This document shows positions 1-64,000 of a stretch of 64,000 nt of DNA, piece after piece. This DNA comes from Fimbriimonadaceae bacterium (lineage in GTDB: Bacteria > Armatimonadota > Fimbriimonadia > Fimbriimonadales > Fimbriimonadaceae). The number at the start of each line of letters is the position of its first letter. The stretch's first letter is position 1. The position numbers and the translations under genes were made by a program. Where the stretch lies: the NCBI GenBank assembly GCA_026129685.1, contig JAHCHO010000006.1, forward strand, positions 1 to 64,000. The letters run 5' to 3'. The notes below the pieces were generated by a model, which was not told the origin of the DNA, did not search any database, and saw only the letters and a list, made by a program, of their open reading frames with translations.

Positions 1-64
1 CCGTCCCGATCCCGACCGCCGGAACCGGGCGTCTTGCACCCTCCGCGTTCCATACTAGACCCCG

Positions 65-1606
65 GTGTCGACGACCGACTCGAACCCGCCAAAGCGAACT
101 CTCTCCGCCATCGCGTTCACCGATGCGGTCGGCTTCAGTGCCCAGGCCAACCAGAACGAGGAGCCGGCCCTTGATGCCCTCAAGCGCGACCTTGACCTGA
201 TCCGCGAAACCGCCGGTCGGTTCGACGGCCAGGTCGTCAAGGGCACCGGCGACGGTCTGATGCTCCGCTTCGACAGCGCCGTCCAAGCTGTCGAGTGTGC
301 CCTCGACGTCCAAAGACGGTTCGCCGAACGCACCGAACCCGGTTACTCGCACCGCATCGGGATCCACCTTGGTGACGTCTTGGTGACCGACGACGATGCC
401 CTTGGCGACGGCGTGAACATCGCCTCCCGACTTCAGCAGGTCGCCTTGCCGGGCGGCATCTGCATTTCCCAGACGGTCTACGACGTCGTGAAGAGTCGCA
501 TCGTCCCACTCCACGTCGTCCCGATGGGCGCTCAACAACTCAAGAACATCGAGAGCCCGATCCAGGCGTACCAGATCACGGGCGACGGCGAAGTCGCAAC
601 CCGCGTTCCCACAAAGACGCGGGCGCGGTCCGAGCACTCGTCGCGCCGACTTATCGTGTGGGTGTCCCTACTCATCGTCGCCATCGCCGCCTCACAGGTC
701 TACGTCATCCGCAATCTCCTGAACCGTCCGCCCGTTCGCGAGATCATCCGCACCGTCCCCGTGCCAACCCCGACCGTATCGGCGCCGCCCAACGTCCCTT
801 CCGATGCAGACCCGGACGGCGGTACGAAGGCGCCCGATGCCGCGTCACCTGCGAGCACGAACGCTCCGCGCGTGCCCGATCCCGCCGACGCCGCGAAGGA
901 GTCGACCTCCAAGGGTATTGGCGAAGCGCTGGAAATGACGCGGAACATCAAAGACCTGACCCGGCGCTTCGCCCAAATCGAGGGTCTCGACCTGGACAAA
1001 CTCGATGAAACCGGGGACCTGCCGCCCGAAGCCAAAGAACGGATCATGCGGCTCGTCGGCGAGGCCACCGAACTGCGCGGGGCGATGCCCGAATACCGGG
1101 AAGCCCGCGACCGCTTCATGCCCGTCTACGATTTCGCCGGCTTCGTCGCCTGGCTCAACGAGCGCCCCAAAGTCAAGGAGACCACCATCGGACGCGGCCT
1201 GATCGCGCGCCTCGCCCAACTGGAGGACCTGCGCGTCTGGTTGGCCGAACGCCTTGCCGAAGTGACGGCGGATTCGCCCTTGGCCGTCGAAACACCCTCC
1301 GAGTCGCTCGAGGTCTGGGGAGACGGCGGCCGCGTCGCCGTCCGTAAGAGCGGCGCGACCACGCTGGTCGAATGGGCCGCCCTCGAGCCGTACCGGTTCT
1401 ACGCCATCGGCCGCGAGTTGATCGACCGAAACGGGCGCCGCCCGGACTCGCTCCGCCAAACCCGCGCCCTTGACGTGTTCCGCCGCGAGTACGACCTGAA
1501 GGGGGTCACCCCTCCGCAGGGACGTCCCGCATCCCGGGTATCAGTCGAACGAGAATCCGATCCGCCGAAACGTCCCTCACAAACGCCTCCACCGCCGGGA
1601 TCATGA
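65..1606 (+). CDS. Membrane-tethered class III adenylate/guanylate cyclase
   Basis: The predicted 513-residue protein begins at a GTG codon and has a class III nucleotidyl cyclase domain over residues about 10-175. Metal-binding aspartates are seen at D20 (FTDAVGFS) and D63 (GTGDGLMLRF), and the transition-state pair N118/R122 in GDGVNIASR. It should make a cyclic nucleotide from ATP or GTP; substrate choice cannot be read safely. A single membrane segment follows at about 196-215, then a Pro/Ala/Asp-rich linker (220-290) and a helical tail. The order cyclase-membrane-tail is the reverse of the usual sensor-first arrangement, so the tail probably lies outside the cytoplasm. Its last 101 bases overlap the convergent rimM gene. 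Confidence 0.85.
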   Translation: MSTTDSNPPKRTLSAIAFTDAVGFSAQANQNEEPALDALKRDLDLIRETAGRFDGQVVKGTGDGLMLRFDSAVQAVECALDVQRRFAERTEPGYSHRIGIHLGDVLVTDDDALGDGVNIASRLQQVALPGGICISQTVYDVVKSRIVPLHVVPMGAQQLKNIESPIQAYQITGDGEVATRVPTKTRARSEHSSRRLIVWVSLLIVAIAASQVYVIRNLLNRPPVREIIRTVPVPTPTVSAPPNVPSDADPDGGTKAPDAASPASTNAPRVPDPADAAKESTSKGIGEALEMTRNIKDLTRRFAQIEGLDLDKLDETGDLPPEAKERIMRLVGEATELRGAMPEYREARDRFMPVYDFAGFVAWLNERPKVKETTIGRGLIARLAQLEDLRVWLAERLAEVTADSPLAVETPSESLEVWGDGGRVAVRKSGATTLVEWAALEPYRFYAIGRELIDRNGRRPDSLRQTRALDVFRREYDLKGVTPPQGRPASRVSVERESDPPKRPSQTPPPPGS

Positions 1607-2024
1607 GTTCGCCGACGACCAGTACGGCGTGAGCCGGATTCTCCAGGATCTCGTCCACCCGGCCCAACAACTCGCCTTCCTCCGTTCGGACCTCGCGGCC
1701 GAGCAGATCCTCGAGCAACACCGTGTCCTCGTCCAACTCCGGACGTTCTGAGGCCAGCGCCTCCACATACTGCCACTGCCTTGCCTTCGCCGCGTCCACG
1801 TTCGCCACGCCGTCGACCATCAGCAACACCCGCCCCTGGTGCCAGCGCGACCCCCGGATCACGAAGTCGTCGCCCCCCACCCGAACGTGCCGCCCCTTCT
1901 CGAAGCGCTCCGCGAACTCGGTCGATGGCTCGACCTTCATCTCGCCGCGCAACCCGAAAGCACCGACCACCTGACCGATCCGAACGTGTTCTTCCGCCAC
2001 CGCGTTCAGTGTGACACCCTCCAA
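1506..2024 (-). CDS. rimM: 16S rRNA processing protein RimM
   Basis: RimM assists maturation of the 30S ribosomal subunit and binds ribosomal protein S19. The 172-residue product has the typical N-terminal barrel beginning VRIGQVVGAFGLRGEMKV (about 14-31) and a C-terminal PRC-barrel (about 100-165) with ENPAHAVLVV. It closes the ffh-rpsP-khpA-rimM operon, the common bacterial order, but trmD and rplS do not follow; the convergent cyclase does, and the two 3' ends overlap by 101 bases. The start is uncertain: the longest form uses TTG at 2024, while a GTG at 2000 gives the more usual N-terminus. A terminator-like hairpin lies just upstream, so rimM may be expressed at a lower level than the genes before it. 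Confidence 0.92.
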   Translation of the reverse strand: MEGVTLNAVAEEHVRIGQVVGAFGLRGEMKVEPSTEFAERFEKGRHVRVGGDDFVIRGSRWHQGRVLLMVDGVANVDAAKARQWQYVEALASERPELDEDTVLLEDLLGREVRTEEGELLGRVDEILENPAHAVLVVGELMIPAVEAFVRDVSADRILVRLIPGMRDVPAEG

Positions 2025-2040
2025 CCGCCTCTACCAAGAC

Positions 2041-2074
2041 AAAAGCGCCCCGGACTCGCGAGAGCCCGGGGCGC
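2041..2074 (-). terminator. Hairpin with T-run between khpA and rimM
   Basis: A 9-bp GC-rich stem (gcgccccgg at 2045-2053 pairs with 2066-2074, 12-nt loop) is followed on the minus strand by TTTT at 2044-2041. This fits a Rho-independent terminator placed inside the operon, 17 bases before the rimM start. It may be an attenuator that lowers rimM transcription. Confidence 0.7.
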
Positions 2075-2098
2075 CTGGAGCTAGACCTCGAACGGAGG

Positions 2099-2338
2099 CT
2101 ACTCCGTCACGATCTTGACGAACGCCTTTTCTTTCTCTTTCGCCGCGACGCAACTCACGACGGACCGAATGGCCGAGACCACCCGTCCGCCCTTGCCGAT
2201 CAGCTTGCCCACGTCGTCCGCGCACACCTTCACGTTGAACGTACGGGTATGGCCCCGAAAGTCCTCTTCGATCTCCATCAGGTCGGGACGCTCGATCACA
2301 GAGCCGACGAGGTGCTCGACAAAAGGTCGGTAGCTCAT
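2099..2338 (-). CDS. khpA: KH-domain RNA-binding protein KhpA (YlqC family)
   Basis: This 79-residue single KH-domain protein binds RNA; in Gram-positive bacteria KhpA pairs with KhpB and affects cell division and small-RNA biology. The RNA-binding GxxG loop is visible as GKGG at residues 48-51 in [14 protein letters not shown]. Length and composition match the family. The ATG overlaps the rpsP stop codon (4-base overlap), which indicates translational coupling. No KhpB/Jag partner is present in the window. Confidence 0.9.
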
Positions 2339-2694
2339 GCTTCGGTTGCCGCAGCGGCGGGGACGTCGAGCGCCGACGAGACCGACGTGGCCGCCGTGCG
2401 CTTGTCGAGGAATCCGTAGTCCTTCTTCGCGTTCGGACGCTCGGCGAAGAACCGCTCGAGAACGCCTTCTTTGTTCAGAAGGTAGGCGACGGTCTCCGAA
2501 GGCTGGGCGCCGTTCATCAACCAGTGCAGAGCCCGGTCCGCGTCGATCTGGACGTGTTTCGGGGCCACGTTCGGGTTGTACGTTCCGATCGTCTCCACGA
2601 AGCGGCCGTTGCGGCCCGCCAAGCTCGGGGCGACGACAACCCGGTAAAAGGGTCGCGCCTTGGATCCCATCCGTCGCAATCTGATCTTAACCAT
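2335..2694 (-). CDS. rpsP: 30S ribosomal protein S16
   Basis: The 119-residue protein starts [20 protein letters not shown], the hallmark of S16, which is needed for 30S assembly. The S16 core occupies about residues 1-85; a 30-residue Ala/Thr-rich C-terminal extension follows, longer than in E. coli. It lies 18 bases after ffh and overlaps khpA by 4 bases, so ffh, rpsP and khpA are probably one transcript. Confidence 0.97.
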
Positions 2695-2712
2695 AGCGAA
2701 ATCGTTTTCGTC

Positions 2713-4044
2713 CTACCGCCGAAGACCGCGTTTCTTGAACCGGTGCTCCATCTTGACCATCTGTTTCATACCCCGCCGCATCTCGTAGAGCTGCTTGAGG
2801 AGGGCGTTGACGTCTTCGACGGTCGAACCGGAACCAGCGGCGATCCGCTTTCGGCGCGAACCATTGATTATATCCGGGTTGGAGCGCTCCTTGTGCGTCA
2901 TGCTCAGGATGATCGCCTCGATCCGGTTCACATGGGAGTCGTCGAGTTTGTCGAGCGCCTCTTCCGGCACCATCCCGCTGACCCCCGGGATCATCTTGAT
3001 CACGTTTCGCAACGGCCCCATCCGACGCATCGTCGCAAACTGCGACAGCATGTCGTGGAAGTCGAGCCCACCCTTCCGGATCTTCCCCTCGAGCGCCTCT
3101 GCCTCGTCCCGGTCGATCGCTTGCTCGGCTTTCTCGATGATGCCGAGCACGTCGCCCATCCCGATGATCCGGCCCGCCATCCGATCCGGATAGAACCGGT
3201 CGAGCGCGTCCACCGCCTCCCCAATACCGATGAACCGAACGGGAACGCCCGTCGCGGCCTTCACGCTCAGCACCGCTCCCCCGCGCGCGTCGCCGTCCAG
3301 CTTGGTGAAGATGGCCCCCGTCGGAGGAACCGTCGCCGCGAAGCTCTGGGCCACGTTCACCGCCTCCTGGCCCGTCGTTGAGTCGAGTACCAGGAACGTC
3401 TCGCTCGGCTTGACCGCTGTGTGCACCTGCTGCAGTTCCGCCATCAGCGCCTCGTCGATCGTGAGCCGTCCGGCCGTGTCCACGATCAGCACGTCCAGCA
3501 TCAGGTGCCGACACCGTTCGAGCGCTTCCTTGGCGATCTGCACCGGCGTCGAGCCGTCCGTTCGGGCGTATACGGGAACGCCGACCTGCTCGCCCAAAAC
3601 CTGGAGTTGGTGAATCGCCGCCGGCCTTTGCGCGTCGCAGGCCGCCATCATCGCCGACTTCCCTTCCTTCTTCAGCCAGGCGGCGAGCTTGGCCGACGTG
3701 GTCGTTTTGCCGGAGCCCTGCAGGCCGCACATCAGCACCACCGTTGGCGGCGAAGGAGACCAGTTGAACTTGGGCGCTTCGCCGCCCAGCATCTCCACGA
3801 GTTCGTCCCGCACGATCTTGACGATCGTCTGATCGGCCGTAAGGCTCGCGAACACGTCCTCGCCGACCGCGCGCTCCTTCACCCGCTTGATGAAGTCCTT
3901 GGCGACCGCGAAGTTTACGTCCGCCTCCAAGAAGGCGACGCGAATCTCGCGCAGGACCTCCGTGACGTCGTCCTCGGTGAGTTTGCCCTTCCGGCGGAGG
4001 CCCGCGAAAACGTTCGCCAAGCGACGCGTCAGGTTGTCGAGCAT
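2713..4044 (-). CDS. ffh: Signal recognition particle protein Ffh (SRP54)
   Basis: Ffh is the GTPase of the signal recognition particle; it binds signal sequences and 4.5S RNA and docks with FtsY to deliver nascent membrane proteins. The 443-residue product has an N domain (about 1-90), a G domain with P-loop GLQGSGKT (107-114), DAQRPAA (137-143), VDTAGR and TKLDG, then a Met-rich M domain with ERSNPDIINGSRRKRIA for RNA binding and a basic Met-rich tail. The ATG at 4044 (MLDNLTRRLANVF) was chosen because it matches the family N-terminus; the frame stays open upstream but would run into the divergent glycosyltransferase gene, which starts 47 bases away. Confidence 0.97.
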   Translation of the reverse strand: MLDNLTRRLANVFAGLRRKGKLTEDDVTEVLREIRVAFLEADVNFAVAKDFIKRVKERAVGEDVFASLTADQTIVKIVRDELVEMLGGEAPKFNWSPSPPTVVLMCGLQGSGKTTTSAKLAAWLKKEGKSAMMAACDAQRPAAIHQLQVLGEQVGVPVYARTDGSTPVQIAKEALERCRHLMLDVLIVDTAGRLTIDEALMAELQQVHTAVKPSETFLVLDSTTGQEAVNVAQSFAATVPPTGAIFTKLDGDARGGAVLSVKAATGVPVRFIGIGEAVDALDRFYPDRMAGRIIGMGDVLGIIEKAEQAIDRDEAEALEGKIRKGGLDFHDMLSQFATMRRMGPLRNVIKMIPGVSGMVPEEALDKLDDSHVNRIEAIILSMTHKERSNPDIINGSRRKRIAAGSGSTVEDVNALLKQLYEMRRGMKQMVKMEHRFKKRGLRR

Positions 4045-4090
4045 GGGGTGGCAGAGTGTACCTGCGACCTTCCAAGTATCATAGCGACCA

Positions 4091-4810
4091 ATGTCCGGCG
4101 CGCCGCCCGACTCCGAACGACCCGAGGTCAGCATCCTGGTGCCCGCGCTGAACGAGCAGGACACCATCGCCGAGGTCGTCGAGCGGCTCCTCCAAGTGCC
4201 TCTCCGGACCCAGATCGTCGTGATCGACGACGGGAGCACCGACCAGACGTCCGCGATCCTAGAGCGCTACCGCGACCGTATCGTCGTCCTCCGCAACGAA
4301 CGCCCCGGCGGCAAGGGCAACGCGATCCGCCGAGCCCTCCCCCTGGCGACGGGCGATGCCGTGATCGTGCAGGACGCGGACCTGGAGTACTTCCCCGAGG
4401 AGATTCCCCTCTTGGTGGCCCCCATCCTCGCCCGTCGGCGCAACGTCGTGTACGGTTCGCGATTCGCCCGCGGGTTGCCCGCCAGCATGGCCCTCCCGAA
4501 CAAGATCGTCAACGTGCTCCTCGCCCTCGCCGTGCGACTGCTCTACTTTCGTCGTATCACCGACGAGGCGACCTGTTACAAGGCGTTCCGTACCTCTCTG
4601 CTCCGCCGGATGGACCTCCGTTGCGAGCGCTTCGAGTTCTGCCCCGAGGTCACCGCCAAGGCGATCCGCCTCGGCGAGGCGATCGAGGAGATTCCGATCC
4701 GCTACGTCGCCCGGTCGAAGGAGGCGGGCAAGAAGATCCGCTGGACTGACGCCCCCGACGCCTTCTGGACCCTCTTGCGCTACCGCCTTTGGAAGCCGCG
4801 CCGACGCTAG
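4091..4810 (+). CDS. Family 2 glycosyltransferase (dolichyl-phosphate mannose synthase-like)
   Basis: The 239-residue protein has a GT-A fold: VSILVPALNEQDTI near residue 15, the nucleotide-binding IDDGSTD, GGKGNAIRRAL, and the metal-binding DAD motif in VQDADLEY. It resembles polyprenyl-phosphate mannosyl/glucosyl transferases that move a sugar from a nucleotide donor to a lipid carrier or glycan. No C-terminal membrane segments are present, so it is probably cytosolic or peripheral. The exact acceptor is unknown. It is transcribed divergently from ffh, with a 46-base shared promoter region. Confidence 0.85.
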   Translation: MSGAPPDSERPEVSILVPALNEQDTIAEVVERLLQVPLRTQIVVIDDGSTDQTSAILERYRDRIVVLRNERPGGKGNAIRRALPLATGDAVIVQDADLEYFPEEIPLLVAPILARRRNVVYGSRFARGLPASMALPNKIVNVLLALAVRLLYFRRITDEATCYKAFRTSLLRRMDLRCERFEFCPEVTAKAIRLGEAIEEIPIRYVARSKEAGKKIRWTDAPDAFWTLLRYRLWKPRRR

Positions 4811-5097
4811 ATGCATTGGGTTGGACCTCCTTGCGGCGGCTCCGGGACGCGCCTGCCCGAATCGACCCCTCTCGACCGTGCGACGTGGCGCCAAGTACGA
4901 GGCGGCGAACCCCGCAACGCGAGTCCGTGGCCCAGATCGCGCCGCGTCGGAGACCGCCCGGACCTCGCTCGGTTGACAATCGAGCGCTCCGGCCCTCAAA
5001 AGAACCAACGATCCAACGCGGTTCCTCCGGAGCACCGGGGCGTCGAGCGCAAAAGGAGCGAACAGAGGCGCCCCATTAGCCTTCGTGCGGGCTCGGG

Positions 5098-5223
5098 CCG
5101 CGACTCCTCGCGGAACGTCGGACTCGGGACGAAGGTCCCACGCGGCGAGGGCGTTCCCGGTGCGCGCGCGGAGCGCGCGGGCAAGGCCCGACGCCAAGAA
5201 GTAACATCCAACCGGCGTCGGGC
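5098..5223. repeat. Cluster of four consecutive hairpins upstream of the GH1 gene
   Basis: The 4811-5255 intergenic stretch has no convincing gene. In its last third four inverted repeats follow each other: ccgcga/tcgcgg (5098-5113, 4-nt loop), gggac/gtccc (5126-5139, GAAG loop), cgcgcg/cgcgcg (5165-5179, 3-nt loop) and gcccgacgcc/ggcgtcgggc (5186-5223, perfect 10-bp arms, 18-nt loop). This density suggests a structured RNA leader for the beta-glucosidase gene or a REP-like interspersed element. Which one applies cannot be decided without genome-wide comparison. A TTGACA hexamer at 4973-4978 has no good -10 partner. Confidence 0.5.
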
Positions 5224-5255
5224 GACTTCGCGGCGGCGCATGAGGCAGGCTGGAC

Positions 5256-6605
5256 ATGGCATTCAAGGATGGATTCGTTTGGGGCGTCGCGACGGCGTCC
5301 TACCAGATCGAGGGCGGGTGGCAGGACGACGGCAAGGGACCTTCCGTGTGGGACGCGCTCTGCCGTAGGCCGGGCGCGGTCTTCCAAGGCCACACCGGGG
5401 ATGTCGCCTGCGACCACTATCACCGCTACGCCGAAGATGCCGACCTGCTCACCCGGCTCGGGGCCAAAGCCTATCGGTTCTCCGTGTCGTGGCCGCGCGT
5501 GTTGCCTCAAGGCGTCGGCAAGGCGAACGAGCCCGGCCTGGCTTTTTACGATCGGCTGGTGGACACCCTCCTCGAACGGGGAATCGAGCCGTATCTCACC
5601 CTGTTTCACTGGGATTACCCCCTCGCTCTGTACCACCGGGGCGGCTGGTTGCACCAAGACTCGCCGGATTGGTTCGCCGACTACACTCGCCTGATCGCCG
5701 AGCGCCTTGGCGACCGCGTGGGATTCTGGATGACCCAAAACGAGCCGCAGTGCTACCTCGGGCTTGGCCACGTTACCGGCAACCATGCGCCCGGGCTCAA
5801 ACTGGGGTGGGGCGAGTTCGTCACGATCCATCGCAATTCTCTGCTTGCCCACGGGAAGTCCGTGCAGGCCATCCGTGCCTACGCGAAACGCCCGTCGCAG
5901 ATCTCCTTTGCGCCCGTCGGGTCCTCGACCATCCCCGCCTCGCTCGATTCCAAGGATGTCGACGCCGCCCGAGACCGCGACGACGTCCTCACCCATCCGA
6001 CCTGCTGGCACCGGGCCCTCTTCCTCGATCCTCCCATCCTGGGAACCCTGCCCAAGGGCTTCGACGAGGTGTTCGGCAAGTACGGGGTCACCATCTCGGA
6101 CGACGACCTGCGGACCATCAAACAGCCTCTCGACTTCCTGGGCCTGAACTACTACAGCTCGCAACGCGTCCGGGCCACCGAGAACGGCGTCGAGCGCCTT
6201 GAGTACCCCGAGGGGTACCCGCAGACCAACATGGGCTGGCCCGTGACGCCCGAAGGGTTCTACTGGATGGTCAAGCAGCACTGGGAGCGCTATGGCCTCC
6301 CGATCCTGATCACCGAAAACGGCATGGCGGGAACGGACTGGGTCTCGGACGATGGCGCCGTCCACGATCCGCAACGCATCGACTTCACCAGGAAGTATCT
6401 GCGCGAACTCAAGCGCGCGATGGACGAGGGAATGGACGTGCGCGGATACCTCCACTGGTCGTTCATGGACAACTTCGAGTGGGCCGAAGGCTACTCAAAG
6501 CGCTTCGGACTGGTCCACGTGGACTACCAGACGCAGAAACGAACCATCAAGGACTCCGGCCACTGGTACCGAACCGTCATCGAGGCGAACGGCGCGAACC
6601 TCTGA
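5256..6605 (+). CDS. GH1 beta-glucosidase
   Basis: The 449-residue enzyme is a full-length glycoside hydrolase family 1 protein that removes terminal beta-linked glucose (or related sugars) from oligosaccharides by a retaining mechanism. The acid/base glutamate is E163 in MTQNEPQ and the nucleophile is E354 in ITENG. The N-terminal FVWGVATASYQIEG and C-terminal WSFMDNFEWAEGYSKRFGL are family signatures that form the -1 sugar site. There is no signal peptide, so it acts in the cytoplasm on imported oligosaccharides. ATG at 5256 follows a gaggcagg stretch. A strong hairpin follows the stop, so it is probably monocistronic. Confidence 0.95.
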   Translation: MAFKDGFVWGVATASYQIEGGWQDDGKGPSVWDALCRRPGAVFQGHTGDVACDHYHRYAEDADLLTRLGAKAYRFSVSWPRVLPQGVGKANEPGLAFYDRLVDTLLERGIEPYLTLFHWDYPLALYHRGGWLHQDSPDWFADYTRLIAERLGDRVGFWMTQNEPQCYLGLGHVTGNHAPGLKLGWGEFVTIHRNSLLAHGKSVQAIRAYAKRPSQISFAPVGSSTIPASLDSKDVDAARDRDDVLTHPTCWHRALFLDPPILGTLPKGFDEVFGKYGVTISDDDLRTIKQPLDFLGLNYYSSQRVRATENGVERLEYPEGYPQTNMGWPVTPEGFYWMVKQHWERYGLPILITENGMAGTDWVSDDGAVHDPQRIDFTRKYLRELKRAMDEGMDVRGYLHWSFMDNFEWAEGYSKRFGLVHVDYQTQKRTIKDSGHWYRTVIEANGANL

Positions 6606-6623
6606 CCTCGAAGCAGACCGGAC

Positions 6624-6660
6624 GTGGGCGACCGACGACCTCGGTCGCCCACTTCGCTTC
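6624..6660 (+). terminator. Terminator-like hairpin after the GH1 gene
   Basis: A perfect 12-bp stem (gtgggcgaccga at 6624-6635, tcggtcgcccac at 6641-6652, 5-nt loop) lies 19 bases after the GH1 stop codon and is followed by ttcgcttct, a weak T-rich tail. Confidence 0.65.
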
Positions 6661-6748
6661 TAGAACGGACGGGTGCGCCGGGCAGGGGATCGCGTTCCTC
6701 AGAAACCGAGTGAATCGCGACAACCCCAGGGGGGTCCGATCGAAGATC

Positions 6749-6967
6749 CTAGCCTCCGATCGGCTCGAGCCGGCGTTGCACTTGCCCATGACCAAGGGCC
6801 AGAGATGCGGATGATGACGAATTGCACCGTGAGATACAGAATTCGGCAAGTTTTCGCAACGCACGCTCGGAAGTCGGGTCCAACGTCTGCGGGCTGGTCA
6901 TCGCCATGCCCAACAGCGCGTAGGCTTCCTCTTCCGACAGTTCGAGCCCCCCGCGTTTGGTGACCAT
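6749..6967 (-). CDS. Small hypothetical protein with a strong Shine-Dalgarno
   Basis: This 72-residue protein is not recognised from a named family. The ATG at 6967 follows a good ribosome site (ggaggt, 9 bases upstream), which argues that it is real. It starts MVTKRGGLELSEEEAYALLG and continues with an acidic helix and ALRKLAEFCISRC, so it appears all-helical; the Ser-rich tail may be poorly folded. No signal peptide or membrane segment is seen. It is alone on the minus strand between the GH1 and dockerin genes. Confidence 0.55.
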   Translation of the reverse strand: MVTKRGGLELSEEEAYALLGMAMTSPQTLDPTSERALRKLAEFCISRCNSSSSASLALGHGQVQRRLEPIGG

Positions 6968-7121
6968 AAGGGCCTACCTCCCATGCGAGAGTATCGTCAT
7001 TCTAGACGATGCTCCCCCCCTTCCTGTTCGTACATTCTTGCGCAACATTCGCAACCTTTGATGAATTCATCGGAAGGCCACCACCGCTTGGCAAGGCGCG
7101 CGACCCGTCGGCTTGGGTTCA

Positions 7122-8360
7122 ATGGTCGGCAACGTCATGCGCACCGAGTCCCTCGCTCGCACCATCGGCTGGACGGCGATCCTCGCCGCCGCCTCCGTCG
7201 CCTCGTCCCAGACCTGGCCGGACCACCTCGTATGGGCGGATCGGCTGGTCACCGACATCCAGCGAGAAGGACTCGCGGGACGCCTCGACAACCTCGACAC
7301 GAACCAGCCCCTGAATCGGTACGGGGGCTCCTTCGGCGAGACGTACGTTCGGATTCGGGGTCACAGCGGGCACACCGTTTCCGAGAACTACTCCCGGTGC
7401 GCGAGTTTCCTCACCCTGTTGCTCAATCGTGTGTACGGCTGGTCCTCGACGTCGTCGACTGGGTCCGCAAGCCCCTACGCCTACCAGTACAACCACCTCT
7501 TTCGCGATTCCGCGAACCTGCCGTCGTCCCCGTTCCAGCGCATCGAGGACTGGAATCAGGTTCAACCCGGCGACGTGCTCGCTGTCGATTACGTCACGCC
7601 ACCCGCTTCCGGCGAGGCGACGGGCCATGCCTTCATCGTGCGCTTCGTGGACTTCGCCAACGGGGTGTTCGACGCCGTCAGCCAACGAACCACGTATGAC
7701 GTCTGGGTGGTGGACTGCTCGTCCTCGCTGCACACCTTTGACACGCGCGTCCTGCCTATGGCGACCGCCCACGGTGCCGGGCGAGGCTGGATTTCCGTTA
7801 CCGCGAACCAGGACGGCACGGTGGCCGGCTACAGGTGGTCCCTCGGGGCAAGCGACTTCTACGACCAGGCGGACCGAGACATGAAGATCGGTCGGTTCAC
7901 GAACGCTCTCCGCTCGTTTCTCGAGGTCTCGGGAAGCGTCGCGTTTTCGAACTCGGTGGTGCCGGACCTTCGGGAGGTGCGCTTCCAAGTGCGGAACGGT
8001 GGGACTGAGGACCACACGACCCTCGTTGAACCAGGAGGGCGGGGCCGGGTCTGGACCGCCGTCGCCCCCGGCACGGTCGAGGTAGCCGTCAAGGCGCCGA
8101 ATTCGCTGCGCCGAACGCTTACCGGCGTGAGCCTGACCACCGGTGGAGTCCAGAACCTAGCCTGGGCACTGACCTTAGGCGACGTGAACGACGACAACAC
8201 GATCAACATCGCCGACTTCCTTCAGCTTCGGGCTGCCTTCGGCAGCACGCCCGCCTCGGCGAACTGGAACGCGGGGGCCGACCTCAATGGCGACCGATCG
8301 GTGAACCTGGCCGACTTCCTGATCCTGCGGTCGAACTTCGGCCAAGCGGGCGACGCCTAA
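7122..8360 (+). CDS. Secreted protein with amidase-like region and C-terminal dockerin repeats
   Basis: The product (about 412 residues from ATG 7122; ATG 7137 is equally possible) begins with a signal peptide ending near VASSQ. Residues about 85-200 look like a CHAP/NlpC-type papain fold: C93 in SRCASFLTLL, QPGDVLAVDY, then H169 in ATGHAFIVRFVD. This assignment is inferred from motif order only. The C-terminus has two dockerin-type calcium-binding repeats (GDVNDDNTINIADFL and ADLNGDRSVNLADFL). Such repeats are common on secreted proteins of this phylum and need not mean a cellulosome. It may cut peptidoglycan or another amide substrate outside the cell. Its stop overlaps accA by 4 bases. Confidence 0.75.
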   Translation: MVGNVMRTESLARTIGWTAILAAASVASSQTWPDHLVWADRLVTDIQREGLAGRLDNLDTNQPLNRYGGSFGETYVRIRGHSGHTVSENYSRCASFLTLLLNRVYGWSSTSSTGSASPYAYQYNHLFRDSANLPSSPFQRIEDWNQVQPGDVLAVDYVTPPASGEATGHAFIVRFVDFANGVFDAVSQRTTYDVWVVDCSSSLHTFDTRVLPMATAHGAGRGWISVTANQDGTVAGYRWSLGASDFYDQADRDMKIGRFTNALRSFLEVSGSVAFSNSVVPDLREVRFQVRNGGTEDHTTLVEPGGRGRVWTAVAPGTVEVAVKAPNSLRRTLTGVSLTTGGVQNLAWALTLGDVNDDNTINIADFLQLRAAFGSTPASANWNAGADLNGDRSVNLADFLILRSNFGQAGDA

Positions 8361-9334
8361 GCGGCCCCTTCGCCGAACCGACCCATCGCCCGAAACTTCG
8401 CGTAGCGATCGGCCTGGAGAGCCTCGCCGTCGAACGCGCCCAGTTCCGCAAGGTGCCGGGCGAGCGCCTCGCCCACCGCCCTGATGGCACCCGGAGGGTC
8501 GCGGTGCGCGCCTCCGTGCGGCTCCAGAATGATGTCGTCGATCAAACCGTACTCGAGGGCGGACTGAGCGGTCAGCCGAAGAGCGGCCGCCGCCTGCGGT
8601 CCTCGGTCGGGATCGCGCCACAAAATCGCGGCGCACCCTTCCGGAGGTATGACGCTGTAGATCGCGTGTTCGAGCATCAGGACCCGGTTCGCGACCGCGA
8701 TACCGATTGCGCCCCCGCTGCCCCCTTCGCCGTGCACGACCGACACGACCGGCACCTTGAGTTCGAACATCCGCTGCATCGCGGCCGCGATCGCCTCGCT
8801 GATTCCGCGCGACTCGCTCTCGACCCCAGGGTCGGCGGCGGGTGTGTCCACGAACGTCACGACCGGCATCCGAAAGCGGTTCGCCATGTCGAACAGGCGC
8901 ATCGCCTTGCGGTACCCCTCCGGTTTGGCCATCCCGAAGTTCCGGTACTGACGCTCTTGGATGTTGCGCCCCTTCTGGTGGCCGACCACCATCACCGGAC
9001 GCTCGTCGAAGAACGCCACCCCACCCACGATCGCATGGTCCGCCCCGTACCTTCGGTCTCCATCGAGTTCGATGAACTCCGTGAACAGAGCGTTGATGTA
9101 GTCCAGCGAGTACGGCCGCTTCTCGGCCCGCGCCACGAGCACCTTTTCCCACGGCCCGAGCCGGCTGTACATGACGTCGATATAGCGGTTGCGACGTTGC
9201 TCCGACTCCGCTATCCGCCGTTCGAGTTCTGCTCGCCGATCGGGCGTCGCCACCCGCGCGAGTTCCCGGAGCTTACCGAGCGCCTCGTCGAGTTCCAGGA
9301 GGGGCTTCTCCCACTCCTTCCAGGTCTTAGCCAC
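8357..9334 (-). CDS. accA: Acetyl-CoA carboxylase carboxyltransferase subunit alpha
   Basis: AccA pairs with AccD to transfer the carboxyl group from carboxybiotin to acetyl-CoA, giving malonyl-CoA for fatty-acid synthesis. The sequence shows the crotonase-like fold with DHAIVGGVAFFDERPVMVVG, HQKGRNIQERQYRNFGMAKP and VHGEGGSGGAIGI. A GTG at 9334 (MAKTWKEWEKPLLELDEAL) is chosen because ggaggt lies 7 bases upstream; it gives 325 residues. A TTG five codons earlier is less likely. It overlaps the end of accD by 8 bases, a translationally coupled pair that should keep subunit amounts equal. The biotin subunits accB and accC are not in the window. Confidence 0.95.
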   Translation of the reverse strand: MAKTWKEWEKPLLELDEALGKLRELARVATPDRRAELERRIAESEQRRNRYIDVMYSRLGPWEKVLVARAEKRPYSLDYINALFTEFIELDGDRRYGADHAIVGGVAFFDERPVMVVGHQKGRNIQERQYRNFGMAKPEGYRKAMRLFDMANRFRMPVVTFVDTPAADPGVESESRGISEAIAAAMQRMFELKVPVVSVVHGEGGSGGAIGIAVANRVLMLEHAIYSVIPPEGCAAILWRDPDRGPQAAAALRLTAQSALEYGLIDDIILEPHGGAHRDPPGAIRAVGEALARHLAELGAFDGEALQADRYAKFRAMGRFGEGAA

Positions 9335-10130
9335 GCAGATGACCTCCAAGGGCGCGAACCAGCCGGATCAGGGTCGGGCGCATCTCCTTCCTCGGCACGA
9401 TCCGGTCGATCATCCCGTGTTCGAAAACGAACTCCGCCGTCTGGAAGTTGTCGGGCACTTTCGAAACCTGAGCCTGCTTGCTGACCCTCGCCCCCGCGAA
9501 TCCGACCAGGGCCTTCGGCTCGGACAAGATCACGTCGGCGATGCTGGCGTGGCTCGCGAGGACTCCCGCCATCGTGGGGTCCGTGAAGACCGAGATATAG
9601 GGAATCGCTTGGTCCCGGCACCGCTGAACCGCCGCCGTGGTCTTCGCGATCTGCATCAGGGAGAAGAGCCCTTCCTGCATCCTGGCGCCCCCCGAAGCGC
9701 TGAACACGATCACCGGTGTTTTTCGCTCCAATCCCCGCTCGAAGGTGCGCACGATCTTCTCCGCAGCCACCGAACCAAGGCTACCGCCCATGAAATCGAA
9801 ATCGGTGACCGCTACGCTGACCGGAATCTCGTCCAGCGCGGCCACGCCCGAAACAACCCCATCCCGCGAACCCGTCTTGGCCTCGGCCTTTCTCAGCTTC
9901 TCGCTGTACTCGGGAAACTCGATCGGATCGATCGAGCGAAGGTCGGCGTCGAGCTCCTCGAAGCTACCCGGGTCGAACGTGACCTCGATTCTTCTCGCTG
10001 CCGATAGCCGATGGTGGTGACCGCAGTTCGGACAGACCCCAAGGGCCTCGAACAGCTCGCCCGCGAGCAGGATCTTCTTGCACTCGGCGCACTGACAGAA
10101 CACGCCGCTCGCACCGTCGCCGGGTCGCAT
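9327..10130 (-). CDS. accD: Acetyl-CoA carboxylase carboxyltransferase subunit beta
   Basis: AccD forms the alpha2-beta2 carboxyltransferase with AccA. The N-terminal zinc ribbon is present with its four cysteines in QCAEC and VCPNC (residues about 10-36), followed by the carboxyltransferase core with TDFDFMGGSLGSV, FSASGGARMQEG and SVFTDPTMAGV. ATG at 10130 (MRPGDGASGVFCQC) gives 267 residues and the normal N-terminus; the frame is open to 10256 but that extension would cross the terminator of the upstream gene. accD and accA overlap and form an operon. Confidence 0.95.
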   Translation of the reverse strand: MRPGDGASGVFCQCAECKKILLAGELFEALGVCPNCGHHHRLSAARRIEVTFDPGSFEELDADLRSIDPIEFPEYSEKLRKAEAKTGSRDGVVSGVAALDEIPVSVAVTDFDFMGGSLGSVAAEKIVRTFERGLERKTPVIVFSASGGARMQEGLFSLMQIAKTTAAVQRCRDQAIPYISVFTDPTMAGVLASHASIADVILSEPKALVGFAGARVSKQAQVSKVPDNFQTAEFVFEHGMIDRIVPRKEMRPTLIRLVRALGGHLRG

Positions 10131-10235
10131 ACGGGAGGGAGGATACCTGCCGGGGTTCGAAGCGATGGGCCGTTGGTTTTCCCCGTTACCTTCTCCGAGC
10201 ATCCGACCAACACCATCGTCCTCAATGAGGGCAAG

Positions 10236-10270
10236 AAAAAGGGCCTCCGCCGCCAATGCGGCGGAGGCCC
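10236..10270 (-). terminator. Rho-independent terminator of the CPPC protein gene
   Basis: A perfect 13-bp stem with a 4-nt loop (10241-10253 pairs with 10258-10270) is followed on the minus strand by TTTTT (10240-10236). It lies 15 bases after the stop of the 10285-10845 gene and separates it from accD. Confidence 0.9.
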
Positions 10271-10284
10271 GGGCACGTGACGAG

Positions 10285-10845
10285 TTAGGCGGTGATCTTG
10301 GCGATCGCCGCGTTCAGCTGACCAAGGCCCGTCTTGTCCGCGTGAAGGTTCACGAACGTGTTCGTGATCTCGCGGTTCTTGTAGACCATGATCGTGTTCT
10401 TGACGTCCGCCGACGTGTTGACCTTGTACGCTCCGACCGCTTCATCGGTCTTGAGAAGGTAGGCCATGTGGATGTTCGTGGCGCCGGCGCTGGCCGACCA
10501 ATCGGAGATCATCTTCGCCGTCTTGGCCTTGTTCGCCGCGTCCGTCAGCACGATAACGAACGCCTGCAGCTTCTTGCTCTTGTTGGCCTTTACCGCGCCC
10601 TCCAGAGCGGTCGCGACTGCCGCAACGTTCGCATGGTCGTCACCGTTGACCCAGACCTGGACCTGTGGAAGCTGGCCGTAGGTGCAGGGCGGACAGGAAT
10701 CCGTGCCTTTCAGAGGCCCCGAAACGTGCGTCGGGTGGAACGGCGTGACGGTCTCGCCGACTTTCAGGCCGGACGTGGGCGCAAGGGCGAAAGCAGGGAG
10801 AACCAGGACGCCCGCGAGCATGGCGGTCAAAAGGTGCTTCTTCAT
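10285..10845 (-). CDS. Exported thioredoxin-like protein with CPPC motif
   Basis: The 186-residue protein has a signal peptide (MKKHLLTAMLAGVLVLPAFA) and a thioredoxin-like core. The redox motif CPPC sits at 51-54 within TDSCPPCTYGQLPQ and is preceded by VTPFHPTHVSGP, a pattern I associate with exported thioredoxin-fold proteins of Planctomycetes and relatives. It may handle disulfides or metal in the periplasm; the substrate is unknown. It is a single-gene unit with its own strong terminator. Confidence 0.7.
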   Translation of the reverse strand: MKKHLLTAMLAGVLVLPAFALAPTSGLKVGETVTPFHPTHVSGPLKGTDSCPPCTYGQLPQVQVWVNGDDHANVAAVATALEGAVKANKSKKLQAFVIVLTDAANKAKTAKMISDWSASAGATNIHMAYLLKTDEAVGAYKVNTSADVKNTIMVYKNREITNTFVNLHADKTGLGQLNAAIAKITA

Positions 10846-10944
10846 GTTGGGACTCGAACCTAATCGTCGATCGGCAGGGAGTTGGACCCGCCTACCTTCC
10901 TATCCTAACGCAAGATTCTGGAGAATTGTTTCCGGAATCGTCGG

Positions 10945-12309
10945 TCACGCAACCGGCCGATGCCCGGTCCCGGTGGGAACCGTCGCGACCGGGAGTTCGA
11001 CGACCAGGCAAGCCCCGCTGACGACCTCCCCCAAACGGATGGCGCCCGCGCGCGACTCTACGATCCGCCGCGCGAGGGCCAGCCCCAAACCCGCTCCCAC
11101 CGGCGAAGCGTCGCTCCGAACGAACGGTTCGAAGATCGCGTCGCGCAAGGCGGCGGGAATTCCCGGCCCCTCGTCCCGCACCGTCAGGAGCACCCGATCC
11201 CCTTGCCTCCGGACCGTCACGAAAATGGCCGATCCGTCCGGCGCGTGTTTGGCCGCGTTGGCCAATAGGTTGTCGAGGATACAGCTCGCTTCCTCTCGCA
11301 GAATCGCGCAAAAGACGGACTCGATCTCCATCCGGATCGCAATGTCACGCTCTCTGAGCCGAGCGGCCCAACGCTCGGCCTCGTCGAGCAGAGCGCTCGA
11401 GAGGTCGATCGGGCCCGCCGAAACCTGATCCGATCGCGAACTGACCAGGATCGCCTCGACGAGTCGCGCCACCCGGCGCACCTCTTCGAGCAACGCCGCC
11501 AGCATCGCTCGGTAGTCCTCGGGACTCCGCGGCTGGAGCAACGTCGTCTCGATGGTTCCGCCCAACACCGTCAGCGGCGTTCGGAGTTCGTGCGCCGCCT
11601 CCGCCAGGAACACGCGTTGCCGACGGTTCCCTTCCTCCAACCTGTCCAGGAGCGCGTTCAGACGCTGGGCCAGTTCCGCGAATTCGCCCGACTCGACGAC
11701 CGGCAGACGATCTCCTAATCGCTCGCCCGAGAGGCGCTCGGCTTGTTGCGCCATCTCAAGGAGCGGCACAAAGGTACGACGGACGCTGTAGCGGACCAAG
11801 AGCGCGACCCCCAGCGTCAGACAGATCCAGAGGGTACCAAGAATGCCGGCGAGCAGACGCTCCTGCGCCATGTGGCTGGCCCAGGGCACCCCGGCGACCA
11901 CGGTTGCCCCGTCGATCGAGCGGGAGCGCCGCCGCACCGGTTGACCTTGTACCAGCACCAGGCCATCCGAACCCCGCCTCGGCAAGTCCACGTTCCCCAC
12001 CGCGTCCCAGACGGATCCGTCGGCGCGATAGACAATGACCGAAACGCCGAGATGCTCTTCCGTAGCGGTGAGCAAGTCCTGTACCGGGCGCCCCGCCCCA
12101 AATTCGTCGGCCGCCGCGTCCAAGGCGGCGCCCAGGAGTCGATCCGCGTCCTGGTCGCCACGGACGTCGTAAAGCCCGTATGCTCCAGCGAGCACGCCCG
12201 CCAGCAGCACCGAGAACAAGGTCGTCAAGCGCGCAGTAAGCCGTGCCTTATGGTTCCAACGGTGCGGACGCGTGCGGTCCCTCCTCCCGCGACTCGAGGA
12301 CGTAGCCAA
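10945..12309 (-). CDS. Two-component sensor histidine kinase
   Basis: A membrane sensor kinase with two transmembrane segments flanking an extracytoplasmic region of about 120 residues, a HAMP linker (RRTFVPLLEMAQQAERL), a HisKA domain with the phospho-accepting histidine in EAAHELRTPLTVLGG, and a HATPase domain with N-box NLLANAAKHAPDG, G1 DEGPGIP, F-box FEPFVRSD and G2 GAGLGLALARRIV. All catalytic boxes are intact. It overlaps the response regulator gene just upstream, so the two are cotranscribed. The start is uncertain: the open frame begins with TTG at 12309, 62 bases inside the regulator gene, and a TTG near 12240 is an alternative that starts just before the first membrane segment. The ligand is unknown. 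Confidence 0.92.
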   Translation of the reverse strand: MATSSSRGRRDRTRPHRWNHKARLTARLTTLFSVLLAGVLAGAYGLYDVRGDQDADRLLGAALDAAADEFGAGRPVQDLLTATEEHLGVSVIVYRADGSVWDAVGNVDLPRRGSDGLVLVQGQPVRRRSRSIDGATVVAGVPWASHMAQERLLAGILGTLWICLTLGVALLVRYSVRRTFVPLLEMAQQAERLSGERLGDRLPVVESGEFAELAQRLNALLDRLEEGNRRQRVFLAEAAHELRTPLTVLGGTIETTLLQPRSPEDYRAMLAALLEEVRRVARLVEAILVSSRSDQVSAGPIDLSSALLDEAERWAARLRERDIAIRMEIESVFCAILREEASCILDNLLANAAKHAPDGSAIFVTVRRQGDRVLLTVRDEGPGIPAALRDAIFEPFVRSDASPVGAGLGLALARRIVESRAGAIRLGEVVSGACLVVELPVATVPTGTGHRPVA

Positions 12310-12952
12310 CGCCCCGAACCGTGTGCAACAACCTTGGTCGTTCCGGGAACTCTATCTTGCCGCGCAGGTAGTTGACGTACACCTCCACGATGTTCGACTC
12401 CCGGAAATACGGGTCGTCCCAGACCTTGTCCAGAATCTGAGCCTTCGATACGACCCTGCCCCGGTTGCGCATGAGGTACTCCAAGAGTGCGTACTCGCGG
12501 GCCGATAGGTCGATGCGACGGCCGCCTCGCTCGACTTTCCTGGTGGCTGGGTCCATTATCAGGGTCTCGACGGACAGGGGAGAACGGTCGGAATCGCGGC
12601 GTCGCAGAAGCGCCCGGACCCGCGCCAAGAGCACGTCGAGTTCGAACGGCTTGGTCAGATAGTCGTCCGCGCCCGCGTCGAGGCCCGACACGATGTCGGT
12701 GTCCGTCGCCCGGGCGGTCAACATGAGGATGGGGAGTCGGGCGCCACGGCGACGCGCTTCCGCGACCAGGTCGAAGCCGTCCGCATCGGGCAACATCACG
12801 TCCACGATCGCAAGATCGACATCGCGCGAGACCAAGCGCGGGAGGCCGTCGCGCCCCGTCGCGGCCGATTCGGATACGTATCCAGACTCGCGGAGCGCCT
12901 GTCCAAGGAACGAGGCGACCGCCGGTTCGTCTTCCACGATCAGTACGCGCAC
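12248..12952 (-). CDS. OmpR/PhoB-family response regulator
   Basis: The 234-residue protein has a receiver domain (residues 1-115) with acidic pocket E7/D8, phospho-acceptor D51 in LAIVDVMLPDADGF and the conserved lysine in YLTKPFE, followed by a winged-helix DNA-binding domain (about 125-225) ending VRGVGYVLE. It starts with GTG at 12952. It is cotranscribed with the sensor kinase that follows. A pair of 11-base-spaced direct repeats before the neighbouring 88-residue protein gene is a candidate binding site. Confidence 0.95.
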   Translation of the reverse strand: MRVLIVEDEPAVASFLGQALRESGYVSESAATGRDGLPRLVSRDVDLAIVDVMLPDADGFDLVAEARRRGARLPILMLTARATDTDIVSGLDAGADDYLTKPFELDVLLARVRALLRRRDSDRSPLSVETLIMDPATRKVERGGRRIDLSAREYALLEYLMRNRGRVVSKAQILDKVWDDPYFRESNIVEVYVNYLRGKIEFPERPRLLHTVRGVGYVLESREEGPHASAPLEP

Positions 12953-12981
12953 GGTTTCTGCCTTCAGTTTAGATGAACGGA

Positions 12982-13000
12982 CCCCGCCCGATGGGCGGGG
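12982..13000. terminator. Hairpin between the basic exported protein and the response regulator
   Basis: An 8-bp stem ccccgccc/gggcgggg with a 3-nt loop lies between the stop of the 13064-13330 gene and the regulator start. There is no good T-run on either strand, so termination strength is unclear. Confidence 0.4.
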
Positions 13001-13063
13001 CCGTTCTTGCTTGTCGGGGTCAGGTGTGATGGCTCGCCGAGCGAGTGCCGGAGTGTCAGGGAA

Positions 13064-13330
13064 TCAAGGCTTCTTGTGAGCGGCTTTCGTGGCCTTTTTC
13101 GCGCCGTGGCGGCGAACGGCGTTCTTGTGCTGGGCAACCTTCACCGTCTTGGCGGGAGTCGTCGTGGTGTGCTTGACTTCGGCAGGCTTGGTGGCGGCCG
13201 GTTTGGTGGCCGCCGGCTTCACCGCCGCGGGCTTGGTCGTACCGGTCTTGCCCGCCTGGGCCGAGACGGTGCCGATGGAGGCGACCGCGAAGACCGCGAT
13301 CAGGGACGTGAGCAGAGCGAAGCGTTTCAT
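13064..13330 (-). CDS. Small exported Lys/Ala/Thr-rich basic protein (Asr-like composition)
   Basis: The 88-residue product has a signal peptide (MKRFALLTSLIAVFAVASIG then TVSAQA). The mature part is strongly basic and low in complexity, with repeated KPAATKPAAT/KPAEVK units and a His/Lys/Arg-rich tail. Composition resembles the acid-shock protein Asr of enterobacteria, which protects the periplasm at low pH; the likeness is compositional only. It sits just upstream of, and on the same strand as, an OmpR-type two-component system. A possible promoter with direct repeats lies at 13365-13411. Confidence 0.6.
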   Translation of the reverse strand: MKRFALLTSLIAVFAVASIGTVSAQAGKTGTTKPAAVKPAATKPAATKPAEVKHTTTTPAKTVKVAQHKNAVRRHGAKKATKAAHKKP

Positions 13331-13364
13331 GGGTTTTCTCGTCGAGCCCCTCTGAAGGGCTTAC

Positions 13365-13411
13365 GTATAGAGGAAACCCCGGCGACGTTAGGTGCTCCTT
13401 GGAGACTCCTT
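13365..13411 (-). promoter_or_regulatory. Candidate activator site and promoter of the basic exported protein gene
   Basis: On the minus strand AAGGAG occurs twice with an 11-base period (13411-13406 and 13400-13395), followed 25 bases later by a -10-like TATACG at 13370-13365. Direct repeats with an 11-base period overlapping the -35 region are the usual architecture of PhoB/OmpR-activated promoters. Assignment to the adjacent regulator is inference. Confidence 0.35.
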
Positions 13412-15680
13412 AGAGTTCCCTAATAACGCAAGCGAGCGCCCGGAGTAGGGCCGCCCCCGAGGGGTTCCTTGAAACCCCGTGCGGCTGAACGCCGAGTCCC
13501 CCATCGGGCCGGAGCGACGTCACGAGCGCGCTCCCCAAGCGAGCGATCACCGGCAATTCCTCGTAGGTGCGCGTATCGATCCGAGTCAGGACCGGCGCCA
13601 ACGCCCGGTCGCCAAAGCCCATGCGGCGAAGAGCTTCCGGGTCGAGCGCGGCGTCGCCGGAGACGGCGAGCCACCGCTCCCACCGATCCCAAGCTCCAAA
13701 CCCTGTCCAGAACGGGTCCTCCGACGGCTCATAGGCGGCCTCCCGCCAGAAGGGCCGAGACACGGTCCCTTCGCGATCCAGCAAGAGGACGGCCGGCATG
13801 TCGCGCTCGAGCAACGACGCAACGGAGGGATGCCAGCCGGTCGCGACCAGGCCCTTGGCCTCGGCGGTCAACTCGGGAAGCGGCAGATCGGCAAGCCTCC
13901 GGCGCGGATCGTGCCTTGCCCATCCGTCGAGAATAGTCCAGTCCGGCTTGGGGACCACCTCGAAGCTCCAGGTGTTCCGGGTTTCGCCGAACGCCGCCCC
14001 AAGCGTATAGACCCCTGGTTCGATCGCCTCCCAGGCGATCTCCGCCAATTCTTGCGCCCCCATGGCCCGTGTGGCCGCCGAGAACGAACCCTCCGCCAAG
14101 ATGCCCGACGCACCTTCGATCCACCATCGACCCTTCGCGTCGATCGCGCGTTCGGTGTGAATCCCGAGTCGCCAAAACGCCTGTCCCGGGTGAAAGCAGA
14201 ACGGGTCGAGCCAGCCCGGCCGGTTGCCTCCGTCCAGCCAAGGTGGCCGGCGCGTGGGCAACAGGAAGAGGCAGTTCTCCCCGTTCCAGGCTACGGTCTC
14301 CTCCGCCGAATACCGAAGCGCGCCCTCGTCGTCGACCACACCCGCCGTGCTGATCGGTGTGTCCCGCCAGCCCGTGATGACGTACCCGTGAATCGGGTCA
14401 CGCGCCCGCACCGCTTCGTGGACGTACTTTCGCATGAACAACGCCTTCTCGCGTGAAGAACGCATCAAGCGCCGATGCTTGGGGCCTTCCTCGGCGAAAC
14501 GCGTTCGGGAAAGGAAGCCTGGCAAGTCGTGCTGCCAGCGAACTCCCGGATCGTTCAGAGCCGGGTCCTGGCTCGACCAATAGGGTGCTTCCCTCTTGAG
14601 ACGAGGCAGGTCACGGTGAACGTCGACATCGTTGAACTCTCCGAGCAAGATCGGGGCTTCGCGGCGCGCACCCGGTAGCAACGAGTCCAGAACGACCGGG
14701 TAGAACGGCGTGTCGCAATAGGGATGAAAGTCGTAGAACGATCCGAACTCGCGCAGGTCGCCGCCGTACATTTCGGCCCCGCCCGAATTGTCCTTGACCA
14801 ACGGGCATCCCGTCAGTTCCCCGACCGTCCGCGTGACCCGCTCCCTGAACTCCGCGCTCGTCTCATGGGTCAGTTCGCACCCCACCGTCCAGCACACGAC
14901 CGCCGGATGGTGGCGGTACTGCCGAACGATCTGCTCGATCTCCATCTCCATCCGGGCCTGCTTGTCGGGATCGGACGAGGGAGCCCATAGCGGGAGTTCG
15001 ATCCACGCCTTCATCCCTGCTTCGTGGAGCAGACGCAGGTAGCGATGCGAGGGGACCCACAAGCAGAACTTCACCGTGTTGAAGCCAAGTGCGCGGGCTT
15101 GGGCGATCTCGCGAACGATCGCCTCGTCCGGAGGATTCAGGTGGCCAAGTTCCGGGTACCAGCCCCACGTCAAGACGCCTCGCATGTAGAACGGTTCGAC
15201 CGGACTGGCCGACGGACGGGTACGGTATCCCGAGAGCCGCCACCAAAAGTCCGGATCGCGGGTTGGGTCGCCGACCCCATCCACCAGCCAGACCTCTCGG
15301 TAGATCCCCCCGAACGTGTGGAACACGAAGGGAATGAACCCGCTGAGCACGTCTCGCACCGGGTACGTCGGTCCGCCGTTTTTGACAACCTGGACCGTCA
15401 GGTCGACGGTCCGCCCCGACCAAGGCGAGAGGTCGAACGAGAAAGCGTCGTACAGGCCCTGATGCCCCCCCACGAGTTCGCCATTGACGAGCACCTGGGC
15501 CGCGTACGAAACGCCCTCGAACACGATCCAACCGCCGCCGGTTGGGACCTCCACCGTTCGCCGATAGAGGGCCGGCCCTTCCCATGCCACCGGAATGTCC
15601 TGACACCAAGCATGGGGCACCGTCACCGAAGTCGGTCCCTGGCCGTAGTCGACGGTCCAACCGTCCGAGAGCAGAGTCAT
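13410..15680 (-). CDS. GH2-family glycoside hydrolase (beta-galactosidase/glucuronidase-like)
   Basis: The 756-residue protein has the family 2 layout: an N-terminal jelly-roll sugar-binding domain (1-140, with VPHAWCQDIPVAWEGPALYRR), an immunoglobulin-like linker and a TIM barrel starting near 165. The acid/base glutamate is E269 in WTVGCELTHE (the usual GNE is GCE here) and the nucleophile is E348 in LLGEFND. The order and 80-residue spacing fit clan GH-A. No signal peptide is seen, so it is probably cytoplasmic. Substrate specificity cannot be assigned. The C-terminal 200 residues have no clear match. It starts at ATG 15680, just before mgtE's 3' end. Confidence 0.85.
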   Translation of the reverse strand: MTLLSDGWTVDYGQGPTSVTVPHAWCQDIPVAWEGPALYRRTVEVPTGGGWIVFEGVSYAAQVLVNGELVGGHQGLYDAFSFDLSPWSGRTVDLTVQVVKNGGPTYPVRDVLSGFIPFVFHTFGGIYREVWLVDGVGDPTRDPDFWWRLSGYRTRPSASPVEPFYMRGVLTWGWYPELGHLNPPDEAIVREIAQARALGFNTVKFCLWVPSHRYLRLLHEAGMKAWIELPLWAPSSDPDKQARMEMEIEQIVRQYRHHPAVVCWTVGCELTHETSAEFRERVTRTVGELTGCPLVKDNSGGAEMYGGDLREFGSFYDFHPYCDTPFYPVVLDSLLPGARREAPILLGEFNDVDVHRDLPRLKREAPYWSSQDPALNDPGVRWQHDLPGFLSRTRFAEEGPKHRRLMRSSREKALFMRKYVHEAVRARDPIHGYVITGWRDTPISTAGVVDDEGALRYSAEETVAWNGENCLFLLPTRRPPWLDGGNRPGWLDPFCFHPGQAFWRLGIHTERAIDAKGRWWIEGASGILAEGSFSAATRAMGAQELAEIAWEAIEPGVYTLGAAFGETRNTWSFEVVPKPDWTILDGWARHDPRRRLADLPLPELTAEAKGLVATGWHPSVASLLERDMPAVLLLDREGTVSRPFWREAAYEPSEDPFWTGFGAWDRWERWLAVSGDAALDPEALRRMGFGDRALAPVLTRIDTRTYEELPVIARLGSALVTSLRPDGGLGVQPHGVSRNPSGAALLRALACVIREL

Positions 15681-15690
15681 CCGCCAGAGC

Positions 15691-17052
15691 CTACTTCAGG
15701 TACTCGACGAACCGCCCGGCCAGCCAGAGGACCAACGCGAAACCGCACACGTCCGTCGTCATCGTGAGGAACGGACCCGAGGCGGCGGCGGGATCCACCC
15801 GCAGTTTCTGCAGAACGAGCGGCAATACCCCGCCCAAACAAACCGCCAAGATCGTGTTCGCGAGCAAAGCGACCCCGACCACCCCGGACAGCACGAGATT
15901 GTGTTGCCATACGAAGGCGCCTGCCGCGATCAACCCTCCCAGGATCAGGCCGTTGAGCAGACCGACGCCGAGTTCCTTGGCCGATACCCACAACGCGTCC
16001 TCGACCTTGATGCGCCCGAGCGACAGTTCGCGGATGCTGACGGCGATCGCCTGCCCCCCCGCGCTGCCACCCATATCAGAGATGATGGGGAGCAACGCCG
16101 CGAGTGCGATCACCTCGCGCAGAGTGTCCGAAAAGTGCGCGATCACCCCACCCACCGCGACGTTGAGCGCCATCTTGACGGCAAGCCAGATCAGGCGCCG
16201 ACGGGTGCGAAGCCAGGTCGGCATGTCCCGCACCTCCTCGCCTCCCGCGATTCCGGAAAAGCGAAGGAACTCCTCCTCGATCTCTTCACTCTCGAACTGC
16301 AGGGCGTCGTCCTTCGTGACGACCCCGCGCAACACCCCATCATCGTCCACGACCGGCAAAGCCAGGTAGCGGTGCCTTCGGAAGATCTTGAGGAGGTCCT
16401 GGCTCGGTGTGGCGACGTTCACCGACACCGGGTTCTTCGTCATGATCGACAGCACCGACGTCTCCGGCTGGCTGAACAGGAGCGCCCGCAGGTTTAGGAT
16501 TCCTTTGAGCACCCCCTGGCCATCCACTACGTAGAGGTAAGCGGCCGGGTAACTGGCAATCTCGTCCGCGCGCGCCTGCAGCCCGGCGATCGCCTCCCCG
16601 GCGCGGGCCCGCAGGGACAGCGCGACGAACTCCTTCTGCATGAGTCCGCCCGCCGAGTCCTCGTCATAGGACAGCAGTTCTCGCGCAAGGGTCCGCTGGC
16701 CCTCGTCGAGCGCGAGGATGATCGCCTCCCGATGCTCCTCGGGCACTTCGGCCAGGATGTCGGCCTCTTCGTCGGAGAGCAGTTCGGTGACGACTTCCGC
16801 CGCATCGGTCGCCGACATCCGTACAAGAGTCGCCGCCGCAATATCGTCCGGCAGTTCCTCGAGAACGTCTGCGACGTGCCGCTTGTCCTGGGTCTCGAGG
16901 ATGCGGGCGATCTCGTCCGGTTCGAGCGCCTGGAGAGCGTCCGCCGCGTCCGATGGATGCGCCGTGGCGACCATCGCCTGCGCCTGCGCATAGCGATCGT
17001 CCTCGACGAGGTCCTCTAACTGCTCGAGACTCGGGGCGGTTTCCTCGGGCAT
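15691..17052 (-). CDS. mgtE: Magnesium transporter MgtE
   Basis: MgtE is a homodimeric Mg2+ channel of the inner membrane. The 453-residue protein shows the N-terminal superhelical domain (HPSDAADALQALEPDE), two CBS domains (about 130-260, with YLYVVDGQGVLKGILNL and ALPVVDDDGVLRGVVTKDD) and five membrane helices with the pore motif LLPIISDMGGSAGGQA. ATG at 17052 is chosen since it follows gaggag 7 bases upstream; 42 more open codons upstream match no MgtE N-terminus. The long untranslated leader before it may contain a regulator. Confidence 0.95.
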   Translation of the reverse strand: MPEETAPSLEQLEDLVEDDRYAQAQAMVATAHPSDAADALQALEPDEIARILETQDKRHVADVLEELPDDIAAATLVRMSATDAAEVVTELLSDEEADILAEVPEEHREAIILALDEGQRTLARELLSYDEDSAGGLMQKEFVALSLRARAGEAIAGLQARADEIASYPAAYLYVVDGQGVLKGILNLRALLFSQPETSVLSIMTKNPVSVNVATPSQDLLKIFRRHRYLALPVVDDDGVLRGVVTKDDALQFESEEIEEEFLRFSGIAGGEEVRDMPTWLRTRRRLIWLAVKMALNVAVGGVIAHFSDTLREVIALAALLPIISDMGGSAGGQAIAVSIRELSLGRIKVEDALWVSAKELGVGLLNGLILGGLIAAGAFVWQHNLVLSGVVGVALLANTILAVCLGGVLPLVLQKLRVDPAAASGPFLTMTTDVCGFALVLWLAGRFVEYLK

Positions 17053-17460
17053 GGGTGGACTCCTCAAGAGGCGGCGGCCGGACGAAGGCGCATCCTGCCT
17101 TGGGCGTCGCCCATGGCGGAAACCACCCGGAACCCCTTGGCGGTTGGAAAAGAGGCGGAAACGCCGAAAGGAGAGCAAAAGCGCTTCCGCCAGTCCGGAC
17201 CATCGAGACGCCGAATCCTTCTGCCGTGAGGACCTAGCCGTCCGACGCGACCAGTATATCTCTCGGGCTCCGCGAGGGAGGCCTTGATTTCCTCATGTGA
17301 CGGCCTCCGCCACGAACCCGACGAATCGTCCGTCCTCCAGGAATCATCGCCGTACGGAAAGCGTTGTCTAGTCCGGCGTCGGATCGGACACGATGCCGGG
17401 TCCGGTCCGAGCCGGGACCGGTATACTCCGGCGCGACTGATCCAGGAGGTGTTGCGACCT
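17053..17460. promoter_or_regulatory. Divergent promoter region of mgtE and the ABC exporter operon
   Basis: This 408-base stretch holds no supported gene. Two -10-like TATACT hexamers point outward: minus strand at 17258-17253 (mgtE, leaving a leader of about 190 nt) and plus strand at 17422-17427 (ABC operon). Neither has a convincing -35. The mgtE leader contains several GC-rich inverted segments, but the conserved M-box (Mg2+ riboswitch) core was not recognised. A 7-bp inverted repeat (ggaggcc 17277-17283, ggcctcc 17302-17308) lies between them. Confidence 0.35.
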
Positions 17461-18387
17461 TTGGCCGCAGCGATCGAGACTCAAAACCTGACGAAGACGT
17501 ACAAGAACCGAAGCGGAAAAGTAAACGTCGTCGACCAGCTGAACCTTTCTGTCGAAGAGGGTGAGATTTTCGGGTTTCTTGGTCCCAACGGGGCCGGGAA
17601 GACCACGACCATCAAAATGCTCCTCGGCATCATCTACCCGTCCGCGGGTCAAGCGCAGGTGCTCGGCAAGGAGGCGGGCGACATCGGAATCCACCGCTCG
17701 ATCAGCTATCTCCCCGAGAAGCCCTACTATTACGAGCACATGACGGGCATGGAGATTCTGAAGTTCTACGGCGCCCTCTTCGGCCTGAGCGACACCGCCA
17801 TGTACCAGCGGCTTCTCGAGCGGGTGAACCTGGCCGGCGATCAACACAAGACGATCTCACAGTATTCAAAGGGTATGCAGCAGCGCATCGGTCTCGCCCA
17901 GAGCCTGCTGAACGATCCGAAACTCCTCTTCCTGGACGAGCCGACCGGTGGCCTCGATCCGATCGCCCACATCGAGATTCGCGACCTCATTCTCCAATTC
18001 CGCGAGGAGGGCAAGACCGTCTTCATCTCGAGCCATGCCCTCAGCGACGTCGAACGCATCTGCGACCGCGTCGCCATCATCAACAAAGGCAAAATCGCCG
18101 CACAGGGCAAACTCGACGACCTCCTCCGAGGGGGCCGGATCGAGATCATCGCCGACAACCTGACGTCGGAGTTCGCCCAGGGACTCAAGCTGAACGGGGC
18201 AACCACTTCGTTCAACGCCGGTCGCCTGATCGTCGACATCGACGAGGCCGAGGACTTCAACGGCTTGATCGACGGGATTCGAAACGCCAAGGGCAAAGTG
18301 GTCAGCGTCCTTCCCCGGCGCCGCCGCCTCGAAGATCTCTTCGTCGAAACGGTTCGCAACCTGCAGTCGCAAGGAGCCTCGAAGTGA
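17461..18387 (+). CDS. ABC transporter ATP-binding protein
   Basis: The 308-residue ATPase has Walker A GPNGAGKT (41-48), signature YSKGMQQR (135-142), Walker B LLFLDEP (155-161), D-loop GGLD and the switch histidine in ISSHALSD. A 75-residue C-terminal tail follows, as in ABC-2 type exporters (ABCA/NatA-like subfamily). The start is TTG 17461: a perfect aggaggt is at 17444-17450, while the earlier TTG at 17452 is too close. The permease gene overlaps its stop as GTGA, and a TPR protein follows, forming a three-gene operon. The exported substrate is unknown. Confidence 0.93.
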   Translation: MAAAIETQNLTKTYKNRSGKVNVVDQLNLSVEEGEIFGFLGPNGAGKTTTIKMLLGIIYPSAGQAQVLGKEAGDIGIHRSISYLPEKPYYYEHMTGMEILKFYGALFGLSDTAMYQRLLERVNLAGDQHKTISQYSKGMQQRIGLAQSLLNDPKLLFLDEPTGGLDPIAHIEIRDLILQFREEGKTVFISSHALSDVERICDRVAIINKGKIAAQGKLDDLLRGGRIEIIADNLTSEFAQGLKLNGATTSFNAGRLIVDIDEAEDFNGLIDGIRNAKGKVVSVLPRRRRLEDLFVETVRNLQSQGASK

Positions 18388-19172
18388 AACAAGTCTGGGC
18401 GATCGCGACCACCACCCTCGGCGAGGCCATTCGCCGCCGCGTCCTTCTCGTCATTTTGCTCGTCGGCGTCGCGTTCATCGCGATCGCTCCCGGGCTCGGC
18501 GTCCTCTCGGCCCGGTCCGAAACGACGGTCCTGCGGTCGATGCTTCTGAGCATCATCCAGCTCACGAGCGCCGTCATCGCCGTCGTGCTGACCGTCTACA
18601 TGATCCCGAACGAGATCGAACGACGGACGATCTATACCATCCTCTCCAAGCCGGTGCATCGCTGGCAGTTCTTGCTCGGCAAGTACTTCGGCGCCGTTCT
18701 GGCCCTGATGGTGATGATGGCGATGATGACGGGCGTCCTCTGCCTGGCCTTCTTCGTCCAGCAGGGCTACCGGGCGGACGGTCTCACCCAGTTGCTCCGT
18801 GCGCCGATCATGTTCTTCGTACAGATGTGCCTGCTCGCGGCGGTCGGCGTGTTCTTCTCGACGTTCGTCACACCGCTTGTGAACTTCTTCTTGAGCGGCG
18901 CGGTGTACCTCGTCGGTACGACCTTCAGTTCGTTCTTCGAGTCGATGCTCAACAACCCGAGCAGCTCGAACATCGCCAAGATCATCGGCCGGCTCGTCAA
19001 CACGCTCCTGCCGAACTTCGCGTACTACAACGTCCAGAACCCGCTCATCAACCCGACCGTCGTCATCCAGGACGAAACCCAGAACTACATCAAGATCGTC
19101 GCCTACGGCGTCCTCTACATCGGTGTCCTCCTGGTGGCCGGCATCCTGGTCTTCGACCGGCGCGAGGTCTAG
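18384..19172 (+). CDS. ABC-2 type transporter permease
   Basis: The 262-residue hydrophobic protein has about six membrane helices: after a short cytoplasmic start (MKQVWAIATTTLGEAIRRR), helices at about 20-42, 52-75, 100-125, 135-160, 165-185 and 240-258. The stretch NEIERRTIYTILSKPVHRWQ is typical of ABC-2 permeases near the first cytosolic loop. It should pair with the ATPase encoded just before it (4-base GTGA overlap) to form an exporter. Confidence 0.88.
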   Translation: MKQVWAIATTTLGEAIRRRVLLVILLVGVAFIAIAPGLGVLSARSETTVLRSMLLSIIQLTSAVIAVVLTVYMIPNEIERRTIYTILSKPVHRWQFLLGKYFGAVLALMVMMAMMTGVLCLAFFVQQGYRADGLTQLLRAPIMFFVQMCLLAAVGVFFSTFVTPLVNFFLSGAVYLVGTTFSSFFESMLNNPSSSNIAKIIGRLVNTLLPNFAYYNVQNPLINPTVVIQDETQNYIKIVAYGVLYIGVLLVAGILVFDRREV

Positions 19173-19175
19173 CCC

Positions 19176-20543
19176 ATGAAGAAGACGGCCACGACCCTCT
19201 ATGCCGCGTTGGCGCTCCTCTTGGTCGGCCAAGGAGCCCTCAACCAACTCGTCGTGCGGGACATCTGGGTCAAGAACTACATGCCCAAGGGCAGCCAGTC
19301 CGCCACCAGCGGCCTCTCGCCCGACCAGATGCTGCTCGCGCTCGCCGGGTTCCGCGAGATGATCGCGGGCATCCTCTGGGTGCGAGCGGACTCCTTCTTC
19401 GACACCGGCAACTACGACGCGGTTCTCCCCCTGATCCGCCTCGTCACCATCCTCGACCCCCACCAGATCGACGTCTACGCCACCGGCATGTGGCACATCG
19501 GCTACAACTTCACCGATGAAGACCAGCGGTCGGACCGTCGCTATGTCCCCTCCGCCCTTGCCCTTGGCAAAGAGGGCGCGCGCAACAACCCGGACACCTA
19601 CGAGTTGTTCTTCGAAACCGGGTGGATGTGGTACCACAAGGTGGACGACGACTACAAGCAAGCCGTTAAGTGGTTCGAGGAGGCCCACAAGCGCAAGGAC
19701 ATGATCCAGGCGCGCAAGAACCTCCTCGCCCAGGCGTACTTCCGTAACGGCGAACTCGACAAGGCGATTGACCTGTACTACAACCTCTGGGAAGAGGCGG
19801 TCGCCCTCGAGAAGGGCAAGGACGCCACCTACGGCAACACCCAGGTCCGCGAGACGATCGAGAACAACCTCGATACGAACCTCGTGCGCATGGTCCAGCG
19901 CGGCGACGTTGCCCTCAAGAACGGGACCTACGAGCAGGGTCAATACGACACGAAGCCGCCCTTCGATGTCGGGTTCAGCGCCCGCGTCAGCGTCGTCGCC
20001 CCCCGTACGATCCGCGTGGAAGGCACTTGGAACGTCCTCCCCGTCGGTACCCGGGTGCGCATCGTTCTTCGAGACGCCGATTACCCGAACGGCACCCCCG
20101 CCGGCATGAACTGGGACATCTCGGACGAGGTCAAGCTCGACCCGCCCAAGAACATCACCTTCATGCAGGACCAGCTCTTCGTTCGCAACCGACGTTTCGA
20201 CCGGATCATCGATATGTCCAAGGACGTGACGATGTACCCGTTCTCCGCCAAGAAGTATCTTGTCGAGTTCTACTACAACCCGCGTAGTGCGCCCCCGCAC
20301 ATCCAGGACAAGTTCGGCTACACCGGCATCGGGTTCACCGACTCGAACTTCCTGAGTAGCGACGCTCGGCCCGGTGAGCGCGTCATGTACACGAACCTTG
20401 AGCTCTCGCAGGACCAGATTCTGCAACGAGGCGAGTGGATCGACCGCTCGGCCGTCGTCGCGACTAAGAACTTCGACGCCGGAAGGCGCAAGCTGGACAA
20501 GGACAACATCATCAACATCCCCAACCTCCGCGCCGGTGCCTAG
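19176..20543 (+). CDS. TPR-like protein of the ABC exporter operon
   Basis: The 455-residue protein begins with a short cytoplasmic end and one hydrophobic segment (ATTLYAALALLLVGQGALNQ), either an anchor or a signal peptide. Residues about 60-240 look like tetratricopeptide helices (ELFFETGWMWYHKVDDDYKQ, ARKNLLAQAYFRNGELDKAI). The C-terminal 200 residues appear beta-rich (VSVVAPRTIRVEGTWNVLPV). I do not recognise a named family. It starts 3 bases after the permease stop, so it is likely an accessory subunit of that exporter facing the outside of the inner membrane. Confidence 0.75.
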   Translation: MKKTATTLYAALALLLVGQGALNQLVVRDIWVKNYMPKGSQSATSGLSPDQMLLALAGFREMIAGILWVRADSFFDTGNYDAVLPLIRLVTILDPHQIDVYATGMWHIGYNFTDEDQRSDRRYVPSALALGKEGARNNPDTYELFFETGWMWYHKVDDDYKQAVKWFEEAHKRKDMIQARKNLLAQAYFRNGELDKAIDLYYNLWEEAVALEKGKDATYGNTQVRETIENNLDTNLVRMVQRGDVALKNGTYEQGQYDTKPPFDVGFSARVSVVAPRTIRVEGTWNVLPVGTRVRIVLRDADYPNGTPAGMNWDISDEVKLDPPKNITFMQDQLFVRNRRFDRIIDMSKDVTMYPFSAKKYLVEFYYNPRSAPPHIQDKFGYTGIGFTDSNFLSSDARPGERVMYTNLELSQDQILQRGEWIDRSAVVATKNFDAGRRKLDKDNIINIPNLRAGA

Positions 20544-20563
20544 CAGGTTCGGGTTTGGTGCAA

Positions 20564-20592
20564 CGCCCGGGTAGCCAAGCGCGACCCGGGCG
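20564..20592 (+). terminator. Hairpin after the ABC exporter operon
   Basis: A 9-bp inverted repeat (cgcccgggt 20564-20572, acccgggcg 20584-20592, 11-nt loop) lies 20 bases after the operon's last stop codon. It lacks a T-run, so it may act only weakly. The rest of 20544-20832 shows nothing recognisable. Confidence 0.4.
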
Positions 20593-20832
20593 ATTCGCTG
20601 TCCGGGGTGGCCTTCCGCCGGACGCCGCTTCTCTGAAGGCCCGTCCGATCCCGCCCGTTTCGCCTCTTCACCCCCTTGCCTGGGACCGTAGCCCCTTCCT
20701 CGCCGCACGCGAGAGGAGGTATCCTCTGCGACGGGTGTCACCACGGATTCGGTGGAAACGGAGGTCGGAGCACGGACGCTCCCCCCACTGACCCCTTCCC
20801 TTTGGCTTTCCCGCCATACTTACGCGCAACCC

Positions 20833-21765
20833 ATGGTCGCGCCCCGTGGTCGCCCAACCCTTCTGATCGGATCGCCCGGCGTGTCCTGGCGTGAGACGAT
20901 CCGCGACGAATTCGGCGACCACGATTTCCTGTGCCTAGACCCCGCGCAACCCGACTTCTCGTCCGTCGCCCGGATAGTGCTCTGGAGGGACGGCAAAGTG
21001 CGCGCATGGCGGTTCTTCGGGTCGCTGGACCTCGCACGCTTTCCTCATGTTGCCCTCGAGGGACTGGTCCGTCTCCTCCGCGAATCGGACCGTGACGTGG
21101 CCGTCCTCTGTCCCGCCTATCGACCCGGACCCGTCCTGCGGCACCTGCTTTCCCTGATCGCCTGGACTGCTTGTCCCGGTCGCATCCTGATCGCGGATGG
21201 GACTCCGATCGGCCCTACGGGCTGGCCCGTTGGCCCCGAGACCGTCTACCCGGCTGAGGCTTATCCCGACCTCGTCCAAGCCGCCCAACGGCGGGCGACC
21301 TGGCTCCGGATTCTCGAAAGGTGCGAGGACCATACGCTCGACTTCTCCTCCCTGGCTTTCGAGGGTTCCCGCCTCGGGACCGGTCGGCGCGTTGAGCGCT
21401 CCGCGTTGTCCCGTAGCGGTCTACCCGAGACCCTCTATGCCGAAATCTGCGGGCCAACCTTGTTCCTGGTCGGGCCGGAAGAACTTGACGAGTCGGCCCT
21501 TTCTCGAGGCCTCGACCACTTCGGTTGCACCAAGGCGCACATCGTCCGGCCGGCCGACTACACCGATCTCGTCTGCTCGTTCGCGCGGGACAGCGGCCAA
21601 GACTTCGGGTTCGGCTTCGTCCAAGAGCTTGATCCCGCGACGGGCGTCGTCCGAGTTCGTTGCACCGCGGTTGCACCGGCGCCCGTGCGCGTGCTGAGGC
21701 TTGGGGCCTTGCGCGTGAGCGAAGCCGGACGCGAACTCGGTGAAACCCGACCTTGGCAGGTATAA
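20833..21765 (+). CDS. Uncharacterised protein, cotranscribed with phosphatase and lnt
   Basis: A 310-residue protein is predicted from ATG 20833; an in-frame GTG at 20752 is the longest alternative and neither has a good ribosome site. It begins MVAPRGRPTLLIGSPGVSWR and shows alternating strands and helices (DVAVLCPAYRPGPVLRHLLS, CPGRILIADGTPI), suggesting an alpha/beta fold. No P-loop, catalytic motif, signal peptide or membrane helix is recognised. It lies 8 bases before the histidine phosphatase and probably shares its transcript. No function is proposed. Confidence 0.65.
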   Translation: MVAPRGRPTLLIGSPGVSWRETIRDEFGDHDFLCLDPAQPDFSSVARIVLWRDGKVRAWRFFGSLDLARFPHVALEGLVRLLRESDRDVAVLCPAYRPGPVLRHLLSLIAWTACPGRILIADGTPIGPTGWPVGPETVYPAEAYPDLVQAAQRRATWLRILERCEDHTLDFSSLAFEGSRLGTGRRVERSALSRSGLPETLYAEICGPTLFLVGPEELDESALSRGLDHFGCTKAHIVRPADYTDLVCSFARDSGQDFGFGFVQELDPATGVVRVRCTAVAPAPVRVLRLGALRVSEAGRELGETRPWQV

Positions 21766-21773
21766 AGCAGGCG

Positions 21774-22391
21774 ATGCGGGTCTACCTTGTGCGCCACGGC
21801 CAGACGAGTTGGAACGTCGAGGGCCGTGCTCAAGGTCATACCGACGTTCCCTTGGACGCCGAGGGTGAACGGCAAATCGCGACCCTTGAGTCCGCCTTCT
21901 CCCGGTCCAGCGTCGAGACCGTCTGTTGCAGCGACCTCCGACGCGCCCGCCAGACGGCTGACCCGATCCTCCGGGCCACCCGGGCGTCCATCGACTACGA
22001 TGCCCGACTTCGCGAACGCGCGTTTGGCGACTGGGAGGGACTTGAGTTCGCCGAGATCCGCCGTCTCGCCGCCGAAGCTCAAGGAGAGACCGGTTCGCTC
22101 TTCGACGTTCGTCCCCCCGGCGGCGAGTCGATGCGAGACATTTGGGAGCGCATCGCTCCCGTCGCCAACGACCTCTTCGCCTCCACCCGGACGACCCTCG
22201 TCGTGAGCCACGGGATGGCGACCGCCATGTTGCTCGCTCGGCTCGTGCGGGGAAACCTCGAGACCTCTCGCTCCTTTCGGTTTCGTAACGCCTCGATCAC
22301 CGAGTTACGCCGGCGGCCAGAAGGCGCGTTCACCATTGAGCGGTACGACGACGACTCCCATGTTCTCGCGGCGGCAGACCGATGTCCGTGA
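21774..22391 (+). CDS. Histidine phosphatase (phosphoglycerate mutase-like)
   Basis: The 205-residue protein has the catalytic LVRHGQTSWN at its N-terminus (phospho-histidine in RHG), the R of RRARQTADPI, the acid/base E in RERAFGDWEG and the second histidine in VVSHGMATAML. It is a branch-1 histidine phosphatase, possibly acting on phosphoglycerate, alpha-ribazole phosphate or another small phosphoester; specificity is not evident. ATG 21774 gives the family N-terminus. The lnt gene begins before its stop (10-base overlap). Confidence 0.9.
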   Translation: MRVYLVRHGQTSWNVEGRAQGHTDVPLDAEGERQIATLESAFSRSSVETVCCSDLRRARQTADPILRATRASIDYDARLRERAFGDWEGLEFAEIRRLAAEAQGETGSLFDVRPPGGESMRDIWERIAPVANDLFASTRTTLVVSHGMATAMLLARLVRGNLETSRSFRFRNASITELRRRPEGAFTIERYDDDSHVLAAADRCP

Positions 22392-23851
22392 ACGCCCTTC
22401 GCCGCTCGGCGCCGGTTCTCCTGAGCGCCGTCCTGGTCGCCCTTACCCTTCCCAGTTTTGACCAGGCGTACCTCGTGTTCGTCGCGATCGTCCCTTGGCT
22501 CGCAACCCTCCGCAACCCTGAGACGCGCGCGTTCCGATCCGGCTACCTCTTCGGCTTGCTCTTCTGGCTCGGCCAGATGGCCTGGATCCTCGGCTTCGTG
22601 GGCAAGTGGACGGGCAGCTTCGCCCTTGCGTCGGTTCCCTGGGCGGTGTGCGGCTTTCTCGGGGCATGGTACTTCGGGGTTCTGGGCTGGACCATCCACC
22701 GCTGCTTCCGAACCGACCGCGCCTGGGCCATTCCGTTCGTCTGGGCCGGTCTGGAGGTCGTCCGTTCGTACGTCCCCTACCTCGCGTTTCCCTGGAGCCT
22801 GATCGCGACTCCCCTCGCCGCCTACCCCGCCGTCGGTCAGCTTGCCCACTTTGGCACCGTGTATCTCGTCTCCGCCTGGGTCGTCGCGATCAACCTGGCG
22901 GTACTCCAGGGATGGGACGCCTTCACCATCAACCGACCGTCGGATCGCCGTACGTTCACGACCACCGCGGGCGTGTGCTTGGTCCTCCTTCTCGTCTCGC
23001 TCGCCCGGTTCCAGTCGTCCGTGGTCGGCGATACGATGCGGATCACCGCCGGCCAGCCGGGCGTTGACCTGGCCTACGGCGATTCCGTGACCGAACCGGT
23101 TCGCCTCCGGGAAGCGATCCAAGAGCTGTATGGCCAGGCCGAGGAGGCCGGCTCGAGTCTGCTCGTCCTGCCGGAGGGGCTTGTCAGCGGCGGTGGCGGC
23201 TTGCCCCCCCTCACCCCGTTTGAGGTGCGGAAGTCCCCTGCCGTGCTCTTTGGCGGCACCCGGGGCAACGGCCCGAGTTACCAGTCGGCCTTCAAGTTCG
23301 ACGGCGCCTGGGACTACGCCGACAAGACGCGCCTCGTGATCTTCGGTGAGTACGTTCCGGGACGCGACGCGCTTCCCTTCCTCCGCAACTTCAATCTGCC
23401 TTCGGGCGACCTGCAACCCGGGTCCGAAGTCAAGACGCTCGCCGTCGTCGGAATCAAGGTCGGCCCCCTCCTCTGCTTCGAGGGCCTTTTTCACAACATC
23501 GCCCAAGCGCACGCGATGAACGGGGCGCGCCTGCTCGCCATCATGAGCATCGACGACTGGTACATGGGGACGTCCGCGCCCGCCCAACTTCGCACCGGCG
23601 CGGTCTGGCGCGCGATCGAGACCGGTCTGCCCGTTGTGCGATCGGCTTCCCTGGGCTCCACCCTGTTCGCCGACGCCCGTGGCCGAATCCTCGGCGAGTT
23701 GCCGCTCGGGAAAAGGGGCGCCATCACCCGCGACGTGGTCCTTCCGAGGAACGGCGAATCGGCCTTCCGCCCGATCGTTGGAGTCGTACCTTGGGCGTTC
23801 GCCACGTTCTTCTTCGTGGCGATGTTCTTTCGGCCCCGGCCAGAAATCTAG
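22382..23851 (+). CDS. lnt: Apolipoprotein N-acyltransferase
   Basis: Lnt adds the third acyl chain to the N-terminal cysteine of lipoproteins in the inner membrane, which allows sorting to an outer membrane. The 489-residue protein has about six N-terminal membrane helices (to about 210), a periplasmic nitrilase domain and a final helix near 465-483. The catalytic triad is E265 (LPEGLVS), K315 (YADKTRLVIFGEYVPGR) and C365 (LLCFEGLF). Its presence supports a diderm cell and complements the small lipoproteins at 39.6 and 54.5 kb. It overlaps the phosphatase gene by 10 bases. Confidence 0.92.
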   Translation: MSVNALRRSAPVLLSAVLVALTLPSFDQAYLVFVAIVPWLATLRNPETRAFRSGYLFGLLFWLGQMAWILGFVGKWTGSFALASVPWAVCGFLGAWYFGVLGWTIHRCFRTDRAWAIPFVWAGLEVVRSYVPYLAFPWSLIATPLAAYPAVGQLAHFGTVYLVSAWVVAINLAVLQGWDAFTINRPSDRRTFTTTAGVCLVLLLVSLARFQSSVVGDTMRITAGQPGVDLAYGDSVTEPVRLREAIQELYGQAEEAGSSLLVLPEGLVSGGGGLPPLTPFEVRKSPAVLFGGTRGNGPSYQSAFKFDGAWDYADKTRLVIFGEYVPGRDALPFLRNFNLPSGDLQPGSEVKTLAVVGIKVGPLLCFEGLFHNIAQAHAMNGARLLAIMSIDDWYMGTSAPAQLRTGAVWRAIETGLPVVRSASLGSTLFADARGRILGELPLGKRGAITRDVVLPRNGESAFRPIVGVVPWAFATFFFVAMFFRPRPEI

Positions 23852-23855
23852 TCGA

Positions 23856-25142
23856 CTAGAAGTCCCACACTCGGTAGGCGATCGAGTAGACGCCGCGTTT
23901 TATCTGGTGAACCGCGCGGTCCGTCAGTTCGGCGACCGAAGTTGCCGCCCGATCCGCGTCCGATTGCTGGAGAACTAGAAGCGGACGGCGAAAACCGCTG
24001 ATCGTGTTGCCCCCCGTCGCCCGCACATCGAACAGCGCCGGCACCCGGTCGAAAAACTCGTTCAACTTCACCGCCGCCTCACGGGCGCGCGACTCGGCGT
24101 CCGGACCGTCCAACTCGACGATCTTGGCCCCATTGAAACTCACCGAATACCCACCGTCCTTGATCGGCTCGATGAGGGTCCGCAGAGAGGTCGTGACCTC
24201 GGAGCGGCGGATCGGAATGCCAAGCTGCTCCAACCGGGCCGTCAACGCCAACGCCCGCTCCCGAGAAGGAGGGTGGGTTCGCAGGATTCCCTGGAAAAAG
24301 TTCGGGCCGAGGCGCTCGTCCCGCGCGAGACGCTCCATGAAGGAAAGGATGCCGACTGGGTTGTACTTCGTGCCCTGAAGGTATTGCACCGCCCCCCAGT
24401 CGGCCGCGGTTTCCGCCTTTTGACTCCAACCGCTTCCGATCGCTTGCTCGAACAACTGGGTCCCTTGCGCCACGTCGCCCCCCGACTTGCCGCCCGCGAA
24501 GATCGAGATGAGAATCAGCGGAAGGGTGATCGCCTGCATCTTCGACCGTTCGCGCTCCATGGTGGCGACGTGCCGAAACGAGGCGTGGGAAATCTCGTGC
24601 GCGACGACCCCGGCCAGTTCATGGTCGCTCTCCACGTACTTCAGCAGTCCCTCGTAGAAGTACACGAATCCCCCGGGGAGCGAAAAGGCGTTCACCTCCT
24701 CGCCCTTCACGATCTTGAACGTGTACGGAAACGGGTTCAGCCGCTTGTCCCCCCAACTCGCGTCCACCCGGCGCTGTTGCGCGATCTCGGCGATCTCGGC
24801 ACCGATCCGATTCAGCCGCTCCGTCAGTTCCGGCTTGTCGGTGAGTTTCAGTTCCTTCTCGACCAACTCCGAGTATTGCTTGCCAATCCGATAGTCCCGT
24901 TCCAGGTCGGCCCGTTGTCGGGCGTCCGTCACGGTGGCGAACGGGTCGGACTTGCCCTTGGCCGCCCCCTTCCCTTCGCCATCGTCCTTGGTCTGCGCGG
25001 GCTGGGCCTCTTGCCATGCCGCCTCGACGATCTGCTCGACCCGTGAATCGGCGAACGAACAAAGATCGCAAGGCGAGCCAGGGACGGAACGCGAACCCGC
25101 GCCCACCCATACTGCGGCCAAGGCGAGTGCGGTCACCATCAC
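23856..25142 (-). CDS. M48 family metallopeptidase (exported)
   Basis: The 428-residue protein has a signal peptide (VTALALAAVWVGAG) and an M48 zinc protease domain: HEISH at about 181-185 gives two zinc histidines and the catalytic glutamate, and the third ligand is the E of AETAADWGAVQYLQG. It resembles BepA/LoiP-type periplasmic proteases that check outer-membrane protein assembly. The C-terminal part (from about 300) is not recognised. The start is GTG 25142 or ATG 25139. It converges with lnt, with 4 bases between the stops. Confidence 0.85.
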   Translation of the reverse strand: MMVTALALAAVWVGAGSRSVPGSPCDLCSFADSRVEQIVEAAWQEAQPAQTKDDGEGKGAAKGKSDPFATVTDARQRADLERDYRIGKQYSELVEKELKLTDKPELTERLNRIGAEIAEIAQQRRVDASWGDKRLNPFPYTFKIVKGEEVNAFSLPGGFVYFYEGLLKYVESDHELAGVVAHEISHASFRHVATMERERSKMQAITLPLILISIFAGGKSGGDVAQGTQLFEQAIGSGWSQKAETAADWGAVQYLQGTKYNPVGILSFMERLARDERLGPNFFQGILRTHPPSRERALALTARLEQLGIPIRRSEVTTSLRTLIEPIKDGGYSVSFNGAKIVELDGPDAESRAREAAVKLNEFFDRVPALFDVRATGGNTISGFRRPLLVLQQSDADRAATSVAELTDRAVHQIKRGVYSIAYRVWDF

Positions 25143-25209
25143 AAGGTTCGGACGACCGTCCCTCCGTCGCGGTTCGCCGGTCCCGGCTGTCGTGCCTCGC
25201 GAGAGGCGC

Positions 25210-26169
25210 TCAAGAGAACACCACCATCGCCTTCAGGGTCTCGCCCGACTTCATCGCCAGGTAGGCGCTCGGGAGTTCGTCCAGTTCCACAAAGGTAGAG
25301 ACGATCTGATCGGCCCGTATCGTGCCTTGCCGGATGATTTCGGCGGCTCGCTTCGTATCGGTCGGCCCGCAGGAATAGGACGACACGAGCCGAAAATCGC
25401 GGAAGTAGAGCGCCTCGAGGTCGAGCGTCACGGGTCTTCCCGGTGGTAACGGGGCGAACAAGACGATGGTTCCCCCGGGGTTCACGATTTCCAGCGCAAA
25501 CCGCAACGCGGCTTCCGATCCCGGGCACACGAAGACGGTGTCGGCGGGCGATGCATCCGAAGGTTCGCGCGCCTCGATCCCCCGCTCCCTAGCCCATTCC
25601 CGCCGCGCCGGGTTCGTCTCGTATCCCACCGTCCTCCCTGGCGCGACCAAGGCGTGCAGAACGCCCATCGCGCCCAGTCCGACCACCGCGCAAGCGTCCT
25701 CCGCCGTCGCCCCCGAGGCCGAGACCGACTTCACCACCGTCGCCAGGGGCTCGATGAGGGCCGCGTCCGTCCCCGCTAGGTCGTCGACGATCAGCGCGTC
25801 GTTGAGATTCTCCTTCGGCACGGCGAAGCACTCCGCCATCCCGCCAGGGACGAGTCGCGTCCGCTTCCACTGGAGACAGTGCACGTACCGCCCGCGCCGA
25901 CAAGCGTCGCACGTCAGACAAGGAGCGTGGTGGTGTGGAAAGACCCGGGCGCCCACCGGGAACCGAGGGTCGTCCGACTCCGCGACGCGTCCTGCGACCT
26001 CGTGCCCCAAGACGTGCGGCACCTTGCGGTCCATGTACCAATCCATGAGTTCGCCGCTGCACAGCCCGCAGGCCTCCGTCCGCACGAGCAGTCCGCCTTC
26101 CGGGCAGTCCGGCGCCTCCTCGTCCGCGATCTCAACCTGACCGCCACCCAGGTACCGGGCAAGCCTCAT
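25210..26169 (-). CDS. Zinc-dependent alcohol dehydrogenase family protein
   Basis: A 319-residue medium-chain dehydrogenase with the catalytic-zinc region ACGLCSGELMDWYM and LGHEVAGRV, a structural-zinc loop (CLTCDACRRGRYVHC) and a Rossmann segment CAVVGLGAMGVLHALVAPG. It should oxidise an alcohol or polyol with NAD(P)+. ATG 26169 follows ggagggg at a good distance. It directly follows a second dehydrogenase gene (28-base gap), suggesting consecutive steps in one polyol or sugar pathway; the substrate is unknown. Confidence 0.88.
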   Translation of the reverse strand: MRLARYLGGGQVEIADEEAPDCPEGGLLVRTEACGLCSGELMDWYMDRKVPHVLGHEVAGRVAESDDPRFPVGARVFPHHHAPCLTCDACRRGRYVHCLQWKRTRLVPGGMAECFAVPKENLNDALIVDDLAGTDAALIEPLATVVKSVSASGATAEDACAVVGLGAMGVLHALVAPGRTVGYETNPARREWARERGIEAREPSDASPADTVFVCPGSEAALRFALEIVNPGGTIVLFAPLPPGRPVTLDLEALYFRDFRLVSSYSCGPTDTKRAAEIIRQGTIRADQIVSTFVELDELPSAYLAMKSGETLKAMVVFS

Positions 26170-26197
26170 CGCGCCCCTCCGGACCGCCAAGCCATCC

Positions 26198-27193
26198 TCA
26201 AGGTTCGAACACGTACTTCACACCAAGGCCCTGGCGAAGTTCCTCGAACACCTTGGGACCGTCTTCCAGTGAGCGCCGGCCCGAAATGAGGGGTCCCAGA
26301 TCGAACGCCGGATCGAGCAACCACTCTCGCGCCCGTAAGACCGAGTCCGTCCCAAAGTGAAACGGGCTCAAAATCGTGATCTGGTCGTAATGCACCTTCT
26401 TCGTGTCGAAACAGGCCGACGTCCCCACCCGGCACCCGCCGAACAACATCGCCGTCCCCCCTCGAACCAAGAAGTCGAGCGTCCTCTCCCACACCTCGAC
26501 CGCTCCGGTGCACTCGATCGCATAGTCGAACCCCCGAAGGCGCTGGTCCTTCGGGTCGTACTTGGCCACCTGCGCGCCGAGTCGCTCCCCGATCTCCAAC
26601 CGGCGGGCGTTCCGGCCGGCGAGCGTCACCTCGCCAACCCCCAGGTGCCGCAGGGCCGCCACGAACATCAGGCCGATCGCCCCGGGGCCGATCACCAGGA
26701 TGCGGTCCTCCGGGCGAATCCGCAACATCGAGAGGCCCTGGATCACGCATGCGAGCGGTTCGAGCAGACTGGCCCGTTCGAACGACACCCCATCCGGCTT
26801 ATGGAACAGGTGGTGGGAGGCCACGCGCGCCGGGATCAGCAGGTACTCGGCATAGCTCCCCAGCACCTTGGTCGCCATGATGCTCTCGCACAGGTTTTCC
26901 TGACCCTTTCGACACCATCGGCACTGCTTGCAGGGGGCCGAATGGACGCCCATCACCCCATCGCCGCTCTTGAACGTCGCCCCTTCGCCGACCGAGACGA
27001 CCTCGCCGCTGTACTCGTGCCCAAACGTGCCCGGCATCGGTATCTGCGGGTGGCCGCGCAAATAGGCCTTCAGGTCGGTGCCGCAGGTCGTGGCCGCCCG
27101 CACCCGTAGCAGCACCTCTCCCGGACCGGGGTCCGGAACCCGCGTCTCGCGGAGAGTCACGCAACCGGGCCGTTCGAGGATCAGGGCTCGCAT
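26198..27193 (-). CDS. Zinc-dependent dehydrogenase (sorbitol/threonine dehydrogenase-like)
   Basis: The 331-residue medium-chain dehydrogenase has the catalytic zinc motif in TTCGTDLKAYLRG and FGHEYSGEVVSVGEGA, the structural-zinc cysteines CKQCRWCRKGQENLC and the cofactor loop VIGPGAIGLMFVAAL. ATG 27193 (MRALILERPG) fits the family; the frame is open 37 codons further upstream, into the region shared with the divergent SRPBCC gene. It forms an operon with the dehydrogenase that follows. The pairing recalls inositol or sugar-alcohol catabolic clusters, but no specific substrate can be given. Confidence 0.9.
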   Translation of the reverse strand: MRALILERPGCVTLRETRVPDPGPGEVLLRVRAATTCGTDLKAYLRGHPQIPMPGTFGHEYSGEVVSVGEGATFKSGDGVMGVHSAPCKQCRWCRKGQENLCESIMATKVLGSYAEYLLIPARVASHHLFHKPDGVSFERASLLEPLACVIQGLSMLRIRPEDRILVIGPGAIGLMFVAALRHLGVGEVTLAGRNARRLEIGERLGAQVAKYDPKDQRLRGFDYAIECTGAVEVWERTLDFLVRGGTAMLFGGCRVGTSACFDTKKVHYDQITILSPFHFGTDSVLRAREWLLDPAFDLGPLISGRRSLEDGPKVFEELRQGLGVKYVFEP

Positions 27194-27281
27194 GGGTTCG
27201 TTCGGGTTGGCTCCACGGGCGGGAGGTAGACTACACAGTATATCGGATTCCGATCCGGACGGCGAATCCGAGCTGCCCGTC

Positions 27282-27725
27282 ATGCCCATCGTCGCCAGTT
27301 CCATATGGATTGACGCCCCGCTTGAGATCGTCTACGAGATCGCCAAGGACAACGTTGCCTTCCCCGAGTTCATGTCCGACGTCAAATCCTTGACCGTCGT
27401 GGAGCGCGAGGGTTCGCGGGTCGTCAGCGACTGGGTCGGCCTCGTGCCCCAGTTCATGTTGAAGGTGCGGTGGCGTCAGGAGGACCTGTGGGACGACGAG
27501 AGCCATCGTTGCGAGTTCCGCCAGGTCTCCGGCGACTACGACCGTCTTTCCGGATTCTGGCGGTTCACCGAGGAGAACGGGGGCACCCGCTTCGTCTCCG
27601 AAGTCGACTACGAGTACAACGTCCCCGGCCTCGGCCCCCTTGTGAAGAAGGTGGTCCAGGGAATCGTCCAGAAGAACGTGGACAACGTTCTCGAGGCGAT
27701 CAAGCGCCGCGCCGAAGCCCGCTAA
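27282..27725 (+). CDS. SRPBCC/START-like lipid-binding protein (coenzyme Q-binding type)
   Basis: From ATG 27282 the 147-residue protein has the helix-grip pattern of polyketide cyclase/COQ10 proteins: PIVASSIWIDAPLEIVYEIA at the start, FPEFMSDVKSLTVVEREG, and a long C-terminal helix VKKVVQGIVQKNVDNVLEAI. Such proteins bind quinones or other hydrophobic ligands. It is divergent from the dehydrogenase pair, and its stop overlaps the convergent GH15 stop by 4 bases. The ligand is unknown; menaquinone is possible since the cell carries mqnC. Confidence 0.82.
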   Translation: MPIVASSIWIDAPLEIVYEIAKDNVAFPEFMSDVKSLTVVEREGSRVVSDWVGLVPQFMLKVRWRQEDLWDDESHRCEFRQVSGDYDRLSGFWRFTEENGGTRFVSEVDYEYNVPGLGPLVKKVVQGIVQKNVDNVLEAIKRRAEAR

Positions 27726-29587
27726 CGGGTACGCCACAATGCCGCCGTCCGCACCACCTCCGCGTGCGACCAAACCAGGGGTCCTACGCTCAGCGGCATC
27801 CCCGTGCGCGCGTCGAACTGCTCCGCCAGACCGCCCGTCTCGCCCGCTCGCGCCACCACCCACTCTAGCAAACCGATCGCTCGGTCGCGAAGACCGAACC
27901 GCAGATAGGACTGAGCAAGCCAGAGCGTCGTAATGACCCAGGGGTTCCCGGGCGCTTCTTCGGTGCGGCGAAAGTAATAGTCCCCCGGGTAACGCGCCAT
28001 CCCTCCGATCCCTGGCACCCAGAGCGCCTCCCGGAGGACCCCCGCCCGTTCCTCGCCGAGGGACTCCGGGCGAAGACCCAGCGAGGCGAGCATCAGGAGC
28101 GATGCGTCGGGCGTTGGGTCACCCTCGCTTCGCATCGGAACGCGCCCCTCGCCGAACCGGTGCGCCCAGCCTCGTTCGATCGCGTGCGCGGCGTCCTCGC
28201 ACTCTGCCGCCAGCGGCGCATCGTCCAACAGCACGGCAACCGTCCGCAACGCGGCGATCGTCGTCGCGACGGTGAAAGCGTGAACCCCGCGTCGTTCCTC
28301 CCAAAGGTCGTACCCCGGCGCCGGACTGCCGTCGGTTTCACGGTGGGAAAGTAGGAACCGTGCCAAGGGCCGCACCAGGGATTCGCCGACCTCGGCTCGG
28401 AACGCCGGATCCGGCTGGAGTCCGAGATGAGAACGAAGCGCGAGAAGGACAAGCGCCGATTCGTCCGGCTGAACGGGATCGGGAGCGTCCGGCCCGACGC
28501 CCCAGGGATGCCAGGTCGCTCCCAAGGTGCCGTCCACCCCGTACTTCTGCCAGAAGCCGCCCCTCGGCGAACGGGGCAACCGCGCGCAGAACTCGAAGAA
28601 CGCGCGCGATTCCGGGTGTGCGCCCACCTCGTCCAGGACCATCGCCACGAGGGCTCCGTCGCGAGGCCACACGTAGCCGTAGTGCGCACGAGCCGTGTCA
28701 AGGATGTCGTTGTCGTAAGCCGCGAGGATGCCGCCGTCGCGGTCGCAGAAGGCCCGGATCAGGAGGAGGCTCCGTCGCACCAGACCGTCAAAGCCTGGAA
28801 CACCGGTCTCCGGCACTCGCAGAACGCCCAGCCACTCTCGGTCACTGGCCAGGCGTCGCGCGATCAGACCCTCGGCGTCGGCAAACCGCTCTCCCCGAAG
28901 CGCCGCCGGCCAGTCCGGGCCCTCGATCGCCTGAATCACGAGGCTGGCGATCCTCGACTCGCCCGGTCCGAGTCGCATGCCGACCCCGATCGTCGCGTCC
29001 ACCGCTCCCTGCGCGATGGCGTGGCCGCTTAGTTCTCCGTCCTCCGCGTCTCGGTAGGTGCCCTGCCGATCGCCAAAGCCGCCTTCGCCACAAGCGTACA
29101 TCGGGACCGAACCGTCGGACGTCAGGATGATCGCGAGAGCGATTCGTTCCTTGAAGTGGATGACGCCTCCCAACCGCTCGTCCCATAGAACCGTATCGCC
29201 TACGTTCGTTTCGCGCAGGTTCAGATCTTCAGTAACGAACACTCGAATATCGCGCTCCGTGTCCCGCAAGTTGCGCACCGTCATCGTCCGGGCATAGAGG
29301 TCTTCCTCTCCCGCGACCGCCTCCCTCGTCTCGATCGCCACCCCAAGCCCGCGATGGGCGAGATGGACGCAACCCACCAGACCGTCCTGTTCGTACCGGA
29401 ACGCTCGTTCCCACCCGTCGGCGTCGCACCAAACCAACGTGCCGTCCGCCCAAACCCCCGTTCGGATCCGGGCGTCCCGCGCGTGGTCGAAACGTCCCAC
29501 TTTTGGGAACGTGAGTTCGCGAATGCGGTAGGCGGCGTCCACCCCGACGAAGAAGCGGCCGTTCGAGAACACGAGGGGGCGAGGCAT
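27722..29587 (-). CDS. GH15 glucoamylase-like glycoside hydrolase
   Basis: The 621-residue protein has an N-terminal super-beta-sandwich domain (1-260) and a C-terminal (alpha/alpha)6 barrel as in prokaryotic glucoamylases. Family signatures include HYGYVWPRDGALVAMVLDEV, PDESALVLLAL and YDLWEERRGVHAFTVAT, where the general-acid glutamate is expected. It probably releases glucose (or trehalose-derived glucose) from alpha-glucans. There is no signal peptide, so it likely acts on storage glycogen or imported maltodextrin. ATG 29587 fits; the open frame extends 81 codons upstream into the divergent gene. Confidence 0.88.
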   Translation of the reverse strand: MPRPLVFSNGRFFVGVDAAYRIRELTFPKVGRFDHARDARIRTGVWADGTLVWCDADGWERAFRYEQDGLVGCVHLAHRGLGVAIETREAVAGEEDLYARTMTVRNLRDTERDIRVFVTEDLNLRETNVGDTVLWDERLGGVIHFKERIALAIILTSDGSVPMYACGEGGFGDRQGTYRDAEDGELSGHAIAQGAVDATIGVGMRLGPGESRIASLVIQAIEGPDWPAALRGERFADAEGLIARRLASDREWLGVLRVPETGVPGFDGLVRRSLLLIRAFCDRDGGILAAYDNDILDTARAHYGYVWPRDGALVAMVLDEVGAHPESRAFFEFCARLPRSPRGGFWQKYGVDGTLGATWHPWGVGPDAPDPVQPDESALVLLALRSHLGLQPDPAFRAEVGESLVRPLARFLLSHRETDGSPAPGYDLWEERRGVHAFTVATTIAALRTVAVLLDDAPLAAECEDAAHAIERGWAHRFGEGRVPMRSEGDPTPDASLLMLASLGLRPESLGEERAGVLREALWVPGIGGMARYPGDYYFRRTEEAPGNPWVITTLWLAQSYLRFGLRDRAIGLLEWVVARAGETGGLAEQFDARTGMPLSVGPLVWSHAEVVRTAALWRTR

Positions 29588-29666
29588 CGCCCCGGATTGT
29601 AGCCGTCCGGACCGCCCGTCCCCCAACCCCGGGAAGTCGGGCCAAGAATCGTGCGATACTCTCTCC

Positions 29667-30269
29667 GTGTCGACGCCACATTCCGCCGGCAACCGGGGGC
29701 GCACGCTCGAATTGGAGGGCGTCACCTTCCAACACATCGCCGAACTTCTGCCCGATAGCGACCCGACCGGGCGGATCGACCGGTACACCGCCCATGACAA
29801 GTACCGGAACAGCAACGGGCTCGTCCTCAACCCCGAGGGCCTCGGGCCCTTCTGTCGGTTGCGCGTCCGTCACGCACCCAAAGCACCGGGGGTGTTCGCC
29901 CTGGTCCTGGAAGGACGCGTGGTGTTCCTCTCCAACACCGACGACCTTTACCACACCGTCAACCTTGAACTCGGTCTGATCGCCCCCCGAGCCTGCTACG
30001 AACGAGGCGACGAGAACGCTTGCCGCGTCAACAACCGCGTCCTGTTCGCCTCCGAGGAAGGTTCGAGCGTCTCCCTCTGGTTTCACCTCTCCTCCGCCGG
30101 GTCCATCGTGCTTCGTCGCATCCTTGCCGACATGGCGAATGCCGGTAGCCATCCGATCTGGAACCCGCCGCTGACCGTGATAACCGAGGGGGGCGGCTCG
30201 GGCGAGGAGCGACTCGCGCGCGCCCGGCTTCGTCTCGAAGCGGGTGACGAAGCCTCGGCGGGGTCGTAG
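29667..30269 (+). CDS. GIY-YIG-like domain protein (degenerate motif)
   Basis: A 200-residue protein starting at GTG 29667. Residues about 70-140 resemble a GIY-YIG nuclease-type domain seen in some restriction-linked proteins: GVFALVLEGRVVFLSNTDDL in the place of GIY/YIG, then LIAPRACYERGDENACRVNN and a strand SVSLWFH. The two motif tyrosines are replaced (GVF, VFLS), so activity is doubtful. The N-terminal part (LELEGVTFQHIAEL) may bind DNA or protein. It lies 24 bases before trpA on the same strand and may share its transcript. Confidence 0.55.
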   Translation: MSTPHSAGNRGRTLELEGVTFQHIAELLPDSDPTGRIDRYTAHDKYRNSNGLVLNPEGLGPFCRLRVRHAPKAPGVFALVLEGRVVFLSNTDDLYHTVNLELGLIAPRACYERGDENACRVNNRVLFASEEGSSVSLWFHLSSAGSIVLRRILADMANAGSHPIWNPPLTVITEGGGSGEERLARARLRLEAGDEASAGS

Positions 30270-30293
30270 GGCCATCGGTCACACTAAGGCCCC

Positions 30294-31085
30294 ATGAGCC
30301 GGATTGCGAGCACCTTCGCCGCCTTGCGCGCCCGGAACGAGCGCGCCCTCGTGCTCTACGTCACGGCGGGCGATCCCGAACTCGCCGAGTTGCCCGCCAT
30401 CGTGGACGCCCTCGTCGAGGGTGGCGCCGACCTCATCGAGATCGGACTCCCGTTCAGCGACCCGATCGCGGACGGCCCCACGATCCAGGCCGGCACCCAG
30501 CGGGCCCTCGACCGCGGTGTCACCCCGACGTCCGTCCTGCGAACCGTCGGCTCCCTGCGATCCGCCGTCCCCCTCGTGCTGATGGGATACTACAACCCGG
30601 TGCTCCGATTCGGCCACGACGCCTTCGCCAAGTCGGTCGCCGATGCCGGCTTCGACGCCACGATCGTGACCGACCTCACCGCCGAGGAAGCCGACGACTG
30701 GTTGCGCGCGTCGCGGGCCAATGGCCTGGACAACGTGTTGCTCGCCGCGCCCACGAGCACTGACGCTCGGCTCGACGAGGTCTGTCGACGTGCGACCGGC
30801 TTCGTGTACGCCGTCTCTCGCACCGGCGTCACCGGCGCGGGTCAAGAAGCGCCGATCGAGGTGCAGTTCCTGGTACGACGGCTGAAAGCCCGCACCCAAA
30901 CCCCCGTGTGCGTCGGGTTCGGCGTCTCCACCCCTGAACACGTCCGGATGGTGTGCGAGGTGGCGGACGGGGCGGTCGTCGGGAGTTGGCTCGTCCGGGC
31001 TCTTGCCGAATCCTGGTACGGAGGCGCGGGACGCGCCGATCTCGTCCGTCGTATTCGTGACCTGAAGGACGCCACCCGAGGATGA
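30294..31085 (+). CDS. trpA: Tryptophan synthase alpha chain
   Basis: TrpA cleaves indole-3-glycerol phosphate to indole, which tunnels to TrpB. The 263-residue TIM-barrel protein keeps catalytic E49 (LIEIGLPFSDPIADGP) and the second acid in IVTDLTAEEADDW, and the phosphate-binding VCVGFGVSTPEHV. ATG 30294. Unusually, trpB is not adjacent; an aminotransferase gene overlaps the trpA stop by 4 bases (ATGA), implying translational coupling. Confidence 0.95.
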   Translation: MSRIASTFAALRARNERALVLYVTAGDPELAELPAIVDALVEGGADLIEIGLPFSDPIADGPTIQAGTQRALDRGVTPTSVLRTVGSLRSAVPLVLMGYYNPVLRFGHDAFAKSVADAGFDATIVTDLTAEEADDWLRASRANGLDNVLLAAPTSTDARLDEVCRRATGFVYAVSRTGVTGAGQEAPIEVQFLVRRLKARTQTPVCVGFGVSTPEHVRMVCEVADGAVVGSWLVRALAESWYGGAGRADLVRRIRDLKDATRG

Positions 31086-32158
31086 TCCTCCTCACCCCCG
31101 GACCGTGCATGACGTCCGACACGGTTCGGCGAGCCGCCGGCCAACCGGACCTCAACCACCGCGACCCCGCGTTCGCCGAACTCCAGGCCGAGGTCAAGGC
31201 GCGCCTGCTTCGCGTCTACCCGGGACTCGAATCCTTCGTCCCGTGCCTGATCGGCGGTTCCGGGACCGCCGCCGTCGAAGCCATGGTCGCGTCGTGCGTT
31301 CGCGAGGGACCGGTCCTCGTGATCGAAAACGGCTACTACAGCGCCCGGATTCGCGAACTGCTCGAGGTCCATCGGATCCCCCACGACACCCTTTCCTACC
31401 CTTGGCTCGGCGCCTGGGACCTGAACGAAATCCGGCGAACCCTCGACCGCCGGCGTTACGAGGCCGTCGTCGCGACCCACCATGAGACGACCACCGGGAG
31501 GCTGAACCCGATCGAAGCCCTTGCCGATGCCGCGCGTCCCTCGGGTTGCCGAGTCCTCGTGGACGCGATGAGCAGCTTCGGGGCGGACCCGCTGTCACCG
31601 ATCGGTCTGTCGGCCATCGCCGCTTCCTCGAACAAGTGCCTTCACGGACTGCCGGGGGTGTCCTTCGTGTTCGTCGAACCGGGACTGGCCGAAGCGATGA
31701 GTCGGGGGACCGCCCGTACGTACTATCTGCACCTTCCGCGCTACTTCGGCGACCGCCCACCCATGACCCCGCCCGTATCGGCGTTGGCCGCCCTTCGGCA
31801 GGCCCTTCGGGAGATGCCGGAAGGTCAAGCGGCAAGCCGCCACCGCGACTATGCGCGTCGAGCCACCCTGATCCGCGCCGGACTCGACGACCTCGGCGCA
31901 ACCTTCGCCGTCCCGGAGGCGGAATCCTCCTGTGCCCTCGTCGTGCCCACCCTCCCGTCCGGTTACCGGCTCGATGTATGGTTGGCCGCGAACCGACGAC
32001 GGGGCTTCGCGCTGTATGAAACGAAGGGGGACTTGGCCACCGCGTACTACCAGGTCTCTCCAATGGGAGAGGTCCGCGACGACCAGATTCTGGCCTGGCT
32101 CGGGGCGGCCCGAGACCTCTATCGCGAGCCTCCGGACAGACCCACCCAATCTTTTTGA
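31082..32158 (+). CDS. Class V aminotransferase (PhnW/alanine-glyoxylate type)
   Basis: The 358-residue PLP enzyme begins with LLTPGPCMTSDTVRRA, the phosphate-binding GGSGTAAVEAMV, HHETTTGRLNPI and the PLP-binding K185 in SSNKCLHGLPGVSFVF. These features match 2-aminoethylphosphonate-pyruvate or alanine-glyoxylate/serine-pyruvate aminotransferases. SNKCLHG with GVSF leans toward the PhnW side, but no phosphonatase gene is nearby. It is coupled to trpA by a 4-base overlap. Specificity is uncertain. Confidence 0.88.
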   Translation: MILLTPGPCMTSDTVRRAAGQPDLNHRDPAFAELQAEVKARLLRVYPGLESFVPCLIGGSGTAAVEAMVASCVREGPVLVIENGYYSARIRELLEVHRIPHDTLSYPWLGAWDLNEIRRTLDRRRYEAVVATHHETTTGRLNPIEALADAARPSGCRVLVDAMSSFGADPLSPIGLSAIAASSNKCLHGLPGVSFVFVEPGLAEAMSRGTARTYYLHLPRYFGDRPPMTPPVSALAALRQALREMPEGQAASRHRDYARRATLIRAGLDDLGATFAVPEAESSCALVVPTLPSGYRLDVWLAANRRRGFALYETKGDLATAYYQVSPMGEVRDDQILAWLGAARDLYREPPDRPTQSF

Positions 32159-32177
32159 AAAAAGTCTGAAAAAGGCC

Positions 32178-32206
32178 TTGCGCTTTAGGGGAGGGCGTCG
32201 TACAAT
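32178..32206 (+). promoter_or_regulatory. Sigma70-like promoter of the first PEP-CTERM gene
   Basis: A -35-like TTGCGC (32178-32183), a 17-base spacer and a -10-like TACAAT (32201-32206) form the best housekeeping-type promoter seen in the window. It gives a leader of about 95 nt before the gene at 32307, whose aggagg site is at 32291-32296. Confidence 0.65.
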
Positions 32207-32306
32207 GGACACCGAGAGAACTCTCCGGTGACGGAAGGTCCGTTCAGCAGTGTTGGTTTCTGCGGCGGAACAAACCTTCGGCCAGGAGAGAGGAGGATAG
32301 TTGAAT

Positions 32307-33107
32307 ATGAACGCTTTCAAGAGAGGCGCTCTTGCCGCTGTTTGCGGTGTGAGTGCGTTGGTCGCCCAGGCTCAGCCCATCGTCTTGTACGACGCCACGT
32401 CGAACGTAACGCCGAACGACGCCATGTTCGGCTGGAACTACGCCAACCTTCCCCTCGGCTCTGCCCTTGTCACCGCCCCGAGCGGCAACGGTTTCACCCG
32501 GGTCAACACGAACGTCGATTACGGCGTCTACGCCGGGTACGGCATGGTCACCCCCGTCGCGCTGGACGCCACCGCCGGGTTCCGTGTCCGTTTCGACATG
32601 AGGGTTGTCAACGAGGATCATGGCGGACCGCTCGCCGACAAGGACGGTGACACGATCGCCGACCGAGCCGGTCTCAGCCTCATCATCCTCGACAACACCG
32701 CTCGAGGGGTCGAGATCGGCATCTGGGGCGACCGCATCTTCGCCCAGCAGGAAGTGCCCATCTTCACCTACCACAACGAGGATCACATGATGAACACCTC
32801 GGCTGCGGGGACGGGCATGGCGAACCTGACCCGTTACGACGTTCGCTTCGACGCGACCGACTATTTCGTTTCCGTCAACGGAACCGAGGTCCTCTCCGGG
32901 GCCAAGAAGGACTACTCCGCTTGGGTTGGTCCGATCGACCCTTACGAGACCCCGAACTTCCTCTTCTTTGGCGACGACACGACGTCTGCCCGTGGTGCGT
33001 TCGACATCAGCTATGCCGAGCTCGAGGTGGTCCCTGAGCCGGCGTCGTTCGGTGCCCTCGCCCTCGGTGCCATGGCGTTCTATCGTCGCCGCCGAAATCG
33101 ACGCTAA
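32307..33107 (+). CDS. PEP-CTERM sorting-domain protein
   Basis: The 266-residue exported protein has a signal peptide (MNAFKRGALAAVCGVSALVA) and a C-terminal PEP-CTERM tail: VPEPASFGALALGAMAF followed by the basic cluster YRRRRNRR. Such tails are cut by an exosortase and the protein is released to the surface, often with extracellular polysaccharide. The core is beta-rich with FRVRFDMRVVNEDHGG and looks like a concanavalin-type lectin/glucanase sandwich, but no catalytic residues are assigned. ATG 32307 lies 10 bases after aggagg; a TTG six bases earlier is less likely. A terminator follows. Confidence 0.8.
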   Translation: MNAFKRGALAAVCGVSALVAQAQPIVLYDATSNVTPNDAMFGWNYANLPLGSALVTAPSGNGFTRVNTNVDYGVYAGYGMVTPVALDATAGFRVRFDMRVVNEDHGGPLADKDGDTIADRAGLSLIILDNTARGVEIGIWGDRIFAQQEVPIFTYHNEDHMMNTSAAGTGMANLTRYDVRFDATDYFVSVNGTEVLSGAKKDYSAWVGPIDPYETPNFLFFGDDTTSARGAFDISYAELEVVPEPASFGALALGAMAFYRRRRNRR

Positions 33108-33165
33108 GAGTCTCTCCCGTCCCTGGTTGCGCGGGGACGGCCTCCACACACTTGTGCTATCGATT

Positions 33166-33197
33166 GGGCCCGTCTCGATACCGAGACGGGTCCCTTT
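33166..33197 (+). terminator. Terminator after the PEP-CTERM gene
   Basis: A stem of 9 bp (33169-33177 with 33182-33190) extended by ggg/ccc across a one-base bulge, with a 4-nt loop, is followed by TTT. It lies about 60 bases after the PEP-CTERM stop codon. Confidence 0.75.
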
Positions 33198-33233
33198 AGT
33201 CGTTTGCCCCTCCCTTCGGCTAGACTCAAAGTC

Positions 33234-33794
33234 ATGCCCCACGACCGCGCCGCCGCCTGGGAACTGCTCTGCGCCCATACCCCGAGCGAGTCCCTTCGCC
33301 GCCACTGCCTGTGCGTCGAATCGGCCATGCGATTCTACGCCGAGCGGCTCGGCGAAAACGCCGAGACATGGGGCGTCACCGGGCTGCTGCACGACTTCGA
33401 CTACGAGCAGCATCCCGACGAGCACCCCGCCTGGGGCATGCGGTTGCTCGAGGCGGAGGGTTGGGACCCGATGATCGTCCGCGCGATCGGATCCCACAAC
33501 GACGCGCTCGGCATCCCGCGCGAGACCGCGATGGAAAGGCACCTCTTCGCCTGTGACGAGTTGTGCGGCTTCCTCACCGCCGTCACTTACGTGCGGCCGA
33601 GCCGCGACGTCCGCGACGTGGAGGTCAAGAGCGTCCTCAAGAAGCTTAAGCAACCCGCCTTCGCCGCCGGCGTCCACCGGGACGAGGTCTACGAGGGGGC
33701 CGCCCAGATCGGCCTGCCCCTGGAAGACCACGTCGCCAACCTCCTCGCCGCCCTGTCGCGCGACGCCGAGTCGCTCGGCTTGGCGGGAGCGTAG
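33234..33794 (+). CDS. HD-domain hydrolase
   Basis: The 186-residue protein has the HD pattern: H24 (LRRHCLCVE), H53-D54 in [16 protein letters not shown] and a later SHNDALG. It matches stand-alone HD proteins that follow phosphohydrolase chemistry on nucleotides or related phosphoesters; substrate unknown. ATG 33234 gives a natural start ([17 protein letters not shown]). No signal peptide. Confidence 0.82.
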
Positions 33795-33874
33795 GCGAAT
33801 CGGCATTCGCGCTTTGACCGGGCCTTTTGCCCCGCCCCATTGGCAGAAGGGTGTCGCTGCTGTACCGTGCGGCG

Positions 33875-35159
33875 ATGGGACGCGCGAACAACTGGTTGGC
33901 GCTTTGGACTCTCGCCCTCGCTTCGTTCGCGCTGGCGGACACGCGCCACGCGATCGACGTCGGTAACGGGCAGGTTTGGTGCGACTTGGTCGGGAAGACC
34001 GAACAAGAAGTCGTCTCCGGCACCAAGGTCGAGTTCGGCCTCCGCTTTGGGCACGTGCCGACGCGCCCGGGACAGAGCGGGGCGACGTGGTCGCACATGC
34101 GGCTCGCCAATGTGCACATCGAGATCGGCCCCTGGTCCGCGTTCCAGCAAGCGGGCCCGTACGGCGATGGCCTGTCGCCGTTACCGACCCAAGACTATCG
34201 CTTCGCCTCGACCTTCTTCTCGCACGGGTCGAGCATTGGCGTTCGCGTACGCGCAACCTTCCAACTGGGCATCCTCATGCCCCCGATCCCCCCTTCTACG
34301 GAGTGTTCCTTCCCGTCGCGTCGCAGCCGATGGACCGGACGTTCCTGCTCAATGACTACAACCGACTCCAGTTGCTGGGAACCGAGCGCGACGAGGCGAC
34401 GGGGGCGGTGGATTCGGTCTACACCGAGTTGGCGACATCGGGCTTGGCGCGGCCCAATCCTCGCTGGGCACCCACCAGGCGAGTCCGCCCGCCCCCGCGC
34501 TGAGCGAAACGAAGGCGGGGATTCTGGCGGGCAGCACCCTCTCGACCACCTTCGTGTCCACGACGCACGGCTACTACAACAGCCTTTCGCAGTCGGACCT
34601 CGCGGCGGTGGTCCCCTTCGTGCTCCTCGAGCCCGGCGAGGACTTGTACACCTACGTCGGCAACAAGACGTCGGCGCAACCACTTCACAACCTGGTCGCC
34701 GTTTGGTCCTGCAAGACCCTCGGCGGCGGCTCTTTGACCGCGCCGAGCGCCTTCCGGATTCTGGATCTCAACGGCGCGAACCCGCGCGTCAACTCGGCGT
34801 ATCTGGGATTCACCCAGTCCATCAGTCCGCAGCTGTTCGCGGGGTCGGCATGGGTTGGTGTCCCGGAAGGAGGCGAGCCCCCTCTCGGTACATCGAAGGA
34901 GAGCTTGGCCTTGAACATTCAGTCGTTCTTCTCGGCTCTGGCCAGTGGAAAGACCGTCGAAGAGGCAAAGGAAGCTGCGTTTACCGCATTTCCACCTATG
35001 TACTCACAGGGCGTCTGGAAGACGCTGGACATGGAGATCAAAGGGGATCGCCTTGCGACCCTTTGTTGTGTCTACTTACATGCGGCTGAGTTGGTAGTCC
35101 TCGACGGCAATCGCTCACTGGTCAACCGCTGGTGGGTAAGGCTACCCGTCGCACTCTAG
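33875..35159 (+). pseudogene. Secreted protein gene interrupted by two -1 frameshifts
   Basis: Three adjoining segments in different frames read as one secreted protein. Segment 1 (from ATG 33875) has a signal peptide (NNWLALWTLALASFALA) and stays in frame to a six-C run at 34288-34293. Segment 2 then reads FYGVFLPVASQPMDRTFLLN and onward to about 34445. Segment 3, from about 34446, reads through SETKAGILAGSTLSTTF and YNSLSQSDLAAVVPFVLLEP to the stop at 35159. Both shifts are consistent with single-base losses, one in a homopolymer, so either the gene is decaying or the assembly has errors. The C-terminal part (LNGANPRVNSAYLGFTQSI with AWVGVPEGG and FFSALASGKTVEEAKEAAF) resembles the end of caspase-like cysteine peptidase domains of the gingipain type; this is tentative. 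Confidence 0.65.
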
Positions 35160-36221
35160 GAGGAACCTATGCATTCCGGTCTGTTGCTTTTGCTTCTGGG
35201 CACCCTCCAGATTCCGGAGGACGCATCGGCGGCTCGCGGTGTCCTCGTGCGCCTCATGCGAAGCCTCGACGGCCTTCCGGTTCGGCACGATCAGGTCTTC
35301 TACACGATCCCGGAGTCCCCCTTCTACGCGGGAGGAACGACCGTTCGGTACTACGGCTTCTATCCGTTCACGGTCCGCATTCGCAGTTCAACCGGGACCC
35401 TGTATGGAATACAGGTCGATCGGTACCCTCGTCCCGAGGGCTTTGACCGGACCACCGCCGAGCCCGTGCCCGACGCAGACCTGAAGGCGATCGCCCTCCA
35501 CCTGACCCGAGAGTGCGTCCGCTTCCCCGAACGCTTGGAGGTGTCCGAGCTCCAGGTCAACGGGGAACGCGTGGATGTTAACCTCCGTCCGATGATTGGT
35601 GAGTACGAAGTATCTCGGACCATGTCCCTGATTGACGTGACGCTCGACCGGTTCTCCGGGCACCCAACCACCCTGCGCCTCCGTGAGCCTGCCGACCGCG
35701 TCACCGAACCCCGCTTCTCGACCCCCCGCCACAGTCGGTCGCTCTACGAGGAACGCGGTTTCGCCTCTCTTGCCAGCCTTGGCGCGTTCTCCGAGGGGCG
35801 ACTCGAGCGAAGCGGCCTCTTTTGGTGGCGACCGAGCTCCGTCGGGCGCGTCCACGAGGTGCCGCCCGAGTTGGAGCAGGTCGGCGCCGAAAACAAACTG
35901 ATCCTGTGCCACGCCCTTTACGTCCTGGGGCGGAGCACGGGAACAATCCGCCGACGCATCGGCGCCCACATCCTGGTGGACGCCACCACCGCCAAAACCC
36001 TTGCGATTCTCATCGAGCCGAGGAGCGTGGTGGGACCCGACGAGGCGGGTCGTGACCCAGTACTTGATCCCAAGGGCCGCCTTGTCACCCCCCTAGGACG
36101 ACTCGCCCGAACCCTCACCTCCGCTCCCGACGAGGACGGACGGGCGTACCCGATCGACGCCCAATGGATTGGCAAGAACGGCGATCTCGTCGCGGTCTCG
36201 CTTGACGCGTCGGGCAGGTAC

Positions 36222-39407
<3,186 letters not shown>

Positions 39408-39570
39408 GATGCCGTAGGGGTTTCGGCGCCGATGGCACGAAGTCCTGCCAATCGATTCGTCGAGGGCGCCGATCCTGTGTCCGCCGTTAAGCACAACGAC
39501 GACTCTTCACGCGCTGGCGCAACCGCCGAAGCAAGGTCAACCTTGGGCCGCGAACCGTCCCAGACAACGC

Positions 39571-39600
39571 GGCCCCCGGCGCGAACACGCGCCGGGGGCC
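39571..39600. terminator. Strong hairpin after the lipoprotein gene
   Basis: A perfect 13-bp GC-rich stem (39571-39583 with 39588-39600, AACA loop) lies about 20 bases after the lipoprotein stop and upstream of the BNR gene. There is no T-run, but position suggests termination of the prepilin-lipoprotein unit. Confidence 0.55.
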
Positions 39601-39620
39601 GTCGTCGCTCGGCAGACCGC

Positions 39621-39760
39621 TTACTTGTCGCCAGGCGGGGTCGGCATACCTTCTCGACCCGCCGGAGGCTTGTCGTCGCCCTTCGGAATCTGGGCGTCGC
39701 CACACCCCACCAGCGCCGAGCATCCGCCGATCAGGACCACCAAAGCGAGCAGGCCCGAGA

Positions 39761-39776
<16 letters not shown>
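39621..39776 (-). CDS. Small lipoprotein paired with a prepilin gene
   Basis: A 51-residue frame from GTG 39776 begins [19 protein letters not shown], a lipoprotein signal with a lipobox-like LIGGC, followed by a short Pro/Gly/Asp-rich tail ending MPTPPGDK. It overlaps the end of the prepilin gene by 16 bases, and a gggggaaa stretch precedes the GTG. A second small lipoprotein with a similar proline-rich tail follows the other prepilin gene at 54.5 kb, which supports that this short gene is real. Confidence 0.6.
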
Positions 39777-40552
<776 letters not shown>

Positions 40553-40708
40553 AGAAAGCCTCGTTGCGACTCGGGGAACCCTCTCCTCCCCACGCCAATT
40601 ATACGTGAGGCCGCGTACGTCTGACACCCTAATCCGTGGGAACATGACCGCCCACGCCGTGCCGTAACCCAAGGCCGCTTCCCGGGACGACGGGTACCCT
40701 CCCCGAGC

Positions 40709-41956
40709 GTGAGAGTCCTCGTCTATGGCTCCGGAGGTCGCGAGCATGCGCTCGCCTGGAAAGTCGCCCAAGAGGCCGAAGTCGTGGTCATTCCCGGCAA
40801 CCCCGGGATCGCCGCCGACGCCGAGTGCGTGCCCCTTCCCGAAGGGGGATTCCAGGGCGTTGCGGACCTGTGCCGGAGCCGGGACATCGACCTCGTCGTG
40901 GTCGGCCCGGAAAACCCGCTCATCGAGGGACTCGCCGACGTCTTGCGCGCCCAGGGGTGCCGCGTGTACGGCCCCGGGGCGGAAGGCGCGCGCCTCGAAG
41001 GGTCCAAGGCGCGTTCTAAGGAACTGATGGCGAGCGCGGGTGTGCCGACCGCCGAGTTTGAGTCCTTCAACGATCCTTCGGCCGCTCGGGAATATGCGGA
41101 ACGATGCTTCGACGGTGGCGCGCCCGTCGTCGTCAAAGCCAGTGGCGCCGCCCTCGGCAAGGGCGTCATCGTGTGCCGATCGCTGGCGGAGGCCCATGAG
41201 TGGATCGACCGCCTGATGGTTCGGCGCGAGATGGGCGACGCCGGATCGACCCTCGTCCTCGAACGCCGTCTCGTTGGCCGCGAGTTCAGCCTTCTCACTA
41301 TTTGCTCCGAAACCGGCCACCATTCCCTGCCCCTTGCACAGGATTACAAACGGGTCGGCGAGGGAGACACCGGGCCGAACACCGGGGGAATGGGCGCGAT
41401 CTCGCCCGTCGATTGGGTTTCTCCCGATACCGTTCGCGAAGTCGAGGACCGCATGGTTACCCCGATCCTCGCCGAACTTGCCCGACGAGGAGTTCCCTTC
41501 CGCGGCACCCTCTTCACGGGCGTGATGGTCGAGGACGGAATCCCGTACTGCCTTGAGTACAACGTTCGCTTCGGCGACCCGGAGGCGCAGTGCCTATTCC
41601 CCATCTTGGGCAGCGGGTTCGTCGACGCGCTCAACGCGGCGGCCGCGGGCGAGCCGGTGCCCCCGGTGGAGCGTCTTCCGGCCGCCTCCTGCACCGTCGT
41701 GATCGCGAGCCCCGGTTACCCTGGGGAATACGCAAAGGGGTTGCCCATCCTCGTCGGCAATCCGGATCGGCACGTCAAAGTGTTCCACGCTGGAACCCGG
41801 CTCGAGAACGGAAGGCTGCTGACAAGCGGGGGCCGGGTCGCGGCGGTGACGGCAACTGGACCGACCCTCCCCGATGCCCGAACCCTCGCCTACGAGAACG
41901 TTGAACGGTTCGTCTTCGAAGGGGCGTACTATCGGCGCGACATCGGCCTTGAATGA
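40709..41956 (+). CDS. purD: Phosphoribosylamine-glycine ligase
   Basis: PurD makes glycinamide ribonucleotide, the second step of purine synthesis. The 415-residue ATP-grasp protein begins [20 protein letters not shown] and keeps the family segments [19 protein letters not shown], [20 protein letters not shown] (here YGPGAEGA), [14 protein letters not shown] and [18 protein letters not shown]. It starts at GTG 40709. It stands alone on the plus strand and converges on the 161-residue protein gene with 6 bases between stops. Confidence 0.97.
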
Positions 41957-41962
41957 ACCGGC

Positions 41963-42448
41963 TCAGGCCCGTTTCCGTGTCGAGACGCCTTGCTCCAGCA
42001 CAAACTCTGGAGAGGCGTCGATCGCCGGGTTCTGCGCCGCCCGGTTCAGCATCGAGCAGAACTCGTGGGGATGGTCCGGTAGAAGCCGCAGCGACACGCT
42101 GCCCGCCGCGTCCGTTCGGAAGCACTCAAGGCAGAACTCGAGTTCGAGCCACGCCGAATCGGTAACCCGGCACTCCAAGCACCGTAGCCCCGGATCGGTG
42201 ACCCCAAGGTCCACCATCGGCCGACGTCCGACGCCGACCAGGAACCGCTCTTTGGTCGCCACCAGGTAACCCGCGGCGAGCGACACCTTGACCGACGAGT
42301 AGCGGCCCGGCGCGCGAACGTCCCGCAAAGTGATTCGCATCGGAACCCCCTCCTCCCGAAACAGGGAACCCTCCGCATCGATCTGCTCTGCCAAACGCCT
42401 CGGAATCCGGCCGAGGCGAAACAGACGGTAGAACCAACTCGTCGCCAC
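41963..42448 (-). CDS. Uncharacterised protein following the mannanase
   Basis: A 161-residue protein from GTG 42448, preceded by a strong ggaggtagca ribosome site that overlaps the mannanase stop. It starts VATSWFYRLFRLGRIPRRLA and then has a beta-rich core (RITLRDVRAPGRYSSVKVSL, LVGVGRRPMVDLGV) with three cysteines in LRCLECR and CLECF. The CLEC-type pairs could bind a metal. No signal peptide or membrane helix. Function unknown; cotranscribed with the GH26 gene. Confidence 0.7.
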   Translation of the reverse strand: MATSWFYRLFRLGRIPRRLAEQIDAEGSLFREEGVPMRITLRDVRAPGRYSSVKVSLAAGYLVATKERFLVGVGRRPMVDLGVTDPGLRCLECRVTDSAWLELEFCLECFRTDAAGSVSLRLLPDHPHEFCSMLNRAAQNPAIDASPEFVLEQGVSTRKRA

Positions 42449-42450
42449 TG

Positions 42451-43830
42451 CTACCTCCCTCCGAGGTTGCCGACCTTCTTCGCCCCGTACAACCGTCGGA
42501 GTTCGTCGTCCTTGACCGACGATGCCCCCAACGAACCAGTCCACGAGACGAAGTAAGACCATCTGACCCCGAACCGGAACATGCGTTCCACATCGGGCAC
42601 CCCACCCACTTCGGTCAGGGCGATCAACTTCTTGCCATCGTAAGCCCTGAGGAGCGTCTCCCAAGTTCCGCTGAGGGCGTCGCGCCGATCGGACGGGTAG
42701 AGGTCGACTCCCACGACGTCCACGTACTTGTCACCGGGATACCAGTCGGGCTTGATCCCGGTGTGCACCCAGATCAGGTTATGAAGCCCGTGCCTCCCGT
42801 GGAGTCGGTCGAACATCAGACGCCAGAGGGCCTTGTAGGTTCCCGGACCTTTGGCGCCCCACCAGAACCAGCCGCCCTCCGCCTCGTGCAAGGGTCGCCA
42901 CAAGACGGGGATTCCCGCCCGGTCCAGCTTCATAAGTTCCGTTGCGATCGCGTCGATGTCGCGCAGGATCAGCCGGTAGTCCTCGCCCTTCGGATCGGCC
43001 AAAGCACGGGCGGCGTCGAAAGTGGTGGCGTTCGCGTAGAAGCCCTTGTACCAACGCGCGTCCACCTTGTTGCCGTTGGCGTCGGTGATCTCCTTGTCGA
43101 GGAGGTCCTTCGGGGCGTTCCAATGCCACGAAAGGGTGAGAATCTGGCCCGTTTTGGCGCGCTTGATCCAACCTTCGGTCGCTCCCTTCGGGTCCGCCCC
43201 ATGCTCGATGCGCGACGGCGAATACTCGATGAGGTCACTGCCGTAGATCGCGGGCACCAACCGGGTCACCTTCTTGATGTGGTCGGTGTCTCGGAGGTCG
43301 TACTGCCCGCTCAGGGTCTTTGCGCCGTAGGTCCTTCGCAACCGCGCAAAGAGTTCACGGGCCGGGGTCGAAGCGTGCCGGTCGGCGAGGTGTGCGGGCA
43401 CGGGTCTTGGCACGGGAGTGGGAGCGGCCGGTCGAAACTCGAACCGGTCCACGTCGAACCAGCCCCAACCCTTTTCGAGAGCGACCTCGTTGACCCCGTT
43501 CCTCAGCTCGACCTTGCCCGCCGATTGGCTCCGCCACCCATTGGACGGCTCAAACATCCCGGAGGCGATAACACCGTTCACGCTTAGGCCGAAACCCTTC
43601 TCGCTCTCGGCGGCGTACCGGATTTGGGCCTCGTACAATCCGGCCCGCGCCTCGAACCGCACGACGACCCGGTCGCCCTCCTGACTAAAGTTGGTGACGT
43701 ATCCTCTGCCCGAATACCCGGAGCGGTTTGCCGACACTTGTGTCCCGACCAGCGTGCCCTCCTCCGCCTCGACCAGAATCGCGGCCCGAGCCGGAAGCTG
43801 GGCCACCGCCAAAAGCATCAGGGACGTCAT
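42451..43830 (-). CDS. GH26 endo-beta-1,4-mannanase with N-terminal carbohydrate-binding module
   Basis: The 459-residue secreted enzyme has a signal peptide (MTSLMLLAVAQLPARA), a CBM35/CBM6-like sandwich (residues 18-130, ILVEAEEGTLVGTQVSANRS and GWFDVDRFEF) and a GH26 TIM barrel. The acid/base glutamate is E316 in PLHEAEGGWFWWG and the nucleophile is E407 in ALTEVGGVP, the normal family spacing. It should cut beta-mannan or glucomannan outside the cell. A small unknown protein follows 2 bases downstream. Confidence 0.92.
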   Translation of the reverse strand: MTSLMLLAVAQLPARAAILVEAEEGTLVGTQVSANRSGYSGRGYVTNFSQEGDRVVVRFEARAGLYEAQIRYAAESEKGFGLSVNGVIASGMFEPSNGWRSQSAGKVELRNGVNEVALEKGWGWFDVDRFEFRPAAPTPVPRPVPAHLADRHASTPARELFARLRRTYGAKTLSGQYDLRDTDHIKKVTRLVPAIYGSDLIEYSPSRIEHGADPKGATEGWIKRAKTGQILTLSWHWNAPKDLLDKEITDANGNKVDARWYKGFYANATTFDAARALADPKGEDYRLILRDIDAIATELMKLDRAGIPVLWRPLHEAEGGWFWWGAKGPGTYKALWRLMFDRLHGRHGLHNLIWVHTGIKPDWYPGDKYVDVVGVDLYPSDRRDALSGTWETLLRAYDGKKLIALTEVGGVPDVERMFRFGVRWSYFVSWTGSLGASSVKDDELRRLYGAKKVGNLGGR

Positions 43831-43864
43831 CGTCCCCGATGCTATCTCAGGTTCGGCGCGACCC

Positions 43865-44509
43865 TCAGGACCTTCGCCGACGCATCAGCCAAGGCAGAGC
43901 GAGCCCGACCATCGCGAGGGTCGCAGGCTCCGGCACGGCCTCGAACGTGAAGTCGTCCCCGACCCAATGTCCCGAGTCGGTGCCGAGTTCCCGGCGATCG
44001 ATCCGGTAGCCCGCGATGCCGCTGAGCGACCCGAAAGCCGCCGAGGTGTCGAAGAAGGCGAGCGGTTCCGGCTGGCCCGCCGTGTTGTCCGGCAGGTCGA
44101 AGCTCGCCGAACCCAGGTCGCCGCTCGCGCCGAACGCCGTCACCGTAACCTGGTCGGCGCCGGCCCCAAAGCCGTAGTATTCGTTCTGTCCGAACCAAGC
44201 CCCCAAGAGCCGACGCGAGGTCGCGATCGTCACCCCGTTGAGCCCGTCCTGGTTCGACACGAAGTAGCTGCCCGAGTTGGGCAACCCGAACAGAGGACCG
44301 CTCGGCGGGTCCACCCGGTACTGATTCCCCACCACCGTGAAGCCGGTCCAAGCCATACCCCGGTACACGTTCGAGTCGCCGTTGGCGAAGAACAACCCGG
44401 TCGCGCCGTCGAGCGGAGGCGGAGACGCCAAGTCCTCGAACGTGACGACCTCTTGGGCGATGGCGGAAACCGCAACCGTGAACACGGCCGCAAAGGCAAG
44501 ACGCTTCAT
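43865..44509 (-). CDS. PEP-CTERM sorting-domain protein
   Basis: The 214-residue exported protein has a signal peptide (MKRLAFAAVFTVAVSAIAQ), a beta-sandwich core with EVVTFEDLASPPPLDGATGL at its N-terminus, typical of PEP-CTERM proteins, and a C-terminal VPEPATLAMVGLALPWL followed by MRRRRS. It should be anchored and then processed by an exosortase. The gene ends 35 bases before the mannanase start on the same strand, so cotranscription of the two is likely. Confidence 0.85.
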   Translation of the reverse strand: MKRLAFAAVFTVAVSAIAQEVVTFEDLASPPPLDGATGLFFANGDSNVYRGMAWTGFTVVGNQYRVDPPSGPLFGLPNSGSYFVSNQDGLNGVTIATSRRLLGAWFGQNEYYGFGAGADQVTVTAFGASGDLGSASFDLPDNTAGQPEPLAFFDTSAAFGSLSGIAGYRIDRRELGTDSGHWVGDDFTFEAVPEPATLAMVGLALPWLMRRRRS

Positions 44510-44635
44510 TCTCTATCCTCCGACGCCTCGTTGGGCGTCACCAACCGAGTCCATCCTATCACGGAGTCGGCGGATTGCCAAGTGAAGGCGCAAAACCCGG
44601 TGAGATCTGCGCCACTCCGACCGGTTCCGGCCGGA

Positions 44636-44815
44636 TCAGGCTTCGATGTCGATCAGCTGTCCCTTCCCCTCCAACTCGTTGGCGATGCGCTCGGCCTGCG
44701 CCTTCTGTGCGTCGAGCGATGCCTTGAGCATCCGCAACTGGACGGATGCGCGGACGTTGGCAACCGGAGCGGATTCGCGGGACGTGGCCGGGGTTGGGTT
44801 CGCGTCGATGCGCAT
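44636..44815 (-). CDS. YjfB-like small putative motility protein
   Basis: The 59-residue protein from ATG 44815 (MRIDANPTPATSRESAPVAN) ends in one amphipathic helix, VQLRMLKASLDAQKAQAERI followed by ANELEGKGQLIDIEA. The pattern SVQLRMLKxSLDAQKxQ is that of the YjfB/putative motility protein family. The role of this family is not established. An in-frame start 17 codons upstream is less likely. It is divergent from the M14 carboxypeptidase. Confidence 0.65.
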   Translation of the reverse strand: MRIDANPTPATSRESAPVANVRASVQLRMLKASLDAQKAQAERIANELEGKGQLIDIEA

Positions 44816-44947
44816 ACCGGTACAAACATCGGGTTTGGCGTGTGCAAACTGGAGGACCCGGACCATCCTCCCCAGTTCGTACTAGTCGAAGGACCACCCG
44901 TGGGACCTCGTCCCGACGTCAAGCGAGAGCATGGGTAGGCTTCCGCC

Positions 44948-46654
44948 ATGCCCGAGGTCCGGTTCGATCGCTACTACAACCACGCCGAGATCGCCGCCAT
45001 TCTCGAAGGGTACGGTCGGGAGTTCCCCGACCTCTTCCGCTTCGAGAGCATCGGGAAGTCGTTCGAGGGACGCGACATTTGGCTCGCGACGATCACCAAC
45101 CGGAACACGGGCGACCATGCTGACAAACCCGCCTTCTACTGTGACGGCAACATCCACGCGAGCGAACTCAGCGCCTCGACGGCGGTGCTGCACCTGCTCC
45201 ACAAGTTGCTCCATGGGCACGGCGCCAACCCTTCGATCACCCGCCTCCTAGACACCCGAACGATGTACCTGGTTCCCCGGCTGAACCCGGACGGAGCCGA
45301 ATGGGCGCTCGAGACCCCGCCGCGCATCGTCCGCAGCTCGACCCGGCCCTACCCCTACGAGGAAGAGGACCCTTACGGCTTGGAGCGTCAAGACTTGGAC
45401 GGCGACGGACGAATCCTCAGCATGCGCGTCCCCGATCCCAACGGCCCCTGGAAGGTGAGCGAGACCGAACCGCGACTTCTCGAGCGCCGCAAGCCCGGCG
45501 AATCCGGCGGAACCTACTACCGCCTCCTCGCTGAGGGACGGTTTCACCACTACGACGGCATGACCATGCGCGGCCGCAAGGTCAAGGAAGGGCTGGACCT
45601 CAACCGCAACTACCCCAGCGCGTGGCGACTCGAGTCCGAGCAATCGGGTGCGGGCGACTTTCCCACCTCCGAGCCCGAGGTTCGCGCCGGCGTCCAAGCC
45701 CTCATCGATCGGCCCAACGTATGCGGCGCCGTCGTGTTCCACACCTTCAGCGGCGTGAACCTGCGCGTCCCAAGCCGCTATCCGGACGATGAGATGGCGC
45801 CCGAGGACCTCTGGGTGTTCAAGGAGTTCGGCGCCATGGGTGAGAAGACCACCGGGTACCCCGCCATTAGCGTCTGGCACGATTTCAAATACCACCCCAA
45901 AGAGGTCATCACCGGCGACTTCGACGATTGGGCGTACGAGCATCGCGGCGTCTTCGCCTGGACCACCGAGATCTGGTCGCCACAACGCCAGGCGGGGATC
46001 ACCGACTACAAGTACATCGACTGGTTCCGAGAGCACCCCTTCGCGGACGATAGGAAGCTCCTGAAGTGGTCGGACGAGAAGCTTGGCGGTAAGGGCTATG
46101 TGGACTGGTATCCCTTCGAGCACCCGCAACTGGGCGCGGTCGAACTTGGAGGATGGGACGGCATCTACGCCTTTCGCAATCCGCCGTCCGACTACCTCGA
46201 GGCGGAGGTCGCCCCCCTGGGCGACTGGGTTATCGAGATGGCGCTCTGCACCCCGCGCCTCGTTCTGAGGGAAACCCGGGTGGAAGCGATCGAGTCCGGG
46301 GTGTTCCGCATCCGGTTCGCCGTCCAGAACGAGGGCTGGCTCCCGACCAACGTCACCAAGTTGGCCGCAAAGAAAGGCCTCGTGCGCGGAGTCGTCGGCG
46401 AGATCGCGCGCGACGGCTGGTCACCGGGCGGAGCCGGTTCTGCCGCCCCCGACTGGCTGGTAGCCGGCGCCCTGCGTGAACAGGGTCCGCAACTCGTTGG
46501 TTGGAGCCACGTCGCGACCTCCGGCTTCGGCTGGCACAACGACCCCACCGATGACGTGCGCGTGTTCGACTGGGTCGTGCGCGGCTCCGGACGCTACGAC
46601 TTGGTCGCACGCCACGATCGTGCGGGCGTGGTCCGGGCGAAGGTCGAGGTGTGA
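44948..46654 (+). CDS. M14 family zinc carboxypeptidase
   Basis: The 568-residue protein is a metallocarboxypeptidase. Zinc ligands are H70 and E73 in GNIHASELS and H265 in VVFHTFSG; the catalytic glutamate is E341 in AWTTEIWSP. LDLNRNYP supplies the substrate-binding Asn-Arg. The C-terminal part from about 430 (EAIESGVFRIRFAVQNEGWL) is a beta-sandwich of the kind often found after M14 domains. No clear signal peptide is present at ATG 44948. It likely trims peptides for nutrition. Confidence 0.9.
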   Translation: MPEVRFDRYYNHAEIAAILEGYGREFPDLFRFESIGKSFEGRDIWLATITNRNTGDHADKPAFYCDGNIHASELSASTAVLHLLHKLLHGHGANPSITRLLDTRTMYLVPRLNPDGAEWALETPPRIVRSSTRPYPYEEEDPYGLERQDLDGDGRILSMRVPDPNGPWKVSETEPRLLERRKPGESGGTYYRLLAEGRFHHYDGMTMRGRKVKEGLDLNRNYPSAWRLESEQSGAGDFPTSEPEVRAGVQALIDRPNVCGAVVFHTFSGVNLRVPSRYPDDEMAPEDLWVFKEFGAMGEKTTGYPAISVWHDFKYHPKEVITGDFDDWAYEHRGVFAWTTEIWSPQRQAGITDYKYIDWFREHPFADDRKLLKWSDEKLGGKGYVDWYPFEHPQLGAVELGGWDGIYAFRNPPSDYLEAEVAPLGDWVIEMALCTPRLVLRETRVEAIESGVFRIRFAVQNEGWLPTNVTKLAAKKGLVRGVVGEIARDGWSPGGAGSAAPDWLVAGALREQGPQLVGWSHVATSGFGWHNDPTDDVRVFDWVVRGSGRYDLVARHDRAGVVRAKVEV

Positions 46655-46954
46655 TCAGCGGCCGTACGCGAACGCCGCCCCGAGCAATCCCAAGTAGGCC
46701 AGCGACGCGAGCCTACAGGCTCGCATGACCGCCGGCCGGTCCAGCCGGGCGTGTCGAGCCAGGATCGCCGCCGCGATCAGAAGCGTCGCGAACTTCGCCG
46801 CCGCGAAGACGACCTCACCGGAAGCCAGCAAGGGCCGCATCAGCGGATTGACCTCGACGATCAGCCCGTTCGCGTGGAGCCACACCGTCATCCCGAGATC
46901 GAACAGCCCGATCGCGAGAAGCACCGTGAAACTGCTGGGCAAGGTGATCCGCAC
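46655..46954 (-). CDS. Small DUF5658-like membrane protein
   Basis: A 99-residue protein from GTG 46954 with three predicted membrane helices: FTVLLAIGLFDLGMTVWL, VVFAAAKFATLLIAAAIL and LASLAYLGLLGAAFAY. The pattern LIGLFDxxMTxWLxxNGxxExNPLM is that of DUF5658 integral membrane proteins. Function unknown. Its 5' part overlaps the 3' end of the D-Ala-D-Ala carboxypeptidase gene by 140 bases on the same strand, and its stop directly abuts the M14 stop. Confidence 0.7.
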   Translation of the reverse strand: MRITLPSSFTVLLAIGLFDLGMTVWLHANGLIVEVNPLMRPLLASGEVVFAAAKFATLLIAAAILARHARLDRPAVMRACRLASLAYLGLLGAAFAYGR

Positions 46955-48209
46955 GGCTCCAGAGTAGCGATCCCCCGTCCTCTTGCCATGTCCCTTTTTC
47001 CAGGTCCCCGATCAGGCGATCCTGCACCTCGCGTGCCTTGGCGGCCGAACACCCGTAGTGGTTCATGACGATGGACACGACGTAGCCTTTGCCGTCCGCC
47101 CCGGTGACGAACCCGCTCAGCGCCGAAACCATGTCCAAGGTGCCCGTCTTCCCCTGGAACCGGCTCCCCTGCAGTCGATTCGTCAGCGTGCCCTTCCCGG
47201 GCGCCGCCATGCCCTCGCGGTACTTCGAACCCCAGGGCTGGCGGGCGGTCCACTCCAGCAGTCCGACGAGCGCGCGCGACGTGACCAGGTTGTGCCGGCT
47301 CATTCCGCTCCCGTCCTGGGGCGACAGGTCGTTCGGGTCCAGGCCCGCCACTTCCGTCAAGAACGTCTTCAGCCGCTTTGCCGCTTCAGCGTAAGACCCC
47401 GTCCCCGCCGCCAGTAGCAGGAGATGCTCCGCAATCTGGTTGTCGCTCTTCACCAGGCATTCCGAGACGATTTCGCGCAAGGGCGGGCTCTCCAGAACGA
47501 GGTCCGGCCCCCGGCTCGGTACCTCGGTGACGAGCGTCATCGCCCCGCCTCCGAGGACGGTCGCCGCCGCCCGATCAGGCTCGTGCAACGCCAGGGTGTC
47601 GAGACGCGTCTTTGTCCGGGGCCACTGGCCCCGCACGATCGCCGTCTGCCGGAAGACGTCGAATTCCACCTTCGGCCCCCCGGGTGCGCCGAACCACTTT
47701 GCCGTCGCCCCGTAGCTCTCGGGCACGAAGAAGAGCCTTCCCGCATCCCCCCAAAGCTCGAACGAAGAACGATCCACCGTGAACGCGGTCACCGGCGCAG
47801 CGTACTTGTTCGCCAGGTCGTCCCACTCCCACGATGGCGGGGTGAGAGGTCGGTACGCTTGCCGCACCGCCACCGCCACCCTTCCCTTCAACCCCAGACG
47901 CTGCCGGGCCTCCAGCAGCCGAGCGTGCGTCATCGTGGGATCACCCTCAGAGTCGACGACGACCCGTCCCTTCTCCTTCCACAGACGGGTCTTCAAGGTC
48001 CGATCGGCGCCGAGCACGTGCATCGCAAACGTGGTCGAAAGCAGCTTCTGGTTGCTTGCCGGCACGACCCGCAGGTCCGGGCTGCGAGCATAGACCACCT
48101 CTCCGCCGAGTTCCTTCACCACAACCCCGACCACCGCGCCCTTCATCTCCGGGCCGGCGAGAATGGCGTCGAAGGAACTCGCGAGCGTCACAACCAGGAG
48201 CGGCCACAC
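46815..48209 (-). CDS. dacB: D-alanyl-D-alanine carboxypeptidase/endopeptidase (PBP4, S13 family)
   Basis: The 464-residue exported protein has a signal peptide (VWPLLVVTLASSFDAILA) and the three penicillin-binding motifs: S52-x-x-K55 (PASNQKLL), SDN (VKSDNQIAEH) and KTG (FQGKTGTLDMVS). It trims peptidoglycan stem peptides or crosslinks. GTG 48209 starts at the signal peptide. The C-terminal 50 residues after NHYGCSAAKAREVQDRLIG run into the DUF5658 gene in another frame and are poorly conserved in character, so the true end may be earlier (a lost stop or a sequence error). Confidence 0.85.
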   Translation of the reverse strand: MWPLLVVTLASSFDAILAGPEMKGAVVGVVVKELGGEVVYARSPDLRVVPASNQKLLSTTFAMHVLGADRTLKTRLWKEKGRVVVDSEGDPTMTHARLLEARQRLGLKGRVAVAVRQAYRPLTPPSWEWDDLANKYAAPVTAFTVDRSSFELWGDAGRLFFVPESYGATAKWFGAPGGPKVEFDVFRQTAIVRGQWPRTKTRLDTLALHEPDRAAATVLGGGAMTLVTEVPSRGPDLVLESPPLREIVSECLVKSDNQIAEHLLLLAAGTGSYAEAAKRLKTFLTEVAGLDPNDLSPQDGSGMSRHNLVTSRALVGLLEWTARQPWGSKYREGMAAPGKGTLTNRLQGSRFQGKTGTLDMVSALSGFVTGADGKGYVVSIVMNHYGCSAAKAREVQDRLIGDLEKGTWQEDGGSLLWSRADHLAQQFHGASRDRAVRSRDDGVAPRERADRRGQSADAALAGFR

Positions 48210-48219
48210 GCCGCCGACC

Positions 48220-49182
48220 TTACCCTTCGCCGCGCCGAGAGCGAAACTCCGCCGCCCGCTCTTGGAGATTCCTGAAGTAGTCCGTCTCGGTGATCTCCGC
48301 CACGTCCTTTGCCTTCTTCCCCGCGTCGATCTCGACCCGCAGTTCCCTAACTTGGCGCCGCAGGCTCTCTTCCCTGGCACGGACCTCGTCCGCCATCTGG
48401 GCGAACACCCTCGCCAATCCTCCGAGCGCGTCGTCGCGCCCTTTCACGCGGTCGAGCGAGCCTAACTGGAAAGCCCCTCGCTCCACCGCCCCCGCCGCCT
48501 CCGCGATCTGGGCCACCGCCTGCAGGTAGTCCAGTTCACGGTCCCGCGCCCGCTTTTTGCGCAGGGCCGCATCGAGCCGAGCCCGCAGGAGCACCGGGTT
48601 GAACGGCTTGGGTAGATAGTCTTCCGCCCCCGCCTCGATGCACCGGACCACGCTTGCTAGTTCGTCGAGCGCCGAAACCATCAGCACCGGCGTGTCCCGC
48701 GTCGCCGGATCTGCCTTCAGTCGCTCCAACGTGCCGTACCCGTCCAGATTCGGCATCATCACATCGAGCAGGATCGCGTCGAAATCGCCGCCCGCCGCGA
48801 GTTCGAGCGCCTCCAAACCGTCCTCGGCGGTCACGACCTCGTGGCCTTGGCGCACCAGGTGCCGGGCCAGCAGATCGCGGTTCTCGGCCAGGTCGTCCAC
48901 CGCTAGCAACCTCCCCGTCTCGGAAGGCGCGCGTTCGCTCGATTGCGGTACGCGGAGGCGCTCGGTTGCCGGCCCCCTGGACCCGTCTTCCTTCCGCGCC
49001 GCTTCACCCCCAAGCAGCTCTTCGATCATCGCCAGCAGACGGTAACCCGCGTCACGAACGCGAACCACGTCGTCCGCCAGGACGTCGTGGCGTTCGCGCA
49101 ACTCCTCCAGCACCATCTCGCTGTAGCCGAGGATGACGGTCAGGGGGGTCCGCAGTTCGTGGCGAAGGTTGGCAAGGTCCAT
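48220..49182 (-). CDS. HisKA-receiver-coiled-coil protein without HATPase
   Basis: The 320-residue protein starts directly in a HisKA dimerisation domain (MDLANLRHELRTPLTVILGY, phospho-site H8), has no ATPase boxes, then a receiver domain (about 90-210) with D140 in AILLDVMMPNLDGYG and a YLPKPFN lysine, and ends in a coiled coil. The tail has VFAQMADEVRAREESLRRQV and then ELRVEIDAGKKAKDVAEITE and TDYF, a pattern I know from cyanobacterial and other signalling proteins. It may be phosphorylated by another kinase or passed phosphate internally. It precedes the dacB-like gene by 10 bases. Confidence 0.8.
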   Translation of the reverse strand: MDLANLRHELRTPLTVILGYSEMVLEELRERHDVLADDVVRVRDAGYRLLAMIEELLGGEAARKEDGSRGPATERLRVPQSSERAPSETGRLLAVDDLAENRDLLARHLVRQGHEVVTAEDGLEALELAAGGDFDAILLDVMMPNLDGYGTLERLKADPATRDTPVLMVSALDELASVVRCIEAGAEDYLPKPFNPVLLRARLDAALRKKRARDRELDYLQAVAQIAEAAGAVERGAFQLGSLDRVKGRDDALGGLARVFAQMADEVRAREESLRRQVRELRVEIDAGKKAKDVAEITETDYFRNLQERAAEFRSRRGEG

Positions 49183-49207
49183 TGCGGTCCGCCCAAGGGT
49201 AGCGCAT

Positions 49208-50086
49208 TCAGCCCAGTCCGATCGCCACGATCCCCGCCAGAATCGCGGTCGCCGCGACGTACTTCGCCGCCCCCGAGGGTTCGCCGAACAACCGCGCCCC
49301 CGCGTACACGCTGAACACGACCGACGCTGCTCGCAAGGGCACGACTACCGACAACGGCGCCATCCCCATGGCGACCAGGATCAGCAGGTAGCCCCCCGCG
49401 CACGCCAGCCCCGCCCACCCTAGACGCGCCGGCGTCACCGCCGGGGGAGCGACCGCCCAACCCATTGCTCGCATCGCGAACGCTTGGAGGACAAAGCCCG
49501 CTCCGAACGAGAGGCTTAGGTACAGGGCTGGGTTTGCGTGCGCGATGCCCTGCTTGTCCACCACCAGATACCCGGCCGACGCGAAGCCGGCGACCACCGC
49601 CAACCAGGCCGCCCGGCCCGGCACGCGTCCCGTCCCCAACTCCAGACGCGCGATCGCCAACGTCGCCAGGATCACGACCAACATCCCGATCGAGGCGAGG
49701 GCGGAGGGTCGCTCGCCGTAGAGCCAGACCCCGGCCAGGCACGCCGCGGCCGGCGCCACGCCGCGCACGATCGGGTAGGCCCGCGAGATCTCCCCTAGCC
49801 GATAGCCGGTGCCCATCGCGCAGTAGTACAGCGCGTAGAAGATGCCGCTCCCCGTCGCGAAGAGAACCACCTTCGGATGAAACCGCCCTCCCAACACCAG
49901 CCCGATGGGCAGGGCCGCCAACGCCCCGACCCCCTGCATCCAGAGCGAAAAGCGCACTGGATCGTCTGCCGCCTTGACGAGACTGTTCCAGAGGAGATGC
50001 AACGCCGCCGAAACGAGCACCAACACGACGGCAACGGCCACGCGCCCGTGATACCCGTTCCCGGCCATGGGCGCGCTCTTCGTCAC
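49208..50086 (-). CDS. EamA/DMT-family transporter
   Basis: The 292-residue protein has about ten membrane helices arranged as two EamA repeats (first near 15-140, second near 155-290, e.g. YLLILVAMGMAPLSVVVPLR). DMT proteins export or import amino acids, nucleotides or other metabolites; the substrate cannot be deduced. The start is GTG 50086 or ATG 50068. It is probably cotranscribed with the HisKA-receiver gene 25 bases downstream. Confidence 0.85.
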   Translation of the reverse strand: MTKSAPMAGNGYHGRVAVAVVLVLVSAALHLLWNSLVKAADDPVRFSLWMQGVGALAALPIGLVLGGRFHPKVVLFATGSGIFYALYYCAMGTGYRLGEISRAYPIVRGVAPAAACLAGVWLYGERPSALASIGMLVVILATLAIARLELGTGRVPGRAAWLAVVAGFASAGYLVVDKQGIAHANPALYLSLSFGAGFVLQAFAMRAMGWAVAPPAVTPARLGWAGLACAGGYLLILVAMGMAPLSVVVPLRAASVVFSVYAGARLFGEPSGAAKYVAATAILAGIVAIGLG

Positions 50087-50383
50087 GTAATGGTCGCTTC
50101 GTCATCGCGCAGGTGACGGAAAGGCGACCCGTTTTCGATAGGCAGACGGTTACCTGCAAAAGCCACTCCATCATCACGGCGCCCGCGCGCGTTCTTTCGT
50201 CACCCAACGCGAGCGTTGGTTCCAAATCGCCGCCCCCCCCCACTCTCAGGGGGCGAACCGAGCCAGGGTCGACCAAGGATGCCGACCGGCACGGAGCGGC
50301 TCGAGTTGGGCCGGATAACGACCATCGGAACCACCCCAAAGGCGCTTACCGGTGGCTCGAACGAGTACGGGCAAGGCGTGTCC
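50087..50383. other. Intergenic region with no recognised gene
   Basis: This 297-base stretch lies between the DMT transporter start and the alpha/beta hydrolase stop. It holds a short hairpin (ccaacg/cgttgg, 50204-50219) and a run of nine C at about 50232-50241. No promoter, RNA or coding signal could be supported. Confidence 0.5.
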
Positions 50384-51091
50384 TTACGGCGGGAGGTGCT
50401 TCTCGAACCAGGTCACGGCCTCGTCCACCATCGCCGGCGTGACCTCGTGCCCGACGCCGGGGTAGGCGATGAACCGAAGGCGATCGGGGGCCACCATCGG
50501 GCGAAGCGCCTCGACCAGGGCGCGCGTCTGGCCGATGGGCAGCACCTCGTCGTCCTCGCCATTTTGCATCAGCAGCGCGCAGCGAGACAAACGATCTGGG
50601 TTCCGGAACGCGCAGCGAGCGGCGATTCGACTTCGATCGGGCTCGTCGACAAGGTCGGACCAGTAGCTGAAGGGCTGCGATATGACCGGGCAGGCGACGA
50701 CGATCCGCGGGTCTTCCGAGGCCATGCGGTAGGCGATGAAACCGCCCATCGAGATTCCGAAGATGCCGGCGCGCTCCACGCCAAGGTGGTCGAGCAAGGC
50801 GGTCAACTCGCGCAGCGCCGTCTCGACCACGGCGCCCATCGTCCTCCCGAAGTCCGACGCGAACCGATCTTCGAAGTCCGCCGGCTTCCGGAGCCCGTGG
50901 AGATCGGCCTCGGTCACGACAGCCCTGAACCCAGCCTCGGCGAAGCGGACGCCGTAGGGCGTCTCGGTCTCCAGGCTGCCGGTGTAGCCGTGTTGGACAA
51001 GGATGACGGGCCCACCGGGGCGGGCCGCGTTCGTCACGATCCGGTACGGGAGGTCGCCGAGACGGCGCTCTTCCACGTGGATGCCACTCAT
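50384..51091 (-). CDS. Alpha/beta hydrolase (dienelactone hydrolase/prolyl-oligopeptidase-like)
   Basis: The 235-residue cytosolic enzyme has a complete triad: serine in GIFGISMGGFIAYRMA, aspartate in LLMQNGEDDEVLPIG and histidine in YPGVGHEVTPAM. The VILVQHGYTGS segment supplies the oxyanion hole. It should cleave an ester or related bond; the substrate is unknown. ATG 51091 (MSGIHVEERRLG) is preferred over GTG 51100. It is divergent from mqnC. Confidence 0.85.
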   Translation of the reverse strand: MSGIHVEERRLGDLPYRIVTNAARPGGPVILVQHGYTGSLETETPYGVRFAEAGFRAVVTEADLHGLRKPADFEDRFASDFGRTMGAVVETALRELTALLDHLGVERAGIFGISMGGFIAYRMASEDPRIVVACPVISQPFSYWSDLVDEPDRSRIAARCAFRNPDRLSRCALLMQNGEDDEVLPIGQTRALVEALRPMVAPDRLRFIAYPGVGHEVTPAMVDEAVTWFEKHLPP

Positions 51092-51187
51092 CGCGGTCAC
51101 GCTACCCGAGTGCCGCGCACGTTCGGCGCCTCCCTAAAGCGCCCGGTACTGGGCCGAGGATTCCGCCGGGCAGACGGTAGAATCTTG

Positions 51188-52288
51188 ATGAAGATGGCCA
51201 CGATCACCCCGGAGCGTCCGGCGGACCTCACGATCGAGCAGATCGCGGACAAGGTGTTCGCGGACGAGCGGATCACCCCCACAGAAGCGCGCTTCCTCTT
51301 CGATCATCCGAACCTGATCGAACTGGCGACCCTCGCCAACCATCGCCGGCAGCGCAAGGTCCCCGGCAACACCGTCACCTACATCGTCGGCCGCATCCTG
51401 AACTACACGAACGTGTGCTGGGTGCGGTGCAAGTTCTGCGCGTTCTACCGGACGCCCGGTCACGACGAGGGATACCTCCTGAGCGACGACGAGATCTTTG
51501 CCAAGGTGCAGGACACGGTGGACCAGGGCGGCGTCGAGATCCTCTTCCAAGGCGGCCTCAACCCCAAACTGAAGATCGACTACTACGAGGAGACCTTCGC
51601 CAAGCTGACGGAACGGTTCCCGACCATCATCCTGCACGCGCTCAGCCCGGCGGAGATCATCTACATCGCCCATATTTCGAAGCTGAGCCTGCGCGACTGC
51701 CTCGCGCGCCTTAAGGCCGCGGGTCTGCACTCGATCCCCGGGGCGGGCGGCGAGATTCTGGTGGACCGGGTGCGCAAAATCATCGCCCCGTACAAGGACA
51801 CGACCGAAGAGTGGCTCGAATGCATGCGCACGGCGACCGAACTGGGCATCCGAAGCACCGCCTCGATGATGTTCGGGCACGTCGAGACCCTCGACGACCG
51901 CGTCGAGCACCTGACCCGCATCCGCGACCTCCAGGACGAGTGCGACCCGTTCCGGGCGTTTATCACCTGGAACTTCCAGCCCGAGGACACCAACCTGCCG
52001 ATCCCGCGCAAGGCGAGCGGGGCGGACTACCTGCGGACCTTGGCGGTTTCGCGCATCTTCCTCGACAACGTCGACAACCTGCAGCTTTCGATCCTGACCC
52101 AGGGTCCGAAAATCGCTCAAGTCGGCCTCGGTTACGGGGCGAACGACTTCGGCTCCGTGATGATCGAGGAGCAAGTGGTCTCGGCGAAGGGCAACAAGTT
52201 CATCCTGAACGCGGAGGAGTTCGAGCGCCTCATCCGTGACGCGGGCTACGAACCGCGCCGACGCAACACCCGGTACGAGCTCGTTTGA
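51188..52288 (+). CDS. mqnC: Cyclic dehypoxanthinyl futalosine synthase (radical SAM)
   Basis: MqnC cyclises dehypoxanthine futalosine in the futalosine pathway of menaquinone synthesis. The 366-residue protein has the radical SAM cluster C77-x3-C81-x2-C84 in TNVCWVRCKFCAFYRTPG and family segments QGGVEILFQGGLNP, LHALSPAEI, GLHSIPGAGGEILVD and STASMMFGHVE. ATG 51188 begins MKMATITPERPADLT; a second ATG lies two codons later. The long open frame upstream is not part of the gene. asd follows with a 3-base gap to its longest frame. Other mqn genes are not in the window. Confidence 0.95.
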   Translation: MKMATITPERPADLTIEQIADKVFADERITPTEARFLFDHPNLIELATLANHRRQRKVPGNTVTYIVGRILNYTNVCWVRCKFCAFYRTPGHDEGYLLSDDEIFAKVQDTVDQGGVEILFQGGLNPKLKIDYYEETFAKLTERFPTIILHALSPAEIIYIAHISKLSLRDCLARLKAAGLHSIPGAGGEILVDRVRKIIAPYKDTTEEWLECMRTATELGIRSTASMMFGHVETLDDRVEHLTRIRDLQDECDPFRAFITWNFQPEDTNLPIPRKASGADYLRTLAVSRIFLDNVDNLQLSILTQGPKIAQVGLGYGANDFGSVMIEEQVVSAKGNKFILNAEEFERLIRDAGYEPRRRNTRYELV

Positions 52289-52329
52289 CCCATCTCCCGA
52301 CGCGGCGGATCGGGTATGAACCTGCTTCC

Positions 52330-53361
52330 GTGACCAGGAATCTGACGGTCGCCATCGTAGGCGCGACGGGCGCGGTCGGCGTCGAACTGATCCGACTTCT
52401 CGAAGCGGGCGAGTTGCCCGTCGGTGAGCTTCGCTTGCTCGCCAGCGCCCGATCCGTCGGCAAAACGCTTCCGTTTCGGGGCCTTCTTCTGCCCGTGGAC
52501 GCCACCTGTGACGGGGCGTTCGCCGGCGTAGACCTCGCCTTTTTCAGCGCGGGGGCAAGCCGCTCGCAAGCGTTCGCGCCCGTCGCGGTGAGGCACGGGG
52601 CGACGGTGGTGGACAACTCGAGCGCGTTCCGGATGGACCCGGACGTGCCCCTCGTCGTGCCCGAGATCAACTTCCACGCGATCCAGGATCGGCACCGTAT
52701 CATCGCCAATCCGAACTGCAGCGCGATCATCCTCCTGATGGCGGTCGCTCCGTTGCGCGCCCTCGGCCGGATTCGACGGATCATCGTCAGCACCTACCAG
52801 AGCGCGAGCGGAGCCGGCGCGGCGGCGATGGAGGAACTTCGAAGCCAGACCGCTACCGTGCTGGCGGGCGGCGAGGCACGACCGGAAGTGTTCGACCAGC
52901 CGATCGCCTTCAACTTGTTCAGCCACAACACCCCCATCGGGGTCGACGGCTACAACGGCGAGGAGACCAAGGTGATCGAGGAGACTCGCAAGATCCTGGA
53001 GGCGCCCGACCTCGGCGTCAACGTAACTTGCGTCCGAGTGCCGGTGATGCGGGCGCACAGCGAATCGATCACGGTCGAGTTCGACGACGTCGCACCGAGC
53101 GTTGACGCGGTCCGCGAGGTCCTGGCGGGTTCGCCCGGCGTCCGGATCGTCGACGACCGCGTCGCCAATCGCTTTCCCACTCCGCTCGAGGCATCGGGCG
53201 GGCACGACGTTCTGGTGGGCCGAATTCGGCCCGATCTTTCCAGCCCGCGCGCGATCTGCCTGTTCGCGGCGGGGGATCAGCTCCTCAAGGGCGCGGCGCT
53301 GAACGCGGTGCAGATCGCCGAGCGGCTCATGCCGCTCCGGGTCGCGCCGGTATCCGTGTGA
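52330..53361 (+). CDS. asd: Aspartate-semialdehyde dehydrogenase
   Basis: Asd makes aspartate semialdehyde for lysine/diaminopimelate, threonine and methionine synthesis. From GTG 52330 the 343-residue protein begins [20 protein letters not shown] (NADP-binding GATGAVG), with active-site C130 in ANPNCSAI and the substrate-binding histidine in [11 protein letters not shown]. Residues [10 protein letters not shown] fit the family. It lies between mqnC and ilvC on the same strand. Confidence 0.96.
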
Positions 53362-53417
53362 ACCATCGGACGCCCACTGACGAGTGCCCTGGGCGGTTCC
53401 CGACGAAGGAGGACCGA

Positions 53418-54413
53418 ATGACCACGATCTATCACGAGGACGACGCGAATCCCGCTTGGATCCGCTCTTCGAAGGTGGCCGTCATCGGCTACGGCAGTCA
53501 GGGCCACGCCCACGCGCTCAACCTGCGCGACAGCGGCGTCGACGTTCGGGTCGCCCTCCACGCCGAAAGCAAAAGCCGAGACAGGGCGCGAGAGGCGGGG
53601 TTCGAGGTCCCCACCGTCGCGGAGGCGGCCAGGTGGGCGGACGCGCTCATGTTCTGCACGCCGGACGTGACGATGGGAGACGTCTATCGCGAGTTCGTCG
53701 CGCCCAACCTGCGGCCCGGGCAACTTCTCCTGTTCGCCCACGGTTTCAGCGTCCACTACGGACTGATCGAAGCGCCCGCGTTCGTGGACGTGGCCATGGT
53801 CGCGCCGAAGGGCCCGGGGCATCGGTTGCGCGCGGAGTTCGCGCGCGGTTCGGGGCTGTTCGCCCTCGTCGCCGTCCAGCAAGACGCCTCGGGCCGGGCG
53901 CTGGAACGGACCCTGTCCTACGCCTGGGGCATCGGTTGCGCCCGACTGGGGATGCTCGAAACCACGTTCAAGGAGGAGACGGAGACCGACCTTTTCGGTG
54001 AACAAGCGGTGCTCTGCGGCGGCATTTCCGCCCTCGTCAAGGCGGGATTCGAGACGCTGGTCGAGGCCGGCTACCGGCCGGAGGCGGCCTACTTCGAGTG
54101 CTTGCACGAGACGAAGCTGATCGTCGACCTTCTGTACGAGGGTGGACTGAGCCACATGACCCGGGCGATCTCGGATACCGCCGAGTGGGGTGCCTATACG
54201 GCGGGACCCCGGGTGATCAACGACGAGTCGCGAAAGGCGATGCGAGAACTGCTGGCGGAGATTCAGAGCGGCGAGTTCACCCGCAAATGGATCGCGGAGG
54301 ACCGGGCCGGACGACCCAACATGGCGCGCTGTCGAGAGCAAGACGCCGAGCATCCGGTCGAAGAGGTCGGGCGGCGCCTGAGGGTAATCATGCGCCTCGG
54401 GCATTCCCGGTAG
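53418..54413 (+). CDS. ilvC: Ketol-acid reductoisomerase
   Basis: IlvC isomerises and reduces acetolactate in valine, leucine and isoleucine synthesis with NAD(P)H and Mg2+. The 331-residue class I enzyme has the nucleotide loop [19 protein letters not shown] (24-29 is GYGSQG), K131 in VAPKGPGH and the metal ligands in [19 protein letters not shown] 53418 follows aaggagg, confirming the start. ilvB/ilvN and ilvD are not adjacent. A hairpin after the stop separates it from the convergent lipoprotein gene. Confidence 0.96.
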
Positions 54414-54434
54414 CTCTGGTCATCGGAGCGCCTT

Positions 54435-54460
54435 GGGGGGCCGGATGCTGCCGGCCCCCC
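54435..54460. terminator. Bidirectional hairpin between ilvC and lipoprotein genes
   Basis: A perfect 10-bp stem (ggggggccgg 54435-54444 with ccggcccccc 54451-54460, 6-nt loop) lies between two convergent stop codons. No T-run follows on either strand. Confidence 0.6.
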
Positions 54461-54468
54461 ACCGACGC

Positions 54469-54708
54469 TCAGCGAGGTCCCTTGCCCGGGGGCGGCTCCG
54501 CCGGAGCCGGACCGCCATCCTTGGGGGCGCCGCTCGCCGCCGGAGCGGAGTTCATCCGTGCGACTTCCTCGGGCGTCAGTTCGCGGCTGAGGTTGTTGCG
54601 CAGGGCACGGTCCTCGTCCTTGCTAAGGGACGAGCCGCCCTGGTTGCATCCGCCCATCGCGGCGAGCACGGCGGCGAGCAGCCCCCATCGGACAAGGTCG
54701 CGGGTCAC
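54469..54708 (-). CDS. Small lipoprotein paired with a prepilin gene
   Basis: The 79-residue protein from GTG 54708 has a lipoprotein signal (VRWGLLAAVLAAMGGCNQGG; the lipobox is AMGGC) and a tail with a short helix (LSRELTPEEVARMNSA) ending in Pro/Gly-rich PAPAEPPPGKGPR. The acylated cysteine implies processing by Lsp and Lnt. It starts 2 bases after the prepilin stop. The prepilin/lipoprotein order and Pro-rich end match the 39.6 kb pair. Confidence 0.75.
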   Translation of the reverse strand: MTRDLVRWGLLAAVLAAMGGCNQGGSSLSKDEDRALRNNLSRELTPEEVARMNSAPAASGAPKDGGPAPAEPPPGKGPR

Positions 54709-54710
54709 GG

Positions 54711-55634
54711 CTACGGAACCTCCGGGGCCGCGTAGGCGAGGTACTTGGCGCCGCTAGGCGCGGTGACGGACTTCGAGTGCATCGCGAGCCACAGTTGCGC
54801 CTTGGCGTGCCCGTCGGTGAAGACGCTCACGTTGGTGCCCTTGGGCCAAGTCTGGAGGGAGGCGACGCTGGTCGGATAGATGCCCGCGTCCTGTCCACCC
54901 GCCCCGATGCGGGCCGCCGGACCGGTCACCATGTTCATGTCGCCGTACAGGTTGAACACGCCGTCGCCCCAGTAGCGGAAACACTCGTCCGGGTTCCAGT
55001 CGTGGTGCCATTGGGCGCCCATCGCGTTCGACTGGGTGATCAGAACGGTCTCGGCGATGCGGGCCACCTGGGTCTGGGTCAAGGACGGGTACGAGTCCTT
55101 GAAGCCGTAGCTGGCCCAGCTCATCCACTGGGTGGTGTCCTTCCAGACGCCGCCGACGCCTTCGCGAACCCACCGCTCACCGTTGGTGATCTCGTTTCGC
55201 GTTCGAGCGTTGTAGGCGCCAAAAGCGCAACCGCTCGTGTCGGTATCGACCTGCGGGCACCAGCTGGAGGCGTTGCGGCGCGGCAGCATCGTCCACTGGC
55301 TGTTCAGCACCATGGGATTGTCCGTGATCTTCGCGGGGCTGAAGGTGTCCATCACGATGTCGATGTTCTTGATGTACGGCTCGATCAGGACCATGAAGGA
55401 AGGCATGTTCCAGCCACCGTTGAAACCGGCGGTGGGGCTGAACATATCGTCGTAATCGCTCGCGTACATGATCGCGCCAAGCCCCAACTGCTTGGCGTTC
55501 GAGATGATGGTGGCCTTCTTGGCGGCGACTTTCGCCTGGGCGAACACCGGGAAGAGGATGGCGGCGAGAATCGCGATGATCGCGATCACGACGAGCAGTT
55601 CGATCAGCGTAAACGCTCTTCGGTGAGCTTTCAT
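54711..55634 (-). CDS. Prepilin-type N-terminal methylation-domain protein (type II pseudopilin-like)
   Basis: The 307-residue protein from ATG 55634 begins [21 protein letters not shown] with cleavage expected before F8, followed by the Armatimonadota-type [20 protein letters not shown]. The globular part is long and aromatic (WQYHHDWN-like [18 protein letters not shown]) and has a [13 protein letters not shown] near the C-terminus, comparable to the ADGHAG of the other prepilin. The ATG overlaps the stop of the upstream regulator gene as ATGA, so translation is coupled. Confidence 0.88.
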
Positions 55635-56836
55635 TGAGTTTGTGCGTCTCCTTGCCGGCCGCAAGGGCTGGCGGTTCGGTCCGCCTTCGGCGGGGCGGTC
55701 GTCTCGCGAACGACGAGCGGCGCCTCGAGCAGAACATAGCGACGAGGTAGGTCCGGATCGCCCCTTTCAGCGATGCGGCGCAACAGAAGTTGGGCGGCAA
55801 GCTCGCCCATGCGGCGGAAATTCTGGTGGGCGCTGGTCAGGTGTCCGCCACCCGGCAACCAGCGCAACAGCCCGTCAAAACCTACGACCGAAACGTCTCC
55901 GGGAGTTACAATGCCGAGCCGAGTGAGCGCGTCCAGGGCACCCAGCGCGAGCGAGTCGTTGATGCAGAAGAGCGCCGTAGGACGGGTCGCCTCCGCGAAA
56001 ACCGGCGCCAACGCCCGTCGGTAGGCGTCCGCGTCGGACTCGCCTTCCTGGGGCGAGAACACCGCGACCGGAACGTGGCCATCACCCGTCGCCCGCCGAA
56101 AGCCCTCGACCCGGTCCCGCACGCTCGACGCGGAGTCGCGGTTCGATAGGATCGCGGTGTGCCGGTGCCCAAGCCGCTTGAGGAACTCGGCCACCTCGGC
56201 CGCCGCCCCGACGTTGTCCGTACTGACGACGTCGCCGACCCAGCCCATGGGAGGCTCGCGATCTATGAAGACCACCGGGAGCCGGGCTTCCCGGCACTTG
56301 GCCAGGGGGGCCATGATCTCTTGCTCGCCGAGCGGCCAGACGAGGGCGCCGGCGCACGCGTCGTCTTGGGACAACGAATCGAGGAACCTGACTTCGTCGC
56401 TCAGCGCCCCGTCCCAGTCGTCATCGCGACGGGGCGTGCCGACGACCAGGCGATAGTCGGACCCCTGCAACCCGTCTTGGATTCCTCGGAACACCGCCGA
56501 GGCGACGTAGTCGCTGGTGGATGGCCAGAGCCAAACGTTGATATGGTCCGCTTTGGTACGATCCGCTGCCTTGGGGCGTCCGGCGACGATCGGGCGGCAC
56601 CTTGGTTGTGCGACGACCCATCCTTCGCGTACGAGCACGTCGACGGCCTGCCGGGTGACCCCTCGGCTGACCCCAAAGCGAGCGGCAAGAGCGCGTTCCG
56701 CCTCGAGAGGCCGACCTTGAACAAGGCCGCCTTGGCGAATCTCCTTCCGAATGGACTCGGCGACCGAAGCGACGAGCGGACTGATTTTGTGTACCAACAA
56801 GGACCACACTGCCCGAATACGGGCCAACGACTGCAT
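55631..56836 (-). CDS. GntR-headed, LacI-type sugar-sensor transcription regulator (AraR-like)
   Basis: The 401-residue regulator joins a GntR winged helix (about 15-80, [20 protein letters not shown]) to a LacI/periplasmic-binding-protein sensor (about 95-385) with [57 protein letters not shown] and DVSVVGFDG. This is the build of AraR-type repressors, which sense a sugar or similar ligand. ATG 56836 follows ggagg at 7 bases. The gene is the first of an operon with the prepilin and lipoprotein genes, an odd regulator-pilin pairing. Confidence 0.9.
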
Positions 56837-56905
56837 GTTACGACCTCCGTCATGACAAAGTCAAGCCTTCACGGACCGGAACCGTTACCCACAGACGCGA
56901 TGGGT

Positions 56906-56920
56906 GGACCGAACCGGTCC
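56906..56920. promoter_or_regulatory. Inverted repeat upstream of the regulator, candidate operator
   Basis: In the 56837-57046 intergenic region a 6-bp inverted repeat (ggaccg/cggtcc, 56906-56911 and 56915-56920) lies about 70 bases before the regulator start. It could be an autoregulatory site. Otherwise that stretch holds nothing recognised. A gtcatgac palindrome lies at 56849-56856. Confidence 0.25.
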
Positions 56921-57046
56921 AACAAGACCAAACGGCCCCCGTGGACCGTGGCGAGCCGTCTGCCGCGCTTGGGGTAGCGCAGGGCGACTCAACGAACCCA
57001 CGGTCCGATTGGGTAAACCGCACGCGTTCACCGGAGGTTCGATGCC

Positions 57047-57529
57047 ATGGACGTGCCGTCCGTACTGAAAGGCCAGTACCATGCCTCGCTCGCGATGTTG
57101 CGGCAGACGATCGAACGTTGCCCGGACGCGCTTTGGACCGAGGGCGCCGAGCGACGGGGGTTCTGGCGCATCGTCTACCACACGCTCTTCTTCACCGATC
57201 TCTACCTCCAGCCGAAAGAGTCCGACTTCCGGCCTTGGCCGAACCATCGTGCCGACGCTCCCGACCTTGGGGACGAGGGTCCTCCCGCCGTCTGCGACCC
57301 GTACACGAAGAAAGAGCTTCTGGATTACCTTGCGGACCTCGATGCGCGCATCGATGCGGGCGTCGATCGCCTAGACCTCGAAACGGCGGATTGCGGGTTC
57401 TATTGGTACGACATTCCAAAGCTCGACCATCAGGTGATGAACGTTCGCCACGTTCAGCAACACGTGGGCCAACTCACCGAGCGGCTGTTCGCGGCGGGGG
57501 TGGACCTGGACTGGATGGGTAAGCGCTGA
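57047..57529 (+). CDS. DinB-like protein
   Basis: The 160-residue four-helix-bundle protein matches the DinB/YfiT-type metalloenzyme fold. Three metal-binding histidines are visible: H45 in IVYHTLFF, and H135 and H139 in VRHVQQHVGQL. Some members are thiol transferases, but the partner thiol here is unknown. ATG 57047. It is alone between the regulator and the S9 peptidase. Confidence 0.8.
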   Translation: MDVPSVLKGQYHASLAMLRQTIERCPDALWTEGAERRGFWRIVYHTLFFTDLYLQPKESDFRPWPNHRADAPDLGDEGPPAVCDPYTKKELLDYLADLDARIDAGVDRLDLETADCGFYWYDIPKLDHQVMNVRHVQQHVGQLTERLFAAGVDLDWMGKR

Positions 57530-57560
57530 GCCGGGGACGAATCCGTCCTCGACCCGGCTC
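57528..57560 (+). terminator. Hairpin after the DinB-like gene
   Basis: gagccggg (57528-57535) pairs with cccggctc (57553-57560), and the loop contains a second small gac/gtc stem. The left arm overlaps the stop codon. There is no T-run, so termination is tentative. Confidence 0.35.
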
Positions 57561-57600
57561 GTCGATCGAGTCCTTTCGCGGGTAGATTCGATGGCGAGCC

Positions 57601-59784
57601 ATGCGCATCGTCACGCTGTCCGTCCTCGCCCTTCTCGCCTCGATCACCCTCGGTCAGCCGCTCCCTCCCCCAAAGGAGGGACCGACGCTGGAACGGCTCT
57701 ACAGCTACCCGATCGTGAACGGGCGTAGTCCCGCCGCTCCCGCGATGTCGCCGGACGGATCCAAGATCGTCTTCGGCTGGAACCAGACGGGCGAGCGCAA
57801 GCTGGACCTCTGGATCATGGACTTCCCGAGCGGGGAGAAGCGCGTATTGGTCAAGGCGGACGACATCGCCGAGCTTCCCCGCCAGGAAGACACGCGAACC
57901 GACCTCGAGAAGAAGGAAGCCAAGCTGTACGACGGGGGCATCGGCGGCGGCCAATGGTCGCCGGACGGTCACGAGATCTTGTTCGGGTACCGCGGCAGGT
58001 CCTGGCTGGTGCGTCCGGACGGGAAAGACCTGCGCCCGATCATCGACGCCAACGAAGGGATGGGCAACGTCTCGTTCTCGCCGGACGGCAAGTACATCGC
58101 TTACACCCGAGGCGCGAACCTCTACCGGATGGACCGCAAAACGGGAGCGATCAAGCAGCTCACGTTTATCGCCAAGCCTGGGCAGACCATCGACGGGTTT
58201 GAATGGTCTCGCGACGGCAAACGCGTGGCGATCTCGTGGACCGACAACTCGACGATGGGGCGTCACGTGATGATGGACTTCTCGAAGGATCGGGCCGAAG
58301 TCGTCAACATCACGCGCATGTGGCACGGCGAGAAGAGCGTGAACGTGAAGGTCGGCGTGGTCTCGAGCGACGGCGGCGTGATCGAATGGGTGTCGGGGCT
58401 CCCCACCTACATGTGGCTCTTGGACACCCAGTGGTCGCCCGATGGCTCCATGCTCGCCATCTCATGGTGCAAGGACGACTTCCAGGAATTCACCATCTCC
58501 GTGGTACCGGCGACCACGATGCGCAAGGCCGACGTGTACACCGAGAAGGCGCCCAAGAACTACATTCCCGACTGGCGTCCGATCGAGTGGTCGCGAGACT
58601 CGAAGAGCCTGTACTACGGGACCGACGTTCGCGACGGCAAGTTCGGCTACCGCTCGGTATACAAAATGCCCGCGAGCGGCGGCAAGGCAGAGACGGTCTA
58701 CGCCGAGCAGCACGACGTGGCGTCTCTTGTTCGTCCTAGGAACAGCGACCGTCTGTTGCTTACCACGCTCTCCCGAAGCGGCCTCCGCAGCGAGATCACC
58801 GTCGTCGAACCGGACGGCAAACGCACGGTTCACGTCGTGGTCGAGGACGGTGTTTCGACGCCGGTGCAGTTCGACAATTGCGCCAACCCGATCTTCAGTT
58901 GGGACGGCACCAAGATCGCGACGATGGCGGCGTCGCGACACTTGAACCCAGAGCTCTACGCGGTGGAGCCGGTTCAGCGCCGTCTCACGGTCAGTCAACG
59001 GCCGGAGTTCGCCTCGATCCGATGGGCGAAGACGGAGGAGGTGACGTTCAAGGCGCCGGACGGCGCCACGATTCACGGGCTCCTTATCACGAGCCCCGAT
59101 CTGGACAAAACCAAGAAGCACGGAGCGTTCATCAGCAGTCTCTACGCCAACAGCGCCAAGCAAGGCTGGGCGGGCTACCTTGAGAACTACGCGGCGATGA
59201 ACCTGGACATGGTGGTGCTTCAGGTGGACTTCCGTGCGAGTTGGGGCTACGGCGGGGAGTTCAACAGCGGCTACTGGAAGTCCATGGGGATCGTCGACAC
59301 CCAAGAGGCGGTATCGGCCAAGGAGTTCCTGGCCAATCTGGGTTACGTGGACAAGGATCGCGTCGGCGTCTGGGGTTGGAGCTATGGCGGTTACCTGACC
59401 TGCATGATCATGCTCACCGCACCGGACGTCTTTGCCGCCGGCGTCGCGGTGGCGAGCGTCACCGACTGGAAATCCTACAACGAGTGGTACACCCGGCGGC
59501 GACTCGGGATGGAGGCGGACGATCCCGAAATCTACAAGAAGACGTCCCCTGTGTACCAAGCCGCCGGCCTCAAGAACGATCTGCTCCTCGTCCACGGGAT
59601 GCTCGACGACAACGTGCTCTTTCAGGATACGGCGCGACTGGCCCAGGCGTTGATCGAGAACAAGAAGTCCTTCGACATGATGAGCTACCCGCGAGACGAC
59701 CACGGGATCGGGAAGGACACGAGCCGGCCGCACGTGTTCCAGACGATTCTGCGGTACTTGTACAACAAGCTTGGTCGCCGGTAG
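57601..59784 (+). CDS. S9 family prolyl oligopeptidase/dipeptidyl peptidase (exported)
   Basis: The 727-residue protein has a signal peptide (MRIVTLSVLALLASITLG), an N-terminal beta-propeller (about 40-460, with WSPDGHEILFG and FSPDGKYIAYTR repeats) and a C-terminal alpha/beta hydrolase domain. The triad is S594 in VWGWSYGGYL, D669/D670 in GMLDDNVLF and H701 in DDHGIG. It should cut small peptides, often after proline, in the periplasm. It is monocistronic by position. Confidence 0.93.
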   Translation: MRIVTLSVLALLASITLGQPLPPPKEGPTLERLYSYPIVNGRSPAAPAMSPDGSKIVFGWNQTGERKLDLWIMDFPSGEKRVLVKADDIAELPRQEDTRTDLEKKEAKLYDGGIGGGQWSPDGHEILFGYRGRSWLVRPDGKDLRPIIDANEGMGNVSFSPDGKYIAYTRGANLYRMDRKTGAIKQLTFIAKPGQTIDGFEWSRDGKRVAISWTDNSTMGRHVMMDFSKDRAEVVNITRMWHGEKSVNVKVGVVSSDGGVIEWVSGLPTYMWLLDTQWSPDGSMLAISWCKDDFQEFTISVVPATTMRKADVYTEKAPKNYIPDWRPIEWSRDSKSLYYGTDVRDGKFGYRSVYKMPASGGKAETVYAEQHDVASLVRPRNSDRLLLTTLSRSGLRSEITVVEPDGKRTVHVVVEDGVSTPVQFDNCANPIFSWDGTKIATMAASRHLNPELYAVEPVQRRLTVSQRPEFASIRWAKTEEVTFKAPDGATIHGLLITSPDLDKTKKHGAFISSLYANSAKQGWAGYLENYAAMNLDMVVLQVDFRASWGYGGEFNSGYWKSMGIVDTQEAVSAKEFLANLGYVDKDRVGVWGWSYGGYLTCMIMLTAPDVFAAGVAVASVTDWKSYNEWYTRRRLGMEADDPEIYKKTSPVYQAAGLKNDLLLVHGMLDDNVLFQDTARLAQALIENKKSFDMMSYPRDDHGIGKDTSRPHVFQTILRYLYNKLGRR

Positions 59785-59888
59785 CGCCTGTTCGGTCGCT
59801 CAACGACGGCTCGGCCGATCCAGACGCTCCCTGGGGCGATGATCCGTCGGGCCATGTCGACCTCACATCGGTATGATATGATGCGAGT

Positions 59889-60125
59889 ATGCGCGTTCGA
59901 ACGACGGTTACGATTGAGGAGGGACTCCTGAAGCAGGCCAAGCGAATGGCCCTCGAGCAGGACACCAGCCTGTCCGAGGTGATCGAGCGATCCCTTCGAC
60001 AGGGAATGATCGGAATGCGGCGGGAGGTCCCCGAACTGCCGAGCTTTGGTCGCGGCGGTCTTCTGCCCGGCGTAGACCTCACCTCCAACGCCTCCGTCGA
60101 GGCCTTGTTCGAGAACGACCAATGA
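59889..60125 (+). CDS. VapB-type ribbon-helix-helix antitoxin
   Basis: The 78-residue protein starts MRVRTTVTIEEGLLKQAKRM, a ribbon-helix-helix DNA-binding start followed by a toxin-wrapping C-terminal tail (VDLTSNASVEALFEN). The toxin gene begins before its stop (4-base overlap ATGA). Two overlapping TATGAT hexamers (59872-59877 and 59877-59882) just before the start could be part of the promoter/operator that such antitoxins repress. Confidence 0.82.
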   Translation: MRVRTTVTIEEGLLKQAKRMALEQDTSLSEVIERSLRQGMIGMRREVPELPSFGRGGLLPGVDLTSNASVEALFENDQ

Positions 60126-60547
60126 CCCTTTGCGACGTCAACGTTCTCGTCTACGCCATGCGTCGGGACCTTCCCCAGCATTGGGTCGCGCGGAACGTCC
60201 TTGGTCAACTCCTCGAGGAAGGGGGAACGATTGGGTGGCACCCGATGCTGGCGGCATCGATGGTCCGGGTTGTGACCTCAAGCCGCGTGTTCACCGAGCC
60301 GAGTTCGCTGGACGAATGTGCTCGGTTCGTGGCGGCTCTTCTCTCCTACCCGAATATGGAATCCTGCCGCGAGTCGGTCGGATTCGAAGACCGATTCGTT
60401 TCCCTGCTCGAAAGCACCGGTTGGCGGGGGCCAAAGGTCTCGGACGCCTACTGGGCCACCCTCGCGCTGCAGCACTCGGCGACTTGGGTCACGTTCGACC
60501 GAGACTTCCTCCAAGTCCCCAATCTAAAGCTGCGGCTCTTGCCCTAA
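60122..60547 (+). CDS. VapC-type PIN-domain ribonuclease toxin
   Basis: The 141-residue PIN protein has acidic active-site residues in CDVNVLVYA (D5), VSDAYWATLAL and VTFDRDFLQV. PIN toxins cleave tRNA or rRNA when the antitoxin is degraded. The segment RVVTSSRVFTEPSS is typical of this VapC subgroup. It overlaps the antitoxin by 4 bases. The gene converges on rpsJ with a large hairpin between. Confidence 0.85.
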   Translation: MTLCDVNVLVYAMRRDLPQHWVARNVLGQLLEEGGTIGWHPMLAASMVRVVTSSRVFTEPSSLDECARFVAALLSYPNMESCRESVGFEDRFVSLLESTGWRGPKVSDAYWATLALQHSATWVTFDRDFLQVPNLKLRLLP

Positions 60548-60557
60548 GCTTCAAAGA

Positions 60558-60591
60558 GGAAGGGCGCGAACCGGCCGGTTCACGCCCTTCC
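60558..60591. terminator. Large bidirectional hairpin between vapC and rpsJ
   Basis: ggaagggcg (60558-60566) pairs with cgcccttcc (60583-60591) and gaaccgg (60568-60574) pairs with ccggttc (60575-60581), with one C:A mismatch. It sits between two convergent stops and likely serves both transcripts. Confidence 0.7.
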
Positions 60592-60619
60592 TAGGACCCC
60601 GGGGCAAGCGCCCGAAAGC

Positions 60620-60928
60620 CTAGAGCTTGATCTCGATATCGATGCCGCTAGGCAGATCGAGGCGCATGAGGGCGTCGATCGTCTTGTTCGTGGGCTCGAG
60701 GATGTCGATCAGCCGGTTGTGAGTCCGGACCTCGAAATGCTCCATGGACTCCTTGTCGATGTGCGCAGCACGGATCACGCAGAACTTGCGGATGTTGGTC
60801 GGCAAAGGGATCGGGCCGGCCACGCTGGCGCCGGTTCGGCGGGCGGTGTCGGAGATCTTCTCGGCGGACTGGTCGAGCACACGATGGTCGTACGCACGGA
60901 GCCGGATTCTAACTTTGGGGGCTTGCAT
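60620..60928 (-). CDS. rpsJ: 30S ribosomal protein S10
   Basis: The 102-residue protein has the S10 signature ([48 protein letters not shown]). S10 is a 30S head protein and, as NusE, a transcription antitermination factor. It follows tuf in the str operon direction. The usual next genes (rplC, rplD and the rest of the S10 operon) do not follow; the VapBC pair and a terminator do, so rpsJ is cut off from its operon. Confidence 0.97.
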
Positions 60929-60941
60929 AGGGTGTTCCGTG

Positions 60942-60968
60942 AAAAAGCCTCCGGAGGATTCCGGAGGC
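60942..60968 (-). terminator. Terminator between tuf and rpsJ
   Basis: An 8-bp stem (gcctccgg 60947-60954 with ccggaggc 60961-60968, 6-nt loop) is followed on the minus strand by TTTTT (60946-60942). It lies between the tuf stop and the rpsJ start (60928), so rpsJ is reached only by readthrough or its own promoter. Confidence 0.8.
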
Positions 60969-60982
60969 TTCTTCTTCTGACG

Positions 60983-62191
<1,209 letters not shown>

Positions 62192-62214
62192 GTTGGTCTA
62201 GTATTTCCTCCGTG

Positions 62215-64000
62215 CTATCGTCCGCCCTGGGACTTCGCGACAATCTCTTGCGCGATGTTCGTCGGCACTTCTTCATAGTGCGACGGGGTCACGTTCGGGG
62301 TCGCTCGGCCCTGGGTCAGGGACCGGAGCGTCGTCACGTAACCGAACATCTCGGATAGGGGCACGTGCGCGTTGACGACGGTGACGCCGCCCATCTGCGG
62401 TTCCATGCCCTCGATGCGTCCGCGTCGGCCGTTCAGGTCGCCCACCACGTCGCCCACGTTGCCTTCCGGCGTCGTGACCTCGACGTGCATGATCGGTTCC
62501 TTAAGGACCGGGTTGGCCTTCCTCATCGCCTCGCGAAAGGCGATCAGACCGGCCTGCTTGAACGCGTTTTCGTTCGAGTCCACCTCGTGGTAGCTCCCGT
62601 CGATGACGGTGACCTTGAGGTCGACGACCGGATACCCCGCGAGAACGCCGGACAGCAGTCCCTCGCGGCACCCTTTCTCGATCGCGGGGATGTACTCCTT
62701 GGGGATGGAGCCGCCCACGATCTTGTTCTCAAAAACGAACCCGGATCCCGGCGGGAGCGGTTCCATTTCGACCCAGCAGTGTCCGTACTGGCCCGAGCCA
62801 CCCGTCTGACGGATGAACCTCCCCTCCGCTTTGACCTTGACGCGCACCGTTTCGCGGTAGGCGACCTGGGGCTTACCCTGGTTCGCCTGCACGCCAAACT
62901 CGCGGTTGAGGCGGTCCACGATGATTTCAAGGTGGAGTTCGCCCATCCCGCTGATGATCGTCTGGCCGGATTCCTGGTCGGTGTAGACGCGGAAGGTGGG
63001 GTCTTCCTGGGACAGCCGCTGCAGGCTGGTCCCGAGCTTCTCCTGGTCGGCGCGGCTCTTGGGCTCCACCGCGATCTGGATGACCGGCTCGGGGAACTTG
63101 ATGCTTTCCAGCGCCACGGGATGGGCCTCCGTGCAGACCGTGTGCCCCGTGTTGACGTCGTTCAGACCGATCACGCCCACGATTTCGCCCGCGTACACCT
63201 CGTCGATGTCGTTGCGGCTGTTGGCGTGCATCTCGAGGATCCGGCCGATGCGCTCGTTGCGAACCCGAAACTCGTTGGTCTGCGGGTCGCGGTAGCACAC
63301 GGCGACCTGCGAGCCCTTCTTGAGGGTGCCCGAATAGAGCCGGATATAGGTGAGGCGACCCACGAACTTGTCGCTCATGATCTTGAACGCCAGGGCCGCG
63401 AACGGGGCCTTGTCGTCCGGCGGGCAGACGACCTCTTCCTCGGTGTCCGGGTTCACGCCGCGCGCCGCGCCCACGTCAAGAGGCGAGGGCAGGTAGTCCA
63501 CGACCGCGTCCACCATCGCTTGGACTCCCTTGTTTTTGAAGGAAGAGCCGCTGATCATCGGCACCACCTTGTTCGCGAGGGACCCCTTGCGAAGGGCGGC
63601 CCGAATTTCGAACTCGGTGATCTCCTCGCCCTCGAGGAACCGCTCCATGATCGTGTCGTCGAAGTCGGCGATCGACTCGATCATCTTCTCGCGCCATTGG
63701 GCGGCAAGCTCGCGGATGTCTTCGGGGCAGTCCACCTCGCGGAAGGTCTTGCCCTTGTCGTCGTCGGTGTCGTACAGCGCCGCCTTCATCGTGATGAGGT
63801 CGACGTAGCCAAGGTAGCCCGACTCCGCCCCGATGGGGAGTTGGATGGGGGCGACGTTGGCGCCGAGCCGCTCCTTGACCCGGTCGTAGACCGAGAAGAA
63901 GTCGGCTCCCAACCGGTCCATCTTGTTGACGTAGATGATCCGGGGGACCTTGTACTTGTTCATTTGCCGCCAGACGGTCTCCGTCTGGGGCTGGACGCCA
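62215..64000 (-). CDS. fusA: Elongation factor G (5' end outside the window)
   Basis: The visible 594 codons cover the G domain from G4 onward ([20 protein letters not shown]) and domains II-V; the P-loop and switch regions lie beyond position 64000, since the frame continues as [12 protein letters not shown] before the first visible ATG (63963). EF-G drives translocation. Key segments include [34 protein letters not shown] and the domain IV-V segment [20 protein letters not shown]. The order fusA-tuf-rpsJ is the str operon order. Confidence 0.97.

Follow-up and report, generated by a model that had tools for sequence, protein, structure and literature searches.

A gene on the minus strand of the 64,000-nucleotide stretch of Fimbriimonadaceae DNA analysed here (the window) encodes a signalling protein that has a HisKA phospho-acceptor hairpin and a receiver, and no kinase ATPase domain, raising the question of where the protein obtains its phosphate and to what it passes the signal. 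A preliminary description, made from the letters alone, suggested a phospho-relay scaffold, possibly linked to a membrane cyclase system. The reading favoured here, at a probability of about 0.58, is that a phosphorelay drives the protein, which serves a dedicated MinD/ParA-like ATPase as an input, acting via a C-terminal docking helix, and the signal is probably passed on to this ATPase rather than to a cyclase. The earlier interpretation was right on the missing kinase domain, and probably wrong on the output. The features of the gene are as follows.

48220 to 49182, minus strand: gene for the 320-residue HisKA-REC-HAMP-tail protein, stop codon included (open reading frame; Pfam)
49012 to 49176, minus strand: HisKA (DHp) hairpin, residues 3–57 (PF00512, E 1e-11; model helices 3–31 and 33–63)
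49159 to 49161, minus strand: phospho-acceptor His8, within the hairpin (residue position)
48574 to 48906, minus strand: receiver domain, residues 93–203 (PF00072, E 6.8e-26; catalytic residues unchanged in all 53 aligned rows)
48763 to 48765, minus strand: Asp140 of the receiver (residue position)
48349 to 48519, minus strand: HAMP domain, residues 222–278 (hhalign 98.7%, E 3.3e-16)
48229 to 48348, minus strand: conserved C-terminal tail, residues 279–318 (tail profile A2, AlphaFold2 model, relatives)
48274 to 48294, minus strand: ITETDYF tail signature, residues 297–303 (eight seed rows agree in AxITETDYF)

The start of the gene is fixed. The reading frame upstream of the ATG stays open for 54 further codons, with no ATG, GTG or TTG among them, and the EamA transporter gene that precedes it on that strand stops 25 bases short of the ATG; a longer start from the common start codons is thus not available. 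The protein therefore does begin close to the HisKA histidine (residue 8), as first described. A longer N-terminus in relatives, which the preliminary description had set against its own reading, is found in part: L033, L037 and L026 (the last judged from its frame) also start near the histidine, and others are longer or have two HisKA domains (L027, L028). The EamA gene, the gene under study and a Peptidase_S13 gene lie consecutively on the minus strand at 46815–50086 with short gaps, and may for these reasons form one transcript; their order is not preserved at the locus of a relative (L026).

At an E-value of up to 10, Pfam detected neither a HATPase nor a cyclase domain in the protein, and a hidden HATPase or a longer start, looked for in that search and in the upstream frame, was not found. 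The absence of the kinase ATPase domain thus holds, and extends to those HisKA-REC-tail relatives that were scanned (L027, L028, L034). Of the two parts that define a histidine kinase, the protein has the HisKA hairpin with its histidine, and lacks HATPase_c; of a response regulator it has the receiver, with an acid pair, a phospho-acceptor aspartate and a lysine. The residues for phosphotransfer are all present (HELRTP at 8–13, D96/D97, D140 and K192). The acid pair, Asp140 and Lys192 are invariant in all 53 aligned rows, bearing out the description of a normal receiver, and the phospho-acceptor histidine is absent from 7 of the 50 non-gapped rows of aligned relatives, a point against the reading favoured here. 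As the protein has no ATPase domain, its phosphate must come from another kinase, and this part of the original proposal stands, with a candidate phosphorelay encoded in the genome.

Behind the receiver, the C-terminal coiled coil first described was only partly upheld: the string ELRVEID...ITETDYF is real (residues 280–303), but the region opens with a HAMP domain. The HAMP assignment comes from hhalign comparison of the family alignment with HAMP segments taken from kinases and from proteins that bear the tail, a set of five segments of which only two (L195, L220) are from proteins scanned with Pfam. PF00672 exceeded its cut-off in a Rubrobacter homologue (L028), and did not match the window protein itself. 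With the alignment of HAMP and tail as query, a sequence search of the PDB returned only weak NarQ matches, to the HAMP part (E 0.008). The AlphaFold2 model, built from 53 aligned sequences (mean pLDDT 88.4), places in order the HisKA hairpin, a loose linker, the receiver, and helices 196–234 and 252–299 around a connector; the tail is modelled as a coiled coil that breaks at residue 300, followed by a final helix (301–318). The 50 Foldseek matches listed for this model are receivers, a result that bears on the receiver part alone, and NCBIfam yielded receiver-type models only, among the best 25 of 116 matches. The idea of a phospho-relay scaffold is correct in that the protein has no kinase domain of its own, and incomplete in that it leaves out the HAMP domain, a signal converter, and the docking-type helix at the end of the protein.

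The HisKA-REC part recurs with other outputs. Its closest paralogue in the same genome (L002) is a HisKA-REC-Guanylate_cyc protein, 52% identical and devoid of the tail, and in Gemmatimonadota (L030, L033) HisKA-REC is fused to a protein kinase in place of the tail. Because a cyclase, a Ser/Thr kinase or a HAMP-tail can stand behind it, HisKA-REC appears to be an input cassette whose output can be exchanged. When relatives were sought among one genome per species, proteins that combine the tail with HisKA, REC or both were found in Armatimonadota (UBA2387), cyanobacteria, Rubrobacter, Thermoleophilia and Pseudonocardia, together with a REC-GAF-tail protein in a Nannocystaceae metagenome-assembled genome. 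In the window genome itself the tail is single-copy, with one profile match at E 8e-26 and the next row at E 0.24.

The tail is a module in its own right. A 50-residue profile, run over the cyanobacterial and actinobacterial genomes and all fetched loci, matched 57 distinct segments at the fetched loci, as a C-terminal peptide; in the window protein it reads VAEITETDYF..LQ. Its recurrence in cyanobacterial signalling proteins, as the preliminary description stated, was borne out by these searches. Input domains in the 21 tail proteins scanned with Pfam comprise dCache, sCache, Tll0287, CHASE2, PAS, GAF, cNMP_binding, HAMP and REC/HisKA, and 20 of the 21 have no Pfam catalytic domain, the exception being L226 (Pkinase). 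Cyclic-nucleotide-binding and REC, two of the partners first listed for this module, are among these inputs. The tail is not linked to cyclases, and is common to sensors with very different inputs. In some CHASE2 and cache types the short piece D-Y/F-F/L/Y-x-x-L-Q-x-K is present more than once. Five of 55 tail proteins hold at least two copies of the strict core pattern, with none expected from 200 shuffles; among other open reading frames, a set that includes overlapping copies of loci, two copies occur in 4 of 1766. Such repetition would be as expected of a binding motif.

What the tail does track is a MinD/ParA-like ATPase. In L028, L029, L031, L035 and L092 the first gene downstream of the tail gene encodes this ATPase, and the ATPases at these loci are 59–71% identical to that of Rubrobacter. 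They match PF13614 and PF01656, with a P-loop and a MinD-like fold; when modelled, the ATPase of L028 superposes on MinD structures with Z-scores of 16–17 over 200 residues at an rmsd of about 3.5, albeit from a model of mean pLDDT only 68.6 built on five sequences. The clade signature HS[FY]RGGTGKS is present in 42 of 45 sequences; it is missing from the ATPase match in G395, whose score is far lower, and the match in G355 is too weak to be listed. No match to the ATPase occurred in 50,697 phage records. The only ATPase gene of this type in the window genome (C12:26681-27430) encodes a protein 61% identical to that of Rubrobacter and is unlinked to the gene under study, a lack of adjacency that counts against an input-to-ATPase role.

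The co-occurrence of the two is close. In profile searches of 146 cyanobacterial genomes the tail was found in 22 and the ATPase in 24 at 1e-35, and the 22 genomes with an ATPase match below 1e-90 are exactly the 22 with the tail. In Armatimonadota the tail and the ATPase each occur in two of 251 genomes, the same two, and are unlinked in both. Among 198 actinobacterial genomes, four have the tail and three the ATPase, with three in common, and among 72,556 plasmid records eight have the ATPase and six the tail, all six overlapping; a seventh plasmid pair, from Rhizobium jaguaris, has a weaker tail immediately before the ATPase. The exceptions are an actinobacterial genome (G254) with the tail and no ATPase match, and a plasmid of Nostoc UHCC 0870 with the ATPase and no tail match. 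Nominal hypergeometric probabilities, which ignore the relatedness of the genomes, are 1e-26 for cyanobacteria, 3e-6 for actinobacteria, 3e-5 for Armatimonadota and 1e-25 for plasmids. With a limit of 10 kb, and the split assigned by eye, 14 of the 22 cyanobacterial pairs are linked and eight are not; since these eight co-occur as well (nominal P 5e-13, relatedness again ignored), the association does not arise only from shared operons. Across 41 clustered loci the ATPase is the largest gene family, present in 28, with the next at seven, although ATPase or tail genes were the starting points for fetching these loci and the figure is favoured by that design. The tail also shows two of the features of an adaptor or activator of such an ATPase, as it is a short conserved terminal peptide and is encoded or co-occurs with the ATPase. 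The pairing is thus an association joined to a structural argument, and the interaction itself is putative. Literature searches, several of them broad word searches and covering few subscription papers, returned no description of it.

These data would also fit a tail that marks its owner as cargo, with the MinD-like ATPase positioning or clustering the sensors instead of serving as their downstream effector, in the manner of PpfA/TlpT or ParC/ParP for chemoreceptor arrays. Chemoreceptor clusters are described among the cargos positioned by some ParA-type ATPases (PMC10241942), and TlpT/PpfA is named among ParA/MinD ATPase-partner systems (PMC7993993). Some genomes (e.g. G353, G357) encode several tail proteins for a single ATPase, which suits cargo and effector alike. 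The inputs, however, include soluble proteins that lack any array-forming domain (cNMP, GAF, PAS), and we regard the positioning of sensors as an unlikely, if reasonable, explanation of the tail.

A phosphorelay scaffold or phosphotransfer protein serving a membrane cyclase system, with the tail as a generic coiled coil, would account for the intact HisKA and REC domains and for the HisKA-REC-cyclase paralogue in the genome. That paralogue is tail-less, however, and the tail is conserved residue by residue, follows the ATPase, and is single-copy in its own genome, leaving a cyclase scaffold distinctly improbable. A cyclase as the main partner was rejected, since it is the ATPase that the tail follows from genome to genome and the paralogue with a cyclase output has no tail; the membrane cyclase link first proposed is not supported. 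Slighter still is the likelihood that the two genes move together in a mobile cassette for some other cause, such as service to a third component, and that tail and ATPase make no mutual contact: some pairs are plasmid-borne and some lie near peptide-export genes, but no other gene family approaches the ATPase at the clustered loci (which, as stated, were fetched around ATPase or tail genes), and unlinked pairs co-occur too. That the gene is a decayed fragment of a histidine kinase, as its missing HATPase and short N-terminus might suggest, is barely credible given a confident structure model and the recurrence of this architecture, about 50% identical, across several phyla, where residues of receiver and tail are invariant.

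For the preferred reading, a phosphorelay-driven input to the ATPase, a candidate phosphodonor is suggested by Rubrobacter, in which one operon encodes, in order, a hybrid kinase, a single receiver, a HisKA-HisKA-REC-HAMP-tail protein, the ATPase and a permease-like protein. Relatives of the hybrid kinase (on C12; 57% over 497 amino acids) and of the single receiver (on C7; 80% over 120 amino acids) are encoded at separate places in the window genome, and, judging by sequence, these could serve the window protein, the cyclase paralogue, or both. The source of the phosphate, a switch through HAMP, docking of the helix and its consequence for the ATPase are each inferred. In this scheme another protein, a hybrid histidine kinase, would phosphorylate His8 and/or Asp140, directly or through the single-domain receiver, and phosphorylation of the receiver would alter the HAMP/coiled-coil dimer behind it. 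This may expose or re-orient the C-terminal helix (ITETDYF..LQ..A...R), allowing it to dock on the MinD-like ATPase (C12:26681-27430) and so to control either its ATP cycle or its cellular location.

The neighbourhoods of the ATPase genes hold several further observations. On a Deinococcus plasmid, a weaker relative of the ATPase profile that lacks the P-loop signature (L233:9389-10156) lies right after a tail gene, with SpoIIE phosphatase and STAS genes just upstream; its product is possibly a pseudo-ATPase paired with an active one. Two kinds of protein of little or no annotation adjoin the ATPase gene, one a small protein at five cyanobacterial loci, the other a large membrane protein (~860–970 amino acids) in Rubrobacter, Thermoleophilia and some cyanobacteria, for which Pfam gives almost nothing.

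L200:3130-3429, L204:6419-6736, L208:9375-9671, L217:6978-7325 and L218:7635-7979: protein of ~100 amino acids, cluster c6
L028:5998-8660, L029:3710-6610, L201, L205 and L210: large membrane protein, with distant amino-acid-permease similarity in L029

Several cyanobacterial ATPase genes lie near NHLP/Nif11 peptide-export, DUF7005 and cyclic-nucleotide-binding genes, on the basis of which peptide export is a possible target of the ATPase system in cyanobacteria. At L201, L205, L210, L219 and L236 the neighbours are DUF7005, cyclic-nucleotide-binding, HlyD-like and Peptidase_C39/NHLP ABC exporter genes.

A more general proposition, to which we give even odds, is that unrelated sensors (cache, CHASE2, PAS, GAF, cyclic-nucleotide and phosphorelay) converge via one docking helix on an RGGTGKS-type MinD-like ATPase as a common switch, in a system that has gone undescribed and of which the window protein is the two-component input. 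If so, two-component, cyclic-nucleotide and membrane sensors would have a general output in a MinD-type ATPase, distinct from DNA binding, from an enzyme product and from a flagellar switch, and the tail motif would tell which sensors feed the ATPase, including those beside the cyanobacterial peptide-export loci.

Among known systems, the HisKA-REC-cyclase proteins resemble the window protein in having HisKA-REC and no HATPase, and differ in having a cyclase where it has HAMP and tail. The HisKA-REC-HAMP-Ser/Thr kinase proteins of Gemmatimonadota share its HisKA, REC and next helical region, and have a fused kinase where it has the tail. Spo0B and ChpT, DHp-type proteins for histidine phosphotransfer, share a hairpin that has no working kinase domain of its own; they act as independent shuttles, whereas the hairpin of the window protein is fused to receiver, HAMP and tail. 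On the side of the ATPase, this clade has an arginine at the P-loop position where MinD has its signature lysine. The likeness to ParA/MinD systems (MinE, ParB, PomX, TlpT/PpfA, McdB) lies in the MinD fold and in a partner that is modular and ends in a short, conserved peptide: according to PMC7993993, modular partners of diverse architecture activate these ATPases via a short terminal peptide. The activating peptides known from that source are N-terminal and positively charged, whereas the tail described here is C-terminal, of mixed charge, and borne by many kinds of sensor.
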